From Candidatus Latescibacterota bacterium (GTDB lineage Bacteria; JAAXHH01), in contig JAJEHX010000028.1 of assembly GCA_022823465.1 (NCBI GenBank), positions 1-64,000 of the forward strand: a DNA stretch of 64,000 nucleotides. The letters run 5' to 3'. The first letter of the stretch is position 1; each line of letters begins with the position of its first letter. This document shows positions 1-64,000 of this stretch, in pieces. Both the position numbers and the translations under genes were made by a program. The notes beneath the pieces were generated by a model that was given only the letters and a program-made list of their open reading frames with translations, made no database searches and was not told where the DNA came from.

Positions 1-234
1 GAACTCAGGGTCCCAAGGGCGACCAGGGTGATGAGGGTTCCACCGGTCCCGCCGGTCCGCAAGGTCCCAAGGGCGATGAGGGTCCCGCCGGTCCCGCCGG
101 TCCGCAGGGTCCAGAGGGAACTCAGGGTCCCAAGGGCGACCAGGGTGATGAGGGTTCCACCGGTCCCGCCGGTCCGCAAGGTCCCAAGGGCGATGAGGGT
201 CCCGCCGGTCCTGCCGGTCCTGCCGGTCCCGCCG
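1..234 (+). repeat. 117-bp tandem repeat (13 Gly-X-Y triplets) within the collagen-like gene
   Basis: gaactcagggtcccaagggcgaccagggtgatgagggttcc... begins at 1 and again at 118, near-identical; the second copy continues into extra ggtcctgcc/ggtcccgcc triplets. Confidence 0.9.
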
Positions 235-1355
235 GCCCCGCCGGTCCCGCCGGTCCGCAGGGTCCTGAGGGGCCTCCGGGTCAGGGCATCGACGCTGGCG
301 AGGTTATCGACAGCGGCGTACTGTCCGATATTCATCACATCAAGCTGGTCCAGGACGGCAATGATAAGAAGGTCGCTGTGTTTGACGCACCTGGTTACGA
401 TATCCGGGATGATCCGGGCAACAAGTTGGATCTTGTTATGGCCGTGGGCGACATGACCACGATCGCCGCGAAAGCCGCCACCCAAAACGGCACGGTCCTG
501 CCTGTCAGTTTCGACTGGGCGTCCGACTCCGACGCTATTACGGTCGACGGAGGTATGATTGATGCCGTGGGATCGACCACTGGCGCCAAGATTACCATCA
601 CGGCCGTAGGCAGAGGCGTGGAGATCGAGTTGACGATCGTGGTGCTCGACGTGATCCAGCGGATCGAGTTTGCTTCGGGTCAGGCGACCTCTTACGTTCT
701 GCCGGTCGGCGGTTCGATCGATTTGATGACACCCGTCGCCTTCAATAAGGAAGAGGACGGAGAAGTCATTGACGGTGCTGAAGCGCTTATCGACTGGGTG
801 AGTTCCGCGCCCGGTATAGTCAGCGTGGATGGCAACACGATCACTGCGGAGGCCACAGGAAAGGCCGAGATCACGGCCCAGGGTCAGGGGGTTGCGTCCA
901 AGGCTAAGATCAAGGTCACCGTCGCCGGCGGTACCGGTGTCATCAGGTACGTGATGAATCCCTACCCCTCCAGTGAAACCGACCGTACCAGGACCTTAAC
1001 GCTCGCCGTCGCGGACGATCCAGCCACCACTGACGTTAATGAAACGGTGGCTCGGGCGGTAGCTCCTGCCACAAACATCGTGTTAAGAATCCAGGTACTG
1101 GAAGTCGGTCCTGACGGTAAGACATCGAACAATGACGATACTTTGACGGCGACGGTCCGAAGCCAGAACCCAGGGGTGATTGCCATTCCCGAGAATGCTT
1201 CGCCAGCAGTGATAAGCGGCGCTTTAGGGACAATAACCATCGAGACCGATGAGACCTGGATCGTTGGTCATGGCACGGCGTACCTGGTAGTTTCGATTCC
1301 CGGAGCCGAGGATTTACCACTGGCTCCGATCATGATCAACGAGCCGGCACAATAG
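3..1355 (+). CDS. Collagen-like (Gly-X-Y) repeat protein with C-terminal bacterial Ig-like (Big2-like) region, 5' truncated by window edge
   Basis: The frame of ORF 378..1355 stays open to the left edge and reads [39 protein letters not shown]..., followed by Big2-like segments ([44 protein letters not shown]). Confidence 0.8.
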
Positions 1356-1604
1356 AGGTAACATAGTCGTTCACACGGTTCGGGATAATCCGGGCCCGTA
1401 GCCAGGGTGCTGACAGAGTCCTGGAAGTACCGTAACAGTTCCGAGGTGTCGCCCGGGATTATCCAAAATGGGGTCAGGATTCTCTCTAGAGGATCAGCCT
1501 TCGTGGAAGCCTCATGCATTTGTATCAGGCACCTTAGAACATCTTCCCGTTCGCCCTGAGTAGGAGCCACGGCCACTGAAAGGGGCGAGCGGCCTGACAG
1601 ACCA

Positions 1605-1637
1605 AAGCCCCGGCGCGTACCAGCGCCGGGGCTTCTT
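1605..1637. terminator. Rho-independent-like terminator hairpin
   Basis: AAGCCCCGGCGC-gtacca-GCGCCGGGGCTT, perfect 12-bp stem followed by short T-rich CTT; lies between convergent genes. Confidence 0.6.
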
Positions 1638-1664
1638 ACGTCTAAGGACACCACCGTTTTTGTG

Positions 1665-2420
1665 TTAGCAACTTCGCCGTATTGCCTCCCCTGCCCTGTG
1701 CTTCTCCAGGATCATCTCTCCGTCGCGCAGCACGCCATAGGTATCGTGCCGGAGCCAGTCCCCGAGGTTGATGTACACTTTCTCCCCCTTATGCTGCAGC
1801 GTAGGACAGTGGCTGTGCCCGAATACCACCGCGTCGTAGTCCTGGTCGAGCAGTGAGAAGGCAAGGTTCCTGTAGGCTTCCCGCGGGTCCCATGCCGTAG
1901 GGGCGCCGTGGCGCCTGCTCAACCGCGATACCAGGCGGCCGATCCTGAAACCGCAGTCGGGGTGAATCAACTGAAACAGGCGGATGCTGAAAGGGCTGTA
2001 CATGATCTTCGATAGCAACCGGTAACCGAGGTCCCTCGATATGAGCCCGTGGCCGTGGGCGATATAGATCCTCCGGCCGTGGTGGGTGACGGTCAGTGGT
2101 CCGTCTGCCGTTTCCACGCCGACCTGCTCGTTCAGGAACGTACCCAGCCAGAAATCGTGATTGCCGGCAAGGTAGATCACCCGAATGCCGCTCTCGACCA
2201 GCGAACTAAGCGCATGCAGTACCGTGTAGTGCTGGCGAGGGACCACGGTGCGGTATTCGAACCAGAAATCGAACAGATCGCCGACGATGTATAATTGCCG
2301 GGTCTTGCCCCTCAGGCTTCGCAGGAAGGTGAGCAGACGCGCTCTTCTTCCTTCCTCTGCCGCGTAATCTTCGATCCCCAGATGGGCATCGGAAATGAAG
2401 TAGACGGGATCTTCTTTCAT
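1665..2420 (-). CDS. lpxH: UDP-2,3-diacylglucosamine diphosphatase-like metallophosphoesterase (LpxH family)
   Basis: MKEDPVYFISDAHLG...GDLFDFWFEY...GNHDFWLG...HGHG...GHSHCP metallophosphoesterase motifs. The ORF extends to 2483 but the internal Met at 2420 fits the family N-terminus better. Confidence 0.75.
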   Translation of the reverse strand: MKEDPVYFISDAHLGIEDYAAEEGRRARLLTFLRSLRGKTRQLYIVGDLFDFWFEYRTVVPRQHYTVLHALSSLVESGIRVIYLAGNHDFWLGTFLNEQVGVETADGPLTVTHHGRRIYIAHGHGLISRDLGYRLLSKIMYSPFSIRLFQLIHPDCGFRIGRLVSRLSRRHGAPTAWDPREAYRNLAFSLLDQDYDAVVFGHSHCPTLQHKGEKVYINLGDWLRHDTYGVLRDGEMILEKHRAGEAIRRSC

Positions 2421-2490
2421 GGCCGGTATCAGACCCGAGTTTTGCCGGGAACCGGTCGGTTTTCCCGGCATCCAGGGGTGCAACTTTGAA

Positions 2491-2519
2491 TTGACAATGC
2501 ACGTCCAGCGCGTTAATTA
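2491..2519 (+). promoter_or_regulatory. Sigma70-like promoter upstream of blaI-like gene
   Basis: TTGACA (2491-2496), 17-nt spacer, TAATTA (2514-2519). Confidence 0.45.
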
Positions 2520-2633
2520 AGATACATGAGGCCATATATTTAACTACTAAAAACTTAGTCATGCCGCCCGCGGCTTCTGCGTAACAGACGCAGCTTCGGC
2601 GTAACAGGCGTGGTGAACCGGAGAAGAGACCGT

Positions 2634-3029
2634 ATGGCCAGAAAGAAGCTGTCTTCGCTGACGGACCTGGAAATCGACATAATGAACGTCGTCTGGCGGT
2701 TGAAATGGGCGACGGTGCGTCAGATCGTCGATTCGCTTCGAGACCAGCGTCCCCTGGCGTACACGACCGTTCAGACGGTCCTGTCCATACTCACTCAGAA
2801 GGGCGTGGTGCGGTATACCCGCGAAGGCCGGGCCTTCGTATACACCGCCATCGTGAAGCCGGAAGGCGTGCGACAGGAGACCATAAAGGCCGTCGTGGAT
2901 AAATTGTTCGCCGGTTCGCCCCAGTCCCTGGTACTGCACCTGATCGAATCGGACGCATTGACCGCGGAAGAAACCGAAAGCCTGCGCAAACTGTTAGACC
3001 GGATGGCATCGGAGACATCGGATGAGTGA
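2634..3029 (+). CDS. BlaI/MecI/CopY family transcriptional repressor
   Basis: LTDLEIDIMNVVWRLKWATVRQIVDSLRDQRPLAYTTVQTVLSILTQKGVVRYTREGRAFVYTAIV, typical BlaI/MecI winged helix. Adjacent M56 gene overlaps by 8 nt. Confidence 0.88.
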   Translation: MARKKLSSLTDLEIDIMNVVWRLKWATVRQIVDSLRDQRPLAYTTVQTVLSILTQKGVVRYTREGRAFVYTAIVKPEGVRQETIKAVVDKLFAGSPQSLVLHLIESDALTAEETESLRKLLDRMASETSDE

Positions 3030-4959
3030 CCCGGGGTACGCAATTGCGCTCTTCGACCGGTTGGGCCGGGAGGTCGTGGATCTGTTGTGGCTGCCGAGCC
3101 TGGAAGCCTTGCTTCTGGGCGTTCTGGTCTGGGCGCTACTTTTTCTGAACCGGGGCTGTTCGCCCGGGATCAGGCATTTCCTCTGGCTGCTGGTACTGGC
3201 TAAACCGGTCCTTTCCGTCGTGCTGCCGTGGCAGGGGCCTTTCGAGATCCCGTGGGCGCCTGTGGTTCACGCCGCAGGACCCTCCCCGGGTGGTCATTAC
3301 ATCCCGGAGGCCTATATTTACGCCGTTGCGGGCCTGGCCTGGATCGCCTTCGCCGGTCTCGGACTGATCCGTGTCATTTCCGCGGGCGTCATGCTGACGC
3401 GAAGAAAGCGGCGGGCCGTTCCGGTCGTCGTTCCCCGGGTACGCGCCTTGTTCGACCATTGCCTGGCCGAAGTGGGATTGAAGCGCAACGTGGCTTTACG
3501 GGTCTCAGACGAATTTGAAGGACCCGCGCTGATCGCCGTGGGACGGCCCGTAGTCGTGATCCCTTCATGGTGCATCCTGGAACTTTCCGGCGCGGAACTC
3601 AGGCAGGTCCTGCTCCATGAACTGGCGCACTACGCCCGGCGGGACCACCTCACGGTTCTCCTGGTGCAGTTCGCCAGGACCTTCTTCTTCTTCCATCCGG
3701 CGGTCTGGTACGCCGCGCGCCGAATAGGTATTGAATCGGAACGGGCCTGCGACGCGGCCGTCATTCGTGTTTCCAGACATCCGGAGCGCTACGCTTCCAC
3801 CCTGCTTAAGGTTGCCGGAGGTAAGGTCCGTACGCACTGGCAGGCTGTCCTCGAACTGGCGAGGTCGGCCTCCCTGGTAGCCATACGTATCCGGGACCTG
3901 CTCGGTTCGGCCGTAAACCAGAAGCAAAGCGCATTCTTATCCATGCTGACCGTCGGCTTCTGTACGCTGTTCGCGTTGACGCCCCTGTTCCGTCCCGCTT
4001 TAATTGCGCCGGTCGGCCTGGACAGTCCGGCCGGTCAGAGCGATAGGCCCGCCGCAGCGTGGACGAGCGGTCCTTTAGCAGTCGGGCGGGAATCCGGCCA
4101 GATCGATCCGATCCCCGCCCGCCCGGTCCAGGACACCGTGGAATCCGGTGGATCGAATTCACTGGTTGAGCGGGGGATGGAATCGGTTGTCCGTGAAGGT
4201 TTCTCCAGAGCCATGGTCGATGGCCGGCCCGCGCCGCGCAGATCCATGACCGCCATGATGACTAAGCCGAATGTCCGTTCTTCAGGCGAGGTTTTCGAAG
4301 GCGCGGAACACCAGGATATAAACCCCGCCGTGCTCGGATCTTCAGTTGCCGTGCGCATGCCGGATCGACCCGTCTCGTTGGAGAACGGACTCAGACAGGG
4401 ACGCATCGAAGTGCAGGGCGTGGGCCAGACGGGCAGCGCGTTGTTTGATCCAGGCACGGTCTCTCTGAGCGCCGGTTACTTCCTCACGCCCACCCACCAG
4501 TTCGGCGGTGTGTTTTCCATCCGGCGGCCGAATGATACGGAGGTGTTTGACGACACCCGGCGGTCTCCCGGCGCCTCATATGGCGGCAACCTGCTTCGAG
4601 CCAGGAGACTGGCCGGTTTCGAAGACACGGCCTTGCGCGTGGATAACACGGGCTCGCGCGCGGACATGCTCGAAACCCAGGATGAAGAGCAGGCGGACCG
4701 GATTACCAGGATCGGGGCTTTCTATCGTTACAATCTTCCCGTCCCGGGCGGTTCCTTCACGCCTTTCTTCGGCTGCGGCACCGGCCTGGAGATCAGACCT
4801 CAAAACCGCCACATGACCATGGTCGACGCCGGGGTAGGGCTGCGTTACTACTGGGAACGACACGTCGCCCTGGTCGTGCAGGCGGCCTACCGAAAGGAAC
4901 TGGATGTCATCTCCCGTCCCTACCCGGAGATGACGTTGGGCTTTTCCGCAATCTTCTAG
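3022..4959 (+). CDS. M56 family (BlaR1-type) membrane metallopeptidase with C-terminal outer-membrane beta-barrel-like domain
   Basis: N-terminal TM helices and HELAHYARRDH zinc motif, followed by FFFFHPAVWYAARRIGIESERACD. The C-terminal ~170 aa are amphipathic strands ending ...AGVGLRYYWERHVALVVQAAYRKELDVISRPYPEMTLGFSAIF. Confidence 0.8.
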   Translation: MSDPGYAIALFDRLGREVVDLLWLPSLEALLLGVLVWALLFLNRGCSPGIRHFLWLLVLAKPVLSVVLPWQGPFEIPWAPVVHAAGPSPGGHYIPEAYIYAVAGLAWIAFAGLGLIRVISAGVMLTRRKRRAVPVVVPRVRALFDHCLAEVGLKRNVALRVSDEFEGPALIAVGRPVVVIPSWCILELSGAELRQVLLHELAHYARRDHLTVLLVQFARTFFFFHPAVWYAARRIGIESERACDAAVIRVSRHPERYASTLLKVAGGKVRTHWQAVLELARSASLVAIRIRDLLGSAVNQKQSAFLSMLTVGFCTLFALTPLFRPALIAPVGLDSPAGQSDRPAAAWTSGPLAVGRESGQIDPIPARPVQDTVESGGSNSLVERGMESVVREGFSRAMVDGRPAPRRSMTAMMTKPNVRSSGEVFEGAEHQDINPAVLGSSVAVRMPDRPVSLENGLRQGRIEVQGVGQTGSALFDPGTVSLSAGYFLTPTHQFGGVFSIRRPNDTEVFDDTRRSPGASYGGNLLRARRLAGFEDTALRVDNTGSRADMLETQDEEQADRITRIGAFYRYNLPVPGGSFTPFFGCGTGLEIRPQNRHMTMVDAGVGLRYYWERHVALVVQAAYRKELDVISRPYPEMTLGFSAIF

Positions 4960-4999
4960 CTCCCTCATTCTTCCACATGGCCATCTGAATCTGAGGCAA

Positions 5000-6448
5000 A
5001 TGGATCAGTATACGAACAGAGCGGCTTCGGCGCTCATCATCGCCGGCGGCGCGGGCGCGCGCCTTCAAACGGTAACCGGCCCGGTGCCCAAGCCGCTGAT
5101 GAAGCTTTGCGGCGTGCCCTTGATCAAGCGTATCATACTAACGGCCTGCAGGGTCGGCATAACGCGTTTCGTGATCGTAACGGGGTACGAAGCGGATCGC
5201 TTTCACGACACCCTGTCACAGGATCCCGGCCTGGAAAGTTGTCAGATCGAATGGGTGCACAACGAACGGTGGCACCTGCCCAACGGAGTTTCCGTCCTGG
5301 CCGCCCGGTCCCGCCTGGCCGAACCCTTTGTGCTGCTCATGGCGGATCACCTCTTCGAGCAACGGACCCTGGAACGGCTACTCGATGAACCGGCCGCCGA
5401 AGGGGAGTGCCTGCTCGCCGTCGACCGGAAAATCGAAAGCGTGTATGATCTGGACGACGCCACCAAGGTGGCGGTGCGCGAGGACAGGGTGGTCCGAATC
5501 GACAAGGGACTGCAGGAGTTCGACGCGGTCGACACCGGCATGTTCCTTTGCACGCCGGCCCTGTTCGACGCGCTCGATACCGTGGACGGCCCCGAAGGGT
5601 GCGCGTTGAGTGATGGCGTCCGGGCGCTGGCCGGGGAAGGGAGGATGCGCGCCTTTGACATCGGCGATGGTTTCTGGCAGGACGTGGATACGCCCGAAAT
5701 GCTGGCACACGGTGAAAAGACCCTGGCAAGGCGTCTCGTAAAGCCCACCGACGGCTGGGTTTCCCGGTACGTCAACCGGCCGATTTCGACCCGCATCAGC
5801 CGATGGCTGGTCCGGACGCCGGTCACGCCCAACATGGTCACCCTGGTCACCTTTCTTTCCGGCCTGCTCGGGGCGTGGTTCGTGCTGGACGGTGCCTACT
5901 GGACGGTGCTGCTGGGTGCCCTGCTGTTCCAGGTTTCATCCATTCTCGACGGATGTGACGGGGAGGTGGCCGTCCTGACCTTCCGCGAATCGAAATACGG
6001 GTCGTGGCTCGACACGATCACGGACAACCTGACCTACCTGGCGTTCTTTGCCGCCGTGGTCTGGGCTTACGCGGGCGATTCAGACGAGACCCTGATCCGG
6101 TCTCTCGGCATGGGATCCGTCGCCGTCGTGGCCGCGTCGATCCTCGTGATGTACTACTATCTGGTGCAGACCGGCGGGAGCGGCAGTCTCGTACGGTTCA
6201 ATCGGGCCTTCGAAAGGCATGCCGTCGGCCGCCGCCGCGCCCTGTCCGCCTGGTTGCTCAACCTGTTTCGGATGATGTGCAAGCGAGATTTCTTCACCAT
6301 GCTGTTGCTTTGCTTCGCCGCGTTTGGACTCCTGAGTTGGATGTTCTGGACCGTCACGGCCGGGGGCCTGGTCATGGGCCTGGCCATATTCATTTCGACG
6401 GGCCGGTTGCTGGCGCGGGACCGGACGGTTGGAGAAATGAGCGCATGA
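5000..6448 (+). CDS. Bifunctional nucleotidyltransferase / CDP-alcohol phosphatidyltransferase (IPCT/DIPPS-like architecture)
   Basis: N-terminus ALIIAGGAGARLQTVTGPVPKPL (NTP_transferase); C-terminus DGCDGEVAVLTFRESKYGSWLDTITD (CDP-alcohol phosphotransferase motif) with multiple TM segments. Confidence 0.82.
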   Translation: MDQYTNRAASALIIAGGAGARLQTVTGPVPKPLMKLCGVPLIKRIILTACRVGITRFVIVTGYEADRFHDTLSQDPGLESCQIEWVHNERWHLPNGVSVLAARSRLAEPFVLLMADHLFEQRTLERLLDEPAAEGECLLAVDRKIESVYDLDDATKVAVREDRVVRIDKGLQEFDAVDTGMFLCTPALFDALDTVDGPEGCALSDGVRALAGEGRMRAFDIGDGFWQDVDTPEMLAHGEKTLARRLVKPTDGWVSRYVNRPISTRISRWLVRTPVTPNMVTLVTFLSGLLGAWFVLDGAYWTVLLGALLFQVSSILDGCDGEVAVLTFRESKYGSWLDTITDNLTYLAFFAAVVWAYAGDSDETLIRSLGMGSVAVVAASILVMYYYLVQTGGSGSLVRFNRAFERHAVGRRRALSAWLLNLFRMMCKRDFFTMLLLCFAAFGLLSWMFWTVTAGGLVMGLAIFISTGRLLARDRTVGEMSA

Positions 6449-7218
6449 GCGGACTGATGTTCCGGGCGCGGGGTTTTTTCTCCCTCCGGATCAGGAAGGA
6501 TTTCAACTTCCGCAGGGTCCAGGAAACGGTCCCGGCGCTGCGCTGGCTAAGGCCGCGCAGGGATGAGCGTATCCTCGATATCGGCTGCGGAGAGGGGACC
6601 TACGATTACCGGATCGCCTTGCGGGGCGCCCGGGTCTTCGGTTTCGATCTGAACCGGGACCAGTTGCGCCGTGCCGCGGCCTGCCACAAGACGCCCCTCA
6701 CGGGCTTCTTCTGCGCCGATGCGAGCGCGTTCCCCCTTCAGTCGGGCCAGTTCGACACAGTCATGAGCCTGTGCGTTTTCGAGCATCTGCCCGACGACCG
6801 GCAGACGCTGCGGGAGATGTGGCGCGTATTGCGGCCCGGAGGACGCATCCTGTTGACGCTGGACAGCCTGAGCCTCGAGGGGATCGGCGAGACGTGGCGC
6901 GACACGCACCGGCAACGCCACAGTGTCCTGCAGTTCTATACGCACCCGGCGGTGGAATCACTGCTCGAAGCGTGTGGATTCAAACTGGAAAGGTACCGAT
7001 ACCTGCTTTGTTCCGGGCCGGACCTGGCGCTGATCCGGCTGAGTTATGCCACGGAGCGCATGCCCGGGCTGCCGGCGGCGCTGACCCGATTAGGGCTGGT
7101 CTCGGTCGGCAGGATGGTATCCGCGGCGTTTAACCTGTTCACCAGAAACCACCGGGGATGGACCCTGTTGATCGAAGCAAGCAGGATGACGCCCCGGCCG
7201 GCGAATCCCCCATCATGA
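6445..7218 (+). CDS. Class I SAM-dependent methyltransferase
   Basis: ILDIGCGEGTYDYRIALRGARVFGFDLNRDQL...VMSLCVFEHLPDDRQTLREMWRVLRPGGRILLTLD. ATGA overlap with the upstream gene; the longer ORF start (6004) overlaps the upstream CDS and is unlikely. Confidence 0.85.
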   Translation: MSGLMFRARGFFSLRIRKDFNFRRVQETVPALRWLRPRRDERILDIGCGEGTYDYRIALRGARVFGFDLNRDQLRRAAACHKTPLTGFFCADASAFPLQSGQFDTVMSLCVFEHLPDDRQTLREMWRVLRPGGRILLTLDSLSLEGIGETWRDTHRQRHSVLQFYTHPAVESLLEACGFKLERYRYLLCSGPDLALIRLSYATERMPGLPAALTRLGLVSVGRMVSAAFNLFTRNHRGWTLLIEASRMTPRPANPPS

Positions 7219-8825
7219 CACCTGCCCGAGAGCAGCCCGTCCCGGTCCGATCCGCGTCCGACGCGCTGACAATCGTCCGGGGCGCGGCCGTCAATTTCAT
7301 CGGAACGGTGGCGCGGCTTACAAAGTCCGTGTCGTTCATCGTCCTTACGCGGCTGTTCGGCGCCGAAATCTTCGGCCTGTACATGCTCGGGTGGACCATC
7401 GTGGACCTCGTGGGAAAGGTCGGCCAGTTCTCGCTGGACAAGGGGTTGGTCAATTTCATCCCGCGCTTGCGCGAGGACGGGGATACGGACGCCATCCACC
7501 GGACTATCGCGCAGGCCCTGGGCGTGGGGCTGTTGCTGAGCGCCGCGGTCGGTGCGGCGCTTTTCATAAGCGCGTCCGCGCTGGCCGAAGGCCTCCTCGA
7601 GAAGCCGCGGCTTACCGGCATGCTGCGGTTGCTGGCGGCCGCCCTTCCGCTGATCGTCCTGACCCACGTCATCCTGGGCGTCACCCGGGCCCACAAGGTC
7701 ATGAAGTACGACGCCATGATCCGGGGCGCCGTCGAACCGCTGGTGCTGTTCGGAGCGGCCTGCGCCTTGTTCTACTGGGGCTGGAGTACCTATGGCATCG
7801 CGGCGGCCCACCTGGCCGCGCTGGCCTGCGGCCTGCTGTTCGCCATTTACGTGTTCGCCAGGTTCTATTCCTGGCGCGCCTGCCTCGTCCACCTGCGCGA
7901 ACTGCGGATTGTCACCCCGCTGACCCGCTTCTCGCTGCCGGTAATGGGCTATGAACTGGTCTACATGGTCATGATCCGGCTTGACGTGCTCATGGTTGGC
8001 TATTTTCTTCCGGCGGCGCAGGTGGGCATTTACGTGATCGCGGTCGAAATCGCCTTGCTGACCAAGAAGGTCCGCCAGTGGTTCGACCCGATTTTCGGTC
8101 CCATCGTCGCCGAACTGAACCACCGGAACGACCTGCGGCGGCTGGAGCACAACCTGCGGCTGGTGACCCGGTGGGTGCTGACCATCGGCGTGGGTGTCCT
8201 TTGCGTCGTGTCGTTGATCGGCGATGAACTGCTCGGACTGTTCGGCCCGGAATTCGGCGTGGGGTTCATGGCGATGGTCGTCCTGGCCATGAGCCAGGTC
8301 ACATACGCCGCCATGGGTTCGGGCGACACCGTGCTTATCATGTCGGGCCGGCCCTGGCTCAACCTCGTCAACACCGTCGTGGTCGTCATCGTGAACTTCG
8401 TTCTCAACCTGTGGTTGATACCAACCCTGGGCATCCTGGGCGCCGCCCTGGGAACGCTGGCGTCGTTCGGGCTGCTGACGCTGATACGCCTGGTCGAAGT
8501 ATATCATCTGTTCCGGATCCATCCCCTGACCTGGCGCCTATTGAAGCCCTGCGGGGCCGCGGTCCTCGCCTTCGGATGCGCGTTCCTGGCGGGAGGCTAC
8601 GCGCCCGACGCCTCATGGCTGCGCATGGCCGTGTTGCCCATGATCTTCCTGGCCGTCTACCTGGGCGTTCTGTGCCTGCTGGGACTGGAAGAGGAGGATC
8701 GGACCCTGCTCCGGCGCCTGCGCGGCGCCCTGCCTTTGCTCAAGAAGAGACCGGGCGTAAGCCAGGAAACGGGAGACGAGCGCGTACCCGGGGTTCCTGT
8801 CGACAGGGAGTTTGAATCGTTTTGA
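7215..8825 (+). CDS. Polysaccharide/lipid flippase of the MOP (Wzx/MATE-like) superfamily
   Basis: Multiple TM segments; FIGTVARLTKSVSFIVLTRLFGAEIFGLYMLGWTIVDLVGKVGQFSLDKGLVNFIPR, typical Wzx/oligosaccharide flippase N-terminus. ATGA overlap with the upstream gene. Confidence 0.85.
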   Translation: MTPAREQPVPVRSASDALTIVRGAAVNFIGTVARLTKSVSFIVLTRLFGAEIFGLYMLGWTIVDLVGKVGQFSLDKGLVNFIPRLREDGDTDAIHRTIAQALGVGLLLSAAVGAALFISASALAEGLLEKPRLTGMLRLLAAALPLIVLTHVILGVTRAHKVMKYDAMIRGAVEPLVLFGAACALFYWGWSTYGIAAAHLAALACGLLFAIYVFARFYSWRACLVHLRELRIVTPLTRFSLPVMGYELVYMVMIRLDVLMVGYFLPAAQVGIYVIAVEIALLTKKVRQWFDPIFGPIVAELNHRNDLRRLEHNLRLVTRWVLTIGVGVLCVVSLIGDELLGLFGPEFGVGFMAMVVLAMSQVTYAAMGSGDTVLIMSGRPWLNLVNTVVVVIVNFVLNLWLIPTLGILGAALGTLASFGLLTLIRLVEVYHLFRIHPLTWRLLKPCGAAVLAFGCAFLAGGYAPDASWLRMAVLPMIFLAVYLGVLCLLGLEEEDRTLLRRLRGALPLLKKRPGVSQETGDERVPGVPVDREFESF

Positions 8826-10108
8826 AATTCAGCGTGGTCATATTCGCCGATACGGATGTCATCGCGGCCGGCGCCGCGCGGCCGGTTTACGGCATCCCTC
8901 TGCTCGAACGGCACCTTCGGGTCTTTTCTTCCCTGGGGGCCCGACGCGTCTCCGTGGTTGGACCTCCAGCCGGGCGGGATCCGGACGTCGGGGTCGACCG
9001 ATTCGACGAGCGCTGGTTCCGGGAGCTGCGCACCGTCGACTGCGTGCGGACCGACGAAAGCCCGGCCCGCTGGCTGCCTGAATCGGACGAAAGGGCCCTG
9101 GTCCTGGACGCCCGCCACCTGTATGATCCCCGCGTATTGCGCGCCATGATCGACGTTGGTTCAAACAGAAGGGCCGTGGATCCGGCGGCCCGGGAATCGT
9201 GCAGGCTTCTGGCGGCCGACGCGGATTTGCTCGCGGAACTCACGGCGTCCTGGGCCGGTTCCGAATCGTTGTGGTCGGCGCTGAACGCAGCACCGGATTC
9301 GGTCTGTCCAGTATACGATCTCCACGATATGGATCCCTATATCGTGGATCTCCGCCGCAGCCTGCCCCCTTGGTGGATCGTCCTCGATTCGGAGCGGAAA
9401 GTCCGCAGGGCGGAGGGACTGTTGATCGACGCGGCCCAGAAGGGTACGCTGGATTTCCCGGCGGAGTTCATCCACCCCCCCCTTGAGAACCTGCTTACGA
9501 AGTGGATTTCGGCCAGCACCGTCACGCCCAACCAGGTAACCACCCTCACCATTGTGCTCGCCTTTCTGACTACCGGATTGCTGGCCGCGGGACAACTGGC
9601 CACGGGATACCTGCTCGCCGGACTGATCATCGCCTTTGCCGTCGGCGTTCTGGATGGAGTGGATGGCAAGCTGGCGCGCGTGACGGAGCGATGCACCCGG
9701 TTCGGGGATCGCTACGAACATATCCTGGATGTCGTCTGGGAACTGACCTGGTACTGGGCCCTGGGGTGGATGCTCAGCGGCGGCGGAGCCGAGGTGGGGC
9801 CTTTTGTGCTGAGCACGGTGATCACCCTCTTTTATCTGCTTGACAAGGCCGCCACGGGGATGTTCAAGTCCAGGCAGGGGATCGAGCTGTTCGACTACGA
9901 ACCCGTGGATCGCTTTTTTCGTCGCATCGGCGCCCGGCGAAATACGAACGTCCTCCTGCTGCTGGCGGGCACTTCGGCAGGCATGCTGGAGGAAGCGTTT
10001 ACTTTCGTGGCGATCTGGACGGTGATTACGGCGGCGTTTCACTGGACGCGGGCGATCTGGCTGTTATCGAAGCATGTGCCGGCCGACGAGACGAACCGGT
10101 CCGTTTGA
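8822..10108 (+). CDS. CDP-alcohol phosphatidyltransferase family protein with degenerate nucleotidyltransferase-like N-terminus
   Basis: DGVDGKLARVTERCTRFGDRYEHILD motif plus TM segments; the N-terminal ~220 aa lack the GGxGxR...PKPL signature. TTG start overlaps the upstream TGA. Confidence 0.78.
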   Translation: MKFSVVIFADTDVIAAGAARPVYGIPLLERHLRVFSSLGARRVSVVGPPAGRDPDVGVDRFDERWFRELRTVDCVRTDESPARWLPESDERALVLDARHLYDPRVLRAMIDVGSNRRAVDPAARESCRLLAADADLLAELTASWAGSESLWSALNAAPDSVCPVYDLHDMDPYIVDLRRSLPPWWIVLDSERKVRRAEGLLIDAAQKGTLDFPAEFIHPPLENLLTKWISASTVTPNQVTTLTIVLAFLTTGLLAAGQLATGYLLAGLIIAFAVGVLDGVDGKLARVTERCTRFGDRYEHILDVVWELTWYWALGWMLSGGGAEVGPFVLSTVITLFYLLDKAATGMFKSRQGIELFDYEPVDRFFRRIGARRNTNVLLLLAGTSAGMLEEAFTFVAIWTVITAAFHWTRAIWLLSKHVPADETNRSV

Positions 10109-10113
10109 GGCCG

Positions 10114-10140
10114 CCGGCTATGCCGGCCATGCCGGCCATG
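10114..10140. repeat. 9-nt tandem repeat (ccggcYatg x3), intergenic
   Basis: ccggctatg ccggccatg ccggccatg. Confidence 0.8.
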
Positions 10141-10271
10141 ATATCCAACGACCATGGACCGGCCAACAGTATTTATCGGATCGACAAGTGACCGTCCGCG
10201 CTTTATTTATTGGATCAACACGTGACCGTCTGCGTTTAATGTATTTAAGTTAAGGAAGTGAATCTACGATT

Positions 10272-11648
10272 ATGCCATGCGGAGGCATCGTGTTTCGTCT
10301 GCTGACCCACATGCTGGCGACATCGCTGATTACAGGGTCTGTCATCGCGCAGGGACCGGACCAGCCCGTCCGGATGACGCTGGAACAATGCGTGGACCGC
10401 GCCTTGAAGGTCAGTCCGGATATCGAACAGGCGGTCCTTGCCGTAAAAGGCCTGGAAGCCAGGCTGAGCGAAGCGAGATTCGCCGGCGTAACGCCCCAGT
10501 TGCAGTGGACCAACATATTCGGGCCGGCGCCAGGCATAAAAGGCGACACGGAACAGATCGAGACTATACGGAGCGATCTCACGGATCTGGGCGTTTTCTC
10601 CCGGACGCACATCGAACTGGTTCAGCCGCTGTATACATTTGGAAAACTCGGCAACGCGAAAAAGGCGGCCGGTTTCGGTCTCGAAGCGGGTGAGGCGGCC
10701 GTTGAATCGAAGAAGAACGACGTGGTGCTTCAGGTTAAAAAGCTGTTCTACGGTCTTGTGCTGGCCAGGGAGCTCAGAGAGATCATTCAGGAAAGCGAAG
10801 AGAAAGTACGGGAGGCCAGACAGCGCGTAAACGAGATGATCGAGGAGGACTCGGAAGATGTCGGACAGAACGACCTGCTGAAAATCGACGTCTTCGAATT
10901 CGAAGTGCAACAAAGCCGGGCGCGTGCCGAGAAGTCGATCGAAATGGGGAAGGCGGCGCTGATGGCCGTGCTCGGAATCGATCGCTTCGTCGATTTCGAT
11001 ATCGTCGACACCGCCGCCGGAACCGATCCGGCACACCTCGAAGGGCTGGAAGTCTACATCGAACAGGCGAAGAGCCGGCGGCATGACATCCGGCAGCTCA
11101 GGTCAGCGGTGCTGGCCCGCCGGGCGTTGCTGAAGGTGGCCAAGAGCGATTTCTATCCCCAGATCGCCCTGGCGGGGTCGCTCCAATGGGGTTTCGCGCC
11201 CCACAGGCCGGAACTCGACAATCCATTCCTGCGGGACGAGTTTAATTTCCTTCGCGGCGGTGCGGTAATCACGTTGCGGCAGAATTTCAATTTCGGGCTG
11301 ACCCGCGCCAAGTATCTGGCGCGGAAGGCGGAGTTGGCGACTCTGGCGAGCAAGGAATCGCAGGCGCTGAACGCGGTCGAACTGCAGGTGGAGCAGACCT
11401 ACCGGGACGTGGTCGAGGCCCGTGCCAACGTAGTCAACAGCGACCGGGCGCTCCGCTCCGCCAGGGCATGGCTGACAGCCGCGACCCTGGGTTTCGATGT
11501 TACCGGAGACAGTTCGGAATTGCTGGACGCCTACACCGCCCACGCAAAAATGCAGCATGCGCACCGGCAGTCCCTGTTTGCATACCGGGTCTCGCTGGCC
11601 GCACTCGATCACGTAACGGGTAATGGTGTTTCATATACGCGGCGCTAG
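10272..11648 (+). CDS. TolC family outer membrane efflux protein
   Basis: Repeated coiled-coil/OEP pattern: MTLEQCVDRALKVSPDIEQAVLAVKGLEARLSEAR...LFYGLVLARELREIIQESEEKVREARQRVNEMIEE...AALDHVTG. Confidence 0.85.
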   Translation: MPCGGIVFRLLTHMLATSLITGSVIAQGPDQPVRMTLEQCVDRALKVSPDIEQAVLAVKGLEARLSEARFAGVTPQLQWTNIFGPAPGIKGDTEQIETIRSDLTDLGVFSRTHIELVQPLYTFGKLGNAKKAAGFGLEAGEAAVESKKNDVVLQVKKLFYGLVLARELREIIQESEEKVREARQRVNEMIEEDSEDVGQNDLLKIDVFEFEVQQSRARAEKSIEMGKAALMAVLGIDRFVDFDIVDTAAGTDPAHLEGLEVYIEQAKSRRHDIRQLRSAVLARRALLKVAKSDFYPQIALAGSLQWGFAPHRPELDNPFLRDEFNFLRGGAVITLRQNFNFGLTRAKYLARKAELATLASKESQALNAVELQVEQTYRDVVEARANVVNSDRALRSARAWLTAATLGFDVTGDSSELLDAYTAHAKMQHAHRQSLFAYRVSLAALDHVTGNGVSYTRR

Positions 11649-11672
11649 CGGCGCAATCGCAAGGAACGGAGC

Positions 11673-12545
11673 ATGTTCATGAAGAAACGACGGGCAGGGG
11701 CGGGCAGGGTGATCTATTTGCTGGCCGGAGGCGTCCTTTTGTGCAGCGCCGCGATAATCGATCCGTCTTCCGTCCTCCGTTCCGATTCGACGGACCCGCG
11801 GCCGTCGCCCGGTTCCACGTGGCCGCGGGTCGATTCGTTCACCCCGGCTGTCGCGTGGGCGGACCATACGGACCGTCCGGACCGTCCGGACCATGCGGAT
11901 CATCCACAGCGCCGCGACGACGTGCAACCGTCGATCATCATCGAAGACTTCGACAACTCGGACATCGGCGGTTTTCCCTTGACCTGGAAAGCCTGGCGAG
12001 GAGACGACAACCTGGCCCGCAATATGTACACGGTCCGGGAAGAAAACGGCAACCGGTATCTGCACGCGGCCGAAGACGGCTCTTCCACTATCATCCACAA
12101 GCAGTTGAGCGAATGGGACGCGAATGAATATCCTGTCCTGTCCTGGCGCTGGCGGGCAAGGGTGCTTCCGAAAGACGGGGATGAACGCATCGGTTCCAGG
12201 AACGACAGCAGCGTGGCGGTCTACGTAGTCCTGGATCAGAATTTCATCGGGGTGCCCAAGACCCTGAAGTACGTGTGGAGCACCACCCTGCCGGTCGGCA
12301 CGTACCACCGCCGGGACGGCATCGGCCGTCCCCACGTGATCGTGCTCGAAAGCGGGGAGGAGAAACTCGGCCGGTGGGTTGAGGAGTCGGTCGACGTGCA
12401 CGCGGATTATGTCCGGATTTTCGGAAAGAAACCGCCCCGAAAAGCCGTGGGGATCGGTATTCTGACGGATGGCAACGCGACGGGAACGGATTCGCAGGGG
12501 GATTACGACGACTTCGTGGTACATCGCCGTGGGACCGGGTCCTGA
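11673..12545 (+). CDS. DUF3047 domain-containing protein
   Basis: IIIEDFDNSDIGGFPLTWKAW...LSWRWRARVLPKDGDER...SVAVYVVLDQNFIGVPKTLKYVWSTTLPVGT...VGIGILTDGNATGTDSQGDYDDF matches the DUF3047 pattern; N-terminal signal anchor. Confidence 0.78.
   Translation: MFMKKRRAGAGRVIYLLAGGVLLCSAAIIDPSSVLRSDSTDPRPSPGSTWPRVDSFTPAVAWADHTDRPDRPDHADHPQRRDDVQPSIIIEDFDNSDIGGFPLTWKAWRGDDNLARNMYTVREENGNRYLHAAEDGSSTIIHKQLSEWDANEYPVLSWRWRARVLPKDGDERIGSRNDSSVAVYVVLDQNFIGVPKTLKYVWSTTLPVGTYHRRDGIGRPHVIVLESGEEKLGRWVEESVDVHADYVRIFGKKPPRKAVGIGILTDGNATGTDSQGDYDDFVVHRRGTGS
11862..11906 (+). repeat. 9-nt tandem repeat x5 inside the DUF3047 gene (encodes DHTDRPDRPDHADHP)
   Basis: gaccatacg gaccgtccg gaccgtccg gaccatgcg gatcatcca. 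Confidence 0.85.
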
Positions 12546-12571
12546 CCCGGCCAAACGGATGGAGGAAGGAC

Positions 12572-13171
12572 ATGCGTTCGTTACGCCGTGAGATTCGCGG
12601 GATGGCCTGTATTGCCGCCTGGGCGGCGGTATCTTTGCTGGCGTTCGGGAGTTACGCCCAGGTATCCTCGCCCATCGAGACGCTGAAGCGAAGGGATGCC
12701 GCCTTGCGTGCCCTTGGCGGGTCGACCACCGAAGCCGTCCGGGACAGTCTGGTGCGCCAGGCCGTCGTATCGGGATTCGATTTCGAACGGCACAGCCGTA
12801 TCTCCCTCGGCAGGTACTGGCGGGAGCGGACGGATGCGGAGCGGGATGAATTTGTTTCGGTCCTGCGTCAATGGACGGAGAACAGGGCCCTCGATAAACT
12901 GCGCAAGCGATCGGATGAAACGACGTATGACGGAGAAGAAACGCGGGGCAGCAGGTCGCTGGTGAGAACCACGGTCTGGTACAGGGGCACCAAAACGCTC
13001 GTCGATTACAAGATGGAGCTTAAGCAGGGGGACTGGCTCATCTACGACATGGTGATAGACGGGGCGAGCGTGGCGTTGGCCAACAGGGACGCATTTTACA
13101 AGAAGATCAGACAGTCCTCCTATGCGGAACTCCTCAGCACACTCCGTGCTAAAACCCTTGAAACAGAATAG
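12572..13171 (+). CDS. MlaC/Ttg2D-like phospholipid-binding (toluene tolerance) family protein
   Basis: Signal peptide; FDFERHSRISLGRYWRERTDAERDEFVSVLRQW...VRTTVWYRGTKTLVDYKMELKQGDWLIYDMVIDGASVALANRDAFYKKI resembles Tol_Tol_Ttg2/MlaC proteins. Confidence 0.78.
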   Translation: MRSLRREIRGMACIAAWAAVSLLAFGSYAQVSSPIETLKRRDAALRALGGSTTEAVRDSLVRQAVVSGFDFERHSRISLGRYWRERTDAERDEFVSVLRQWTENRALDKLRKRSDETTYDGEETRGSRSLVRTTVWYRGTKTLVDYKMELKQGDWLIYDMVIDGASVALANRDAFYKKIRQSSYAELLSTLRAKTLETE

Positions 13172-13253
13172 GAAACAATGTATATTACCCAGCCGGTTGT
13201 ATGGCAGATTCGGACGCTTGGCATATCCATGTCCTAAGTTTATAGGAGAAAGC

Positions 13254-14684
13254 ATGGTGAAATCGCCGTACAAACGGTGTGTTTTTTTCCTGGTCGACGG
13301 CGCCCGCGCGGACGTGATGCAGGATTTAATCAAAGCGGGTGAGCTTCCGGCCCTGCAGCGATTCGTGCTCGACAGGGGAGACTACCGGACGGCGGTGACT
13401 TCCTTCCCGTCCACGACCGGTCCGGCCCATGTCCCCTTTCTTACGGGTTGTACGCCAGGATCGTCCGATCTTCCCGGCATTCGCTGGTTTGACCGTTCCA
13501 AACCCCACGGGTTCACCCATTTCAGTCAGTCGCGCAGTTACGTGGGACCTGGTGGACTGTACATGGACCAGGACCTCAGGGAAGATATCCGCACCATCTT
13601 CGAATACTTCGAACAACCGGCCGGAGTATTCAGCTTTCTGAACAGGGGACTGGGTATTTTCGAGAATCAGACGCTGCTGGCCAAGAACTGGTACCTGCTC
13701 TATGCTCATTTAACCGGGCACTGGCAGGCCGTGGACGACGCGGCGTGGCGGTACGTGGACCGGGCGATCGACCGGGAGACGGATTTCCTTTCGGTCGTAT
13801 TTCCCGCGGTGGACGAGTATTCGCATTACACCGATCCTTTTTCGGATGACACCCTGGATGCATACCGCGCGTTCGACCGGGGGCTCGGCAGGCTGGCGGA
13901 ACGGCTCAACCTAAAAGGCAGGCTGGATGATACGCTGTTCGTGGTTTCCAGCGATCATGGCCTGACCACCACCCATACGCATTTCGAACTCTGGTCGTTT
14001 CTGGACGAACTGGGGTTTAACACGCTATACTATCCGAAGATTCTGCGTAACGGGTGCAATGCGGCCTCGATGGTGTCCGGTAACGGAATGGCCCATGTAT
14101 ACCTAAAGAAAGGCGATACGTGGGCGGAGCGGCCTTCCTGTGACGAGGTCCGTGCCATGGGAGATACGGACCTGGTCGAAGCCCTGCTCTCGCAGGAAGC
14201 GATAGACCTGGTGGCGGTCAGAACCCACGACCAGGGCGTTATCGTATGGAGCCGCCGTGGCGTGGCCGAGATCCAGGAGACGCGGAATGGCCTGTCCTAC
14301 CGGGTGCGCGAGGGCAAGGACCCCTTCGGGTACGGCGACATGCCGGTCGAGATGTCCCAGGAGCAGGCGCTTTCCGCCACGTTCGACACGGACTATCCGG
14401 ACGCGCCGTATCAACTCCTGAAGGTCATCGGATCATCCCGGTCGGGTGACGTGATCGTCAGCGCCCGCAAAGGATACGATCTGAGAATCCGGCACGAGCA
14501 TCCTGAACACAGGGCGTCCCATGGTTCGCTCCATCGCGACCACATGCATGTCCCGTTGTTCATGAATTCGGAGATCCCGGCAGACCACGTGCGCACGGTG
14601 GACTTGTTCCCCGCCATGTTGAGTCTGACGGGGCATTCGGTTGAAGGCGATATAGACGGTACCGATTTTGTCGCCGCCGCCTGA
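13254..14684 (+). CDS. Alkaline phosphatase superfamily phosphodiesterase/nucleotide pyrophosphatase-like protein
   Basis: CVFFLVDGARADVMQDL...SFPSTTGPAHVPFLTG (Thr nucleophile region), DEYSHY, SSDHGLTTTHTH, RASHGSLHRDHMHVPLFM metal-ligand motifs. Confidence 0.82.
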   Translation: MVKSPYKRCVFFLVDGARADVMQDLIKAGELPALQRFVLDRGDYRTAVTSFPSTTGPAHVPFLTGCTPGSSDLPGIRWFDRSKPHGFTHFSQSRSYVGPGGLYMDQDLREDIRTIFEYFEQPAGVFSFLNRGLGIFENQTLLAKNWYLLYAHLTGHWQAVDDAAWRYVDRAIDRETDFLSVVFPAVDEYSHYTDPFSDDTLDAYRAFDRGLGRLAERLNLKGRLDDTLFVVSSDHGLTTTHTHFELWSFLDELGFNTLYYPKILRNGCNAASMVSGNGMAHVYLKKGDTWAERPSCDEVRAMGDTDLVEALLSQEAIDLVAVRTHDQGVIVWSRRGVAEIQETRNGLSYRVREGKDPFGYGDMPVEMSQEQALSATFDTDYPDAPYQLLKVIGSSRSGDVIVSARKGYDLRIRHEHPEHRASHGSLHRDHMHVPLFMNSEIPADHVRTVDLFPAMLSLTGHSVEGDIDGTDFVAAA

Positions 14685-14705
14685 GGCACGGCGATAAAGG
14701 AGCAG

Positions 14706-15803
14706 GTGTCCATGTCCGAACAAATCCAGGTCGCTCCGTCGCCGGAACGCTACGCGCCGTCTCCCGCGCCGCCCGTGTTGCAGCCCGATGCCGGCTATCT
14801 CGGGTATGACCGGTCGTTGTTGCGGCCCATGTCGCTGGGCCAGAAGCTCCGAGCCGTGATGAAGTACGTCTGGGTGCGGTTGAAGGGCGGGCCGATGTCG
14901 GTGAACATGGAAGTGACCTACCTGTGCAACGCCACCTGCGATTTCTGTGATTACTGGAAGGTGAAGCGTTCGGGCAAGCTGGGCGACTACGACTACGTGG
15001 AAGCGCTCAGGAAGCTGAATCCCCTGACGGTCACGCTGACCGGCGGGGAACCCATGATCAACAAGCAACTGCCCGAGGCGGTCAGGCGCATCAAGGATAG
15101 TTTGGGATTCGTCTATATCGGCATGGTCACCCACGGATCCCTGCTGACTGTGGAAAAGGCCATGGCCCTGTGGGACGCCGGGCTGGGCCATATATCCATC
15201 TCATTGAACTACATCGGCCGCGAACACGACGAGGAACGGGGCATCGAGGGGCTGTACGAGCATATCACCACACTTGTTCCCCAGCTGACGGCCCGGGGCG
15301 TCAACGTGATCTTCAACACGGTGATCATGCGCGAGAACCTGGACCACGTCGTACCCATTGCGCACCTGGCGCGGTCCATGGGCGCGAAGGTTTCCTACAG
15401 CTGTTACAGCGACTACAAGAATGGGAACGAAACTCACCTGGTGGATCCCGGGCATGAAGACCAGCTGGAATCCGTGATCGAGGACCTGATCTACCAGAAG
15501 TCCCGGTTGGGCAACATTGTCAACTCCGCCTGGTACCTGCGCCGCATCCCCGACTATTTCCGGGATGCCCTCCCGCAATCCTGCACGGCGGCGGGTAAGT
15601 GGCTGGTGCAATTGACGCCCGACGGTGACGTAAAGCCCTGCGCGGAACTGCCCGTACTGTCCGGGTACGCCGACTTCAAGCGGGTTTCGAAGAAGATCGA
15701 CTGCAACCGATGCTGGTACAGCTGCCGGGGAGAGACCGAGTCTTCGTTGAAGCCTGGAAGGTTGCTGGAAGGTCTGGTAAGGGCCATACGCAGCAGCGCT
15801 TAG
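14706..15803 (+). CDS. Radical SAM protein with C-terminal Cys cluster (SPASM-like)
   Basis: VTYLCNATCDFCDYWK (CxxxCxxC), TGGEPMINKQLPEAV; C-terminus CTAAGKWLVQLTPDGDVKPCAELPV...CNRCWYSC. Confidence 0.85.
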   Translation: MSMSEQIQVAPSPERYAPSPAPPVLQPDAGYLGYDRSLLRPMSLGQKLRAVMKYVWVRLKGGPMSVNMEVTYLCNATCDFCDYWKVKRSGKLGDYDYVEALRKLNPLTVTLTGGEPMINKQLPEAVRRIKDSLGFVYIGMVTHGSLLTVEKAMALWDAGLGHISISLNYIGREHDEERGIEGLYEHITTLVPQLTARGVNVIFNTVIMRENLDHVVPIAHLARSMGAKVSYSCYSDYKNGNETHLVDPGHEDQLESVIEDLIYQKSRLGNIVNSAWYLRRIPDYFRDALPQSCTAAGKWLVQLTPDGDVKPCAELPVLSGYADFKRVSKKIDCNRCWYSCRGETESSLKPGRLLEGLVRAIRSSA

Positions 15804-18800
15804 TCGACCGGCACCAGTTCCCGGGCGAGAATCCGGCCGGTGTGGGAAAGGGAGCCGGCGATTTCCTCCGGCGTACCCGCCGCGACGACGTGACCGCCCT
15901 GGTCGCCGCCTTCGGGACCGAGATCCACGATCCAGTCGGCTGTCTTGATGATGTCGAGGTTGTGCTCGATCACCAGCACCGTGTTCCCCTTGTCCACCAG
16001 CCTGTTGAGGACGTCCAGCAGCTTGCGGATGTCGTCGAAGTGCAATCCCGTGGTCGGCTCGTCCAGCAGGTAGATGGTCTTGCCGGTACCGGGCCGGGAA
16101 AGTTCCTTCGCCAGCTTGACGCGTTGCGCCTCTCCCCCCGACAGCGTAATGGCCGACTGGCCGAGCTTGATGTAGTCGAGTCCCACGTCGTACAGCGTCT
16201 GTAGCGTGCGCCGGATGCGGGGCACGTTCTCGAAGTGCTCGAGGGCCTCGGCCACGGTCATCTCCAGCGTGTCGGCGATGGTTTTGCCCTTGTAGGTCAC
16301 CTCCAGCGTTTCCTTCATGTAGCGCTTCCCGTCGCAGACCTCGCAGGTCATCCACACGTCCGCCAGAAAATGCATCTCGATCTTGCGCACGCCGAGTCCC
16401 TGGCAGGCCTCGCAGCGGCCCGCGGGCACGTTGAAGCTGAACCGGCGGGGTTCGTAGCCTCGCATCCGGGCCTCCACGGTCTGGGAGAAGAGCGAGCGGA
16501 TCGGCGCGAAGAGCCCGACGTAGGTGGAAGGGTCCGACCGGGGGGAATGGCCGATGGGCGTCTGGTCGATGTTGATGACCTTGTCCACGAACCGCAGCCC
16601 CTTGATTTCGTCGTGAGGTCCGGGATTTACCTGGGCGCGGTGCAGCGTGGAGGCCAGCACGGGATAGAGGATATCATTCACGAGGGAACTCTTCCCCGAT
16701 CCGGACACCCCCGTGACGCAGATGAAGAGGCCGAGGGGCAGCGTCACGTCGATGTTCTTCAGGTTGTTCTGGCGGGCTCCCATGATACGCAGCTTGTTCC
16801 GTCCCGGTTTGCGGCGGTCCCGAGGCACTTCGATGCGAAGCTGGTTGCCGAGGTATCTTCCGGTCAGCGAAGCCGGGTGTTCCCTGAGCGCGTCCGGCGA
16901 CCCCTCGCCCACGATCCGGCCTCCGTATGTGCCGGCTCCCGGACCGAAGTCCACCAGGTTGTCGGCGTGCTCGAGCGTATCGCGGTCGTGTTCGACCATG
17001 ATGAGGGTATTGCCGAGATCGCGCAGATTTTCCAGGGCCTCGATCAGCCTGAGGTTGTCCCGCGGATGGAGCCCGATCGTGGGTTCGTCGAGCACGTAGA
17101 GCACGCCGGTCAGACCCGATCCGATCTGGCTGGCCAATCGGATCCGCTGCGCCTCGCCACCCGACAGCGTGGGCGCGCGGCGGTCGAGGGTCAGGTATTC
17201 CAGTCCCACGTCCAGGAGAAAGCGCATGCGGTTGCGGATCTCCATCATCACCTCGCCCACGACATCCCGCTGGGATTCGGACAGTTCCAGTCCGTCAATG
17301 AAGGCCGTGGCGCGATTGATGGACATGGCGCAGAGCCCGGCAATGGAAACGCCGTCGACCAGTACGGACAGGCTTTCGGGCCGGAGCCGGCCGCCGTCGC
17401 AGGCCGAACAGGGCGTCGGTTGCAGCAGGCGGGCAAGTTCGGGGAACCGGTTCGCATACCGGGCGACCAGCTCGACGGTCGGGAATATGCCCCGGAACTG
17501 GAAGGACAGGCCGGGTACCCGGTGGTCGTCGATCCACTGATCGTTTCCGTAGAGGAACACCTGGAGCTGCTCCGGCGACAGTTCGTCGACCGGCGTGTTC
17601 AGCGTAAACCCCTTTGCGGATGCGACCTGTTCCAGCAGGCCGAGCATGGACCGTTCGCCCACTGCGCCTTCACCCCAGATCGCCTGCGCGGCTTCACGAA
17701 TGGTTTTCGAACGATCGGGAATCAACAGGTCCAGGTCGATGCCGGGCTGGGTTCCGAGCCCCTCGCATTCGGGGCACATGCCCGACCGGTGGTTGAAGGA
17801 GAAACTCTGGAGGGACAGTTCTTCATAGCTGACGCCGCAGGCCGGGCAGGAATAGTACCGGCTGAACCGGATGTCGCGGGCGCCGCCGGCATCCGGTTCC
17901 TGCACCTCGGCGATCATCAGTCCCCCCGACAGCTCCAGGGCCGTCTCCACGGAATCTGCCAGGCGCTGCCGCACGTCCCCACGCATGACGATCCGGTCCA
18001 CCACCACGCACAGTTCGTGGCGCCGGCGCCGGTCGATCTGTATATCCTCTTCGAGGCGGTGCAGGACGCCGTCGATGCGCACCCGGATGAACCCGTTGCG
18101 GCGGGCCCGGTCCAGGAGTGCGTCGTACCCCTCGGCGCCATCGGGCTCCAGCGGCGCGTGCAGCGTAGCGCGGGTCTGCTCCGGCAGTTTCATGATCCGG
18201 TCCACGATCTGGCTGGGCGTCTGCGCGCCGATGGGAACGCGGCAGGCCGGGCAGTGGGGCACGCCGACCAGGGCGTAGAGCGCGCGCAGGTACTCGTAGA
18301 TCTCCGTTATGGTGCCCACCGTGGAGCGGGGGTTCCGGCCCGGAGCCTTCTGTTCGATGGATATGGCCGGGGACAGGCCGACGATGTGGTCCACCTTCGG
18401 CTTCTGCATCTGCTGGAGGAACTGGCGCGCATAGGCGGAAAGGGATTCCACGTACCGCCGCTGCCCTTCCGCGTAGACCGTGTCGAGGGCCAGGGAGGTC
18501 TTGCCGGAGCCGGATACGCCGGTGAACACGGTCATCCGGTCCCGGGGGATGGCCACGGAGAGATCGTTCAGGTTGTGTTCCCGGGCGCCGCGCACGGTGA
18601 TCTCCCGGATGTGTCCGTCTTCCGAAGCCGCCTTTTCCGGCGGCTTTGGAGGCGCCTGAGGCGTCCGGGGGCTCAGCGCCTTCCCCAGGATTTGCCCCGT
18701 GGACGATCCGGCGACGCCCGCTACCGTCTCCGGCGCGCCCTCCGCGATGACGCGCCCGCCCGCTTCTCCGCCCTCCGGCCCCAGGTCGATGATCCAGTCG

Positions 18801-21496
18801 GCCGTCTTGATCACGTCGATGTTGTGCTCGATGACGACGACGGTGTTGCCCTTGTCCACGAAGGCGTTCAGCACGGCGAGCAGATGGGTGATGTCTTCGA
18901 AGTGCAGGCCGGTCGTGGGTTCGTCCAGCACGTACAGGGTCCGTCCCGTGCTGCGCTTGCACAGTTCCCGTCCCAGCTTGATGCGCTGCGCCTCGCCGCC
19001 CGACAGCGTGGGCGCGGGCTGGCCGAGCTTGATGTACCCCATGCCCACGTCGTAGAGGGTCCTCAGCACCCGGGCGATGGACGGGACGTGTTCGAAGAGT
19101 TCCAGCGCTTCCTGCACGTCCAGGTCGAGGACGTCCGCGATGGAATGCCCCTTGTACTTCACCTCCAGGGTCTCCCGGTCGAACCGCTTGCCTTCGCATA
19201 CGGAGCAGGAGACCCACATGTCCGCCAGGAAGTCCATTTCCACCCGCGTGGCGCCATTGCCCTCGCAGGCTTCGCACCGGCCGCCGCGCACGTTGAAGCT
19301 GAAACGGCCCGGTTTGTAGCCGCGTATCCTGGCCTCGGGCGTCTCGGCGAAGAGGGACCGGATCGCGTCGAAGACCTTCGTGTAGGTCGCGGGATTGGAT
19401 CTCGGCGTGCGGCCGATGGGCGCCTGGTCGATGTTGATGACCTTGTCCAGGTGTCCTGCGCCCTTGAGGCCGTCATACGCGCCCGGGTCCGTGCCTGCCT
19501 TGTTCAGCGACCGGGCCAGGGCCGCGTACAGGATGTCGTTGATCAGGGAGCTCTTGCCGGAACCGGACACGCCGGTGACGCAGGTGAAGAGACCGACCGG
19601 TATGCGGACGTCCAGGTTCTTGAGGTTGTTCTGCCTGGCGCCAAGGATGGTCAGCCACTTATCGTTCACGCCGCGGCGGGAGGCCGGGACGGGGATCATC
19701 TTCTTCCCGCTCAGATACTGCCCGGTCAACGAACCGCTGGTCGCCGCCACGACGCCCGGGCTGCCTTCGGCCACGATCTCCCCGCCGTTGATGCCGGCGC
19801 CGGGACCGAAATCCACCATGTGGTCGGACGCCCACATGGTCTCTTCATCGTGCTCCACGATGATGACGGTATTGCCCTGGTCCCGCAACTGGCCCAGCGT
19901 ATCCAGCAGCCGCCGGTTGTCTCGCGGATGCAGGCCGATACTCGGCTCGTCGAGCACGTACATGACCCCGACGAGCCCACGGCCGATCTGGCTCGCGAGA
20001 CGTATACGCTGCGCCTCCCCGCCGGAGAGCGTCGGCGCCGTGCGTTCCAGTGTCAGGTAGTCGAGCCCCACGTTGAGCAGGAAGTCGAGCCGGGCGACGA
20101 TTTCCTTGAGCGCCTCGTCGCCGATCTGACGTTCGGCGTCCGTCAGCGTCAGTTTCCGGAAGAATGCGCGGACATCCGTTATCGACATCCGGCACAATGC
20201 GGCGATGGAGAGACCGCCGAGGGTGACGGAAAGCGCCTCCGGCTTGAGGCGCTCGCCTTGACAGTGGTCGCACTCCCCGATGGCCATGTATCTTTCGATC
20301 TCTGCCTTGTGCCGCGGGGACTTGAGTGTATGGTACCGTTTTTCAAGGTCGGTCACGACCCCGTTGAACCGGTCCTTGTGCGTCCATTCGCCGCCCTTCC
20401 CGTTCCGGAAGGTAAAATGGATGCGCTTGTAGCCCAGGCCGTACAGCACGACGCGACGCGCTTCCTCAGTCAGTTGCTGCCAGGGGGTGTCCAGGCTGAA
20501 CCCCGCGTGATGGGCGACTCCCTCGAAAAAGTGCCGTTTCCAGAGGTTGGTGATCGTGCCGAGGGGTTCGATAGCGCCTTCGTTTATGGATTTCGCCGGA
20601 TCGGGTATGATGAGCCGCGGCTCGATCCGCATCATGGTGCCCAGCCCGTGGCAGTTCGGACACATGCCCTGGGGATTGTTGAATGAGAACATCTGCGGAG
20701 TGGGCTCCTCGTAACTCAGATCGCACTTGTTGCAGGCGTACCGCGTGCTGAAGAGCTGGTTGGAAGTCCGGCCGTCCTCTTCCACCTGGATCATCATGGT
20801 GCCCTGACCCAGATGCAGTGCGCCTTCCACGGCTTCGACCAGCCGGGTGCGTATTTCGTCCCGCATGATTAGCCGGTCCGTCACCACTTCGATCGTATGG
20901 CGCATGTTGCGGTCGAGATCGGGATCTTCGGAGAGGTTGACGATCTCGCCGTTCACCCTGGCGCGCAGGTAGCCCTGCCGGCGCAGGTCCTCGAAGAGGT
21001 CCCGGTACTCCCCGCGCCGTCCCTGGACGACCGGCGCCAGGACGTGCAGCCTGGTTCCCGGGGGCAGCGCCAGGATGCGCGCGACGATCTGTTCGAGGGT
21101 CTGCGCTCCGATCTCGTCTCCGCATTTCATACAGTGGGGCGTTCCCACCCGGGCGTAGAGCACGCGCAGGAAGTCGTAGATCTCGGTAATCGTTCCGACC
21201 GTGGACCTCGGGTTCAACCCCGAAGCCTTCTGTTCGATGGAAATAGCCGGTGCCAGCCCGGTGATCCGGTCTACGTCGGGTTTCTGCATCTGGCCGAGGA
21301 ACTGCCTCGCGTAGGCGGAGAGGGATTCGACGTAGCGCCGCTGGCCCTCCGCGTAGAGGGTATCGAAGGCCAGCGAGGATTTGCCGGAACCGGATACCCC
21401 GGTGAAGCAGATCAACGCGTCTTTCGGCAGGTCGAGGCTGACGTTCTTCAGGTTGTGAACGCGGGCCCCTTTGATCTGGATGGTCGTTCTGGCCAT
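15800..21496 (-). CDS. uvrA: Tandem-fused double-length excinuclease ABC subunit A (UvrA-UvrA)
   Basis: Two consecutive complete UvrA units: MARTTIQIKGARVHNLKNVSLDL... and HIREITVRGAREHNLNDLSVAIP...; four GVSGSGKS/T Walker A motifs, four LSGGEAQR signatures, and Zn-finger Cys pairs in both halves. Confidence 0.95.
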   Translation of the reverse strand: MARTTIQIKGARVHNLKNVSLDLPKDALICFTGVSGSGKSSLAFDTLYAEGQRRYVESLSAYARQFLGQMQKPDVDRITGLAPAISIEQKASGLNPRSTVGTITEIYDFLRVLYARVGTPHCMKCGDEIGAQTLEQIVARILALPPGTRLHVLAPVVQGRRGEYRDLFEDLRRQGYLRARVNGEIVNLSEDPDLDRNMRHTIEVVTDRLIMRDEIRTRLVEAVEGALHLGQGTMMIQVEEDGRTSNQLFSTRYACNKCDLSYEEPTPQMFSFNNPQGMCPNCHGLGTMMRIEPRLIIPDPAKSINEGAIEPLGTITNLWKRHFFEGVAHHAGFSLDTPWQQLTEEARRVVLYGLGYKRIHFTFRNGKGGEWTHKDRFNGVVTDLEKRYHTLKSPRHKAEIERYMAIGECDHCQGERLKPEALSVTLGGLSIAALCRMSITDVRAFFRKLTLTDAERQIGDEALKEIVARLDFLLNVGLDYLTLERTAPTLSGGEAQRIRLASQIGRGLVGVMYVLDEPSIGLHPRDNRRLLDTLGQLRDQGNTVIIVEHDEETMWASDHMVDFGPGAGINGGEIVAEGSPGVVAATSGSLTGQYLSGKKMIPVPASRRGVNDKWLTILGARQNNLKNLDVRIPVGLFTCVTGVSGSGKSSLINDILYAALARSLNKAGTDPGAYDGLKGAGHLDKVINIDQAPIGRTPRSNPATYTKVFDAIRSLFAETPEARIRGYKPGRFSFNVRGGRCEACEGNGATRVEMDFLADMWVSCSVCEGKRFDRETLEVKYKGHSIADVLDLDVQEALELFEHVPSIARVLRTLYDVGMGYIKLGQPAPTLSGGEAQRIKLGRELCKRSTGRTLYVLDEPTTGLHFEDITHLLAVLNAFVDKGNTVVVIEHNIDVIKTADWIIDLGPEGGEAGGRVIAEGAPETVAGVAGSSTGQILGKALSPRTPQAPPKPPEKAASEDGHIREITVRGAREHNLNDLSVAIPRDRMTVFTGVSGSGKTSLALDTVYAEGQRRYVESLSAYARQFLQQMQKPKVDHIVGLSPAISIEQKAPGRNPRSTVGTITEIYEYLRALYALVGVPHCPACRVPIGAQTPSQIVDRIMKLPEQTRATLHAPLEPDGAEGYDALLDRARRNGFIRVRIDGVLHRLEEDIQIDRRRRHELCVVVDRIVMRGDVRQRLADSVETALELSGGLMIAEVQEPDAGGARDIRFSRYYSCPACGVSYEELSLQSFSFNHRSGMCPECEGLGTQPGIDLDLLIPDRSKTIREAAQAIWGEGAVGERSMLGLLEQVASAKGFTLNTPVDELSPEQLQVFLYGNDQWIDDHRVPGLSFQFRGIFPTVELVARYANRFPELARLLQPTPCSACDGGRLRPESLSVLVDGVSIAGLCAMSINRATAFIDGLELSESQRDVVGEVMMEIRNRMRFLLDVGLEYLTLDRRAPTLSGGEAQRIRLASQIGSGLTGVLYVLDEPTIGLHPRDNLRLIEALENLRDLGNTLIMVEHDRDTLEHADNLVDFGPGAGTYGGRIVGEGSPDALREHPASLTGRYLGNQLRIEVPRDRRKPGRNKLRIMGARQNNLKNIDVTLPLGLFICVTGVSGSGKSSLVNDILYPVLASTLHRAQVNPGPHDEIKGLRFVDKVINIDQTPIGHSPRSDPSTYVGLFAPIRSLFSQTVEARMRGYEPRRFSFNVPAGRCEACQGLGVRKIEMHFLADVWMTCEVCDGKRYMKETLEVTYKGKTIADTLEMTVAEALEHFENVPRIRRTLQTLYDVGLDYIKLGQSAITLSGGEAQRVKLAKELSRPGTGKTIYLLDEPTTGLHFDDIRKLLDVLNRLVDKGNTVLVIEHNLDIIKTADWIVDLGPEGGDQGGHVVAAGTPEEIAGSLSHTGRILARELVPVD

Positions 21497-21844
21497 GGGA
21501 AGACGACTGGATTTCGCGGGTCGGCGGATCAGGTTGTCGCGGGTCAGCGGATCGGTCTGTCGTGCGTCGGTACAGCAACCGAAAGATGCTATACGCGTGT
21601 TTAGAAATCAAGGTATTTTCACGATAGCCGGGGAATCCTGGAAAAGACGCTTGTAATACGTGGCGGCGGGAGTTAACCTGAGGCGGTCGGCGCTGGATTT
21701 CGGCCATGCGACCATCAATGCGGCAACGGCCGCCGGCGGGTACGAAAACCGCCGGGTACGGCACGTGGCAGATCCGCGGCGGTCCCGGCGGCCCCGCTTC
21801 TGCACGCGGCGCCCGGGCGGCGCACAGGCGGCTGGACAATCATA

Positions 21845-22570
21845 ATGACAAATCCCTGGTACATCGACTACTTCGGCGAAGACTACTACCATTTCGACCA
21901 CCACGAGGATACGGACCTGGAGGTGGATGGCCTCGCGCGCCTGATCGGACCTCCGGACGGGAGCGGGATACTGGACCTCGGTTGCGGCTACGGGCGGGTC
22001 AGCACGCCGCTGAGAAAACGTGGATACCGGGTCGTTGGGTACGATCTGTCCCCGCCGTTGCTGAAGCATGCCCGTGAACAGGAACCCGGGGGAACCTGGG
22101 TCCGGGGCGATATGCGCGAGCTGCCTTTTTCCGGGAGATTCGACTGGGTTGTCAGCCTGTTCAATACCATGGGGTATTTCGAGGAGGAAGACGAGAATTT
22201 CCAGGTCCTGAGATCTGTCTCGGAAGCGCTGCGCCCCGGCGGCCGATTCGTGGGTCAACTGGTCAACCGGGATTACCTGATCCGGCGGTTCGCCGCCCGG
22301 GAAGTCCATCGCCAGGACGACCGTATCGTACTCGAAGAGCGCGACTTCGATCCGGTCGCAAACCGGGTTCATACCAGGACGACCGTATTCAAAGGCGCCG
22401 AAAAGAGGGAATACACTTCTTCCATCAGAGTCTACACGGTGACCGAACTGGACCTGCTTCTGGCCGCCGCGGGCATGACGATCAGGGAGGTATACGGCGG
22501 ACTCGATTTCAGGCCATATGACTGGGATACGAACCAGTTGGTCGTCGTCGCCGAAAGGACCGAACAGTAG
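21845..22570 (+). CDS. Class I SAM-dependent methyltransferase
   Basis: ILDLGCGYGRVSTPLRKRGYRVVGYDLSPPLLKHAREQ...FDWVVSLFNTMGYFEEEDENFQVLRSVSEALRPGGRFVGQLVNRD. Confidence 0.85.
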   Translation: MTNPWYIDYFGEDYYHFDHHEDTDLEVDGLARLIGPPDGSGILDLGCGYGRVSTPLRKRGYRVVGYDLSPPLLKHAREQEPGGTWVRGDMRELPFSGRFDWVVSLFNTMGYFEEEDENFQVLRSVSEALRPGGRFVGQLVNRDYLIRRFAAREVHRQDDRIVLEERDFDPVANRVHTRTTVFKGAEKREYTSSIRVYTVTELDLLLAAAGMTIREVYGGLDFRPYDWDTNQLVVVAERTEQ

Positions 22571-22602
22571 CGCATCCGGGCCGGGTCCGGCCCCCAATGT
22601 GC

Positions 22603-22631
22603 TTGACAAGAAACCGGTGCGGTCGTAGGAT
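22603..22631 (+). promoter_or_regulatory. Sigma70-like promoter
   Basis: TTGACA (22603-22608), 17-nt spacer, TAGGAT (22626-22631), upstream of the 22683 CDS. Confidence 0.55.
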
Positions 22632-22682
22632 TCAATGGCGATTCACTGTGTCTGAGTACAGTTAGAACGCAAGGAAACATAC

Positions 22683-23723
22683 ATGGCATCCGACCTTTTG
22701 CGCGTGGGTGTTATCGGCCTGGGTTTCGGCCAATATCACGTCCGTGGTTACCAGGCCTGTCCCGACGTCGTCGTCAAGACCATCTGCAGCCGGACCACGG
22801 AGACCGCTCAGCGCGTGGCCAAAGACTACGGGATTGCCGAAACCCATACGGATTACCGCGAGGTGCTGGATCGCGAGGACATCGATGCGGTCAGTATCTG
22901 CACGCCCGTGCATCTGCACAAACAAATGGTCCTCGAGGCTTTGGAAGCCGGGAAACACGTCCTGTGCGAGAAGCCGCTGGGACTAAACACTGAAGAAGCC
23001 GGAGACATGCTCGAATGCGCCCGTCGGAGCGGCATGGTGCACATGACTAATTTCGGCTGGCGGTTCAACGGCCCGGCCTTTCGCATGAAATCCCTGCTCG
23101 ACGAGGGATACATCGGCAGGATCTACCATCTGAACGCACGCTACATGATGGGGTACAGGGCGAGTCCCCGGAAAGAACACAGCTGGCGGGAGCGACGCAT
23201 GGAGGCGGGCCTCGGCGCCATGGGCGACCTCGGCGTGCACCTGATCGACATGACGCGGTGGTGGGTCGGAGAATTCGAGCGGGTCTGTTCGCTGATGCAC
23301 ACGCTTATCCCGGAACGCCCCGCGCCCGATTCTTCCGCCATGCGGGAATCCGAGCTTGAAGACGCCTGCGCCGTTGTTTCCCAGATGCAGGACGGGATCC
23401 AGGCCGTGTTCCACGTGAGCCGCTGCGCGCTGTGCACGGACTATATTCATATCGACATCCACGGCAGTAACGGCGCCCTGCAGTTCCAGTTCGTCCGCGA
23501 CACCATGCAGGCCAGTCTGAAGGGTGGACAGGGCCTGCGGGGCAACCTTCAGCCGCTGCCCGTGCCCGCCCGGCAGGGTGCGTTGTCACCGCAGCGACAC
23601 TTCGTCGACGCGATCCGGTCCGGCGGGGAAGCCAATCCGAGTTTCCACGAAGGATTCAGCGTGCAGAAGGTTGCCGACGCCATAACGGCATCGGAGGAGA
23701 AACAGGCATGGGTTACGCTCTAA
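22683..23723 (+). CDS. Gfo/Idh/MocA family oxidoreductase
   Basis: LRVGVIGLGFGQYHVRGYQ...DIDAVSICTPVHLHKQMVLEALEAGKHVLCEKPLGLN. Confidence 0.88.
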   Translation: MASDLLRVGVIGLGFGQYHVRGYQACPDVVVKTICSRTTETAQRVAKDYGIAETHTDYREVLDREDIDAVSICTPVHLHKQMVLEALEAGKHVLCEKPLGLNTEEAGDMLECARRSGMVHMTNFGWRFNGPAFRMKSLLDEGYIGRIYHLNARYMMGYRASPRKEHSWRERRMEAGLGAMGDLGVHLIDMTRWWVGEFERVCSLMHTLIPERPAPDSSAMRESELEDACAVVSQMQDGIQAVFHVSRCALCTDYIHIDIHGSNGALQFQFVRDTMQASLKGGQGLRGNLQPLPVPARQGALSPQRHFVDAIRSGGEANPSFHEGFSVQKVADAITASEEKQAWVTL

Positions 23724-24685
23724 TGACATCACGGCGGGTTGTGGCGCGGTATGTAGCTTTGCTGCTGATTCCCTTTTTCCTCTCATGGACCCCCGGCTGC
23801 GCGGGATCTGACACTGATCCTGACCCGGGTACCGTGGACACCGGCCCGGAGCAGGCCCGGGTCATTGCGGAGGAAGTGATGGAAGCCCTGGGCGGCTGGG
23901 AAAGCTGGCATGCCACCAGGTATATACGGTTTTCGTTCTTCGGGTTTCGCACGCACTACTGGGACAAAGGCACGGGTCGATACCGTGTATCCTGGACCGA
24001 CCGGGAAAGCGGACAATCCCACGTCGTCCTGATGAACCTGAATACGGGAGAGGGGATGGCGTACACGGACGGGACGGAGATTACGGACGCCGAGGCGCGG
24101 AACCGGTCCCTGGAACGGGCCCGGGGTGCGTGGATAAACGACACGTACTGGCTGCTGATGCCCTATAAACTGCAGGACCCGGGCGTTGACTTGGACTACG
24201 CGGGCGAGGAAGTCGTCGACGGCGTCGTCTACGACAAGCTGCATCTCAGTTTCAATGACGTGGGAAACACGCCTGGCGATGAATACTGGGCCTATATCAA
24301 CCGGGAAACCCGCCTGATGGACAAATGGGTCTATCTGCTGCAACTGCGGGAAGGACAGGATGAGCGAAGCCGGGGAGAGTGGAAGTGGAACGACTGGCGC
24401 AGGCACGGCGACATCCTGCTTTCCGCGGAACGGGAACGGATGGACGGCCAGAAGCGTTCCCACGAGGACGTGGCGGTCTTCGAACACGTGGACGACATCG
24501 TGTTTTCATCGCCGGAACCGGTCTCACCCGAAATGATGTGGGAACGGTCCGGTTCGAACGGTCCGGGCGATATAGACGGTCCGGGCGCATCCGAGGTCTC
24601 CAGTGCCTCAGGCGATGCCGCCGCCTCAGGCGATGCCGCCGCCTCCCGTCCCGCCGACACCCAGCCCGCCGAAGGGCCGGAGTGA
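23723..24685 (+). CDS. Predicted secreted lipoprotein, function unknown
   Basis: MTSRRVVARYVALLLIPFFLSWTPGCAGSD, a signal peptide with lipobox-like Cys; Trp/Tyr-rich beta-sheet body (YDKLHLSFNDVGNTPGDEYWAYINRETRLMDKWVY). TAATG overlap with the upstream gene. Confidence 0.6.
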   Translation: MTSRRVVARYVALLLIPFFLSWTPGCAGSDTDPDPGTVDTGPEQARVIAEEVMEALGGWESWHATRYIRFSFFGFRTHYWDKGTGRYRVSWTDRESGQSHVVLMNLNTGEGMAYTDGTEITDAEARNRSLERARGAWINDTYWLLMPYKLQDPGVDLDYAGEEVVDGVVYDKLHLSFNDVGNTPGDEYWAYINRETRLMDKWVYLLQLREGQDERSRGEWKWNDWRRHGDILLSAERERMDGQKRSHEDVAVFEHVDDIVFSSPEPVSPEMMWERSGSNGPGDIDGPGASEVSSASGDAAASGDAAASRPADTQPAEGPE

Positions 24686-24695
24686 TGGAGCCGTC

Positions 24696-25040
24696 ATGTC
24701 CACCGTCCCTCCCGCGCCCGAACACCTGGCCCTGGACCACCCGGAAAAGGGCGAGCTGACCGTCTTCTGGAATGATGGCAGCGCGAGAAAGTACGCCCTT
24801 GCCGAACTGCGAAAAGCCTGCCCCTGCGCCACCTGCCGCGATCTCCGCGATCAGCTGTCCTCCACCGGCGGGTTGACCCTGCTCGCCAACGAATCCCTGG
24901 ATCCGAGCGTGGAGGTGATCGACATGAGTACCGTCGGCCGGTACGCCCTCCAGTTCACCTGGAAAGACGGCCACAATACCGGTATATACACTTACGAGTA
25001 TCTATACGACGCGGGCCGGGATCTTGATCCGCCGGGTTAG
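24696..25040 (+). CDS. DUF971 (gamma-butyrobetaine hydroxylase-like N-terminal) domain protein
   Basis: LTVFWNDGSARKYALAELRKACPCATCRDLR...VGRYALQFTWKDGHNTGIYTYEYL. Confidence 0.82.
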   Translation: MSTVPPAPEHLALDHPEKGELTVFWNDGSARKYALAELRKACPCATCRDLRDQLSSTGGLTLLANESLDPSVEVIDMSTVGRYALQFTWKDGHNTGIYTYEYLYDAGRDLDPPG

Positions 25041-25138
25041 CGCAATGCGAAGAGAGGCAGGGCTGTAGCTGCGATGAACGTGGTAGGACGACGCATCAAT
25101 GAAGCCCCTGTCGTCTCCAGTATGGAAGGATGTATGGC

Positions 25139-26254
25139 ATGAAGGTCAAGGTAGGGTTCCTGGGGGTTACCCATCCCCATTCCGCTCCCCATTTGCGTAC
25201 GCTCGAGTTACTGGATGAAGTCGCTGCCGTAGTCCCTTGGGACGAGGACGAAAGCGCGGTGGAACGATTGAGAAGCGACACGCATCCCAAGCTGGAGAGG
25301 ACAGGGGCTTCATTCGAAGAGATCATGGAGCGGGAGGACGTTCCGATCGTCGTATCGCTGGCGACAAACGACCGGAATCCCGACTGGGTGATCCGGGCTG
25401 CGAAGGCGGGCAAGCACGTCCTGACCGAGAAACCGGTGGCAGCGAGCAGCGGGGACATGGCGCCCTTGCTCGACGCGGTCCGCGGCGCGGGCGTCCACCT
25501 GGGCGTCTACTACACCTGGCGGTCCAACCCTATCGTCAACGATCTTCGGGAACTGATCGAAGCGGGGGTGATCGGAAAACTACTCTCGGTCGAAGGCCGG
25601 ATGATCACATCCCAGGTCCGTTTTCGCGACCCCACGCACTGGTTGTTCAATAAGCGTATATCAGGCGGCGGCATCCTGAGCTGGCTGGCCTGTCACTGGA
25701 TAGACGCGATCCGCTATATTACGAGGGACGAGGTAGCAGCTGTCTCCGCCATGGTCGGCACGTTGAACGAACAGCCCATCGACGTGGAAGACACGGCGGG
25801 TATGGTCATGCGCCTGGGAAGCGGCGCGATCGCCACCCTGCATGCCGGCTACCTTCTGCCCATCAGTCCGGCCGGGTACCTGTCGGGAAGCTACGACACC
25901 TACCTGAGTTTCCGTGGGCTGGAAGGAAACATTACCTGGTATCCCACGGAAGAGGATCGACCCGTAGTCGTCGAGAGCACCTCGAAAATATGGCGTTCGA
26001 CGCCCCGCCGCGAGTTGAAGTACGTCGTGGCGGAAACCGAAGCCTACGGCGGTCAGTACGGCCAGGATTTCGTCGGACGGTTCATCGCTTCGGCCATGCG
26101 GGGGGATCCCCCGGCCGGCTTGGCCAGCCCGGCCGGCCCGTCCGGCCCGGCCAGTGACGGGGAAAACGCCCTGCGCGTATTGCGCATCATAGAAGCCGCC
26201 TACCAGTCCAGCGAAACGGGTCGCATGGTTTCCCTGGACCTGGATCGAACTTAG
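25139..26254 (+). CDS. Gfo/Idh/MocA family oxidoreductase
   Basis: MKVKVGFLGVTHPHSAPHLRTLEL...VIRAAKAGKHVLTEKPVAASSGD. Confidence 0.85.
   Translation: MKVKVGFLGVTHPHSAPHLRTLELLDEVAAVVPWDEDESAVERLRSDTHPKLERTGASFEEIMEREDVPIVVSLATNDRNPDWVIRAAKAGKHVLTEKPVAASSGDMAPLLDAVRGAGVHLGVYYTWRSNPIVNDLRELIEAGVIGKLLSVEGRMITSQVRFRDPTHWLFNKRISGGGILSWLACHWIDAIRYITRDEVAAVSAMVGTLNEQPIDVEDTAGMVMRLGSGAIATLHAGYLLPISPAGYLSGSYDTYLSFRGLEGNITWYPTEEDRPVVVESTSKIWRSTPRRELKYVVAETEAYGGQYGQDFVGRFIASAMRGDPPAGLASPAGPSGPASDGENALRVLRIIEAAYQSSETGRMVSLDLDRT
26117..26152 (+). repeat. 9-nt tandem repeat x4 inside oxidoreductase gene (encodes GLASPAGPSGPA)
   Basis: ggcttggcc agcccggcc ggcccgtcc ggcccggcc. Confidence 0.75.
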
Positions 26255-26276
26255 CATAGCAGGAGGTTAATCGCTC

Positions 26277-27104
26277 ATGGCCTCGATGAGCGGCAACGTA
26301 GTGGTGGTTACCGGTGCATCGACCGGTATCGGCCAGGCCACGGCCGAGGCTTTCGCCCGCGAGGGCGCCACGGTCGTCCTGGCGGCCCGTTCCGAGGGAA
26401 GGCTGGTCCGGATCGCCGCGGATATCGAGCAGGCGGGCGGTCGCGCGGTCCCCATGGCCGTGGACGTGACGGACCGGTCCGCCGTGTTCGAGAAGATGAA
26501 GGAAGTCGCGGAATCCCAGGGAAGGATCGACGTGCTGGTGAACAACGCGGGTATCGGTCTGCTCAGCCCGGTGGAGAACATGGATCCAGAGGAGCTGAAA
26601 CGGGTCTTCGAGGTGAATTTCTTCGGCCTGATCTGGTGCACGCAGGCAGTGTTGCCCTGTATGATCAGGCAGAAGGGCGGCAGGATCGTCAACGTCTCAT
26701 CCGTCGCGGGAAAGCGAGCCTTGCCCCACATATCGGCCTACTGTGCCAGCAAGTTCGCATTGCAGGCCTTCTCGGACAGCCTCCGAATGGAAGCGGCGGA
26801 ACACGGCATCACCGTATCCGTCATTTGCCCGCCCCGGGTAGACACGACGTTCCACGATACGCCCTTGATGCGACAGAAGGGGCAACGGATGAACGCCCCC
26901 TCTCTTTCCGCCGATACCGTGGCAACTGCAATCGTCCGTGCCACGCGAAAGGGCAGCCGGGAAGTAGTGGTTTCTTTCTACGGCAAGTTCTTCGTCTTCT
27001 TCCACTGGCTGTCGCCCCGCCTGCTGGACTGGATCATGAAGCGCCTGTGGACGCGGCTGGCCATGAAGAAAACCGACAGGCCGGCCTCAGAAGACCGGCC
27101 CTGA
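26277..27104 (+). CDS. SDR family oxidoreductase
   Basis: VVVVTGASTGIGQATAEAFAREGATVVLAARSEGRL...VLVNNAGIGLLSP...ISAYCASKFALQAFSDSLRMEA. Confidence 0.88.
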   Translation: MASMSGNVVVVTGASTGIGQATAEAFAREGATVVLAARSEGRLVRIAADIEQAGGRAVPMAVDVTDRSAVFEKMKEVAESQGRIDVLVNNAGIGLLSPVENMDPEELKRVFEVNFFGLIWCTQAVLPCMIRQKGGRIVNVSSVAGKRALPHISAYCASKFALQAFSDSLRMEAAEHGITVSVICPPRVDTTFHDTPLMRQKGQRMNAPSLSADTVATAIVRATRKGSREVVVSFYGKFFVFFHWLSPRLLDWIMKRLWTRLAMKKTDRPASEDRP

Positions 27105-27117
27105 AGTATCCCCGATC

Positions 27118-28539
27118 TTACCCGTTCACCGATTTCGAAATCTCTTTGACGGCGCCGAGGATCTTGTCCACTTCGGCCGCCGTGACCATGATATGCATCG
27201 AGGCGCGGTTTGCGTCCCAACCGACCTGCATGTGGGTCACGCTTCGGATGTAGATATTATAGTCTTCCAGGAGCTTCGTGTTGAGGTCCCGGGTCGGCAC
27301 GTCCTTGATCCTGAATGGGACGAGTCCCGCGTGAAGTCTCGGATCCTCGGAAGCGAACACCTCCACGCCGTCGATGTTGCGGAGACCATTGGCCAGTTTG
27401 CCGGCCAGGTAGCGGATGCGGGCTTCGATCCCTTCAGGGGTCAGGTGGTTGTGGAAGTCGAGCGCCGCGTTGACGGCCACCCACTTCGGATAACTGCTGG
27501 AACCCCGGCGCGTATACTGACCGGCCGAGCTCATCCGTTCTAGCCACCGCTCGTTCGAAGAGAGATCTTCGCCGTACATGTTCTTGCCTGCGAAAGGCGT
27601 GGTCGAGGTGACGGGCTGGATCCGGTCGAACATGTCCTCTTTGACATAGAAAAAGCCGGACTGCATGGACGCCAGCATCCATTTGTGCGACGGACCGGCG
27701 TACATGTCGCATCCCAGGTCGTGCATGTCGAGCTTGACCATGCCCGGCGGCTGGGCGCCGTCCACCAGCGTGATGACGCCCTTTGACCGGGCCATCTCGC
27801 AGATCTCCTTGACGGGCATGAATAACCCGTCCGTGTAATTCGTATGACAGAAGCTGAGCAGTTTGGTCTTCGGCGTGATGCCTGCCTCGAAGGCCTTCAG
27901 GAGGTCGTCCGGCGACTTGGGCGGATGGAGTTTGGGATCGGAAAGGTCGATGACGCCGACTTTCAGCTTGTCCCGGTGTGCCCGGTTGAGTATGGGATTC
28001 GTCCCCGCGCCGTGGTCGTGGTTGGTGTAGACGATCTCGTCTCCGGGTTCGAGGACGGGACCGAACGTACCCGTGATCATCCCGTCCGTGGTATTGTTCG
28101 CCAGGGCGAGCTCATTGGGCTTGCAGCCGACGTATTCCGCGAACTTGGCCATGAACCCGTCGCTGTACTCTTCGGTATAGAAGTCCCTCCTGAAGCTCAC
28201 GTAATCGTTGTTGATGCGGTTCAGCGCGTCGATCTGCGCCATGTGGACGCTGCGTGGGGAGGGCCCCCGGGTCCCGGTGTTCATGTACGCGAGGTCCGGT
28301 CGGATCAGGAATTGTTTGGCCACCAGTTCCCAGAATGGTTCGTCGTCGGGCGCTGCGGCGGCGCCCGTATCGTTCATGTCCACCGCGGCATGGGCGGTTT
28401 TCGCGCCAAGAGACGCCAGCGCGGTGCCGGCCAGCGCTCCGCCGAGAAAGCGGCCCAGGAAACCGCGGCGGCTGAGAGCCGCCAGTGCCTTTGGATCTTC
28501 AAATCTTGGATCGAAGTTGAGGTCGGGCGAGGAATACAT
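27118..28539 (-). CDS. Aminotransferase class V-fold PLP-dependent enzyme with Tat signal (isopenicillin N epimerase-like)
   Basis: SRRGFLGRFLGGALAGTALASLGAKTAHA twin-arginine leader; YMNTGTRGPSPRSVH...LALANNTTDGMITG...LVDGAQPPGMVKLDMHDLGCDMYAGPSHKWMLA (PLP Lys). Confidence 0.85.
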   Translation of the reverse strand: MYSSPDLNFDPRFEDPKALAALSRRGFLGRFLGGALAGTALASLGAKTAHAAVDMNDTGAAAAPDDEPFWELVAKQFLIRPDLAYMNTGTRGPSPRSVHMAQIDALNRINNDYVSFRRDFYTEEYSDGFMAKFAEYVGCKPNELALANNTTDGMITGTFGPVLEPGDEIVYTNHDHGAGTNPILNRAHRDKLKVGVIDLSDPKLHPPKSPDDLLKAFEAGITPKTKLLSFCHTNYTDGLFMPVKEICEMARSKGVITLVDGAQPPGMVKLDMHDLGCDMYAGPSHKWMLASMQSGFFYVKEDMFDRIQPVTSTTPFAGKNMYGEDLSSNERWLERMSSAGQYTRRGSSSYPKWVAVNAALDFHNHLTPEGIEARIRYLAGKLANGLRNIDGVEVFASEDPRLHAGLVPFRIKDVPTRDLNTKLLEDYNIYIRSVTHMQVGWDANRASMHIMVTAAEVDKILGAVKEISKSVNG

Positions 28540-28708
28540 GGGAGTACCTCCGGTTCGGCAATCTGTTGCCGGAAACGTGCGGCGGTGGCAGGCCGTCTGG
28601 ATGCATCTGGTCGAAGTAGCTGAGATGCGAGGGGGAATAGTTACTTATATTATGCGCCATATGGTAAATACAGGCAACCTGTTTTTGCCCGCTGGACGAA
28701 GAAATCAC

Positions 28709-28737
28709 TTGACAAATTACCCCTTTTCCGTATATTT
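28709..28737 (+). promoter_or_regulatory. Sigma70-like promoter for the cold-shock gene
   Basis: TTGACA (28709-28714), 17-nt spacer, ATATTT (28732-28737); implies a ~150-nt 5' UTR. Confidence 0.5.
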
Positions 28738-28893
28738 GCGCGAAGGTGCGAAGTAGTTAAATCCCTCCCCATGACAACCTGTCCGTAACCGCCGAGAACT
28801 GCCCGTGTTTTCGATGTAGTTACTTATTTCCAGGCAATTACGAAACTGGTTGTCAGGGAAACCATTTCTTCCTAATAAGGCAGGTGTGTCGGT

Positions 28894-29100
28894 ATGGAAC
28901 GTGGCACGGTCAAGTGGTTTAATGAACGCAAGGGATTCGGATTCATCGCCCGCGAAGATGGGGACGACGTGTTCGTCCACTATTCGGCGATCGTCGCCCA
29001 GGGGTTCAAGACGCTGAACGAAGGCGATGAAGTCACCTTTGACATCACAGAAGGTCCCAAGGGCCTTCAGGCCGCGAACGTAACCAAGGTATCCGGTTAG
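28894..29100 (+). CDS. Cold shock protein (CspA family)
   Basis: [33 protein letters not shown], canonical RNP1/RNP2 cold-shock domain, 68 aa. Confidence 0.97.
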
Positions 29101-29130
29101 AGATACCACCAGAGTGCAGAACGCATCAAG

Positions 29131-29172
29131 ATAGCCCGTGGACCGAGTTGCGCCGTTTCACGGGCTATTTGT
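29131..29172 (+). terminator. Rho-independent-like terminator after cold-shock gene
   Basis: ATAGCCCGTG ... CACGGGCTAT, 10-bp stem, followed by TTTGTCT. Confidence 0.55.
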
Positions 29173-29260
29173 CTATTGGCCGATGCAGCCCCCGATGCGT
29201 GGTTCGAGTGGCAGCCAGAGTCGTCACCGCCCCGAAGGCCGGGCATAAAGGAGACGGAAA

Positions 29261-30163
29261 ATGCCCGGCAGCGACGTGCCCGTTCCGGTTACCGGCTTTA
29301 CTGCGCCATGTCTCGAGTTCGACTTCCCCCGCCTGAGTATCGGATTCGCCGAATACGACGAAGGCCCCACGGGATGTACGGTCTTCCTCTTCGACCAGGG
29401 TGCCGTCACGGCCGTTGACGTCCGGGGCGGCATGCCCGGCGTGGTCGAATCGGAGTACCAGTTCCATCATGCCATTTGTTTCGCAGGCGGTTCGTTGCAC
29501 GGACTGGAGGCCGTTTCCGGCGTGCGGGCCGCCCTGACTGCGAAGGAGGCGCCGAGTAGTCCCCCGGCCCTGCCGCTGGTCGCCGGCGCGATCATCTTCG
29601 ACTGGTTCAACCGGAAGGATTTCGTCTATCCAGACAGGAAGCTCGGCGAAGCCGCCGCCGTTACGGCCGCCCCGGGTAGTTTCTACTATGGCCGGCGCGG
29701 CGCGGGACGCTGGGCGGGTGTGGGCGAGGGCGGAACTTACAGAGAAATCGGAGCGACGAAGATCGCCGTGTTCACTGTGGTGAACGCCCTGGGCGATATC
29801 GTCGACCGCGAAGGCCGGGTCCGGACGCGGGACCATCGCCATCCCTATGACAAGCTGGAAGCGCGCCTTGCCAGGAGGTCGGAATCCGGATCCGACCGGG
29901 TGGGCAGGCACACCACGCTGACGCTGGTCGTGACCAACCAGAAGTGGACCCAGGGCGAACTGAGCCAGATCGGCAGGCAGGTCCACGCGTCCATGGCCCG
30001 GGCGATTCACCCTTTTCACACGATGCGGGACGGGGACGTGCTGTTTACCGCGACGACCGGTGAGATGGAGAACAGGCGCCTGAAGAGCACGACCGATTTC
30101 GGGCTGATCGCCTCGGAACTGGCATGGGACGCCGTGCTGAACAGCCTGGAGGAATCGGCCTGA
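29261..30163 (+). CDS. P1 family (DmpA/S58-like) peptidase
   Basis: FDFPRLSIGFAEYDEGPTGCTVFLFDQGAVTAVDVRGGMPGVVE...CFAGGSLHGLEAVSGV...VGRHTTLTLVVTNQKWTQGELSQIGRQVHASMARAIHPFHTMRDGDVLFTATTG. Confidence 0.82.
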   Translation: MPGSDVPVPVTGFTAPCLEFDFPRLSIGFAEYDEGPTGCTVFLFDQGAVTAVDVRGGMPGVVESEYQFHHAICFAGGSLHGLEAVSGVRAALTAKEAPSSPPALPLVAGAIIFDWFNRKDFVYPDRKLGEAAAVTAAPGSFYYGRRGAGRWAGVGEGGTYREIGATKIAVFTVVNALGDIVDREGRVRTRDHRHPYDKLEARLARRSESGSDRVGRHTTLTLVVTNQKWTQGELSQIGRQVHASMARAIHPFHTMRDGDVLFTATTGEMENRRLKSTTDFGLIASELAWDAVLNSLEESA

Positions 30164-30266
30164 AAGGACCGCTTAGGGGCGGCACCTTGAACCGCGTCCA
30201 GCCCGTGTCCGCGGCGCCGCGCGGGAGAGACGCAACCTGGTCATTGCGCAAAGAGATCCAACCTGA

Positions 30267-32804
30267 TCATCGCGCGAGGTTTTCGTAGACCGCACGCGCC
30301 TCCCGGAACTGTCCCAGAACGTGATCGATTTCCTCCTGGGAGCGCCAGCCCGGGTGCGCTTCGGCCATTTCGATAAGCCGGTCGATCCACCGAACGAAGT
30401 ATTGGGCGGATTCCCGGCTGCGGATCGGATCGTCCCCCACGTAGACCCGTATGGGTTGCGTCGTGGCCAGCGGATAGCGGTCGTCGATGGGGTGGGTCCA
30501 CGGGGAACCCTCCGCCTGGAGGGTGTACCATCCGCTTTCACGCACCGTCCATTTTTCCTCGAAATCAGCCCTTGTCCTGTCCTCGGACAGGGGTATTTCC
30601 TTCGCGATCTCCCCATTCCGGTAGACTGTCACTTTGTCAAGCGGTACGATGCTCCGCATTTCGCCGGCAAGCGAGATCGAACCGCCCTCTTCAGGAAGAT
30701 GGATAATCTCGCCGGGACCCATGCCGTCGATGGTGAACCCCAGGATCGGTCCGTTGGTGGCGAAGGTCCGCCCGGCGCGCAGTCCCGACAGCCAGGCGTC
30801 CCAGGACAGGGGCGTGTCGCCCAGGTAGACGTAGGAACGGACCTGGCCGACGATGGCGGTCCGGTACATGCTGCTGATGGAATCCTCCCCGCCGGTCAGG
30901 ATGATGTTGAAGTCGTTGTTGAGCAGGCGATGCCACACGTTGAGTACGGCGTGTCCCGCCCCCGATATCTCGAGCGCTTCCACGGTGCCCAGCGCCGCGT
31001 CGACGGGAAAGGCCTTGGCGCCGCCCAGCGTCGGGTTTTCGCCGCCCAGCGGATCCGCCTCGCCGAAAAAGGGATGGACGTAACCCCTGAAGGCGCCCTG
31101 CTCACCGGCCAGGCGGAGCATATCCGTGTTTGACGGATACAGACTGTATATCGCGGTGCCCTCGTAACCGGACGCAAAGGGCGACAGGAGGAAATCCGAA
31201 AGTCCGATAAAATAGACGTGGCCGTGAAAAGCCGGACGGTACTCCTCGCCCACGTGCAGGATGTGCTCCGGCGTGGAAAGGGCGTCGGGCTCGCCCGTAA
31301 AGAACTGGTAGTCGAGCATGCGGTTGTCCTTGTTGGCCACGAGTTCGTTCACAACGGACTGGTCCTCCGCTTCAGACATGTGCATGAGGTTTTCCAGCGT
31401 GTTGTGCAGATCCCCCGCGTAGTTCATGTGCACGTGGGTGCTGCCGCTGTACCATCCCTTTTCCCGCATGTCCGTCATGCGCTTCAGCGTAAGCGCCACG
31501 GCGGTGGTCTTCCCTTCCTCGATCTCCACCGTCCTGCTGACGGGGTGGTATTCGAAGCCCTTCATGGCTTCCACAGTCAGCGGCCCGGCCGGAACGTCGA
31601 GTACGAAGGAGCCGGGGACATGAAAGAAGTGTTCTCGAAGCCGCCCGACGCGGTGGTACGCGCCGTCTGCCGCATAGGACTTGCCGTCAGACGCCCGGGT
31701 ATAGACGCGGACCGTTGTCGGTTTTCCCGTGTCGCCGTCAAGCACGGTGACCGCCGCGCGGCCGTGGGACCCGCGCCAGCGTTTCTCGCGGATGCGGACG
31801 TCGGTCAGTCTGCCGCCTACCGTTTCCATGATCCGCAAGGCGGGCAGCCCCTGTTGATTAGTGATATAGGCGATTTTCGATCCGTCCGGCGACCAGCGGG
31901 GGTAGAAATCATCCCAGTCGCCGAAGGTGATTTTGTAGGGGTGGCCTCCGTCCGCCGGCAGGAGATAGAGTTTCGTATACTGGCCGCCGCGGTGGGAAGC
32001 GTATACGAAGCGCGATCCGTCCGGCGACCAGTGCGGCCGGGTGCGGTACAGGGTCTGTTCCTCGTGGACGATCGTGGCCTTGTCGATGCCGAACGGTTCG
32101 ACGGGCATCCGCCATACCGCCCCCGACCCCAGGGGGATTGCGCGGTTGCTGACAAACATCAACTCCTCGCCGTCCTGCGACCAGCTCGGTTCGATGTGAA
32201 GGTCGTAGGCGCCGAAGTAAAGGCGGCTCTGCCCATAATCGTTGTCGCGGGTCAGCTGTATTGGATCTCCGGTCGCGCGGCCGTCCGCCATGTCCTGTAC
32301 GAATATGTTGAAATAACCGCTGGGTTCCGTGGACACGTAAGCCAGCCTGGAGCCATCGGGCGACCAGTCGGGATCGAGGTAGAGGTGGTCCCCGGTCGTC
32401 AGCGGCCGGGATACGCCTGTTTCGACGTTGAGGACCATGAGATCAATTGTCCTGTTGTCGGTTTCGGCCGTGTAGGCGATCCATCTACCGTCGGGCGACC
32501 AGGCCGGAGAAGAGTCGTAGGTTTCGTTGTCCGTGAGTTCGTACGCGGTATGCTCGCCCAGCCGTATCCGCCAGATGGACCCGTGCAGCGCGAAAGCCAA
32601 CGTCTCGCCGTCGGGGGACCAGGCCGGCCGGCGGGGCGTGGTCGTGGAGGGTGGCGGCAGGTAGAAGTTGTGCATGTAGTTGCCGCCGGTACGGGCGGCC
32701 TGGTAGGCCGCTGGAGGAGGCTGCTGGGCAACGGTTGTACTGGACGCCGCGGTGAGGCAGGCGGCGAGAACGAAGCGAAGTGACACGGGAATTCTCCAGA
32801 TCAT
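30267..32804 (-). CDS. Secreted TolB-like beta-propeller (PD40) plus CehA/McbA-type metallohydrolase
   Basis: Repeated W(S)PDG(xx)(L/I)A(Y/F) PD40 motifs (SPAWSPDGRWIAYTAE, DPDWSPDGSRLAYVS, HPRWSPDGSKIAYITN) then GWYSGSTHVHMNYAGDLHNT...GGEDSISSMYRT. Confidence 0.8.
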   Translation of the reverse strand: MIWRIPVSLRFVLAACLTAASSTTVAQQPPPAAYQAARTGGNYMHNFYLPPPSTTTPRRPAWSPDGETLAFALHGSIWRIRLGEHTAYELTDNETYDSSPAWSPDGRWIAYTAETDNRTIDLMVLNVETGVSRPLTTGDHLYLDPDWSPDGSRLAYVSTEPSGYFNIFVQDMADGRATGDPIQLTRDNDYGQSRLYFGAYDLHIEPSWSQDGEELMFVSNRAIPLGSGAVWRMPVEPFGIDKATIVHEEQTLYRTRPHWSPDGSRFVYASHRGGQYTKLYLLPADGGHPYKITFGDWDDFYPRWSPDGSKIAYITNQQGLPALRIMETVGGRLTDVRIREKRWRGSHGRAAVTVLDGDTGKPTTVRVYTRASDGKSYAADGAYHRVGRLREHFFHVPGSFVLDVPAGPLTVEAMKGFEYHPVSRTVEIEEGKTTAVALTLKRMTDMREKGWYSGSTHVHMNYAGDLHNTLENLMHMSEAEDQSVVNELVANKDNRMLDYQFFTGEPDALSTPEHILHVGEEYRPAFHGHVYFIGLSDFLLSPFASGYEGTAIYSLYPSNTDMLRLAGEQGAFRGYVHPFFGEADPLGGENPTLGGAKAFPVDAALGTVEALEISGAGHAVLNVWHRLLNNDFNIILTGGEDSISSMYRTAIVGQVRSYVYLGDTPLSWDAWLSGLRAGRTFATNGPILGFTIDGMGPGEIIHLPEEGGSISLAGEMRSIVPLDKVTVYRNGEIAKEIPLSEDRTRADFEEKWTVRESGWYTLQAEGSPWTHPIDDRYPLATTQPIRVYVGDDPIRSRESAQYFVRWIDRLIEMAEAHPGWRSQEEIDHVLGQFREARAVYENLAR

Positions 32805-32906
32805 TTGAATCACCTGTATGCTGGAATGAATCGGTTGACGGCTCAAACGGAGTCTATCGACCGGCGGACGGAAACCCGTAATTCCCCGAGGTATATCGAC
32901 GTGGTT

Positions 32907-33728
32907 TCACGCCACGGCGTGGCCGTGTTCCAGCGCCTTCTCCACCTCGGATTCCCAGATGCCCTCCACGCGTATCCCGTACTCGGCCACTCCGCCTGTC
33001 GCCCGTGGTCCGGTGATATACGGCCGGTAATCGCGGCCGTCTTCAATAAGTTGCTTCGGCGCGTAGTCGGCGTGGAGAAAGTGGAATGCGATGCCTGCGC
33101 GGGGGTTTTCCGTGCGGTTCTGGCCGGTGCAGTGCGCGGTACCGTAGCAGAAGAACAGGGCTCCGCCCGCTTTCAGTTCGATGGTATCCGCCTGTTCCTC
33201 CGGCGGATAGCAGCGTATGTGGTGGTCGCTGTACGGGTCCCGGCTGTGCTCGTAAGCCGTTTTGTAACTGTCGGGGACCACCTGCATGGTGCCGTTCTTG
33301 ACGGTCGCATCGTGCACGGCGATCCAGACGGCCGTTCCCTTCAGCGGATCGCTGATCTTAAAGTAGGCGTTGTCCTGGTGCCAGTGGGTGCCCATGCCGT
33401 CCCTGCCCGGCTTGAGAAAGACCTGGTCCAGGTGGAGGATGTAGGGATCCCCGATCAACCGGGAGATGGCGGCGACCACGTCGGGTTGGAATGGCAGGGC
33501 CCTGAACAGGCCGCTGTGCCGGTACATCGGGCAAAGCTGCAGGTTGCGCAGCGTTGTGGACGTCGTTTTGCCATCGCCTTCCGTGGCGACGTTGCGCAGG
33601 GCGCCTTCCTCCATGAGCCGATCGATCTCGGCCTGGAACGCCCGGGTCTCCCGGTCCGAGAAAAACCCGGGTTTGGCCACGTAGCCGTGGGCCCTGAAAT
33701 GCTCGACTTCTTCGTTTGTGAGTACCAC
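32907..33728 (-). CDS. Phytanoyl-CoA dioxygenase family protein
   Basis: FRAHGYVAKPGFFSDRETRAFQAEIDRL...THWHQDNAYFKISDPLKGTAVWIAVHDATVKNGTMQVVPDSY...GTAHCTGQNRTENPRAGIAFHF. Confidence 0.88.
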   Translation of the reverse strand: MVLTNEEVEHFRAHGYVAKPGFFSDRETRAFQAEIDRLMEEGALRNVATEGDGKTTSTTLRNLQLCPMYRHSGLFRALPFQPDVVAAISRLIGDPYILHLDQVFLKPGRDGMGTHWHQDNAYFKISDPLKGTAVWIAVHDATVKNGTMQVVPDSYKTAYEHSRDPYSDHHIRCYPPEEQADTIELKAGGALFFCYGTAHCTGQNRTENPRAGIAFHFLHADYAPKQLIEDGRDYRPYITGPRATGGVAEYGIRVEGIWESEVEKALEHGHAVA

Positions 33729-33857
33729 AGTGCAATCCCCTTTGCCTGCGTCCGGCCGGAATACCCCGGTTCACCTTGCGCCGGGACCGGCGCGGACCCG
33801 TTCATGCGCCAGACCGGCCCGCGGTAACGGACCGGTCTGAGGCGCGGTTTCGTCTCG

Positions 33858-36800
33858 TCAGAAACTCATGCGGGCCAGTAGCCCGATTCGGTGGTCGGAT
33901 GCGCCGCCGCGCCGGTCGATCCGCATGCCGGAAAGTTCCATGGATGCACCGCCGAAGTCGGCACCGGACGGGGCGAGTCTGGCGCCCAGCCGCATCTGCC
34001 GCCGGTCGTCCCCGAGGAGATACATTTCGCCGAAGGGCGTCATCAACACGCCCATGGACGGGTACGCGAGCCCGTAACCGACCTCCGCCCTCAGCGCGCG
34101 GGCGTTGTTTCGGCCGTGAAGGGACGAGCCCGCAAGCGGCCTGTCACGCCACATCATGCCCGAGTCTCCCGTACCTGCGCCAACGCGCGGCGCGACGGAC
34201 ATGGAAAGGCCTGTCCCGCCCGCGCCGGGACTCAGGGACGCGACCAGGGAAAACCCGTTTTCGCTGTATCCTTCGGCGGTGTGGACCGCCAGGAACCTGC
34301 CCTGTGCGTTTATGCCCACCCGGCCGCCTGACAGGCGCAGCCCTCCCGAAACCTCGAGGCCCTGGCCCGTCTGGCCGGTGCCGCCGTCGTAACGCCCGGC
34401 GAGTTGCGCGTAGGGGGTCAGGGTGGTTCCACCGGAGAGCTTCGTCGAACGCGACCCCTCAAGGCCGATCCGGACCCGCTGCGCGTTCGCGTTTATGTCC
34501 CCGAGCGAAGCCGATTCACTGTCGGAAGTCGACAGCCGGGCCAGGCCCGCGTCACCCACCACGTCCAGCCCCGTGCCGCCCGTCCCCGCCAGCCGGGTGC
34601 GTATGCCCACCAAGGCCATGCGCATGGAAAGGTCGCTCGTGGCATCCTCTGATTCGACCTCGCCGGTGCCGAGTCCCACGATCGACCACGCTTCAGAAAG
34701 ACCGGTGCTGCATAGCCAGCGTACGTACGGCAGCACGCTGGTAAGACGCGATTCCAGGGTGCCGCTCGCGACGGTTACGTCGTAATCGGACTGGCCTGTC
34801 GCGTGCGAAAGGGCGATACCCGCCAGCCAGTTGCGCTGCACGGCCACGTCAAATCCGAGATACGCCGCCTTAAGACTTCCGTCGTAACTGGCGTCCACAT
34901 CGGGTTCGCCCTGGAAGTTCCGCAGGTCACCCGCGCCCCACACGGTCCATTGGACTCCTCCGGTCGCCATCTGGTCCTCCGGCGCGTAGACGAAGGAACT
35001 CGTCCGCAGCAGGTAATCTCCACCAACGCCGCGCGGGTGACCGGCGTCGTTCAACAGCGCCAGGTGTTTCTCCTGAGCCTGGCGTCCGTGGCCCGTAAGG
35101 CTGGCCAACGCCGACACGCTCGACGCGATGCCGTCTATTCTCCGGCCTCCCACGGTGATTCTCTGTCCACCGGTTCCCGCGGCGAAGCGGCCACCGATGG
35201 TTGTCGAGACGCTGGACAGCATATTACGGCCCATGGCGCCCAGGATGTTCTCGTAGGCCATCCGCTCCGCCGCGATGGCCGTGACCGTCACGCCCACCTC
35301 GACAGTTGCCGTTCCCGCCGCGTTCCTTGCGGCGACCGTCACCGTGGCGGAGCCCTTGCGTACACCCGTTACGGTCAGCGTGGCGCCCGTCATGGCGGCT
35401 TCCGCGACGCCGTTGTCGGACGTGGCGGCCGAATAGCTCAGGTCGGTGCCGGTAAAGACGGACTCCAGGTTCGCGGTCCTTGAATCACCCGCCTCCAGCG
35501 TTACCGACGGCGGGCTGCCTACGGTCGACGGGGCGTCGTAGGAGTCGGTAACCGTCACCGTGGCGGTATCGAGTTCCTGGCTGTCGAAACTCGCCGACAC
35601 GATGATCGTTTCTCCCCCGGACTCGTACACGTCGTCGTTGACGACCGTGAGGGTAAGCTGCGTCGAGCCTTCCGTACGCTCCCCGGGTATCGTAATGCTC
35701 AGGTCGCCGCTGACGCTGTAATCGTCACCGGTGGCCGTACCGGAGAGCGCAAGCGGCAATACCGTCGAGATCGGTATGGCCATGCTGGTCTGCGCGGCCG
35801 TCACGGTCACGATCTGCGCTCCGCCTTCCTCCGACACGGTCGCCGGGTTCACGGAAAGCGTAATTCCAGGGGTGTATCCGGTGAAGTCGAAATAGAACCC
35901 GGAGCCGATGACGAGTTCCATCCCATCGACGACGACAGTTTCCGCGTAACTCACCTTGGGCGATCCCAGTTCTTCGTCTCCGACCACGGCCGGATTGTCG
36001 AAATAGTACTCGACGTAACCGCCCCCGGCTTGCGCGGCCTGTATGAGTTCACGAACGTAATAGACCCCGTTCAGGTCCTGGGCGTCGAAAATGTTCACGT
36101 CCTCGCGGGACGGGGTGGCGCCGTGAAAGAGCAGCAGGCCGTCGGTTTGCAGGAAGAAGATGTAGATTTCACCCAGCCGCCAGATACCGTCCTCGATCCG
36201 GAAGGCCTCGACGACATCCTCATGGTTCCCGAATCCCACCTCGTCGATGGCTCCTTTGTAGGCAGAAGTCGCGGCCTGGACGAAAGTCTTCAGGGTTGCC
36301 CGGTCCATCACGTCCGCGGCGGTTACGTCACCGACGGGCAGCGGAGGAACGAGCGCGTCCTGCACCGAAATCGTTGCGGTTCCGATTTCCTGGCCTTCAT
36401 AATCGGCCGTGACCACGATGGTCTCGCCGGCCTCGTCCATTCCATCGTACGCAACGTCGAAAGTGAGAGTTCGAGACGCCGACACGGCATCCCTGGGGAT
36501 GATGATCTCGAGCGTACCTTCCGCGGTGTAGTCATCGCTCGTGGCCGTGCCCCCCAAAGTCAGGCCTATGATGGTCGCCGCCGTAATCGGTTCCTCGGTC
36601 AGCGTGGCCGTCACCGTCACCTCCTGGCCGCCGCGGCCTTCGATCACGGTTTCCGGCTCCACCGTCAGCGTGATCTCCGGCACGTCGTCCACGGGCCTCC
36701 GATAGAAGCCGGCGCCGGTTACCAGGGTCGCATTGGGAAAGAGCGGGCTGTCGGGAGGAAGCGTATAGGCCTCGGCATAACTCACTTTGGGCGAACCGAG

Positions 36801-39800
36801 TTCTTCGTCTCCCTCTACCGAGGGATCGTCGTAGTGATACTCGATGAAATCGCCCCCGCGCAGCCCCGCCTTGATGATCTCTTCGACGAACCGGACGCCG
36901 TTCAGGTCCTCGAGGTGAATCTGGACGGCCCCTTCCTGCGTTACATCGGCGCCGTGGAAAAGCACGTATCCCTGTGAAGTCATGGTAAACATGTAGACGG
37001 CGCCTTCTCTGAACGGTCCGCCTTCTACTCTGGTTATATCCCTAACCAGCGCCAGTTTGCCCAAATCGTCACCGATCAGCGCAATCGCTTCCTCATACCA
37101 GCGTATCGCGCCTTGCACGAAGGCCTTCAGCGTTTCCCTGTCCACCACGTCCCGCGCCCACACTTCAGGCGGACCGGGCAGTTCCAGTTCATCTCCGCGC
37201 GGAATGAACTGGTTGAAACCGCTGACCACTACCCAGTCCCGGCCGGTGAGGTTCGAAGTGACATTGACCGCATAGGCGACCCGGGCCGGATCGTCGTCCG
37301 GCACGTCGGGATCATCCCAGGTGTAATCGACAAAGCCTCCACCGGCCGCCGCCGTCTCGAGGATCTTCTGAATGACTTTCTCGCCATTGTCGTCCTCCAG
37401 GTCGCTCGCGTCTATCCCGTCCCGGGTCGGATCGTCGGCGTGCAGGAACACGCTGCCGTCCGGCTGAAGAAAGATGAAGTACATCTCCCCGGGTACTCTC
37501 CAGATCCCTTCGGAGCGGACGTCACTCAGAAGCCTGGCGGCTTTATCCACGGTGTCTACGGTAGCCAGGTAATCAACGAAACCTCCTACAAAGGATCGAA
37601 GCGTCTCACGGTCTACAACTTCATCGGCGGTGGTGAAATCGGCTGCGTCGATCACCGTGATCGTGGCTGTGGACAGGTCGTTCCCTTCATAGTCGGCCTT
37701 GACCTCGATGGTCTCGACGTCTTCATCGACTCCGTCATCGATCACGTTGAAGGTAAGCGTCGTGGAAGCCGACGTGGCGTCCCCCGGAATGATGATTTCG
37801 AGGGTTCCTTCCGAGGTGTAGTCATCGCCTGTCGCCGTACCCGAGAGCGTCAGGTCGATGATCGTCGCCGCCGGCACCGGGTCGTCGGTCAGCGTGGCTG
37901 TGACGACCACTTCCTGGGCGTCAAGGCCTTCGGCCAGGGATTCGCGATCCACCTCCAGCGTGATCTCCGGTATGTCGTCCACGGGTCTCCGGTAGAACCC
38001 GGCGCCGATGACGAAGGTCTGCCCGGGAAAGAAATCCGGGTATTCTATCGTCTCGGCGTAACTCACCTTGGGCGAGCCGAGTTCTTCATCGCCCTCGACC
38101 GACGGATCGTCATAGTGGTACTCGACGAATCCACCGCCCGCAACCGCGACGTTAATGAGGTCTTCGACAAAGCGCTTTCCGTTCAGGTCTTCGAGATCGA
38201 TCCGGATGGCGCCTTCCTGCGTCGCGTCCGCCCCGTGGAAGAACACGAATCCTTCCGTGGTCAGGATGAACAGGTAGATGGCGCCTTCCCTGAACGGTCC
38301 GCCTTCTTCCCGCCACGCGCTCGTCAGTACGCCTGCCTCCACGCCGTATGTCTCGAAGGCGTCAAAGGACCACTTGATCGATCCCTGCACGAAGGCCTTC
38401 AGCGTTTCCTTGTCCACCACGTCCTGGGCCTGTACCTCGGGCGGGTTTGGCAGCGTGGACTCCGCATCCGGGTCGGGTATGTCCATGTTGAATCCGCCCA
38501 CCAGGACGAATTCACCCACGCCGAATCCGGATGCGTACCGGGTGGCGTAGGCCAGGCGGTTGGGGTCGTCACCGGGATCATTCGGATCATCCCAGGTGAA
38601 TTCGACGAAACCCCCTCCGGAACCGGCCGCCGCGAGGATCTTCTGAACGACCTTCTCGCCGCTGTCGTCTTCCAGTTCGCTGATGTCGATACCGTCGCGG
38701 GTGGGATTGTCGCCGTGGAAGAACATCTCGCCGGAAACGGTGAGGACCGAAAGATACAGGTCCCCATGTTTCCAGTCGCCTGGGGTTCGGAAGGAGATCG
38801 CCAGGGCCGGGAAGTCGTTGGCGTCGGTTACCCGCTCCAGGGAGTCCGCCACCATCTCTACAAAACCCTTCAACGTCTCCCGGTCCACCACCTCGCCGGC
38901 AGGAACAGGCCTGAGGTCGTTTACCGCGATTTCAGCCGTCGCGAGTTCCTCCATGTCGTAACCGGCGGACACGACGATCGTCTCGCCGCCGGCTTCCTCC
39001 ACCCCGTCGTTCACAACGGTGAATGTCAGTTCCGTCGTACCCATTGAACCTTCCGGGGGTATCAGGATGTGCATATCGCCGGTCACCGAATAGTCATCGC
39101 CGGTGGCGGTTCCGGACAGGTCCAGCGACAGCCTGGTCGTTACCGGTATCAGATCACCGGTCTGGGTGGCGGTCACCGTCACGGTCTGGGGGCCTCCGCC
39201 TTCCGAGAGCACGGAGGGATCCACCGCCAGCATGGTCTCCCGGTCGTAGTCGGCAGGATCGAAGTATATCCCGGCGCCAAAGATCACCCGCCGGCCGCCG
39301 CGGGATTCGACAGACTGCACAAAGCTCAGCTTCGGCGTACCGGTTACCTCGTCTCCCGGAACCGACGGATCGTCATACTGGTATTCGACAAAGCCTCCCC
39401 CCGCCGTGGCCACCCTGATGAATTCCTGGACGAACCTGACGCCGTTGATGTCCTCCAGATGGGACTGGTTCCGCGCTTCCTGCGTACGGTCGGCGCCATG
39501 GAAGATCACGTAACCCAGGTCGTTCAAGATAAACAGATATATGGATCCGTGCCGCCAGTGGCCGTCCTCGATCCGGAAGACGTTCAGAATGTCGGCATAG
39601 CGATCGGTCCCGTGCTCCTGCAATGCGCCTATATAGCCTCTCATGGCCCCGATGACGAACTGCTGGAGCGTTTCGCGGTCCATGACCTCCGCCGCCGTCA
39701 CCTCGGGTTCGGGAATGAGCGAGGCATCGTATACGGGCGGTTCGATCTGGGACACGTCCATGTAGAAGCCGCCAACAAGGATGACCTGGTTGCCGTAGTT

Positions 39801-41585
39801 TTTGCCGAAGAAACTGGTGGCATAGGCTACCTTGGCGGGATCGTCGTCGTCGTTCGGATCGTCCCAGGTGTAATCGACGTGGCCGCCACCCAGTCTGCCC
39901 GTCTCGATCAGATCCCGCACCACGGTCTTGCCCGTGTCGTCTTCGAGTTCGAACAGGCTCTTGCCGCTGGCCGAAATGTCGCCTGCGTGGAACAACACGG
40001 TTCCGTCCAGGAGCATGAGCATGAGAAACGTGTTGCCGTGTTTCCAGTCTCCTTCTTCCCGGGTACTGTTGAGGAACGGCGCAAGCGCGCCGCCTGACTC
40101 GTATATACCTTCGATGTGGGTTTTCGCGCCTTCCACGAAAGTCGCGAGCGTCTCCCGGTCCACCACCTCGCCGGCCGTGGGCGTTGTTACATCCTTCACC
40201 GCGATCTCCGCCGTCGCGAGTTCCTCCATGTTGTAACCGGCGGTAACGACGATCGTCTCGCCGTCCGGTTCCTCCACGCCGTCATCCTCGACGGTAAAAG
40301 TCAATTCCGTCGTACCCTCTGATCCTCCGGGGGGTATGAGGATGTACATATCGCCGGTCACCGCATAGTCATCGTCGGTTGCGGTACCGGACAGGGTAAG
40401 CGACAGCCTGGTCGTTACCGGCAGTGGATCTCCTGTCTGGGTGGCGGTCACCGTCACGGTCTGGGGCCCGCCGCCTTCGGTGAGCACGGAGGGATCCACC
40501 GCAAGCTTGGTCTCCCGATCGTAGTCGGCAGGGTCGAAGTATATCCCGGCGCCAAAGATCACCCGCCGTCCGCTTCGGGCTTCGAAAGACTGGACATAGC
40601 TCAGCTTCGGCGTACCGGTTACCTCGTCTCCCGGAACCGACGGATCGTCATACTGGTATTCGACAAAGCCTCCCCCGGCTTTGGCCACCCTGATGAATTC
40701 CTGGACGAACCTGACGCCGTTGATGTCCTCCAGGTGGGACTGGTTCCGCGCTTCCTGCGTACGGTCGGCGCCATGGAAGATCACGTATCCCTGGTCATTG
40801 AGGATAAACAGGTAAATCGACCCGTGCCGCCAGTGGCCGTCCTCGATCCGGAAGACGTTCAATATTTCGTTGTATCGATCGGTCCCGTGCTCCTGCAATG
40901 CGCCTATGTAGCCTCTCATGGCCCCGATGACGAACTGCTGAAGCGTTTCGCGGTCCATGACCTCCGCCGCCGTCACCTCGGGCTCAGGAATGAGCGAGGC
41001 ATCGTATACGGGCGGTTCGATCTGGGACACGTCCTGGTAGTATCCGCCGACCAGGATGACCTGGTTGCCGTAGTTATTACCGAAGAAACTTGTGGCGTAG
41101 GCTACCTTGGCGGGATCGTCTTCGTCGTCGTTCGGATCGTCCCAGGTGTAATCGACATGGCCGCCGCCCAGTCTGCCCGTCTCGATCAGATCCCGCACCA
41201 CGGTCTTGCCCGTGTCGTCTTCGAGTTCGAACAGGCTCTTGCCGCTGGCGGTAACGTCGCCCGCGTGGAACAACACGGTTCCGTCCAGGAGCATGAGCAT
41301 GAGAAAGGTGTTGCCGTGTTTCCAGTCTCCCTCGTCCCGGGTGCTGTTGAGGAACGGCGCAAGCGCCTCCCCGGCCTCGTATATCCCTTCGATATGGGTT
41401 TTCGCGCCTTCCACGAAGTTCTTGAGCGTTTCACGGTCCACGACCTCGCTGGCCTTGGGCGGCCCGGACGGCATATCCTGGGCAAGTACCGGCTTCGCTC
41501 CGTAAAGCGATCCGATGAGTCCTGTCATTACCCCTAAAACCAGCATAGATATCATCGATCTACCTGAGATAGAGGAAATCATCAT
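33858..41585 (-). CDS. Giant autotransporter-like surface protein: tandem Cache-like modules plus Calx-beta-like repeats, Ig-like segment, C-terminal autotransporter beta-barrel
   Basis: N-terminal signal-like sequence; nine (E/D)V(V/M)D(R/K)xTLxxFV...FHGAD...GGG(F/H)V(E/D)Y...DDP...G(A/S)G(I/F)Y modules; five SGTATGDDYxxxGxLxIxIPxxxxxxxTTLTFxVxDDG Calx-beta units; last ~470 aa barrel ending HRIGLLARMSF. Confidence 0.85.
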   Translation of the reverse strand: MMISSISGRSMISMLVLGVMTGLIGSLYGAKPVLAQDMPSGPPKASEVVDRETLKNFVEGAKTHIEGIYEAGEALAPFLNSTRDEGDWKHGNTFLMLMLLDGTVLFHAGDVTASGKSLFELEDDTGKTVVRDLIETGRLGGGHVDYTWDDPNDDEDDPAKVAYATSFFGNNYGNQVILVGGYYQDVSQIEPPVYDASLIPEPEVTAAEVMDRETLQQFVIGAMRGYIGALQEHGTDRYNEILNVFRIEDGHWRHGSIYLFILNDQGYVIFHGADRTQEARNQSHLEDINGVRFVQEFIRVAKAGGGFVEYQYDDPSVPGDEVTGTPKLSYVQSFEARSGRRVIFGAGIYFDPADYDRETKLAVDPSVLTEGGGPQTVTVTATQTGDPLPVTTRLSLTLSGTATDDDYAVTGDMYILIPPGGSEGTTELTFTVEDDGVEEPDGETIVVTAGYNMEELATAEIAVKDVTTPTAGEVVDRETLATFVEGAKTHIEGIYESGGALAPFLNSTREEGDWKHGNTFLMLMLLDGTVLFHAGDISASGKSLFELEDDTGKTVVRDLIETGRLGGGHVDYTWDDPNDDDDPAKVAYATSFFGKNYGNQVILVGGFYMDVSQIEPPVYDASLIPEPEVTAAEVMDRETLQQFVIGAMRGYIGALQEHGTDRYADILNVFRIEDGHWRHGSIYLFILNDLGYVIFHGADRTQEARNQSHLEDINGVRFVQEFIRVATAGGGFVEYQYDDPSVPGDEVTGTPKLSFVQSVESRGGRRVIFGAGIYFDPADYDRETMLAVDPSVLSEGGGPQTVTVTATQTGDLIPVTTRLSLDLSGTATGDDYSVTGDMHILIPPEGSMGTTELTFTVVNDGVEEAGGETIVVSAGYDMEELATAEIAVNDLRPVPAGEVVDRETLKGFVEMVADSLERVTDANDFPALAISFRTPGDWKHGDLYLSVLTVSGEMFFHGDNPTRDGIDISELEDDSGEKVVQKILAAAGSGGGFVEFTWDDPNDPGDDPNRLAYATRYASGFGVGEFVLVGGFNMDIPDPDAESTLPNPPEVQAQDVVDKETLKAFVQGSIKWSFDAFETYGVEAGVLTSAWREEGGPFREGAIYLFILTTEGFVFFHGADATQEGAIRIDLEDLNGKRFVEDLINVAVAGGGFVEYHYDDPSVEGDEELGSPKVSYAETIEYPDFFPGQTFVIGAGFYRRPVDDIPEITLEVDRESLAEGLDAQEVVVTATLTDDPVPAATIIDLTLSGTATGDDYTSEGTLEIIIPGDATSASTTLTFNVIDDGVDEDVETIEVKADYEGNDLSTATITVIDAADFTTADEVVDRETLRSFVGGFVDYLATVDTVDKAARLLSDVRSEGIWRVPGEMYFIFLQPDGSVFLHADDPTRDGIDASDLEDDNGEKVIQKILETAAAGGGFVDYTWDDPDVPDDDPARVAYAVNVTSNLTGRDWVVVSGFNQFIPRGDELELPGPPEVWARDVVDRETLKAFVQGAIRWYEEAIALIGDDLGKLALVRDITRVEGGPFREGAVYMFTMTSQGYVLFHGADVTQEGAVQIHLEDLNGVRFVEEIIKAGLRGGDFIEYHYDDPSVEGDEELGSPKVSYAEAYTLPPDSPLFPNATLVTGAGFYRRPVDDVPEITLTVEPETVIEGRGGQEVTVTATLTEEPITAATIIGLTLGGTATSDDYTAEGTLEIIIPRDAVSASRTLTFDVAYDGMDEAGETIVVTADYEGQEIGTATISVQDALVPPLPVGDVTAADVMDRATLKTFVQAATSAYKGAIDEVGFGNHEDVVEAFRIEDGIWRLGEIYIFFLQTDGLLLFHGATPSREDVNIFDAQDLNGVYYVRELIQAAQAGGGYVEYYFDNPAVVGDEELGSPKVSYAETVVVDGMELVIGSGFYFDFTGYTPGITLSVNPATVSEEGGAQIVTVTAAQTSMAIPISTVLPLALSGTATGDDYSVSGDLSITIPGERTEGSTQLTLTVVNDDVYESGGETIIVSASFDSQELDTATVTVTDSYDAPSTVGSPPSVTLEAGDSRTANLESVFTGTDLSYSAATSDNGVAEAAMTGATLTVTGVRKGSATVTVAARNAAGTATVEVGVTVTAIAAERMAYENILGAMGRNMLSSVSTTIGGRFAAGTGGQRITVGGRRIDGIASSVSALASLTGHGRQAQEKHLALLNDAGHPRGVGGDYLLRTSSFVYAPEDQMATGGVQWTVWGAGDLRNFQGEPDVDASYDGSLKAAYLGFDVAVQRNWLAGIALSHATGQSDYDVTVASGTLESRLTSVLPYVRWLCSTGLSEAWSIVGLGTGEVESEDATSDLSMRMALVGIRTRLAGTGGTGLDVVGDAGLARLSTSDSESASLGDINANAQRVRIGLEGSRSTKLSGGTTLTPYAQLAGRYDGGTGQTGQGLEVSGGLRLSGGRVGINAQGRFLAVHTAEGYSENGFSLVASLSPGAGGTGLSMSVAPRVGAGTGDSGMMWRDRPLAGSSLHGRNNARALRAEVGYGLAYPSMGVLMTPFGEMYLLGDDRRQMRLGARLAPSGADFGGASMELSGMRIDRRGGASDHRIGLLARMSF
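38895..41447 (-). repeat. Two-copy ~1.28-kb intragenic tandem duplication (40170-41447 and 38895-40169)
   Basis: Protein copies starting at aa 47 and aa 473 are nearly identical over >400 aa (e.g. AKTHIEGIYE.G.ALAPFLNSTR.EGDWKHGNTFLMLMLLDGTVLFHAGD); nucleotide blocks such as ccgaagaaact.gtggc.taggctaccttggcgggatcg recur ~1275 nt apart. Confidence 0.9.
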
Positions 41586-41661
41586 TTGGGTCTCCCGTGA
41601 ATGTTTGCGTGCATCTGCGGCTTTCGCCCGATCATATTACAGGTATTGTGTTTAATCCCAA

Positions 41662-43164
41662 CTAATCGGATAACGCCTCGTTTCCGAAACGTTCGATGGC
41701 TTCCAGGGTCTCGCGGACGTCGTCCCAGGTAGTCGTGTGGTTGACGATGCAGAGCCTGAGCGAGAACCTGCCCCGCAACAGGGTCGACGACATCAGTGCG
41801 CGGTCCTCCCAGAAGACGCGGGCGAGCACTTTCCGGTTGATCTTTTCGAGCGATTCCTCATCGAGGTTCGCATGGTCGGGATTGACGCGGAAGCATACGA
41901 TACCGAGTGAAGCCGGTATCAGCATTTCCAGGGTTTCGTTGTTCCGGACATATGCTTCGGCCTGCGCGGCGAGTCCCATGCTTCTGGATATGGCGTTTCG
42001 GAACGGTGCCAATCCGAAAGTCTTTACGGATACCCAGATCTTCAGGGCCCGCACCGACCGGCTCAGTTGCAGTCCCCGGTCCGCGAAGTTGGGGTGATTT
42101 GCGCCCCATACCGTGTCCTGAAGAATATCGTGGCGGACCGCGAACGCCCGCTCAAGGGTGCTCAAGTCCTTGACCAGCAGGCAGCCCGCTTCGTAGGGTT
42201 GGAAAAGCAGTTTGTGGGCGTCCAGACCGATGGAGTCCGCGCGTTCGATATCGCTCAAGAGTTCCTTTCCTCGCTCGGTTATTACCGTAAAGCCGCCATA
42301 GGCGGCGTCGACGTGGAGCCAGATGCCTTCCGCCTCGCAGAAATCCGCCAAAGGCTCCAGTGGATCGATAGCGCCCGTACTGCTCGTGCCGGCGTTGGCG
42401 CAAACCGCGACCGGACTCAATCCCGAGGCGCGGTCCTGTGCTACGGTACGAACGAGCGCTTCCATGTCCAGCCGAAACTGCGAGTCCGTTTCGATCAGGC
42501 GGACTCGATCGGGTCTGATGCCCATGATCCTGGCCGCGCGGATCAGGGCGCTATGGCTCTGGTCGCTCATATAGACCGTGCCGCGTTCGGGCGCGCCCGC
42601 GGACTCCCGCGCGGCGACCAGGGCTTCCAGGCTGGCCGCGGAGCCGCCGGAAGTCATAAGGCCCCCGGCGCTGTCCGGATACCCCAGCCAGCGCCGGATC
42701 CAGTCTATGACTACGAGTTCCATCTGGCTTGCCCCGCTGGCGGTGAGCCACGTACACTGGTTGACCTGGTATGCGGAGACCAGGAAGTCGGCCAGCACCC
42801 CGGGCCAGGTTGACGTAGAAGGAATGAACGCAAAGGACCTGGGATGGTCGTTACGCACTCCCAGGGAAAGGATTTCCTTGGCTGCTCTTTCCAGGACCTC
42901 CAGCGCGGGACTGCCGTGTTCGGGCGGGTCCTCCATCAACTGGTCTTCGAGTTCCCTTTTAAACTCGCCGTCCCAGGCATGTTCTTCCGGAAGTTTCCTG
43001 AAACGCTCGACGATCAGCTCCGCCGTACGGTTCGCGAGGTCGAGCATGGTATCGGGAGACATCTGGAGTTCGCCGCTGAACCCGTTGACGCTTTCTGGCC
43101 TCTGCCCGGCAACCTGATCACGGGGGATGTCCTGGGACATCTTTTTATTGTCCTTGTTCGGCAT
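41662..43164 (-). CDS. Group II pyridoxal-dependent decarboxylase (aromatic-L-amino-acid/glutamate decarboxylase type)
   Basis: HPRSFAFIPSTSTWPGVLADFLVSAYQVN...GYPDSAGGLMTSGGSAASLEALVAAR...WLHVDAAYGGFTVITERGK...ADSIGLDAHKLLFQPYEAGCLLVKD. Confidence 0.88.
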   Translation of the reverse strand: MPNKDNKKMSQDIPRDQVAGQRPESVNGFSGELQMSPDTMLDLANRTAELIVERFRKLPEEHAWDGEFKRELEDQLMEDPPEHGSPALEVLERAAKEILSLGVRNDHPRSFAFIPSTSTWPGVLADFLVSAYQVNQCTWLTASGASQMELVVIDWIRRWLGYPDSAGGLMTSGGSAASLEALVAARESAGAPERGTVYMSDQSHSALIRAARIMGIRPDRVRLIETDSQFRLDMEALVRTVAQDRASGLSPVAVCANAGTSSTGAIDPLEPLADFCEAEGIWLHVDAAYGGFTVITERGKELLSDIERADSIGLDAHKLLFQPYEAGCLLVKDLSTLERAFAVRHDILQDTVWGANHPNFADRGLQLSRSVRALKIWVSVKTFGLAPFRNAISRSMGLAAQAEAYVRNNETLEMLIPASLGIVCFRVNPDHANLDEESLEKINRKVLARVFWEDRALMSSTLLRGRFSLRLCIVNHTTTWDDVRETLEAIERFGNEALSD

Positions 43165-43269
43165 CTTGATGGCACTCCAGGAATGGCGTTCAGTAGCTGT
43201 GTTTACTGTAGGAATCGGTAGTTCCGTGCATCCGGTTTCTGAGTGTATCTAAGTGCTATTGACGAAGAA

Positions 43270-44538
43270 TTACGTCCATGACTCCAGATATCCCTCCTGG
43301 TCCGTAGTCATCCTGTCGCAGGATATACCCATGCTTTCCAGCTTCAGTTGCGCGATATCTGCGTCTATTCGGTCGGGCAGTGTGTGCACACCCGGGGCCA
43401 GATCACCGCGGTGCCTCACCAGATGTTCGGCCGCGAGCGCCTGATTCGCGAAAGACATGTCCATTACGGCCGCCGGGTGTCCTTCGCCGGCAACCAGGTT
43501 TACAAGGCGCCCCTCGCCCAAGACATAAAGCCTTCGCCGGTCGGACAGCGTGAACTCTTCCACGTAGGGCCGCACGGGACGTCGGTCGACCGCGAGACTG
43601 TCCAGGGCCTCGAGGTCGATTTCCACGTCGAAATGTCCCGCGTTGGCCAGTATGGCGTCGTCTTTCATGGTTTCCAGGTGCTCTCGTCTGATCACCCCAC
43701 GGTTTCCAGAAACGGTAATAAACAGATCGCCGAATCCGGCCGCCTCGGCCATCGGCATGACCCGGTATCCTTCCATTGCGGCCTCCAGCGCCGCGACGGG
43801 GTCCACTTCAGTGACAATTACATTGGCGCCCAGCCCGCTTGCCCGGGACGCCACGCCCTTTCCGCACCACCCGTAGCCGCACACTACCACCGTCTTGCCC
43901 GCGATCAGCGTGTTGGTAGCTCGGAGGATCCCGTCCAAGGCGCTCTGGCCCGTCCCAAACCGGTTGTCGAAGAGGTGCTTGGTTTTGGACTCATTCACCG
44001 CGATAACGGGAAAGCGCAGTACGTCTTCACGGACCATGCTTCGGAGCCGGTTCACTCCCGTAGTCGTCTCTTCCGTTCCTCCGATGATTCGATCCAGGTT
44101 CCGGCGGTGGTCCTGATGTGTCGTGGTAACCAGGTCAGCCCCATCGTCCAGCAGGATGTCCGGTTGCGCGTTCAGCACGGTATGCAGGTGCCGGCCGAAG
44201 GTGCCAGCGTCTTCCCCTCTTTTCGCGAACACGGGGATTCCATGATGCACTACAAGGCTGGCCGCCACGTCGTCCTGCGTGCTCAAGGGATTGGAAGCGC
44301 AGACGATGGGCTCCGCCCCGCCCGCCTTGATCGCCGTGACCAGATTGGCCGTCTTTGTCGATATGTGCAGACACACGCCGACGCGCAGGTCGCGAAAGGG
44401 CTGTTCTCGCGCGAACCGGTCTTTTATCGCATGCAGTACCGGCATCTGGCGGGCATCCCATTCCATGCGCGCCGCACCGGACTCGGCGAGACCCGCATCC
44501 CGGATGTCAGATTCCATGATTTGCCTGTAACGGGTCAA
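43270..44538 (-). CDS. ahcY: Adenosylhomocysteinase (S-adenosyl-L-homocysteine hydrolase)
   Basis: GVCLHISTKTANLVTAIKAGGAEP...NPLSTQDDVAA...LDDGADL...GTEETTTGVNRL...VNESKTKHLFDNRFGTGQS...VVVCGYGWCGKGVASRASGLGANVIVTEVDPVAALEAAMEGYRVMPM. Confidence 0.92.
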   Translation of the reverse strand: MTRYRQIMESDIRDAGLAESGAARMEWDARQMPVLHAIKDRFAREQPFRDLRVGVCLHISTKTANLVTAIKAGGAEPIVCASNPLSTQDDVAASLVVHHGIPVFAKRGEDAGTFGRHLHTVLNAQPDILLDDGADLVTTTHQDHRRNLDRIIGGTEETTTGVNRLRSMVREDVLRFPVIAVNESKTKHLFDNRFGTGQSALDGILRATNTLIAGKTVVVCGYGWCGKGVASRASGLGANVIVTEVDPVAALEAAMEGYRVMPMAEAAGFGDLFITVSGNRGVIRREHLETMKDDAILANAGHFDVEIDLEALDSLAVDRRPVRPYVEEFTLSDRRRLYVLGEGRLVNLVAGEGHPAAVMDMSFANQALAAEHLVRHRGDLAPGVHTLPDRIDADIAQLKLESMGISCDRMTTDQEGYLESWT

Positions 44539-44877
44539 TGGAGCGTTGTTTTGGCGGTTTCCGGCTTAACATCACGTGACAGATTCCTTCCACACGGCGC
44601 GGCCGAATCGGAATGGCTAAATGTCATTATGGCTTCAGGTTCAGAACGCGTCAAGGCTAATGTTTAAGGGTTGTACCGCCGCGCCGGTCGCGTTCGGCGA
44701 TACAATGACCCATACGCTTCTGCGGAGACCGCATATGCCCCTGGCATCGCCGCATATGCCCTTGACATCCAGGGACTTCAACGCCTATCATGGTGAGATT
44801 TCAATACCTGGTAAGTGACCGTTTTTTCGGGTTTTACATCGACCGCTCTTCGACTCCTTCCATAGTCCGGACACCCC

Positions 44878-46221
44878 ATGCTCGACCTCTCCAGACAACG
44901 CCTCAACCGCACCATCCTCAATCTTGCCTGGCCCGCCATACTCGAAAACCTGATGCACACGTCGGTCTACATCGTCGACAGCATCTTCATCGGGTCTCTG
45001 GGCACGCTGGCCTTCGCCGCCGTCGGCCAGAGCTCCATGATCCTCTTTACCGTGGTGTTCGTGTTTTACGGTATCGGGGTGGCGACCGGTGCCGTGGTGG
45101 CGAGGAACCTCGGCCGAAACGACAACAAGACCGCCTGCGAGGCCGCCGGCCAGGGGATCATACTCGGCACGTCCATTGGCCTGATGGTGGCCGCGCTGGG
45201 CCTGATGTTCGGCGAGGATCTCATGATATTCCTGGGTACGGAGCCGGAGGTCGTCGCACGGGCCCAGGAGTACATGCCCATCGTATTCGCATTCAGCGTG
45301 CTGCGGCTGTTCATCTACACCGCCAGCGGCATCCTGCGCGCGGCCGGCGACACCAAGACGCCCATGTGGATCACGGCCGTCATGAACGTGTACAACATCT
45401 TCGCCGACTGGGTGCTGATCTTCGGGATCGGACCCTTCCCGGAACTGGGCATAACGGGGGCGGCCCTCGCTACCGGAACCGCCTATGTCCTGGGCGCTTC
45501 CCTGCTTGTGTTCAGACTTTTTCGCCGTCGCGCGAGATTCAGGCTGTGCGGCAGCGACCTGGGGCAAATCAAATCGGATCACCTGCGGACCATCGTTCGG
45601 ATCGCCGTGCCGAATCTAGGCGAACAGATGGTCATGCAGAGTGCCTATTTCTCGTTCATGTGGATCGTGACCAGCCTGGGCACGACCGCCCTCACCGCGC
45701 ATTTCATGACCATCCGGGTGGAAATGGTTTCCTTCATGCCCGTATTCGGACTTTCCATGGCCGTGGCCACCGTCGTCGGACAGAGCCTCGGCGCGGAGCG
45801 TCCCGAAATCGCGGAGCTGGCCGTCAAGAAAGCCGCTCGAATCGGCCTGCTCGCCATGAGCGCGCTGGGCCTCGTCTTCGTCGCGGTGCCCGGCCTGCTC
45901 GTCGGCATATACAGCCCGTCGCCCGAGGTGTACGGGCTGGCCGTGCTCTGCGTGCGGATCGCCGCCCTGGAACTGCCGACGTCGGCCTTGCTGATGATCT
46001 ACACCGGCGCCATGCGGGGCGCCGGCGATACCCTGAGTCCCATGCTGATCAGCATCTTCGGCGCGATCTTCCTGCGGATCGGCATGATGTACGTACTGGT
46101 GATCGAACTGGGATGGGGGTTGCCGGGCGTATGGTACGGCACGGCGCTGGATTGGGGCATCCGCCTGGTGATCGCCTGGTTCCTGTTCCGGAGGGGGCGC
46201 TGGAAGCGCGTGGCGATCTAG
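44878..46221 (+). CDS. MATE family efflux transporter
   Basis: LNLAWPAILENLMHTSVYIVDSIFIGSLGTLAFAAVGQS...GAMRGAGDTLSPM, 12-TM MATE pattern. Confidence 0.9.
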   Translation: MLDLSRQRLNRTILNLAWPAILENLMHTSVYIVDSIFIGSLGTLAFAAVGQSSMILFTVVFVFYGIGVATGAVVARNLGRNDNKTACEAAGQGIILGTSIGLMVAALGLMFGEDLMIFLGTEPEVVARAQEYMPIVFAFSVLRLFIYTASGILRAAGDTKTPMWITAVMNVYNIFADWVLIFGIGPFPELGITGAALATGTAYVLGASLLVFRLFRRRARFRLCGSDLGQIKSDHLRTIVRIAVPNLGEQMVMQSAYFSFMWIVTSLGTTALTAHFMTIRVEMVSFMPVFGLSMAVATVVGQSLGAERPEIAELAVKKAARIGLLAMSALGLVFVAVPGLLVGIYSPSPEVYGLAVLCVRIAALELPTSALLMIYTGAMRGAGDTLSPMLISIFGAIFLRIGMMYVLVIELGWGLPGVWYGTALDWGIRLVIAWFLFRRGRWKRVAI

Positions 46222-46248
46222 ATGTGAAATGTACGTTTAGAATCCGGT

Positions 46249-46277
46249 TTGACAGGAAGTAACTGGACGACTAACCT
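46249..46277 (+). promoter_or_regulatory. Sigma70-like promoter upstream of dtd
   Basis: TTGACA (46249-46254), 17-nt spacer, TAACCT (46272-46277). Confidence 0.4.
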
Positions 46278-46352
46278 GAGAACTGCCGAATCAAACGTCA
46301 ATGAGGCGTTAAAGACGCATCTTACAGAATCGAAAATCCTGGATTGGGTTCA

Positions 46353-46796
46353 ATGCGAGTCGTATTGCAACGCGTATCATGCGCTTCCGTCAAAATCGAT
46401 GGGACGGTAACCGGAGCGATCGGCGCCGGCCTCGTCCTGTTCCTCGGCATCGCGAAGGACGATACGCCGGAGGACGTGGAATACGTCGTAGGCAAGTGCG
46501 TCGGGCTCCGAATCTTCGGGGACGAGAACGGAAAGATGAACCGGTCGCTGCTCGACGTCGCCGGCGAGGTACTCGCGATTTCGCAGTTCACCCTGTTCGG
46601 CGACACCCGCAAAGGCCGCCGGCCCAGTTTCGAGAGCGCCGCGCCGCCGGAACACGCCGAACCCCTGTACGAACTGGCGGTAGAGCGCCTTCGGGAACAT
46701 GGGATAAAGGTCGCCACCGGACAGTTCGGGGCCTTCATGGAAGTGTCACTGGTCAACGACGGCCCCGTGACTTTAACCGTTGAGTCTCGTCGATGA
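46353..46796 (+). CDS. dtd: D-aminoacyl-tRNA deacylase
   Basis: MRVVLQRVSCASVKIDGTVTGAIGAGLVLFLGIAKDDT...LAISQFTLFGDTRKGRRPSFESAAPPEHAEPLYE...VATGQFGAFMEVSLVNDGPVTLTVES. Confidence 0.95.
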   Translation: MRVVLQRVSCASVKIDGTVTGAIGAGLVLFLGIAKDDTPEDVEYVVGKCVGLRIFGDENGKMNRSLLDVAGEVLAISQFTLFGDTRKGRRPSFESAAPPEHAEPLYELAVERLREHGIKVATGQFGAFMEVSLVNDGPVTLTVESRR

Positions 46797-47389
46797 AAGA
46801 GATCGTCCTTGCCTCGACCTCGCTTCGTCGTTCAGCCCTGCTCCGGCAGATCGGGATACCCTTCGAAGTCACGCCTCCTGACGTCGATGAATCCCTGTAT
46901 TCATTTGAAGCCGACCCGGCGGGCACCGCCGAACGGCTCGCTCTGGCCAAGGCGCGGAGCGCGGCGGACCGCCCCGGCATCCGCGGCCGGGACTGCCTGG
47001 TACTCGGGGCCGACACGGTGGTTCTGTTCGAAGGCCAGATACTCGGCAAACCGGAGGACGCAGAGGACGCGTACGCCATGTTGCGCAAACTGACCGGCCG
47101 GTCCCACCGGGTCCTTACAGGGTTCGCGCTGCTGGATGCCGGGACGAATCGATCGGTGACGGGACACGAATGGACGACCGTCTGCATGCGCGACTGCACG
47201 GATGAAGAGGTCCGGGCGTACGTGGACACGGGCGAACCCCTGGACAAGGCGGGGTCCTACGGCGCCCACGCCCTGGGCGCCGGGCTCATTACGCGTGTCG
47301 AGGGATGCTTCTACAACGTGATCGGCCTTCCCCTGGCCCGTTTGCTGGTGACCCTGAAGGACTTCGACGGTTCTGCGCCGGTCGATTAG
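46793..47389 (+). CDS. maf: Maf family nucleotide pyrophosphatase
   Basis: IVLASTSLRRSALLRQIGIPFEVTPPDVDE...VLGADTVVLFEGQILGKPEDAEDAYAMLRKLTGRSHRVLTGFAL...DKAGSYGAHALGAGLITRVEGCFYNVIGLPLARL. Confidence 0.95.
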   Translation: MKEIVLASTSLRRSALLRQIGIPFEVTPPDVDESLYSFEADPAGTAERLALAKARSAADRPGIRGRDCLVLGADTVVLFEGQILGKPEDAEDAYAMLRKLTGRSHRVLTGFALLDAGTNRSVTGHEWTTVCMRDCTDEEVRAYVDTGEPLDKAGSYGAHALGAGLITRVEGCFYNVIGLPLARLLVTLKDFDGSAPVD

Positions 47390-47406
47390 CGGACAGAAAA
47401 CAACCC

Positions 47407-47925
47407 ATGGCCGATTTCCGCGGACATCTCTGGGGCGGTTTCGCCGCCACCCTGCTGGCGGGCGTGCTCTGCGTTGCCGGCCTCTGGTGGACGGAAAGTC
47501 TGGCATCCTACCGGACCTTCGACGTATGGCCGAAAGTGTTGCTGCTGATTGCCATCGGGATGCTGTCCGCCTGTTTCCCGGACGTGGATACCGAGAGCAA
47601 ATCGCAGCGTCTGTTCTACCGCCTGTTGATTCTGCTCGATCTATGGTTTATCTTGATCGGGGACTACAGGACCGCGGCCCTTCTGGGTCTCGGCGCGATG
47701 CTTCCGTTGCTCGGCAAGCACCGGGGGTGGACCCATACCTGGCTCGCCATGCTGCTGGTGCCGGCGCTCTTCCTGCTCGTCCCCATGTATCTGAATCAGA
47801 CCGTCGAATCCTTTCCGATCGTCTGCTACGTCGTGTCGGTATCGGCCTATGCCAGCCACCTGATACTCGACGGTTACATCGAAGAAACCGCCAGGCGTTT
47901 CCGCCGGCTGCTTGGCGCGAAGTAG
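47407..47925 (+). CDS. YdjM/DUF457-like membrane-bound metal-dependent hydrolase
   Basis: FRGHLWGGFAAT...GMLSACFPDVDTESKSQR...KHRGWTHTWLAMLL...SHLILDG motifs with several TM helices. Confidence 0.75.
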   Translation: MADFRGHLWGGFAATLLAGVLCVAGLWWTESLASYRTFDVWPKVLLLIAIGMLSACFPDVDTESKSQRLFYRLLILLDLWFILIGDYRTAALLGLGAMLPLLGKHRGWTHTWLAMLLVPALFLLVPMYLNQTVESFPIVCYVVSVSAYASHLILDGYIEETARRFRRLLGAK

Positions 47926-47988
47926 GCGGCCTGGGCAGTCCAGGCGGCCCGGGCAGTCCAGGCGGCTCGGATGTTCCAGGCAGCCGGA
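47926..47988. repeat. 9-nt-period (18-nt higher order) tandem repeat, intergenic
   Basis: gcggcctgg gcagtccag gcggcccgg gcagtccag gcggctcgg atgttccag gcagccgga, starting on the nucleotide after the stop codon. Confidence 0.85.
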
Positions 47989-48016
47989 CGGATCGAACGA
48001 TCAAATCGGAGGTATT

Positions 48017-48310
48017 ATGAAAAGCGCATTGGAAATCGCCATGGAGAAGACCGCCGGCACGCAAGAGGGCGGCGGGCTGACGGATGAGCAGCGTTCGGCG
48101 ATCGGCGACCTTGAAAAGGAATACCAGGCCAAGATCGCGGAACAGGAGATCATGACCGAGTCGAAGATCAGGCAACTCGCGGCCCAGGCGACGGGGCCCG
48201 AGTTCCAGGAGCAGGTACACGCCCTGCGGGAGCAGCTTGCGCAGGAACGGGAACGGCTGGAAGAGGAAAAGAAGGCGAAAGTACAGGCGGTCCGCGACCA
48301 GGCATCGTAG
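48017..48310 (+). CDS. Small coiled-coil protein, function unknown
   Basis: ggaggt RBS then MKSALEIAMEKTAGTQEGGGLTDEQRSAIGDLEKEYQAKIAEQEIMTESKIRQLAAQ...LREQLAQERERLEEEKKAKVQAVRDQAS; longer upstream start rejected. Confidence 0.7.
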   Translation: MKSALEIAMEKTAGTQEGGGLTDEQRSAIGDLEKEYQAKIAEQEIMTESKIRQLAAQATGPEFQEQVHALREQLAQERERLEEEKKAKVQAVRDQAS

Positions 48311-48366
48311 GCTGTGCTCAACCAGGGTTGGACTAGGTCGGGTTTTTAGTAGTCAGGGGGGTTTAC

Positions 48367-49350
48367 GTGGCCAGGAAACGCTTGAAAATCGGTCTGATCG
48401 GTTGCGGCGGCAACATGCGAGGGGCCCACGTGCCGCGCATCAAGGACGACGGAGCGGTGGACATCGCCGCGGTCGCGGACACATCGGAGGAAGCGGCTTC
48501 GGCGTTGATGGACCGGTGGGGCGGCGAGGTGCCCTTCCATTCAGACTACCGGGAAATGATCGAGGACCACCGGCTCGATGCGGTAATGGTCAGTTCTCCC
48601 CACGCCATGCACTACGAGCAGGTGGATTACGTCCTCGACCGCAATCTGCACGCGCTCGTCGAGAAACCCCTCACCATTTCATCCGGCCATACGCGCGCCC
48701 TGATCGGCAAGGCGGCGGCGCGGGACCGGATACTCCTGGTCAGCTACCAGCGGAATTTCATGGCCCCCCACGTCTACGCCCGGGAGCTGATCCGAAAAGG
48801 CGCCATCGGCGAGGTGCGCGGCGTGGTGGCCTATGTCACGCAGAACTGGGGCGGCACGCAAGGGTGGAGGCTCGATCCGGTCCTCTCCGGCGGCGGCATG
48901 TTCCTGGACACGGGCAGCCATCTCGTGGCCTCCACATTGTGGATCACGGATCTGAAGCCCCTTGAGGTTTGTGCGTTCCTGGACCGGGTGGACAAAGAAG
49001 TGGATATCAACATGGTGGTCGCCGTGCGGTTCGAGGAAGGCGCGTTCGGTACGCTGAACACCTTCGGTAACGCATCCCGCCATGACGAACGCATCGCGGT
49101 CCACGGCAGCAAGGGCAGCCTGGTCTTCCACCTGCACCAGTGGCGCGTCAAATCGGTCCTGTTGAACGACGAACCGCTGAAGATACCGGCCAGGATCCGG
49201 GAGGATACCCCGGACGCGGCCTTCTTCCGCATGATTCGCAATGGCGGCAGGGGGTACGAACTTCCCTATTTCGCGCTCGCTGTTTCCCAGGTCAGCGAGG
49301 CGGCATACCGGTCGGTAGTGGAAGGCAAGCCCGTCCGGGTCGCCGGGTAG
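48367..49350 (+). CDS. Gfo/Idh/MocA family oxidoreductase
   Basis: LKIGLIGCGGNMRGAHVPRIKDDG...LDAVMVSSPHAMHYEQVDYVLDRNLHALVEKPLTIS. Confidence 0.88.
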   Translation: MARKRLKIGLIGCGGNMRGAHVPRIKDDGAVDIAAVADTSEEAASALMDRWGGEVPFHSDYREMIEDHRLDAVMVSSPHAMHYEQVDYVLDRNLHALVEKPLTISSGHTRALIGKAAARDRILLVSYQRNFMAPHVYARELIRKGAIGEVRGVVAYVTQNWGGTQGWRLDPVLSGGGMFLDTGSHLVASTLWITDLKPLEVCAFLDRVDKEVDINMVVAVRFEEGAFGTLNTFGNASRHDERIAVHGSKGSLVFHLHQWRVKSVLLNDEPLKIPARIREDTPDAAFFRMIRNGGRGYELPYFALAVSQVSEAAYRSVVEGKPVRVAG

Positions 49351-49422
49351 TACGGGAACCGGCTTGTTCAGGAGAAACAGGAGTTCAAGTGTGAGTACGA
49401 CAGGAAAAACAGGAGATCGAAT

Positions 49423-50217
49423 GTGAGAACGACGGGACGCCGCCTTGCGGACAAGAGGGTGATCGTTACCGGGGCAGGCAGCGGAATCGGCCAGGCCATG
49501 GCCGTGCGTTTCGCACAGGAAGGCGCCCGGGTCGCCGCGGTGGACATCGACCGGGACAGCGCCGAAGCGACAACCGGGATGATACGAGACGGCGGGGGCG
49601 AAGCAGTGGCGCTTACGGCCGACCTGACCCGCATCGACCATATAGAACCCATGATCGAAGAGGCCGTATCGTTCCTTGTCAGGCTGGACGTCCTGGTCAA
49701 CAACGCGGGAAGGGTGGAGATCAAGCCGTTCCTCGACGTTACAGAGACGGAGTGGGACCAGGTCATGGACCTCAATCTGAAGGGGACGTACTTCTGCATG
49801 CAGGCCGGAGCACGGCAGATGATCAGGCAGGGCGCCGGCGGCCGCATCATCAACATGTCCTCGATATCGGGCCGTCACGGGCGGGCCGACTCCAGCGTGT
49901 ACGCCGCCAGCAAGATGGCCATCATCAGCATCACGCAGTCCGCGGCGCTGGCCTTCGCCGACCGCGGGATCCTGGTCAACGCGCTGTGTCCGGGCGTCGT
50001 GGCCACGCCCATGTGGGATCACATCGACGAGGACCGCGCCCGCCTTTTCGGCTACGAGCGGGGAACGGCCCGAGCCCGGCTCGTGGAGAAGATTCCCCTC
50101 AAAAGGGTATCCGAGCCTGATGAGATCGCCGCTGCCGCCGTGTTCATCGCCTCCGATGAAAATACATTGATCACGGGCCAGGCGATCAATGTCGACGGCG
50201 GCATGGAAATGAACTGA
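49423..50217 (+). CDS. SDR family oxidoreductase
   Basis: KRVIVTGAGSGIGQAMAVRFAQEGARVAAVDID...LVNNAGRVEIKPF...SSVYAASKMAIISITQSAALAFADRGILVNALCPGVV. GTG start. Confidence 0.9.
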   Translation: MRTTGRRLADKRVIVTGAGSGIGQAMAVRFAQEGARVAAVDIDRDSAEATTGMIRDGGGEAVALTADLTRIDHIEPMIEEAVSFLVRLDVLVNNAGRVEIKPFLDVTETEWDQVMDLNLKGTYFCMQAGARQMIRQGAGGRIINMSSISGRHGRADSSVYAASKMAIISITQSAALAFADRGILVNALCPGVVATPMWDHIDEDRARLFGYERGTARARLVEKIPLKRVSEPDEIAAAAVFIASDENTLITGQAINVDGGMEMN

Positions 50218-50341
50218 GACTGCGGCCGGTGTGCGTCGCGCGACCGGTGCCCGCCGCGCGGCATGCGCACTACGACGGGTGCATTACGTCCGACCGGGGG
50301 CGAACCCGAATCCGCCATGGTTCGGCCGGCCGGGATTGGTC

Positions 50342-50370
50342 TTGACAGTGCGGAAAGCCCGCCATATACT
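50342..50370 (+). promoter_or_regulatory. Strong sigma70-like promoter upstream of the KptA-like gene
   Basis: TTGACA (50342-50347), 17-nt spacer, TATACT (50365-50370). Confidence 0.65.
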
Positions 50371-50438
50371 CGATAGGTTCCAAATCCTCAGGTTGATCAA
50401 GTACACCGCACACCCCAGGCACAGGAAAGACACTTCCA

Positions 50439-51041
50439 ATGGATCCAAGAAGACGCGAAAGACTGTCCAAGCTCCTCTCCCTGATACTCCGGCACAAGCC
50501 CGAAAGGTTCTCCATCGTCCTCGATGAACGAGGATACGCGCGGATCGACGACATTGTCGAGGCCGCATTGGAGAAGTTCGACGATTTGACACGGGATGAA
50601 ATTCTGGAGATCGCCGACGGCGCCGAGAAGAGAAGATTTGAGGTGGACGAGGACCGCATCCGCGCGCGCTACGGACACAGTTTTCCCGTCGATCTGGGGT
50701 TGGCCCCCATAGAACCACCTGAGTTTCTCTACTACGCAACGGTACCTTCAAGAGCTTCGGTGGTCACCAACGGTGGTCTGACGCCAAGCGACCGGCAGTA
50801 CGTCCACCTGTCCCTCTCCGAAGAGATCGCCGAGCAGGTCGCCCGGAACCAGACGGAGACGCCCGTCGTTTTTCGCATCAAGGCCCGGGAGGCCACAGAG
50901 GGAGGCGTTGACTTCTACGATCGCTCGCCGGTTATTCTGACGACGGGTGTCCCCTCCGAATTCATCGATGTCCTGAAGGAGGCCCCGCCTCCTCCCGCCA
51001 CGTTTGGCCGGCGGAAGCGGAAGGCCCCTCCGCGCAGATAG
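50439..51041 (+). CDS. kptA: RNA 2'-phosphotransferase (Tpt1/KptA family)
   Basis: RLSKLLSLILRHKPERFSIVLDERGYARIDDIVEAA...RFEVDEDRIRARYGHSFPVDL...PEFLYYATVPSRASVVTNGGLTPSDRQYVHLS. Confidence 0.92.
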   Translation: MDPRRRERLSKLLSLILRHKPERFSIVLDERGYARIDDIVEAALEKFDDLTRDEILEIADGAEKRRFEVDEDRIRARYGHSFPVDLGLAPIEPPEFLYYATVPSRASVVTNGGLTPSDRQYVHLSLSEEIAEQVARNQTETPVVFRIKAREATEGGVDFYDRSPVILTTGVPSEFIDVLKEAPPPPATFGRRKRKAPPRR

Positions 51042-51042
51042 C

Positions 51043-52158
51043 ATGCGCCGCCTCGTTATCCCCTTCCTGGGCCTGCTCCTTGCCGTCAGCCTGCTGCTCT
51101 TCGACCTGACCATACTCTGGTCCGGACGCACGGCCATCCGGCCCGTGATGCAAAAAGGGGTCACGCTAGGGGTTTTCAGGGCCTCTGAAGGGATGTCCTA
51201 TTATAAGACCGCCCTGGACGAGATCGCCGCCCTGGGCGCGTCCCACCTTTCCGTCCCCGTTTTCTTCCTGCAGGATTCCGTACATTCCGTTACCCATTTT
51301 TCCCGGCCGTCGGACGGCGCCACGCCCAAACAGCACGACCGCGTCGTGCGGGAGGTCATCGATTACGGGCACCGGCTGGGACTGAAGGTCCTGCTGACGC
51401 CCATCGTCAATATAGACCGCCCCCGGAAGACGGAATGGCGCGGGACCATAGCACCGCTCAACTGGGACGCGTGGTTCGAAAGTTACCGTGGTTTCCTCCG
51501 GCACTACGCCCTGCTGGCCGCGGAAATGGACGTGGAGTATCTGAGCGTCGGCACCGAACTCGTATCTTCCGAAGGGTTTGCCACGCGATGGCGCGAGATC
51601 ATCGCCGAAGTGCGGGGGATCTACCCCGGACAACTCACCTATTCGGCGAACTGGGACCGGTATGACCAGGTCGCTTTCTGGGATGATCTCGACTACATGG
51701 GCATCTCGGCTTACTATGAGTTGTCGGAATCGGAGGACCCCGCCGTGGAAGAACTGGCCGCCGCCTGGAAGCCGATAAAGGACCGGTTACTGCGATGGCG
51801 TACCCAGTGGGACAAACCCCTGCTGTTCACCGAGATCGGCTACATGAGCCAGGAGGGCGTCGCGCGCCATCCCTGGAACTACGTGTCGACGGAGCCCCTG
51901 GACCTGGAGGCACAGCGGAAGTGTTACGAGGCCTTGCGATTGGCCTGGGAAGGGGAAGACCGGTTCGCCGGCCTTTACCTGTGGATATGGGAACCGGACA
52001 AACACGGCGCGACGGATCGTGGTTACAGTTTCGCGGGAAAACCGGCGGAAGGGGTCGTTCGCGACTGGTACCACAGCCTTCCGAACAACGCCAACGTTCT
52101 GGATTACGCCGTCAACGGCATGGAACGCTTTCTGCGGTCCCTGCGGCAGGGGTTGTAA
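51043..52158 (+). CDS. Glycoside hydrolase-like TIM-barrel protein (GH113-like), membrane anchored
   Basis: KGVTLGVFRASEGMSYYKTALDEIAALGASHLSVPVFFLQD...GLKVLLTPIVNI...YLSVGTELVSSEG...LLFTEIGYMSQEG...GLYLWIWEPDKHGATDRGYSFAGKPA. Confidence 0.75.
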   Translation: MRRLVIPFLGLLLAVSLLLFDLTILWSGRTAIRPVMQKGVTLGVFRASEGMSYYKTALDEIAALGASHLSVPVFFLQDSVHSVTHFSRPSDGATPKQHDRVVREVIDYGHRLGLKVLLTPIVNIDRPRKTEWRGTIAPLNWDAWFESYRGFLRHYALLAAEMDVEYLSVGTELVSSEGFATRWREIIAEVRGIYPGQLTYSANWDRYDQVAFWDDLDYMGISAYYELSESEDPAVEELAAAWKPIKDRLLRWRTQWDKPLLFTEIGYMSQEGVARHPWNYVSTEPLDLEAQRKCYEALRLAWEGEDRFAGLYLWIWEPDKHGATDRGYSFAGKPAEGVVRDWYHSLPNNANVLDYAVNGMERFLRSLRQGL

Positions 52159-52278
52159 AGGCGTCTCCTGATTTCGAGAAATGGGGTGAAGCTACGCGTG
52201 GCGCACGGGGTGAGCACCGCGGGTGGCGCCGGAAGGATTGGCCTTCTTTTGCAGCCCCGCCTGGCCCGCCTGGACGGG

Positions 52279-54207
52279 CTAGCCGGAAACGGGCGCTGCG
52301 TGACCGCCGTAGCCGAGGGCTTCCACGTCCCTGTGCAACCGGTCGAGTACCTTGGTCCGCACCTCTTCGAACATCTCCCGGGTCAGGAAATGCACGCCCG
52401 GCAGGTCACCCTTGGGCTGACCCACGAAGACGTCGGACGGCAGATCGTATTCGGCCTCCGTGATGCCCTGTTTCTGCTCGAGGGCGAACCCCAGGATGTG
52501 CGCCCTGTAGGTGGCGTCCAGCACCCGCTCGGCCGAGAAGGGCACGCCGAAAACGGACTCAATCCCTTCGCTGACCTGGTCCGGCGGGGCCATGGTGAAC
52601 AAACACCCGCCGTGCAGGTCCTTGTTGACCATTTTCCAGCCCTCCTCGGTGATGTTGTGGACCCAGTAGTCCGCCGAATCGGGCTTGCAGTCAGGGTCCA
52701 TCACGTACAGCAGGAAGGTGCGCATGGACATGTGCCCGCCCGCCACGGCAAAGGGATAGCCCGGATTGGTCTGTCCCAGGTAGGCGGAGAACTCCACCCC
52801 CTTGGCGTGCATGGCGAAGGCCTCGCCTCCGATCTCTTCGGCGATCGCCCGGACGCCCTTGCCGAAGAGGGGCTCGCGGCCGTAGGCGATATCTTCCTTG
52901 AGACGGCGCGCGCCCTCCGCGTCCCCGAAGGTGACGCCGCCCGCGACCGTACCGTTGCCCCGGGCATTGTAATCCATCAGGAAGGAGAGCACGACGTTGG
53001 CCGAAATGGTATCGAAGCCCAGGTCGTCGTCCAGACGGGCGAGTTCCAGGTTGTCGTGGGGGTCGAGGATGCCGAGGTTGGCGCCGGACAGTTCCATGGG
53101 CTCGAACTCGAACCGGCCGAGGTATTCCCCATGGTTCCGCCGGGCCTGGCGCCAGTCGGGGTCCTTGCCGCCTTCCGGGACGTCGTAGAAGTCCTGGTGG
53201 CAGGTAATCTGACAGCCGTAGCAGCTCTTGTCGATGACGATGAAATCGTCCGATTCCCGCATGGTCTCCAGGTGCACCGGGACGGCCACGTTCTCGCCGG
53301 GCGGCTCGAAGTTCCTGTAGGGCAGTACCCCGAATCCATCGAGGATCTTGCTGTTCTTGCCCGTGCCGCCCAGTCCGTTCCGATTGTGCGGATGGCGGTA
53401 CCCCCGGCTCTGCTCGCCCCGTCCGATCTCGTTGTTGATGGCCTTAAGCCGGTCGTCGCCCTTTCGGTAATAGTCCGTCTCAGCCCTGGCTACTATGCCG
53501 ATGATGTTCTTGGAACCGAGCACCGATCCCATGCCGAGCCGGCCCGCGAACCGCCACTTGTCTTCTCCGCTCATCAACTGTTCCTGCGTCGACCCCACCA
53601 CGGCCGCGTACCAGACCGTTTCCCAGTTTTCACCGGCCGGTCCGATGACAGCGAAATGAGCGTGGTAATTCCTGTCGCCCTCGTTGTAGCGCTCGTCCAG
53701 ATAGACCATCTTGTCCCGGACCCGCGCGCCGACCAGGTGTTCAGGGGCATCGATGAGGGAAATATCCGGTCCGTCGTCGGTCTGCTCGATAACGAGGAAG
53801 CTGGGACCGTCCGCGCGGCCGGTCAGTATCAGGTCGCCGATACCGGTGTAGGAGAACTTGCGTCCGAAACTGCCGCTCATGGCCGACCAGACGGGCATGG
53901 GCATCCCCGCCCGGGTGCGTTTCAAGGGGGAAAAGCCGGAGAAATACGCCCGCAGCCCGGTCATGAACTGCGTGCCGGTGAAACAGCCGGTGTTGATGAC
54001 CAGCGGGGCGTCCGGCGCGAAGGGATCGCTGACTTCATAGCCGGAAAGGATCTTGAACGACCGGCCTATACCCCCCAGGAAGTCCATGTCGTCCAGAACA
54101 GGGCGTTCTTCGCTCCGTACCTCGCGGCCGGCGGACAGGTCGTATTCAATGCGGGTGTAGCAATAATCGGTCACGTCTCCCGGCGTGCCGTTTCCAGGCT
54201 TAAGCAC
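52279..54207 (-). CDS. Aldehyde ferredoxin oxidoreductase (AOR) family, predicted tungsten/molybdenum enzyme
   Basis: GDLILTGRADGPSFLVI...GRLGMGSVLGSKNIIGIVARAE...SCYGCQITCH (CxxCxxxC)...DDDLGFDTISANVVLSFLMDY...DLHGGCLF (fourth Cys). Confidence 0.85.
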   Translation of the reverse strand: MLKPGNGTPGDVTDYCYTRIEYDLSAGREVRSEERPVLDDMDFLGGIGRSFKILSGYEVSDPFAPDAPLVINTGCFTGTQFMTGLRAYFSGFSPLKRTRAGMPMPVWSAMSGSFGRKFSYTGIGDLILTGRADGPSFLVIEQTDDGPDISLIDAPEHLVGARVRDKMVYLDERYNEGDRNYHAHFAVIGPAGENWETVWYAAVVGSTQEQLMSGEDKWRFAGRLGMGSVLGSKNIIGIVARAETDYYRKGDDRLKAINNEIGRGEQSRGYRHPHNRNGLGGTGKNSKILDGFGVLPYRNFEPPGENVAVPVHLETMRESDDFIVIDKSCYGCQITCHQDFYDVPEGGKDPDWRQARRNHGEYLGRFEFEPMELSGANLGILDPHDNLELARLDDDLGFDTISANVVLSFLMDYNARGNGTVAGGVTFGDAEGARRLKEDIAYGREPLFGKGVRAIAEEIGGEAFAMHAKGVEFSAYLGQTNPGYPFAVAGGHMSMRTFLLYVMDPDCKPDSADYWVHNITEEGWKMVNKDLHGGCLFTMAPPDQVSEGIESVFGVPFSAERVLDATYRAHILGFALEQKQGITEAEYDLPSDVFVGQPKGDLPGVHFLTREMFEEVRTKVLDRLHRDVEALGYGGHAAPVSG

Positions 54208-54422
54208 GATATCCCCCTCGCTATTGTACGGGTTCTGTTACCATCGTCATCGTTTTGGCATTTGAACGGGACCGCGCCGGATTACCGCGCGGCGCCGTAT
54301 ATTATACAGGAATGTCATAATATACAGGAATGCCGGCATGAAAACAGCAATTATAAAGGCGAGACATTGGACATGGTCCCGGTAGGCCGTTCAAGCGATT
54401 ATCCCGGCGGGGCAATGGGCGG

Positions 54423-54452
54423 TTGACATTTCCCCGGTGTTTCTTGTAGAAT
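54423..54452 (+). promoter_or_regulatory. Sigma70-like promoter
   Basis: TTGACA (54423-54428), 18-nt spacer, TAGAAT (54447-54452), upstream of the 54541 CDS. Confidence 0.5.
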
Positions 54453-54540
54453 AACCGTTAGAACAATTTTAAATCATTCATCAAATCATCTCCCCGAACC
54501 TTTATCCGAACCCTGTGCAGGCCAGGTGCCGAGGCCATAG

Positions 54541-55464
54541 ATGACAGATCTTTCCCAGCAGACCGAACCCGCGATCGAAGTCCCCGCGATCGTGGACGAA
54601 GAGCAGATCCAGTTTTACGTGGACAACGGCTATCTCGTCGTGCCCGACCTGATGAGCGCCGATGAACTGCAGGAATTGAAGGACGACCTGGTCGACGTGG
54701 CCCGGGGCAAGTATCCCTGCAGGGGACTCGATCCGCCCGGGCCGGACGACACCGACGATGACGTCCTCCAGCGTATCCTGTGCATCCACCAGCCCCACTT
54801 CGTCAGCCAGGTGATCGAAAAGTACGTGCGCCACCCGAAGATCTGCGGCGTGCTGAGCCAGATCACCGCGGCCCACCTGCCCTACTGGGACGGGAGCGTC
54901 AAGTGCATGCAGTCCATGTACTTCATCAAGCCGCCCCGGTTCCAGGGCCAGGCCTGGCACCAGGACGAGATCTTCATCCCCACGCGGGACCGGTCCCTGA
55001 TCGGCGCGTGGATCGCCGTGGACGACGCGACGATCGAGAACGGCTGCCTCTACGTCATACCCGGTTCCCACCGCAACGGCTACCTGTATCCCCAGCGGCA
55101 GCACGAGAATCCCGACGAGTTCGACTTCGCACCGGAAAGCTACGGTTTCGACGAGTCCGTGGAAGTGCCGGTCGAAGTCCGCGCCGGCGCCCTGGTCTTC
55201 TTCAACGGCTATCTGCTGCATCGATCCTACAAGAACCGTAGCGGCCAGCACCGCCGCGTACTGGTGAACCACTACTGCAACGCATGGAGCCTGCTGCCGT
55301 GGGGCATCGAAGAGGGAGAGCGCCCCGCCACGGCCGACCGGCGCGTAATCGTTCCGGTTTCCGGTACCGACCCCTACGCCTGGAAGGGCTACGAACCCGC
55401 GCAGGACAAGATCTGGATACGCAACTGCAAGGCGGCGGATGATATGAGGGAAAGGGCGGAGTAA
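54541..55464 (+). CDS. Phytanoyl-CoA dioxygenase family protein
   Basis: FYVDNGYLVVPDLMSADELQELKDDL...AWHQDEIFIPTRDRSLIGAWIAVDDATIENGCLYVIPGSHRNG...LLHRSYKNRSGQHRRVLVNHY. Confidence 0.9.
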   Translation: MTDLSQQTEPAIEVPAIVDEEQIQFYVDNGYLVVPDLMSADELQELKDDLVDVARGKYPCRGLDPPGPDDTDDDVLQRILCIHQPHFVSQVIEKYVRHPKICGVLSQITAAHLPYWDGSVKCMQSMYFIKPPRFQGQAWHQDEIFIPTRDRSLIGAWIAVDDATIENGCLYVIPGSHRNGYLYPQRQHENPDEFDFAPESYGFDESVEVPVEVRAGALVFFNGYLLHRSYKNRSGQHRRVLVNHYCNAWSLLPWGIEEGERPATADRRVIVPVSGTDPYAWKGYEPAQDKIWIRNCKAADDMRERAE

Positions 55465-55478
55465 TAAGGTTCAGTGGC

Positions 55479-55516
55479 ACCGGCGCGCGTATGCCAAATC
55501 GAAGCGCGCCGGTTTG
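55479..55516. terminator. Hairpin terminator between convergent genes
   Basis: ACCGGCGCGC-(15 nt)-GCGCGCCGGTTTG, perfect 10-bp stem. Confidence 0.6.
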
Positions 55517-55546
55517 CTCGCCTGCCCGCGCCAGGCATTGGGCCGG

Positions 55547-56308
55547 TCACTTCTTGACCGTCGCGAATCCGATCACGGGCGGAACGGCCATGAATTCGTC
55601 CCAGAAACCGTTGTCCCGCTCAGACGGATGCAACCGCGGTTCAATCCAGTGAAAACCGACAAAGCCGGCTTCCTCGAAAGCCCGGCGATAGGTTCCCGGC
55701 GAGAGATAGTAGTTGTTGAACTCGAATCGCGTGCCGTCGTCGTTCGTGAACCTGTAGACAATCGGGTCGCCGTCGGACGGCGTCCCCTCGGACGGTGTCC
55801 CGGTATACTCCTTTTCGAATCCGTACCGTGCGTATGAGACCGTGCCGCCCGGCGCGTACAGGACGTTGTCGTTAGACCCCACGAATCGCCCGCCCGGTTT
55901 CAGCGCGCCGTGCGCCGCCCGGACGAAGCGAAGGAGTTCATTCCCGTCGCGGGCGTAGTTCAGCAGGTACATGGCCACGACGAGATCGACAGGCTCGTCC
56001 AGGACCAGGGCCGCCGCGTCCCGGTACAGATACCGGCAACCCGCGGGCCGCGCACGTTCCTCGGCCTTGGCCAGCCGGATCATTTCGGCGGAGACGTCGA
56101 CGCCGAGCACCTCCCCGGCGCCGGCGCGTTTCAGCTTGCGCGTATAGAACCCCTCGCCGCAGGCCAGGTCGAGGACCTTTATCCCGGTGATGTCTCCGAG
56201 CGTCTCGAATAGGGTGTATTCCTCGATGTATTCCCGAAAGGACAGCTGCTTGGAGTCTTTGTAGGCCCCGGCGATGGCGTCGTATTCGGATTCGGTTTGG
56301 TGCGTCAT
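55547..56308 (-). CDS. Class I SAM-dependent methyltransferase
   Basis: MTHQTESEYDAIAGAYKDSKQL...VLDLACGEGFYTRKLKRAGAGEVLGVDVSAEMIRLAKAEE...LKPGGRFVGSND; the N-terminal ORF extension (to 56479) looks non-native. Confidence 0.85.
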   Translation of the reverse strand: MTHQTESEYDAIAGAYKDSKQLSFREYIEEYTLFETLGDITGIKVLDLACGEGFYTRKLKRAGAGEVLGVDVSAEMIRLAKAEERARPAGCRYLYRDAAALVLDEPVDLVVAMYLLNYARDGNELLRFVRAAHGALKPGGRFVGSNDNVLYAPGGTVSYARYGFEKEYTGTPSEGTPSDGDPIVYRFTNDDGTRFEFNNYYLSPGTYRRAFEEAGFVGFHWIEPRLHPSERDNGFWDEFMAVPPVIGFATVKK

Positions 56309-56650
56309 TTGGATTTCCCTTCCTCTACCTATCACATTAAAGCGTAGCAGAACGGAGTTCAAGTTCCAATGTCCAATGCCCCTGGGGCCCGCGGTCCGCG
56401 GTCCAAAGTGCAGTACAGGAAAACTCATTTTCCGAACTCGAATCCCAATCAATTGGGATTTCAGAGACAGATTCGTCATTCGCCCTGCAGAGGCGACTTA
56501 TCCTGTCTGCATGTCCGTCTTGTCCAACCCGCAAATCCGTTGACGTAACGGCCTTTCCTCCTTAAGTTCCCCTTTGTTTTTCGAATCTTGAAAACCAAAA
56601 CAACCTGAAGATCATCGCGAAGTATCATTCCCTTACCCAGCGGAGCATCC

Positions 56651-58144
56651 GTGAACGTCATCTGCGTCTGCCTGGACACCTTTCGCGCCGACATCATCGG
56701 CCCGGGCAAGAAGTACAGTCACGCGCACACGCCCAATCTCGACGCCTTTCACGGCAGCAGCATCCGGTTCAACCGCGCCTTCGGTGAAGGACAGCCCACG
56801 TTGCAGGTGCGCCGGGCGCTGTTCACCGGGATGCGCAGCTTCCCCTGGCGGTACAACTTCGACCGGCGCGGCCACTGGCACCACGCCCCGGGCTGGCACA
56901 AGATCCCGCCGGAGCAGGACACGATCGCGGAGGTGCTGCTGGAACGGGGGTACCTGACGGCCCTCGTCGCCGACACGTACCACATGTTCAAGCCCACCAT
57001 GAACTTTTCCCGGGGGTTCGCCCACCTGGATTTCGTGCGGGGCCAGGAATCGGACAACTGGAAGAGCGGGGACCCGAGGCTGGTCGAGGCGCAACTCGCC
57101 CGACATGTGCGCGCACCCGTGGACATGTCCCGGCAGGTCGGCCTGGTCAATTACCTGCTGAACCAGCGCCACAGAAAGGAAAAGGACGACTACCAGTGCG
57201 CCCGGGTGTTCAACTCGGCCTGCGCATGGCTTGCGGACAACCATACGGCGGGGCCCTTCTTCCTGTGGGTCGACAGTTTCGATCCTCACGAGCCCTGGGA
57301 TCCTCCGCCGGAATACGCCGACCGGTACTTCGAACACGACGGTCTCGATTTCATCGTGCCCGGTCCGGCTTACGCGAGTGACGGGTCGGGCGGCTCGCGT
57401 GGCTCAAGCGGACCAGGCGGGCGAGGCGGTCTAGGCGGGCCGTCGGAAGCCGAACTCAGGCGCATCGAGGCGCTGTATCTCGGGGAAGTCACCCTCGTGG
57501 ACGAGTACGTGGGCCGGTTGTTGAATACGGCAGCGGACCTGAACCTCCTCGATGAGACCATGATCGTGATCCTGTCGGACCACGGAACCCAGTTGCTCGA
57601 CCAGGGAAGTTTCGGCAAGGGACCGAACGAACTGCATCCCTTCAATACGCAACTCAACCTCATGATGCGGGCACCGGGCGGACCGGCGGACGTTGACGTG
57701 GACGCCTTCGTGCAGAACCACGATCTCATGCCCACGCTGCTTGGCCGGCTCGGAGTACGGTCGGACTGGACAGACGGGGCGGACCTGTGGCCGCTGGTCA
57801 CGGGCGAGAAGACCGCCGTCCGGGACCGCATCGTGACCGGGTGGGCATCCTTTATCACGGGCAATGCCGTGGGCCGGGCCAGCGTGCGGGACGACCGCTG
57901 GAACTTCTGCACGTCGGTGGGCTACGAGGACGAGGCGGGCGATGAACTCTTTGACCTGTCGAACGATCCGGAGGAGCGACAGAATGTCGCCGGGCTGCAT
58001 CCCGATGTCGTTTCGGACCGTCGCAGCGACGTAGAGGGCGTCATCGGCCAGCCCCTTCCCGGCCGGATGGTGGAGGTATGCGACCCCGCCCCGGCGCCTA
58101 TGACGCGCTGGCTGGAACAACGGTTGCGGGGGCGGCAGGATTGA
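56651..58144 (+). CDS. Sulfatase-like hydrolase (alkaline phosphatase superfamily) with Thr at the nucleophile position
   Basis: MNVICVCLDTFRADIIG...HTPNLDAFHGSSIRFNRAFGEGQPTLQVRRALFTG...FLWVDSFDPHEPWDPP...LSDHGTQLLDQGSFGKG. Confidence 0.85.
   Translation: MNVICVCLDTFRADIIGPGKKYSHAHTPNLDAFHGSSIRFNRAFGEGQPTLQVRRALFTGMRSFPWRYNFDRRGHWHHAPGWHKIPPEQDTIAEVLLERGYLTALVADTYHMFKPTMNFSRGFAHLDFVRGQESDNWKSGDPRLVEAQLARHVRAPVDMSRQVGLVNYLLNQRHRKEKDDYQCARVFNSACAWLADNHTAGPFFLWVDSFDPHEPWDPPPEYADRYFEHDGLDFIVPGPAYASDGSGGSRGSSGPGGRGGLGGPSEAELRRIEALYLGEVTLVDEYVGRLLNTAADLNLLDETMIVILSDHGTQLLDQGSFGKGPNELHPFNTQLNLMMRAPGGPADVDVDAFVQNHDLMPTLLGRLGVRSDWTDGADLWPLVTGEKTAVRDRIVTGWASFITGNAVGRASVRDDRWNFCTSVGYEDEAGDELFDLSNDPEERQNVAGLHPDVVSDRRSDVEGVIGQPLPGRMVEVCDPAPAPMTRWLEQRLRGRQD
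57389..57442 (+). repeat. 9-nt tandem repeat x6 inside the sulfatase-like gene (GGS RGS SGP GGR GGL GGP)
   Basis: ggcggctcg cgtggctca agcggacca ggcgggcga ggcggtcta ggcgggccg. Confidence 0.8.
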
Positions 58145-58256
58145 ACAGCGGGTGTGTGGAACTACATCTGCGGCAAACCCGCGCGTCTGCGGCAGGACTG
58201 AACCGCGGGTGTGTGAATGAATCGACATCTGCTGCGAACCCGCGCGTCTTGAGGAG
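58143..58256. repeat. Two imperfect 57-bp tandem units, each able to form a hairpin
   Basis: gaacagcgggtgtgtggaactacatctgcggcaaacccgcgcgtctgcgg... (58143) and gaaccgcgggtgtgtgaatgaatcgacatctgctgcgaacccgcgcgtcttgag... (58200); cgcgggt/acccgcg arms in the second copy. Confidence 0.7.
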
Positions 58257-58306
58257 TCGCGATCCATGAGGGCGCACAATTGAGTCCATGAGGGATCAAC
58301 GTTTAG

Positions 58307-58363
58307 TTGTACAATTGTACAATTAGATCGCGCATATCGCGTAGTATGTACAAAGACTGTACA
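58307..58363. promoter_or_regulatory. Clustered palindromic operator-like sites
   Basis: TTGTACAATTGTACAA (58307-58322, perfect palindrome) and TGTACA-aagac-TGTACA (58347-58363), upstream of the SDR at 58405. Confidence 0.55.
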
Positions 58364-58404
58364 GTATATTAGCATGAAACGGAGTAGATCTTGAAGGTGC
58401 AATC

Positions 58405-59187
58405 ATGCGGTTAGCGAACAAAGCCGCCATTGTGACGGGCGCGGGAGACGGGATAGGACGGGGCATCGCGCTGGCGCTGGCCGGTGAGGGCGCCTCGGTG
58501 GCGGTGTGCGACGTAAACGCCGAAACCGTTGCGGAGACCGGCAGGCTGATCGCGGACGAGGGCCGGTCCGTCCTGTCGGAGTCGCTGGACATTACCGATC
58601 ACGGCCGGGTCAGGTCCTTTGTGAACGACGCGGCGTCCCGGTTCGGCAGGATCGACGTACTGGTCAACAACGCCGCCATCATGCCAGTCGGCCCCATCGA
58701 GGACCAGGATGAAGAGATCATGTCCCGCATCCTCTCCGTCAACCTGCTCGCGCCGGCCGTCTTCAGCAAGTACTGCATTCCGCATATGCGGGCGGCGGGC
58801 GGCGGATCGATCATCCACATGGCCAGCGTGACGGGCCACAACGGCCATCCGGGCGTGGCCGTTTACGGCGCGACGAAGGGCGGGCTGATCGCCCTCGCCC
58901 GGGGTCAGGCCATGGAGCTGGCCGAAGACCGGATCAGGGTCAACACGGTTTCGCCGGGCACGGTGGATTCGCCCATGCTGCACAACTTCGTGAAGGAGAA
59001 CGCCGAGGATCCGCAAGCGGCGCTCAGGGCTTTCGATCGTCTACATCCCATCGGCCGGATCGCCACCATAGAAGAGGTCGCCAACGTATTCGTGTTCCTC
59101 GCGAGCGATGAATCCAGCGACATCACGGCGACGGACATCCGGTGCGACGGCGGTTACGCGGTCCAGGGGCGTCAGCCGACGGAATAG
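58405..59187 (+). CDS. SDR family oxidoreductase
   Basis: NKAAIVTGAGDGIGRGIALALAGEGASVAVCDVN...VLVNNAAIMPVGP...VAVYGATKGGLIALARGQAMELA...IRCDGGYAVQG. Confidence 0.9.
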   Translation: MRLANKAAIVTGAGDGIGRGIALALAGEGASVAVCDVNAETVAETGRLIADEGRSVLSESLDITDHGRVRSFVNDAASRFGRIDVLVNNAAIMPVGPIEDQDEEIMSRILSVNLLAPAVFSKYCIPHMRAAGGGSIIHMASVTGHNGHPGVAVYGATKGGLIALARGQAMELAEDRIRVNTVSPGTVDSPMLHNFVKENAEDPQAALRAFDRLHPIGRIATIEEVANVFVFLASDESSDITATDIRCDGGYAVQGRQPTE

Positions 59188-59298
59188 CGTCAAGGAAGCG
59201 ATCTGCCTCTTCGGAAGTCGCCCGGCTACGCGGTCCAGAGGATCTCCGGACGGAATAGCAGTGGAATAGCGGCAAAGAAAACATATGAAGGAGAACAT

Positions 59299-60390
59299 AT
59301 GCCAGTAGGGGTCTGCGCGTACTCGTTCAACACGGGATACGACGCTTTTCAACTCATGGACATGGCCGTAGGGCACGGCCTGGACGGTGTGGAGTTTCCT
59401 CCCGACGACTGCCTGCCCGATCTGTCTCCGTCCACGCTGGAGCGCGCCCGTACCCGCGCCGCGGAAAGCGGGCTGTTCGTCGTGGCGGACGGCGGCCAGG
59501 TCGAATCCAAAATGCTCCGGCGTCTCATCCCGGCGGCCGCCGGCATTGGCGCCTCGACGTTGCGCGTGGTCATGAGCGGTGTGCTCGGCGGCGACCGCCG
59601 TCCGCTATCGGGCCGGTGGAACGCCCATCTCGCGGCGTGCAGGGACATCCTGCGCGAGGCGCTGCCCCTGGCGGAGAAACACGGAGTCGTCATCGCGGTG
59701 GAGAACCACTCGGACGCCACGTCCCACGATATGCGGTGGCTTTGCCAGGAACTGGACAGTCCGTACATCGGCATAACGCTCGACGTGGGCAACGTGCTGG
59801 CGGTCTGCGAAGAACCCTTCGGATACACGGAACGCCTCCTGCCCTACCTCCGCCACGTCCACCTCAAGGACTACACGATTCATCCGTCCGACGAGGGATA
59901 CCGCATCGCGCGGTGTCCGCTGGGCGGCGGCGTGGTCGATTATCCTGGCCTGCTTTCTCTGATCGACGGGTACCGGGACCAGCGCGGCCAGGCAGGTCGG
60001 CGCGATCCGGCCGATCACCCCGGTCCGGCAGGTCAACTTGGTCCGGCCGATCAATCCGGCCAGTCAGGCCAATCCGTTCAGACCGATCAGTCCAGGTGGA
60101 CTGGCGAGATCACGAAGACCATCGAACTGGGCGCCATCTACGCCCGGCACGTGCGCATGCTCATGGAAGACTACTGGGCGGAATACCCCGATCGCGACAT
60201 CAGGGACCTACTGCCGTTTCTCCGGCTGTACTGGTCCCATGTCCGCCCCGGCGGGGAAGACTGGCGCACGCCCCGGGAGAAGGACGAATCCATTGAGGTT
60301 CTGAAGGCGTACGAGACGCGGGAATTCGAAGAAAGCGTCGCCTATCTGAAGGAAATCGGGGCCGTCCGGACGAACTCCGGCACATCCTGA
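59299..60390 (+). CDS. Sugar phosphate isomerase/epimerase (xylose isomerase-like TIM barrel)
   Basis: PVGVCAYSFNTGYDAFQLMDMAVGHGLDGVEFP...KHGVVIAVENHSDATSHDMRWLCQELDSPYIGITLDVGNVLAVCEEP...HVHLKDYTIHPSDEGYRIARCPLGGGVVDYP. Confidence 0.87.
   Translation: MPVGVCAYSFNTGYDAFQLMDMAVGHGLDGVEFPPDDCLPDLSPSTLERARTRAAESGLFVVADGGQVESKMLRRLIPAAAGIGASTLRVVMSGVLGGDRRPLSGRWNAHLAACRDILREALPLAEKHGVVIAVENHSDATSHDMRWLCQELDSPYIGITLDVGNVLAVCEEPFGYTERLLPYLRHVHLKDYTIHPSDEGYRIARCPLGGGVVDYPGLLSLIDGYRDQRGQAGRRDPADHPGPAGQLGPADQSGQSGQSVQTDQSRWTGEITKTIELGAIYARHVRMLMEDYWAEYPDRDIRDLLPFLRLYWSHVRPGGEDWRTPREKDESIEVLKAYETREFEESVAYLKEIGAVRTNSGTS
59977..60093 (+). repeat. 9-nt-period tandem repeat (13 units, degenerate) inside the isomerase gene
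   Basis: gaccagcgc ggccaggca ggtcggcgc gatccggcc gatcacccc ggtccggca ggtcaactt ggtccggcc gatcaatcc ggccagtca ggccaatcc gttcagacc gatcagtcc. Confidence 0.8.
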
Positions 60391-60464
60391 ACCAGGCGGG
60401 TCGATTAATGAGTTGTTCCTTACATCCCGGTGGTCATTTTGAAAAGAAAGCGGTAGAAACGACG

Positions 60465-61502
60465 ATGGAACGCCTGGACCAGTCCGACATGCACGGTTCC
60501 ATCGGATCCATACCCGACCAGGTGGAAGCGGCCTGGACGGAAATGGCGGGACGCGCCTTCCCCGACGCCTGTCGTAACGTGGATCACGTCGTCGTGGCCG
60601 GAATGGGCGGATCGGCCCTGGGCGCCCACCTGATACAGGACGTCTTCCGCGACCGGTTGCGCGTCCCGGTGACCGTCGTATCCGATTACGCGGCGCCTGC
60701 CTGGATCGACGAGCGGACACTCATCGTGCTGTCCAGCTATTCGGGGGGTACGGAGGAAGTGATGGCCATGGCGGAATACGGCGCGGCCAGGGGGATACCG
60801 ATGATCGCCCTGACGACCGGGGGCGACCTGGAGGCATTTGCCGGACGCCACGCGCTACCGGCCGTAGTGTTCAGCAGCGAGCTCAATACCTGCGGCCAGC
60901 CGCGGATCGGCCTGGGCTACGCGGTCACGTACCTCCTGGCCATGTTCCGGCAACTGGGGTTCGTGGAGCTCGCCGGAACCGAGGTTGCGGGCGCCATCAT
61001 GCTGCTTCGGGAAATGAACCCGGTTTACGCGGCGCCCGAAGAGGACAACCCCGCCTACGAACTGGCCCTGTCCGCTCAAGGGAAGTCGGTCCTGATCATG
61101 GCCTCCGAGCATCTCACCGGCAACGCCCACATCATGGCCAACCAGTGGAACGAGAACGCCAAGAACCTGGCCGCGTGGTTCGCCATTCCCGAGTTGAATC
61201 ACCATCTGCTCGAAGGGATGACCCATCCCGGGGAGAACCGGGACGGGCTCGCCGCCGTGCTGATCCAGTCGGACCTGTACGACCCGCGCAACCAGCGCCG
61301 CCACGAGATCACCCGCATCCTGCTCTCGGAGCAGGGTATAGCCTGTCCAGTCGTCACGCCCCGGGGAACAACAGCCCTGGAACAGGCTTTCGACCTGCTC
61401 CTGCTCGGCACCTATGCCAGCTTCTACCAGGCCGTCATGAACGACACCGATCCATCGCCCATCCCCTGGGTCGATCAGTTCAAGCGACGCATGGCCGACT
61501 GA
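60465..61502 (+). CDS. Bifunctional phosphoglucose/phosphomannose isomerase-like SIS-domain protein
   Basis: VVVAGMGGSALGAHLIQDVF...VTVVSDYAAPAWIDERTLIVLSSYSGGTEEVMAMAEYGAARGIPMIALTTGG...MANQWNENAKNLAAWFAIPELNHHLLEG. Confidence 0.85.
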   Translation: MERLDQSDMHGSIGSIPDQVEAAWTEMAGRAFPDACRNVDHVVVAGMGGSALGAHLIQDVFRDRLRVPVTVVSDYAAPAWIDERTLIVLSSYSGGTEEVMAMAEYGAARGIPMIALTTGGDLEAFAGRHALPAVVFSSELNTCGQPRIGLGYAVTYLLAMFRQLGFVELAGTEVAGAIMLLREMNPVYAAPEEDNPAYELALSAQGKSVLIMASEHLTGNAHIMANQWNENAKNLAAWFAIPELNHHLLEGMTHPGENRDGLAAVLIQSDLYDPRNQRRHEITRILLSEQGIACPVVTPRGTTALEQAFDLLLLGTYASFYQAVMNDTDPSPIPWVDQFKRRMAD

Positions 61503-61560
61503 ACACCACCCGCCACGATGTCGATCCCTGCCAAGGGCACGCATCGAAAGCCGGTACGAT

Positions 61561-64000
61561 ATGAGTGAAATCGTTACATATCTGAGCGGAAAGACGCTGT
61601 TGATTACCGGCGCCACAGGTTTCCTCGCGAAAGCGGTCGTGGAGAAGATCCTGCGGTGCGCGCCCGAGGTCGGCCGCGTGTACCTGGTCGTCCGATCCCG
61701 CCGCAAGAAGGACGGGACCACCCTGTCGGCGCGGGAACGGGTGGAAGAGGAGATCCTGCAGTCCGCCGCCTTCGCCCGGCTGCGCGATATCCACGGCGAT
61801 CGTTACGCCGAGGTCATGGCGGATAAGGTCCACGCCGTCGAGGGCGATCTCACCCTGGACCACCTCGGACTGGAACCGGACCTGTACCAGCGACTTGCGG
61901 CGGAAGTCAACGTCGTGCTCACCTGCGCGGCTTCCGTGACCTTCGACGAGGAAATCGACGCCGCCCTCCAGCTCAACGCCCTCGGCGCCCGGCGCATGCT
62001 GGATTTCGCCCGGGCATGCAGCGACGTCATTCTCGTCCACGTGTCGACGGCCTACGTCAACGGACAGATCAAGGGACGCATTCCCGAAGTCCCGCCTCGT
62101 CCGGACTGGTCCATGGTCCAGGAAATGGGAAAAACCGACGTGCCTTTCGACCTGGAACAGGAAACACGGGACATACTCGCCCGGGCGGATGAAATACACG
62201 ATGAATCCCGGTCGCCGGAACAGCAGAAACGTTTCAGAAAGATGGCGCTGCAACAGAATCCAAGCCCCACGCAGCGCTGGCTAGACGCCCAGATGGAGAC
62301 TTTTCGCAAGCGCTGGCTCAAGGAACGGCTCATCGAAGAGGGCATGCGCCGCGGGCAGCAGTGGGGGTGGCACGACAGCTATACCATGACCAAGGCCATG
62401 GGCGAGCAGTTGATCGTAAAGCACCGGGGCGACCTGCCCACGGCCATCATACGGCCTTCCATCGTGGAAAGCGCGCTGGTCGAGCCCGAACCGGGATGGA
62501 TCGAGGGACTCAAGGTGGCCGACCCGCTCATCGACGCGGTGAGCAAGGGCCGCCTGCCGGACTTCCCCGGCCAGAAAGACATGATCGTGGATATCATCCC
62601 GGTGGACATCGTGACAAACACGGCCCTGGCGGCCATGGCCCGCACAGCCCGGGAAGGCGGGGTCGGCGTGTACCACGTATCGACGGGGGACCGGAATCCC
62701 GTTCTCTTCCACCAGGCTTTCGAGCATTCCTACGAGTACTTTCAAAAACATCCCCGCCTGAACCGGAACAACGAACCCATACCAATCCAGCGGTGGACCT
62801 ACCCGACCCTCGCCGGGTTCCGGCGCCGGTACAACCTGCGCTACGTCTACCCCCTGAACGCCACGCTATGGATATTGAACCGCTTCAACCGGATCACTCT
62901 GCTGAACAACCTGAAGCGCAGGATCACCGTGATGAAGTCGGCGATCTCACGCATGCTGTACTACGCCGCGATCTACAGTCCCTATACTTCGTTGGAGTGT
63001 ACCTTCGAGACGGACCGGACGGTCGAGTTGCACGAAAGCCTGGATCCGGAGGACCGGCTGCTGTTCAACGGCGACGTCTCCAGGATCCACTGGAAGACGT
63101 ATTTCCAGGAAATCCATATCCCCGGCCTGAAACGCCACGTGCTGAAGACCGACGAGCCGAAGCCCGCGGTCACGGAAGAAGAGGAGGTGGCGGAGCGGTC
63201 CGGGTTCGTCCAGGCAGAGGAAGATGCCCTGCCCCATCTCGATACGCTGACGGACATTCTGGCCAAGAGCGCGGACATGTACGGGGACAAGACCGCGCTG
63301 CAGATGCAGCGGGACGGCGGCTGGCATTGCTATTCCTTCAAGGAAGTGTTCGCCCTGGCCGGGCGCATCGGCTGGCAGTGGCGGTCCGGCGGGCTGCATC
63401 CGGGCGACCATGTGCTGCTTTTCTCGGAAAATAAGCCCGAATGGGGCATCGCCTGTTTCGCCGGGATGGTGGCCGGGGCCGTGCTCGTGCCAGTGGATCG
63501 CCGGTCGACAGTCCAGGAAGTCTGGCGCATAGCCCGGTTTACCGAATCGCGGGCGATCCTCTGCACGGAAAGCGGTTACGCATTGCTCAGGGCGTCGGCG
63601 GAGCCTGGCTGCGAAGTCATGTTCTGGAACATCGACAATTACGGGTTGCCCTTTGACGCGCCCCGCCAGCCCGATTCACCCGTCACCCTGAACGAGGAGC
63701 CGCCCCCATGGGCGCCGGTGGAACCCGAAACGCCGGCGGCCATCATGTTCACCCGGGGCATGGCAGCTGAATCCCACGGCGTGGTACTGACCCACCGGAA
63801 CTTCGTTTCGAACCTGCTGTCTCTCGCCGAGATCCTTCGCGCCTACCGGACCGACCATTTCCTGTCCCTGCTGCCCATGAGCCAGGCCCTCGAGTTCACG
63901 GGCGGCTTCCTCATGCCGTTCTACGCGGGGGCGACCATAACCTATACCACGTCGGTACGGCCGCGGTCCCTGGTCGGCCTGATGGATGAAACCGGGGTCA
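61561..64000 (+). CDS. Fatty acyl-CoA reductase-like NAD-binding domain fused to acyl-CoA synthetase/AMP-ligase-like domain, 3' truncated by window edge
   Basis: Not in the supplied ORF track because no stop occurs before the edge. Reads MSEIVTYLSGKTLLITGATGFLAKAVVEKILRCAPEVGRVYLVVR...VEGDLTLDHLGL...VHVSTAYVNGQIKG...WGWHDSYTMTKAMGEQLIVKHRGDLPTAIIRPSIVES..., then LTDILAKSADMYGDKTALQMQRDGGWHCYSFKEVFALAGRIG...HVLLFSENKPEWGIACFAGMVAGAVLVPVDRRS.... Confidence 0.82.
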   Translation, partial: MSEIVTYLSGKTLLITGATGFLAKAVVEKILRCAPEVGRVYLVVRSRRKKDGTTLSARERVEEEILQSAAFARLRDIHGDRYAEVMADKVHAVEGDLTLDHLGLEPDLYQRLAAEVNVVLTCAASVTFDEEIDAALQLNALGARRMLDFARACSDVILVHVSTAYVNGQIKGRIPEVPPRPDWSMVQEMGKTDVPFDLEQETRDILARADEIHDESRSPEQQKRFRKMALQQNPSPTQRWLDAQMETFRKRWLKERLIEEGMRRGQQWGWHDSYTMTKAMGEQLIVKHRGDLPTAIIRPSIVESALVEPEPGWIEGLKVADPLIDAVSKGRLPDFPGQKDMIVDIIPVDIVTNTALAAMARTAREGGVGVYHVSTGDRNPVLFHQAFEHSYEYFQKHPRLNRNNEPIPIQRWTYPTLAGFRRRYNLRYVYPLNATLWILNRFNRITLLNNLKRRITVMKSAISRMLYYAAIYSPYTSLECTFETDRTVELHESLDPEDRLLFNGDVSRIHWKTYFQEIHIPGLKRHVLKTDEPKPAVTEEEEVAERSGFVQAEEDALPHLDTLTDILAKSADMYGDKTALQMQRDGGWHCYSFKEVFALAGRIGWQWRSGGLHPGDHVLLFSENKPEWGIACFAGMVAGAVLVPVDRRSTVQEVWRIARFTESRAILCTESGYALLRASAEPGCEVMFWNIDNYGLPFDAPRQPDSPVTLNEEPPPWAPVEPETPAAIMFTRGMAAESHGVVLTHRNFVSNLLSLAEILRAYRTDHFLSLLPMSQALEFTGGFLMPFYAGATITYTTSVRPRSLVGLMDETGV

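Follow-up and report, generated by a model that had tools for sequence, protein, structure and literature searches.

Among the extracellular sensor modules of bacteria, Cache domains are the most frequent, and they are regarded as signal inputs. The described systems closest to the protein reported here are the sCache_2 (PF17200) domains of chemoreceptors (V. parahaemolyticus, 4EXO/2QHK; PscD-SD, 5G4Y/Z; Adeh_3718, 4K08; TlpB, 3UB6), which belong to the same fold and family. In contrast to these, the present protein carries nine tandem copies on a secreted passenger and is devoid of any HAMP or signalling domain. The carboxylate in PscD-SD is held by Tyr90, His103, Tyr143 and Lys156, three of which were considered by the authors to be critical for carboxylate-binding single Cache domains (PMC5062169).

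With the type Va autotransporters (BrkA, EstA, Hbp, EspP, AIDA-I, NalP) the protein shares a putative signal peptide, the passenger, a helix and a C-terminal barrel whose last residue is aromatic. Their passengers are β-helices or proteases/esterases, whereas the passenger described here consists of Cache and Calx-beta modules, and the barrel behind it, at approximately 365 aa, is longer and only just satisfies the Pfam model. A combination of the autotransporter domain with repeated adhesion-type modules is likewise found in a sponge symbiont, the cyanobacterium “Ca. Synechococcus feldmannii” (PMC6506613). However, its modules are of the FN3 and cadherin types, not Cache, and are without such a ligand pocket. 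An enrichment of Cache domains has also been noted in sponge Thaumarchaeota, where they were suggested as possible chemotaxis receptors (PMC7848895); the passage of that report dealing with them gives no architecture, secretion route or pocket analysis, and homology to the present family is not established.

The gene is located in a stretch of 64,000 nt, hereafter the window, of a Candidatus Latescibacterota bacterium (JAAXHH01; GCA_022823465.1, contig JAJEHX010000028.1, positions 1-64,000), whose lineage is one of sponge-associated microbes. Its open reading frame of 2575 aa was confirmed at exactly 33858-41585 on the minus strand, which is the strand of all features listed in the following; it starts with ATG and ends in ...LLARMSF. 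In the encoded protein a putative signal peptide is followed by four units of Cache A, Cache B and Calx-beta and by a further Cache B with its Calx-beta; an Ig-like domain, a helix and a β-barrel complete the chain. The tandem units are corroborated by DNA repeats of approximately 1275 bp. We regard this computed architecture as practically certain.

The putative Sec-type signal peptide (approximately aa 1-35, ..SMLVLGVMTGLIGSLYGAKPVLA|QD; 41481-41585) was recognised by eye in the translation without a predictor. The first residues of the nine Cache modules are 48, 209, 474, 634, 899, 1056, 1323, 1480 and 1759, and the modules were characterised by mapping their pocket residues, given here in the order of Tyr90, His103, Tyr143 and Lys156 of PscD-SD. 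Unit 1 comprises Cache module 1 (type A; 40974-41456; F,H,Y,K), Cache module 2 (type B; 40485-40973; Y,H,Y,K, as in all B modules) and Calx-beta module 1 (40182-40484). Unit 2 contains Cache modules 3 (type A; 39699-40178; F,H,Y,K) and 4 (type B; 39210-39698), both also covered by the DNA comparison, and Calx-beta module 2 (38907-39209). In unit 3, Cache modules 5 (type A; 38433-38900; Y,H,F,R) and 6 (type B; 37941-38432) and Calx-beta module 3 (37635-37940) are additionally represented in an AlphaFold model, and unit 4 consists of Cache modules 7 (type A; 37161-37631; Y,H,Y,R) and 8 (type B; 36651-37160) and Calx-beta module 4 (36345-36650). The last unit is formed by Cache module 9 (type B; 35841-36323), which also has a sequence match to 2qhk/4exo, and Calx-beta module 5 (35532-35840). 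The Calx-beta signature G[TS]AT.DDY occurs at five sites, residues 400 (GTATDDDY), 825, 1249, 1679 and 1949. Towards the C-terminus follow the Ig-like (Big_2-like) domain (35283-35531), the helix before the barrel, which is a candidate pore helix placed by the structure model at approximately aa 2104-2135 (35181-35276), and the type Va autotransporter β-barrel (33861-34952) with Phe as its last residue.

The first-pass annotation, made from the DNA alone, had proposed nine Cache-like modules, five Calx-beta-like units, an Ig-like segment and a C-terminal β-barrel ending in Phe. Among the Pfam models it named, sCache_2 was called in nine stretches with 353.9 bits (cut-off 25; E-value 1.1e-106), dCache_2 likewise in nine stretches, and Autotransporter (PF03797) scored 26.3 bits, just above the cut-off of 26, and 29.2-29.7 bits in homologues of the genus. 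Calx-beta (PF03160), on the other hand, was absent from the results up to an E-value of 1, and Big_2 matched below its cut-off. Two AlphaFold models were computed from the window sequence aligned with homologues, one of unit 3 (Cache-Cache-Calx, 428 aa; pLDDT 88.7) and one of the C-terminal 566 aa (mean pLDDT 68). In a Foldseek search the best PDB matches of the former were the Cache chemoreceptor domains 2qhk, 4exo, TlpB, 4k08 and 5g4y (4exo: TM-score normalised by target 0.76, E-value 2.4e-6), and it also matched Calx CBD1 (3e9t/3ead; TM-score by target approximately 0.59, E-value 2e-4), as expected for its last third. All structural claims of the annotation, the five Calx-beta units included, were upheld. 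The C-terminal model contains a confident Ig domain with a β-sandwich and a large β-barrel, and its top 14 PDB matches were all type Va autotransporters, with BrkA first (E-value 7.7e-9); EstA, Hbp, EspP, AIDA-I and NalP were also matched. Neither a non-Cache fold of the repeats nor a C-terminus without a barrel, the two outcomes that would have refuted the annotation, was met in these HMM and structure tests. The classical type Va barrel has 12 strands. DSSP assigned approximately 17 strand segments to the present one, a count that is unreliable because part of the model lies below a pLDDT of 50.

The protein would presumably be exported via Sec and inserted into the outer membrane as a type Va autotransporter, displaying at the surface a rod of nine single-Cache modules with Calx-beta spacers. 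Omp85 is the family of the barrel-assembly machine (BAM), and four matches to this family were detected in the genome of the window.

The length of the array may have been altered by duplication and recombination. Between units 1 and 2 the DNA identity is 92% for Cache modules 1 and 3, 93% for modules 2 and 4 and 84% for Calx-beta. The codons that differ do so synonymously in 61 cases and non-synonymously in 42, which indicates a fairly recent duplication. The remaining pairs of same-type modules are only 54-72% identical. Unit 2, which nearly duplicates unit 1, was omitted from a tree of the Cache pairs, in which units 3/4 fell into a lineage different from that of unit 1; the array is therefore a mosaic of two pair lineages, a point not contained in the first-pass annotation. 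The same locus, with a decarboxylase gene on one side and a PhyH gene on the other, encodes autotransporters with 3, 5 or more, or 9 Cache modules in sister species. In two of the loci (L024, L027) an autotransporter with modules of the units-3/4 type is found on the opposite side of the PhyH gene. The genus also possesses a second family of giant Cache autotransporters (ORFs of 1403-1886 aa) with the same Calx/Ig/barrel end. Cache modules of this kind were detected in all 12 genomes of the genus that were examined and in none of four genomes of the same phylum outside the genus.

Several further observations were made at these loci. At the position of the window gene, L027 (7899-8789, minus strand) harbours a decayed paralogue of the unit-1 type, in which the signal peptide and Cache A are followed by a partial Cache B, the latter being fused directly to the last barrel strand as the product of an internal deletion. 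The homologue in L028/L082 (G007) is split into three ORFs by stops and frameshifts and represents either a pseudogene or an assembly error. Elsewhere in the window (15800-21496, minus strand) an ORF of 1898 aa encodes two complete UvrA copies head to tail; the NCBIfam UvrA model matched it twice, and a double-length UvrA model (PRK00635) scored below its cut-off.

The window modules retain the four residues with which PscD-SD contacts the carboxylate. These residues were mapped to four module columns through a profile alignment to 5g4y, and conservation was computed over 163 columns for 103 modules with mutual identities below 80%. The columns of Tyr90, His103, Tyr143 and Lys156 rank 13, 20, 18 and 21, respectively, and all four residues are exact in 66 of the 103 modules, or in 93 if conservative swaps (Phe, Trp, Arg) are counted. 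The hydrophobic wall residues, which relate to ligand size and specificity, are variable (ranks 44 to 84). In the window protein the B modules keep four of four residues and the A modules two or three, with one or two swaps each: Phe at Tyr90 (modules 1 and 3), Arg at Lys156 (modules 5 and 7) and Phe at Tyr143 (module 5). Since these Phe and Arg swaps affect pocket positions, some A modules may not bind. Inferred from the alignment, the pattern looks like that expected of working sites with tuned specificity, which is not proof of binding, and the conservation of the pocket residues could partly be structural. Beside the pocket, at profile columns 107-115, all modules carry an acidic [WYF]DDP....GDE motif in place of the WPKP of chemoreceptor Cache domains such as PscD and 4K08, and a metal site is possible there.

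By descent the modules would derive from carboxylate-binding sensor domains that kept the carboxylate-holding residues and lost the link to a signalling output. Outside the cell they probably bind small carboxylates, or glycans that bear carboxylates, in a multivalent manner and serve attachment, recognition or capture in the environment of the host or holobiont. We lean slightly towards such a carboxylate-binding surface array repurposed from sensors; here surface display, binding, ligand and role are inferred, whereas the architecture, folds, pocket conservation, copy-number variation and absence of methyl-accepting chemotaxis proteins (MCPs) and flagellin from the carriers are computed. Among the functional readings, the earlier suggestion of a surface ligand-capture array or of an adhesin made from sensor folds is still the leading one, without experiment, and is strengthened by the conserved carboxylate pocket and by carriers lacking MCPs and flagellin. 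Against the array speak the lack of any binding or localisation experiment and the weakness of the barrel model in places, and an envelope-crossing sensor working with a partner is not excluded.

A repetitive rod with Calx-beta and Ig modules, and with a copy number that varies at one locus, is also typical of adhesins. The Cache folds might hence be no more than stiff structural modules or protein binders whose small-molecule pocket is an unused relic, and the altered pocket residues of the A modules would agree with this. A relic pocket should decay, however, and its columns are among the most conserved of 103 divergent modules, with all five B modules of the window protein keeping the four carboxylate residues exactly; a pure adhesin or spacer is therefore possible but unlikely.

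Alternatively, the array could concentrate small carboxylates at the surface for uptake as nutrients or cofactors. Pyruvate, acetate or propionate are the ligands of the nearest solved Cache domains, an NCBIfam search gave sub-threshold matches to the MctS and CtpM sensor models, and freely soluble and lipoprotein versions exist among the relatives. Yet the affinities reported for Cache domains are only in the range of tens to hundreds of micromolar (PMC5062169), a molecule with nine sites can hold little ligand and none of the annotated neighbours in the window was recognised as an uptake gene, so that this role appears quite unlikely.

The lack of a cytoplasmic signalling domain inferred in the first-pass annotation was upheld by Pfam, which detected no MCPsignal, HAMP, HisKA, kinase or GGDEF domain in the 2575-aa protein. 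MCPsignal is absent from the genome of the window and from the 18 other carrier genomes tested, which span several phyla; of 99 background genomes from outside the phylum, 52 possess it. Flagellin was found in none of the 19 carriers tested. A role as chemoreceptor was rejected, as neither the own genome nor those of the other carriers encode an MCP. Nine of ten background Cache proteins bear signalling or receptor-type domains (MCP, histidine kinase, GGDEF, PAS/DUF294), the remaining one being a short ORF with Cache alone, and the window-type barrel occurs at none of 12 background loci. That the displayed array signals to a cytoplasmic pathway via an unknown partner is scarcely tenable: Cache domains are the commonest extracellular sensors and the searches did not cover other sensor partners in the genome, but the protein has no HAMP, kinase, GGDEF or MCP domain, the carriers have no MCPs and the relatives show several different anchoring modes.

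A scan of 84,980 species genomes with the module alignment retrieved 267 relatives, the best 79 loci of which were analysed. Approximately 31 of these 79 have a barrel homologous to that of the window protein. They include two-Cache proteins of approximately 850 aa, mostly labelled Gemmatimonadota and one Rhodothermaceae, in addition to those of Latescibacterota. Within the same best 79, the tandem A-B pair of Cache modules occurs in varied contexts, namely with the autotransporter barrel, with a T9SS-type tail, with a lipobox or without any such addition. Judged by their C-terminal endings, nine loci possess a FlgD-Ig / T9SS type A sorting tail, confirmed in both of the two tested (TIGR04183, 36-37 bits against 23). 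Lipoprotein relatives were recognised by their lipobox, one of them in the genome of the window itself (L001, 635-1693), and others are plainly secreted. Since tandem soluble Cache proteins are also present in background genomes (L029), the distinctive traits are the display and the multiplicity. No description of the Cache-autotransporter combination was found in the literature, where both terms appeared together only with regard to Desulfovibrio adhesins.

A match of 67-79% protein identity limited to the gene links Truepera (Deinococcota), Caldilineaceae (Chloroflexota) and Synechococcus/Prochlorococcaceae (Cyanobacteriota). As the flanks are unrelated between the three phyla, sequence comparison indicates a horizontal transfer of the Cache gene, subject to the phylum labels of the records, which were not checked per contig. 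An apparent transfer of the autotransporter between Gammaproteobacteria and Gemmatimonadetes was rejected as evidence due to conflicting record labels: L049/L060/L065/L074 and L056/L059/L067 are approximately 86-96% identical over most of the compared stretches, and this near-identity reveals a label conflict in public MAGs. A scan of IMG/VR found no relative, and viral carriage was dismissed.

Records of 24 of the best 79 loci are tied or probably tied to marine sponges by papers, and many carriers are documented or likely marine-sponge symbionts. Bins MPNB and MPNL originate from Aplysina aerophoba (PMC5649159), 277c is a Petrosia ficiformis specimen (PMC6506613), from which the other 277c-named MAGs are inferred to stem as well, and “Ca. 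Synechococcus spongiarum” is among the sponge-tied records. Inferred from their names, the RHO/COS/IRC/APA records fit the seven demosponges of PMC8163846. The remaining 55 loci are untraced (including the jk18x/p16x, SB06xx, OX/OY/CATOST, Plut and PNGco records, of which Plut and PNGco may be coral), and a sponge origin of every related locus was discarded as unverifiable for these.

It is conceivable, albeit very unlikely in our estimate, that the family is a class of symbiosis surface proteins across sponge-associated phyla, spread partly horizontally, in which sensors became multivalent lectin-like arrays for carboxylates of host glycans. Sponge glyconectins carry polyvalent pyruvylated galactose (PMC7828597). 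By analogy with the nearest solved Cache relative, which holds pyruvate, such glycans are a tempting candidate ligand for which there are no binding data.

Beyond the first-pass annotation, the protein is thus placed in a large multi-phylum family of symbionts, with Cache as exported cargo without output, a conserved carboxylate pocket and genomes without chemotaxis receptors or flagellin. Cache matches in symbiont genomes do not warrant a default annotation as chemoreceptors. The family offers a testable molecule for the long-open question of how the varied extracellular symbionts of sponges recognise their shared host or each other, or hold on to them.

Among the relatives, the Cache-autotransporter gene of Palauibacter rhopaloidicola (L091, 10465-16753) is split between Cache and barrel by an island of approximately 6 kb, whose ORFs include, by reading, tyrosine-integrase-like, relaxase-like and restriction-endonuclease-like proteins; the homologue in L046 breaks off at this GAGFYRD site as well. 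A separate lineage of approximately 1.7 Mb (G227 and G356; L128-L131) encodes many tandem Cache proteins. Several of them end in DDGGCA, a transmembrane segment and a basic tail, resembling a C-terminal sorting signal; the JDVT type guessed for these ends received no NCBIfam confirmation and was dropped. In L131 the ORF adjoining the Cache gene contains two SRCR domains.
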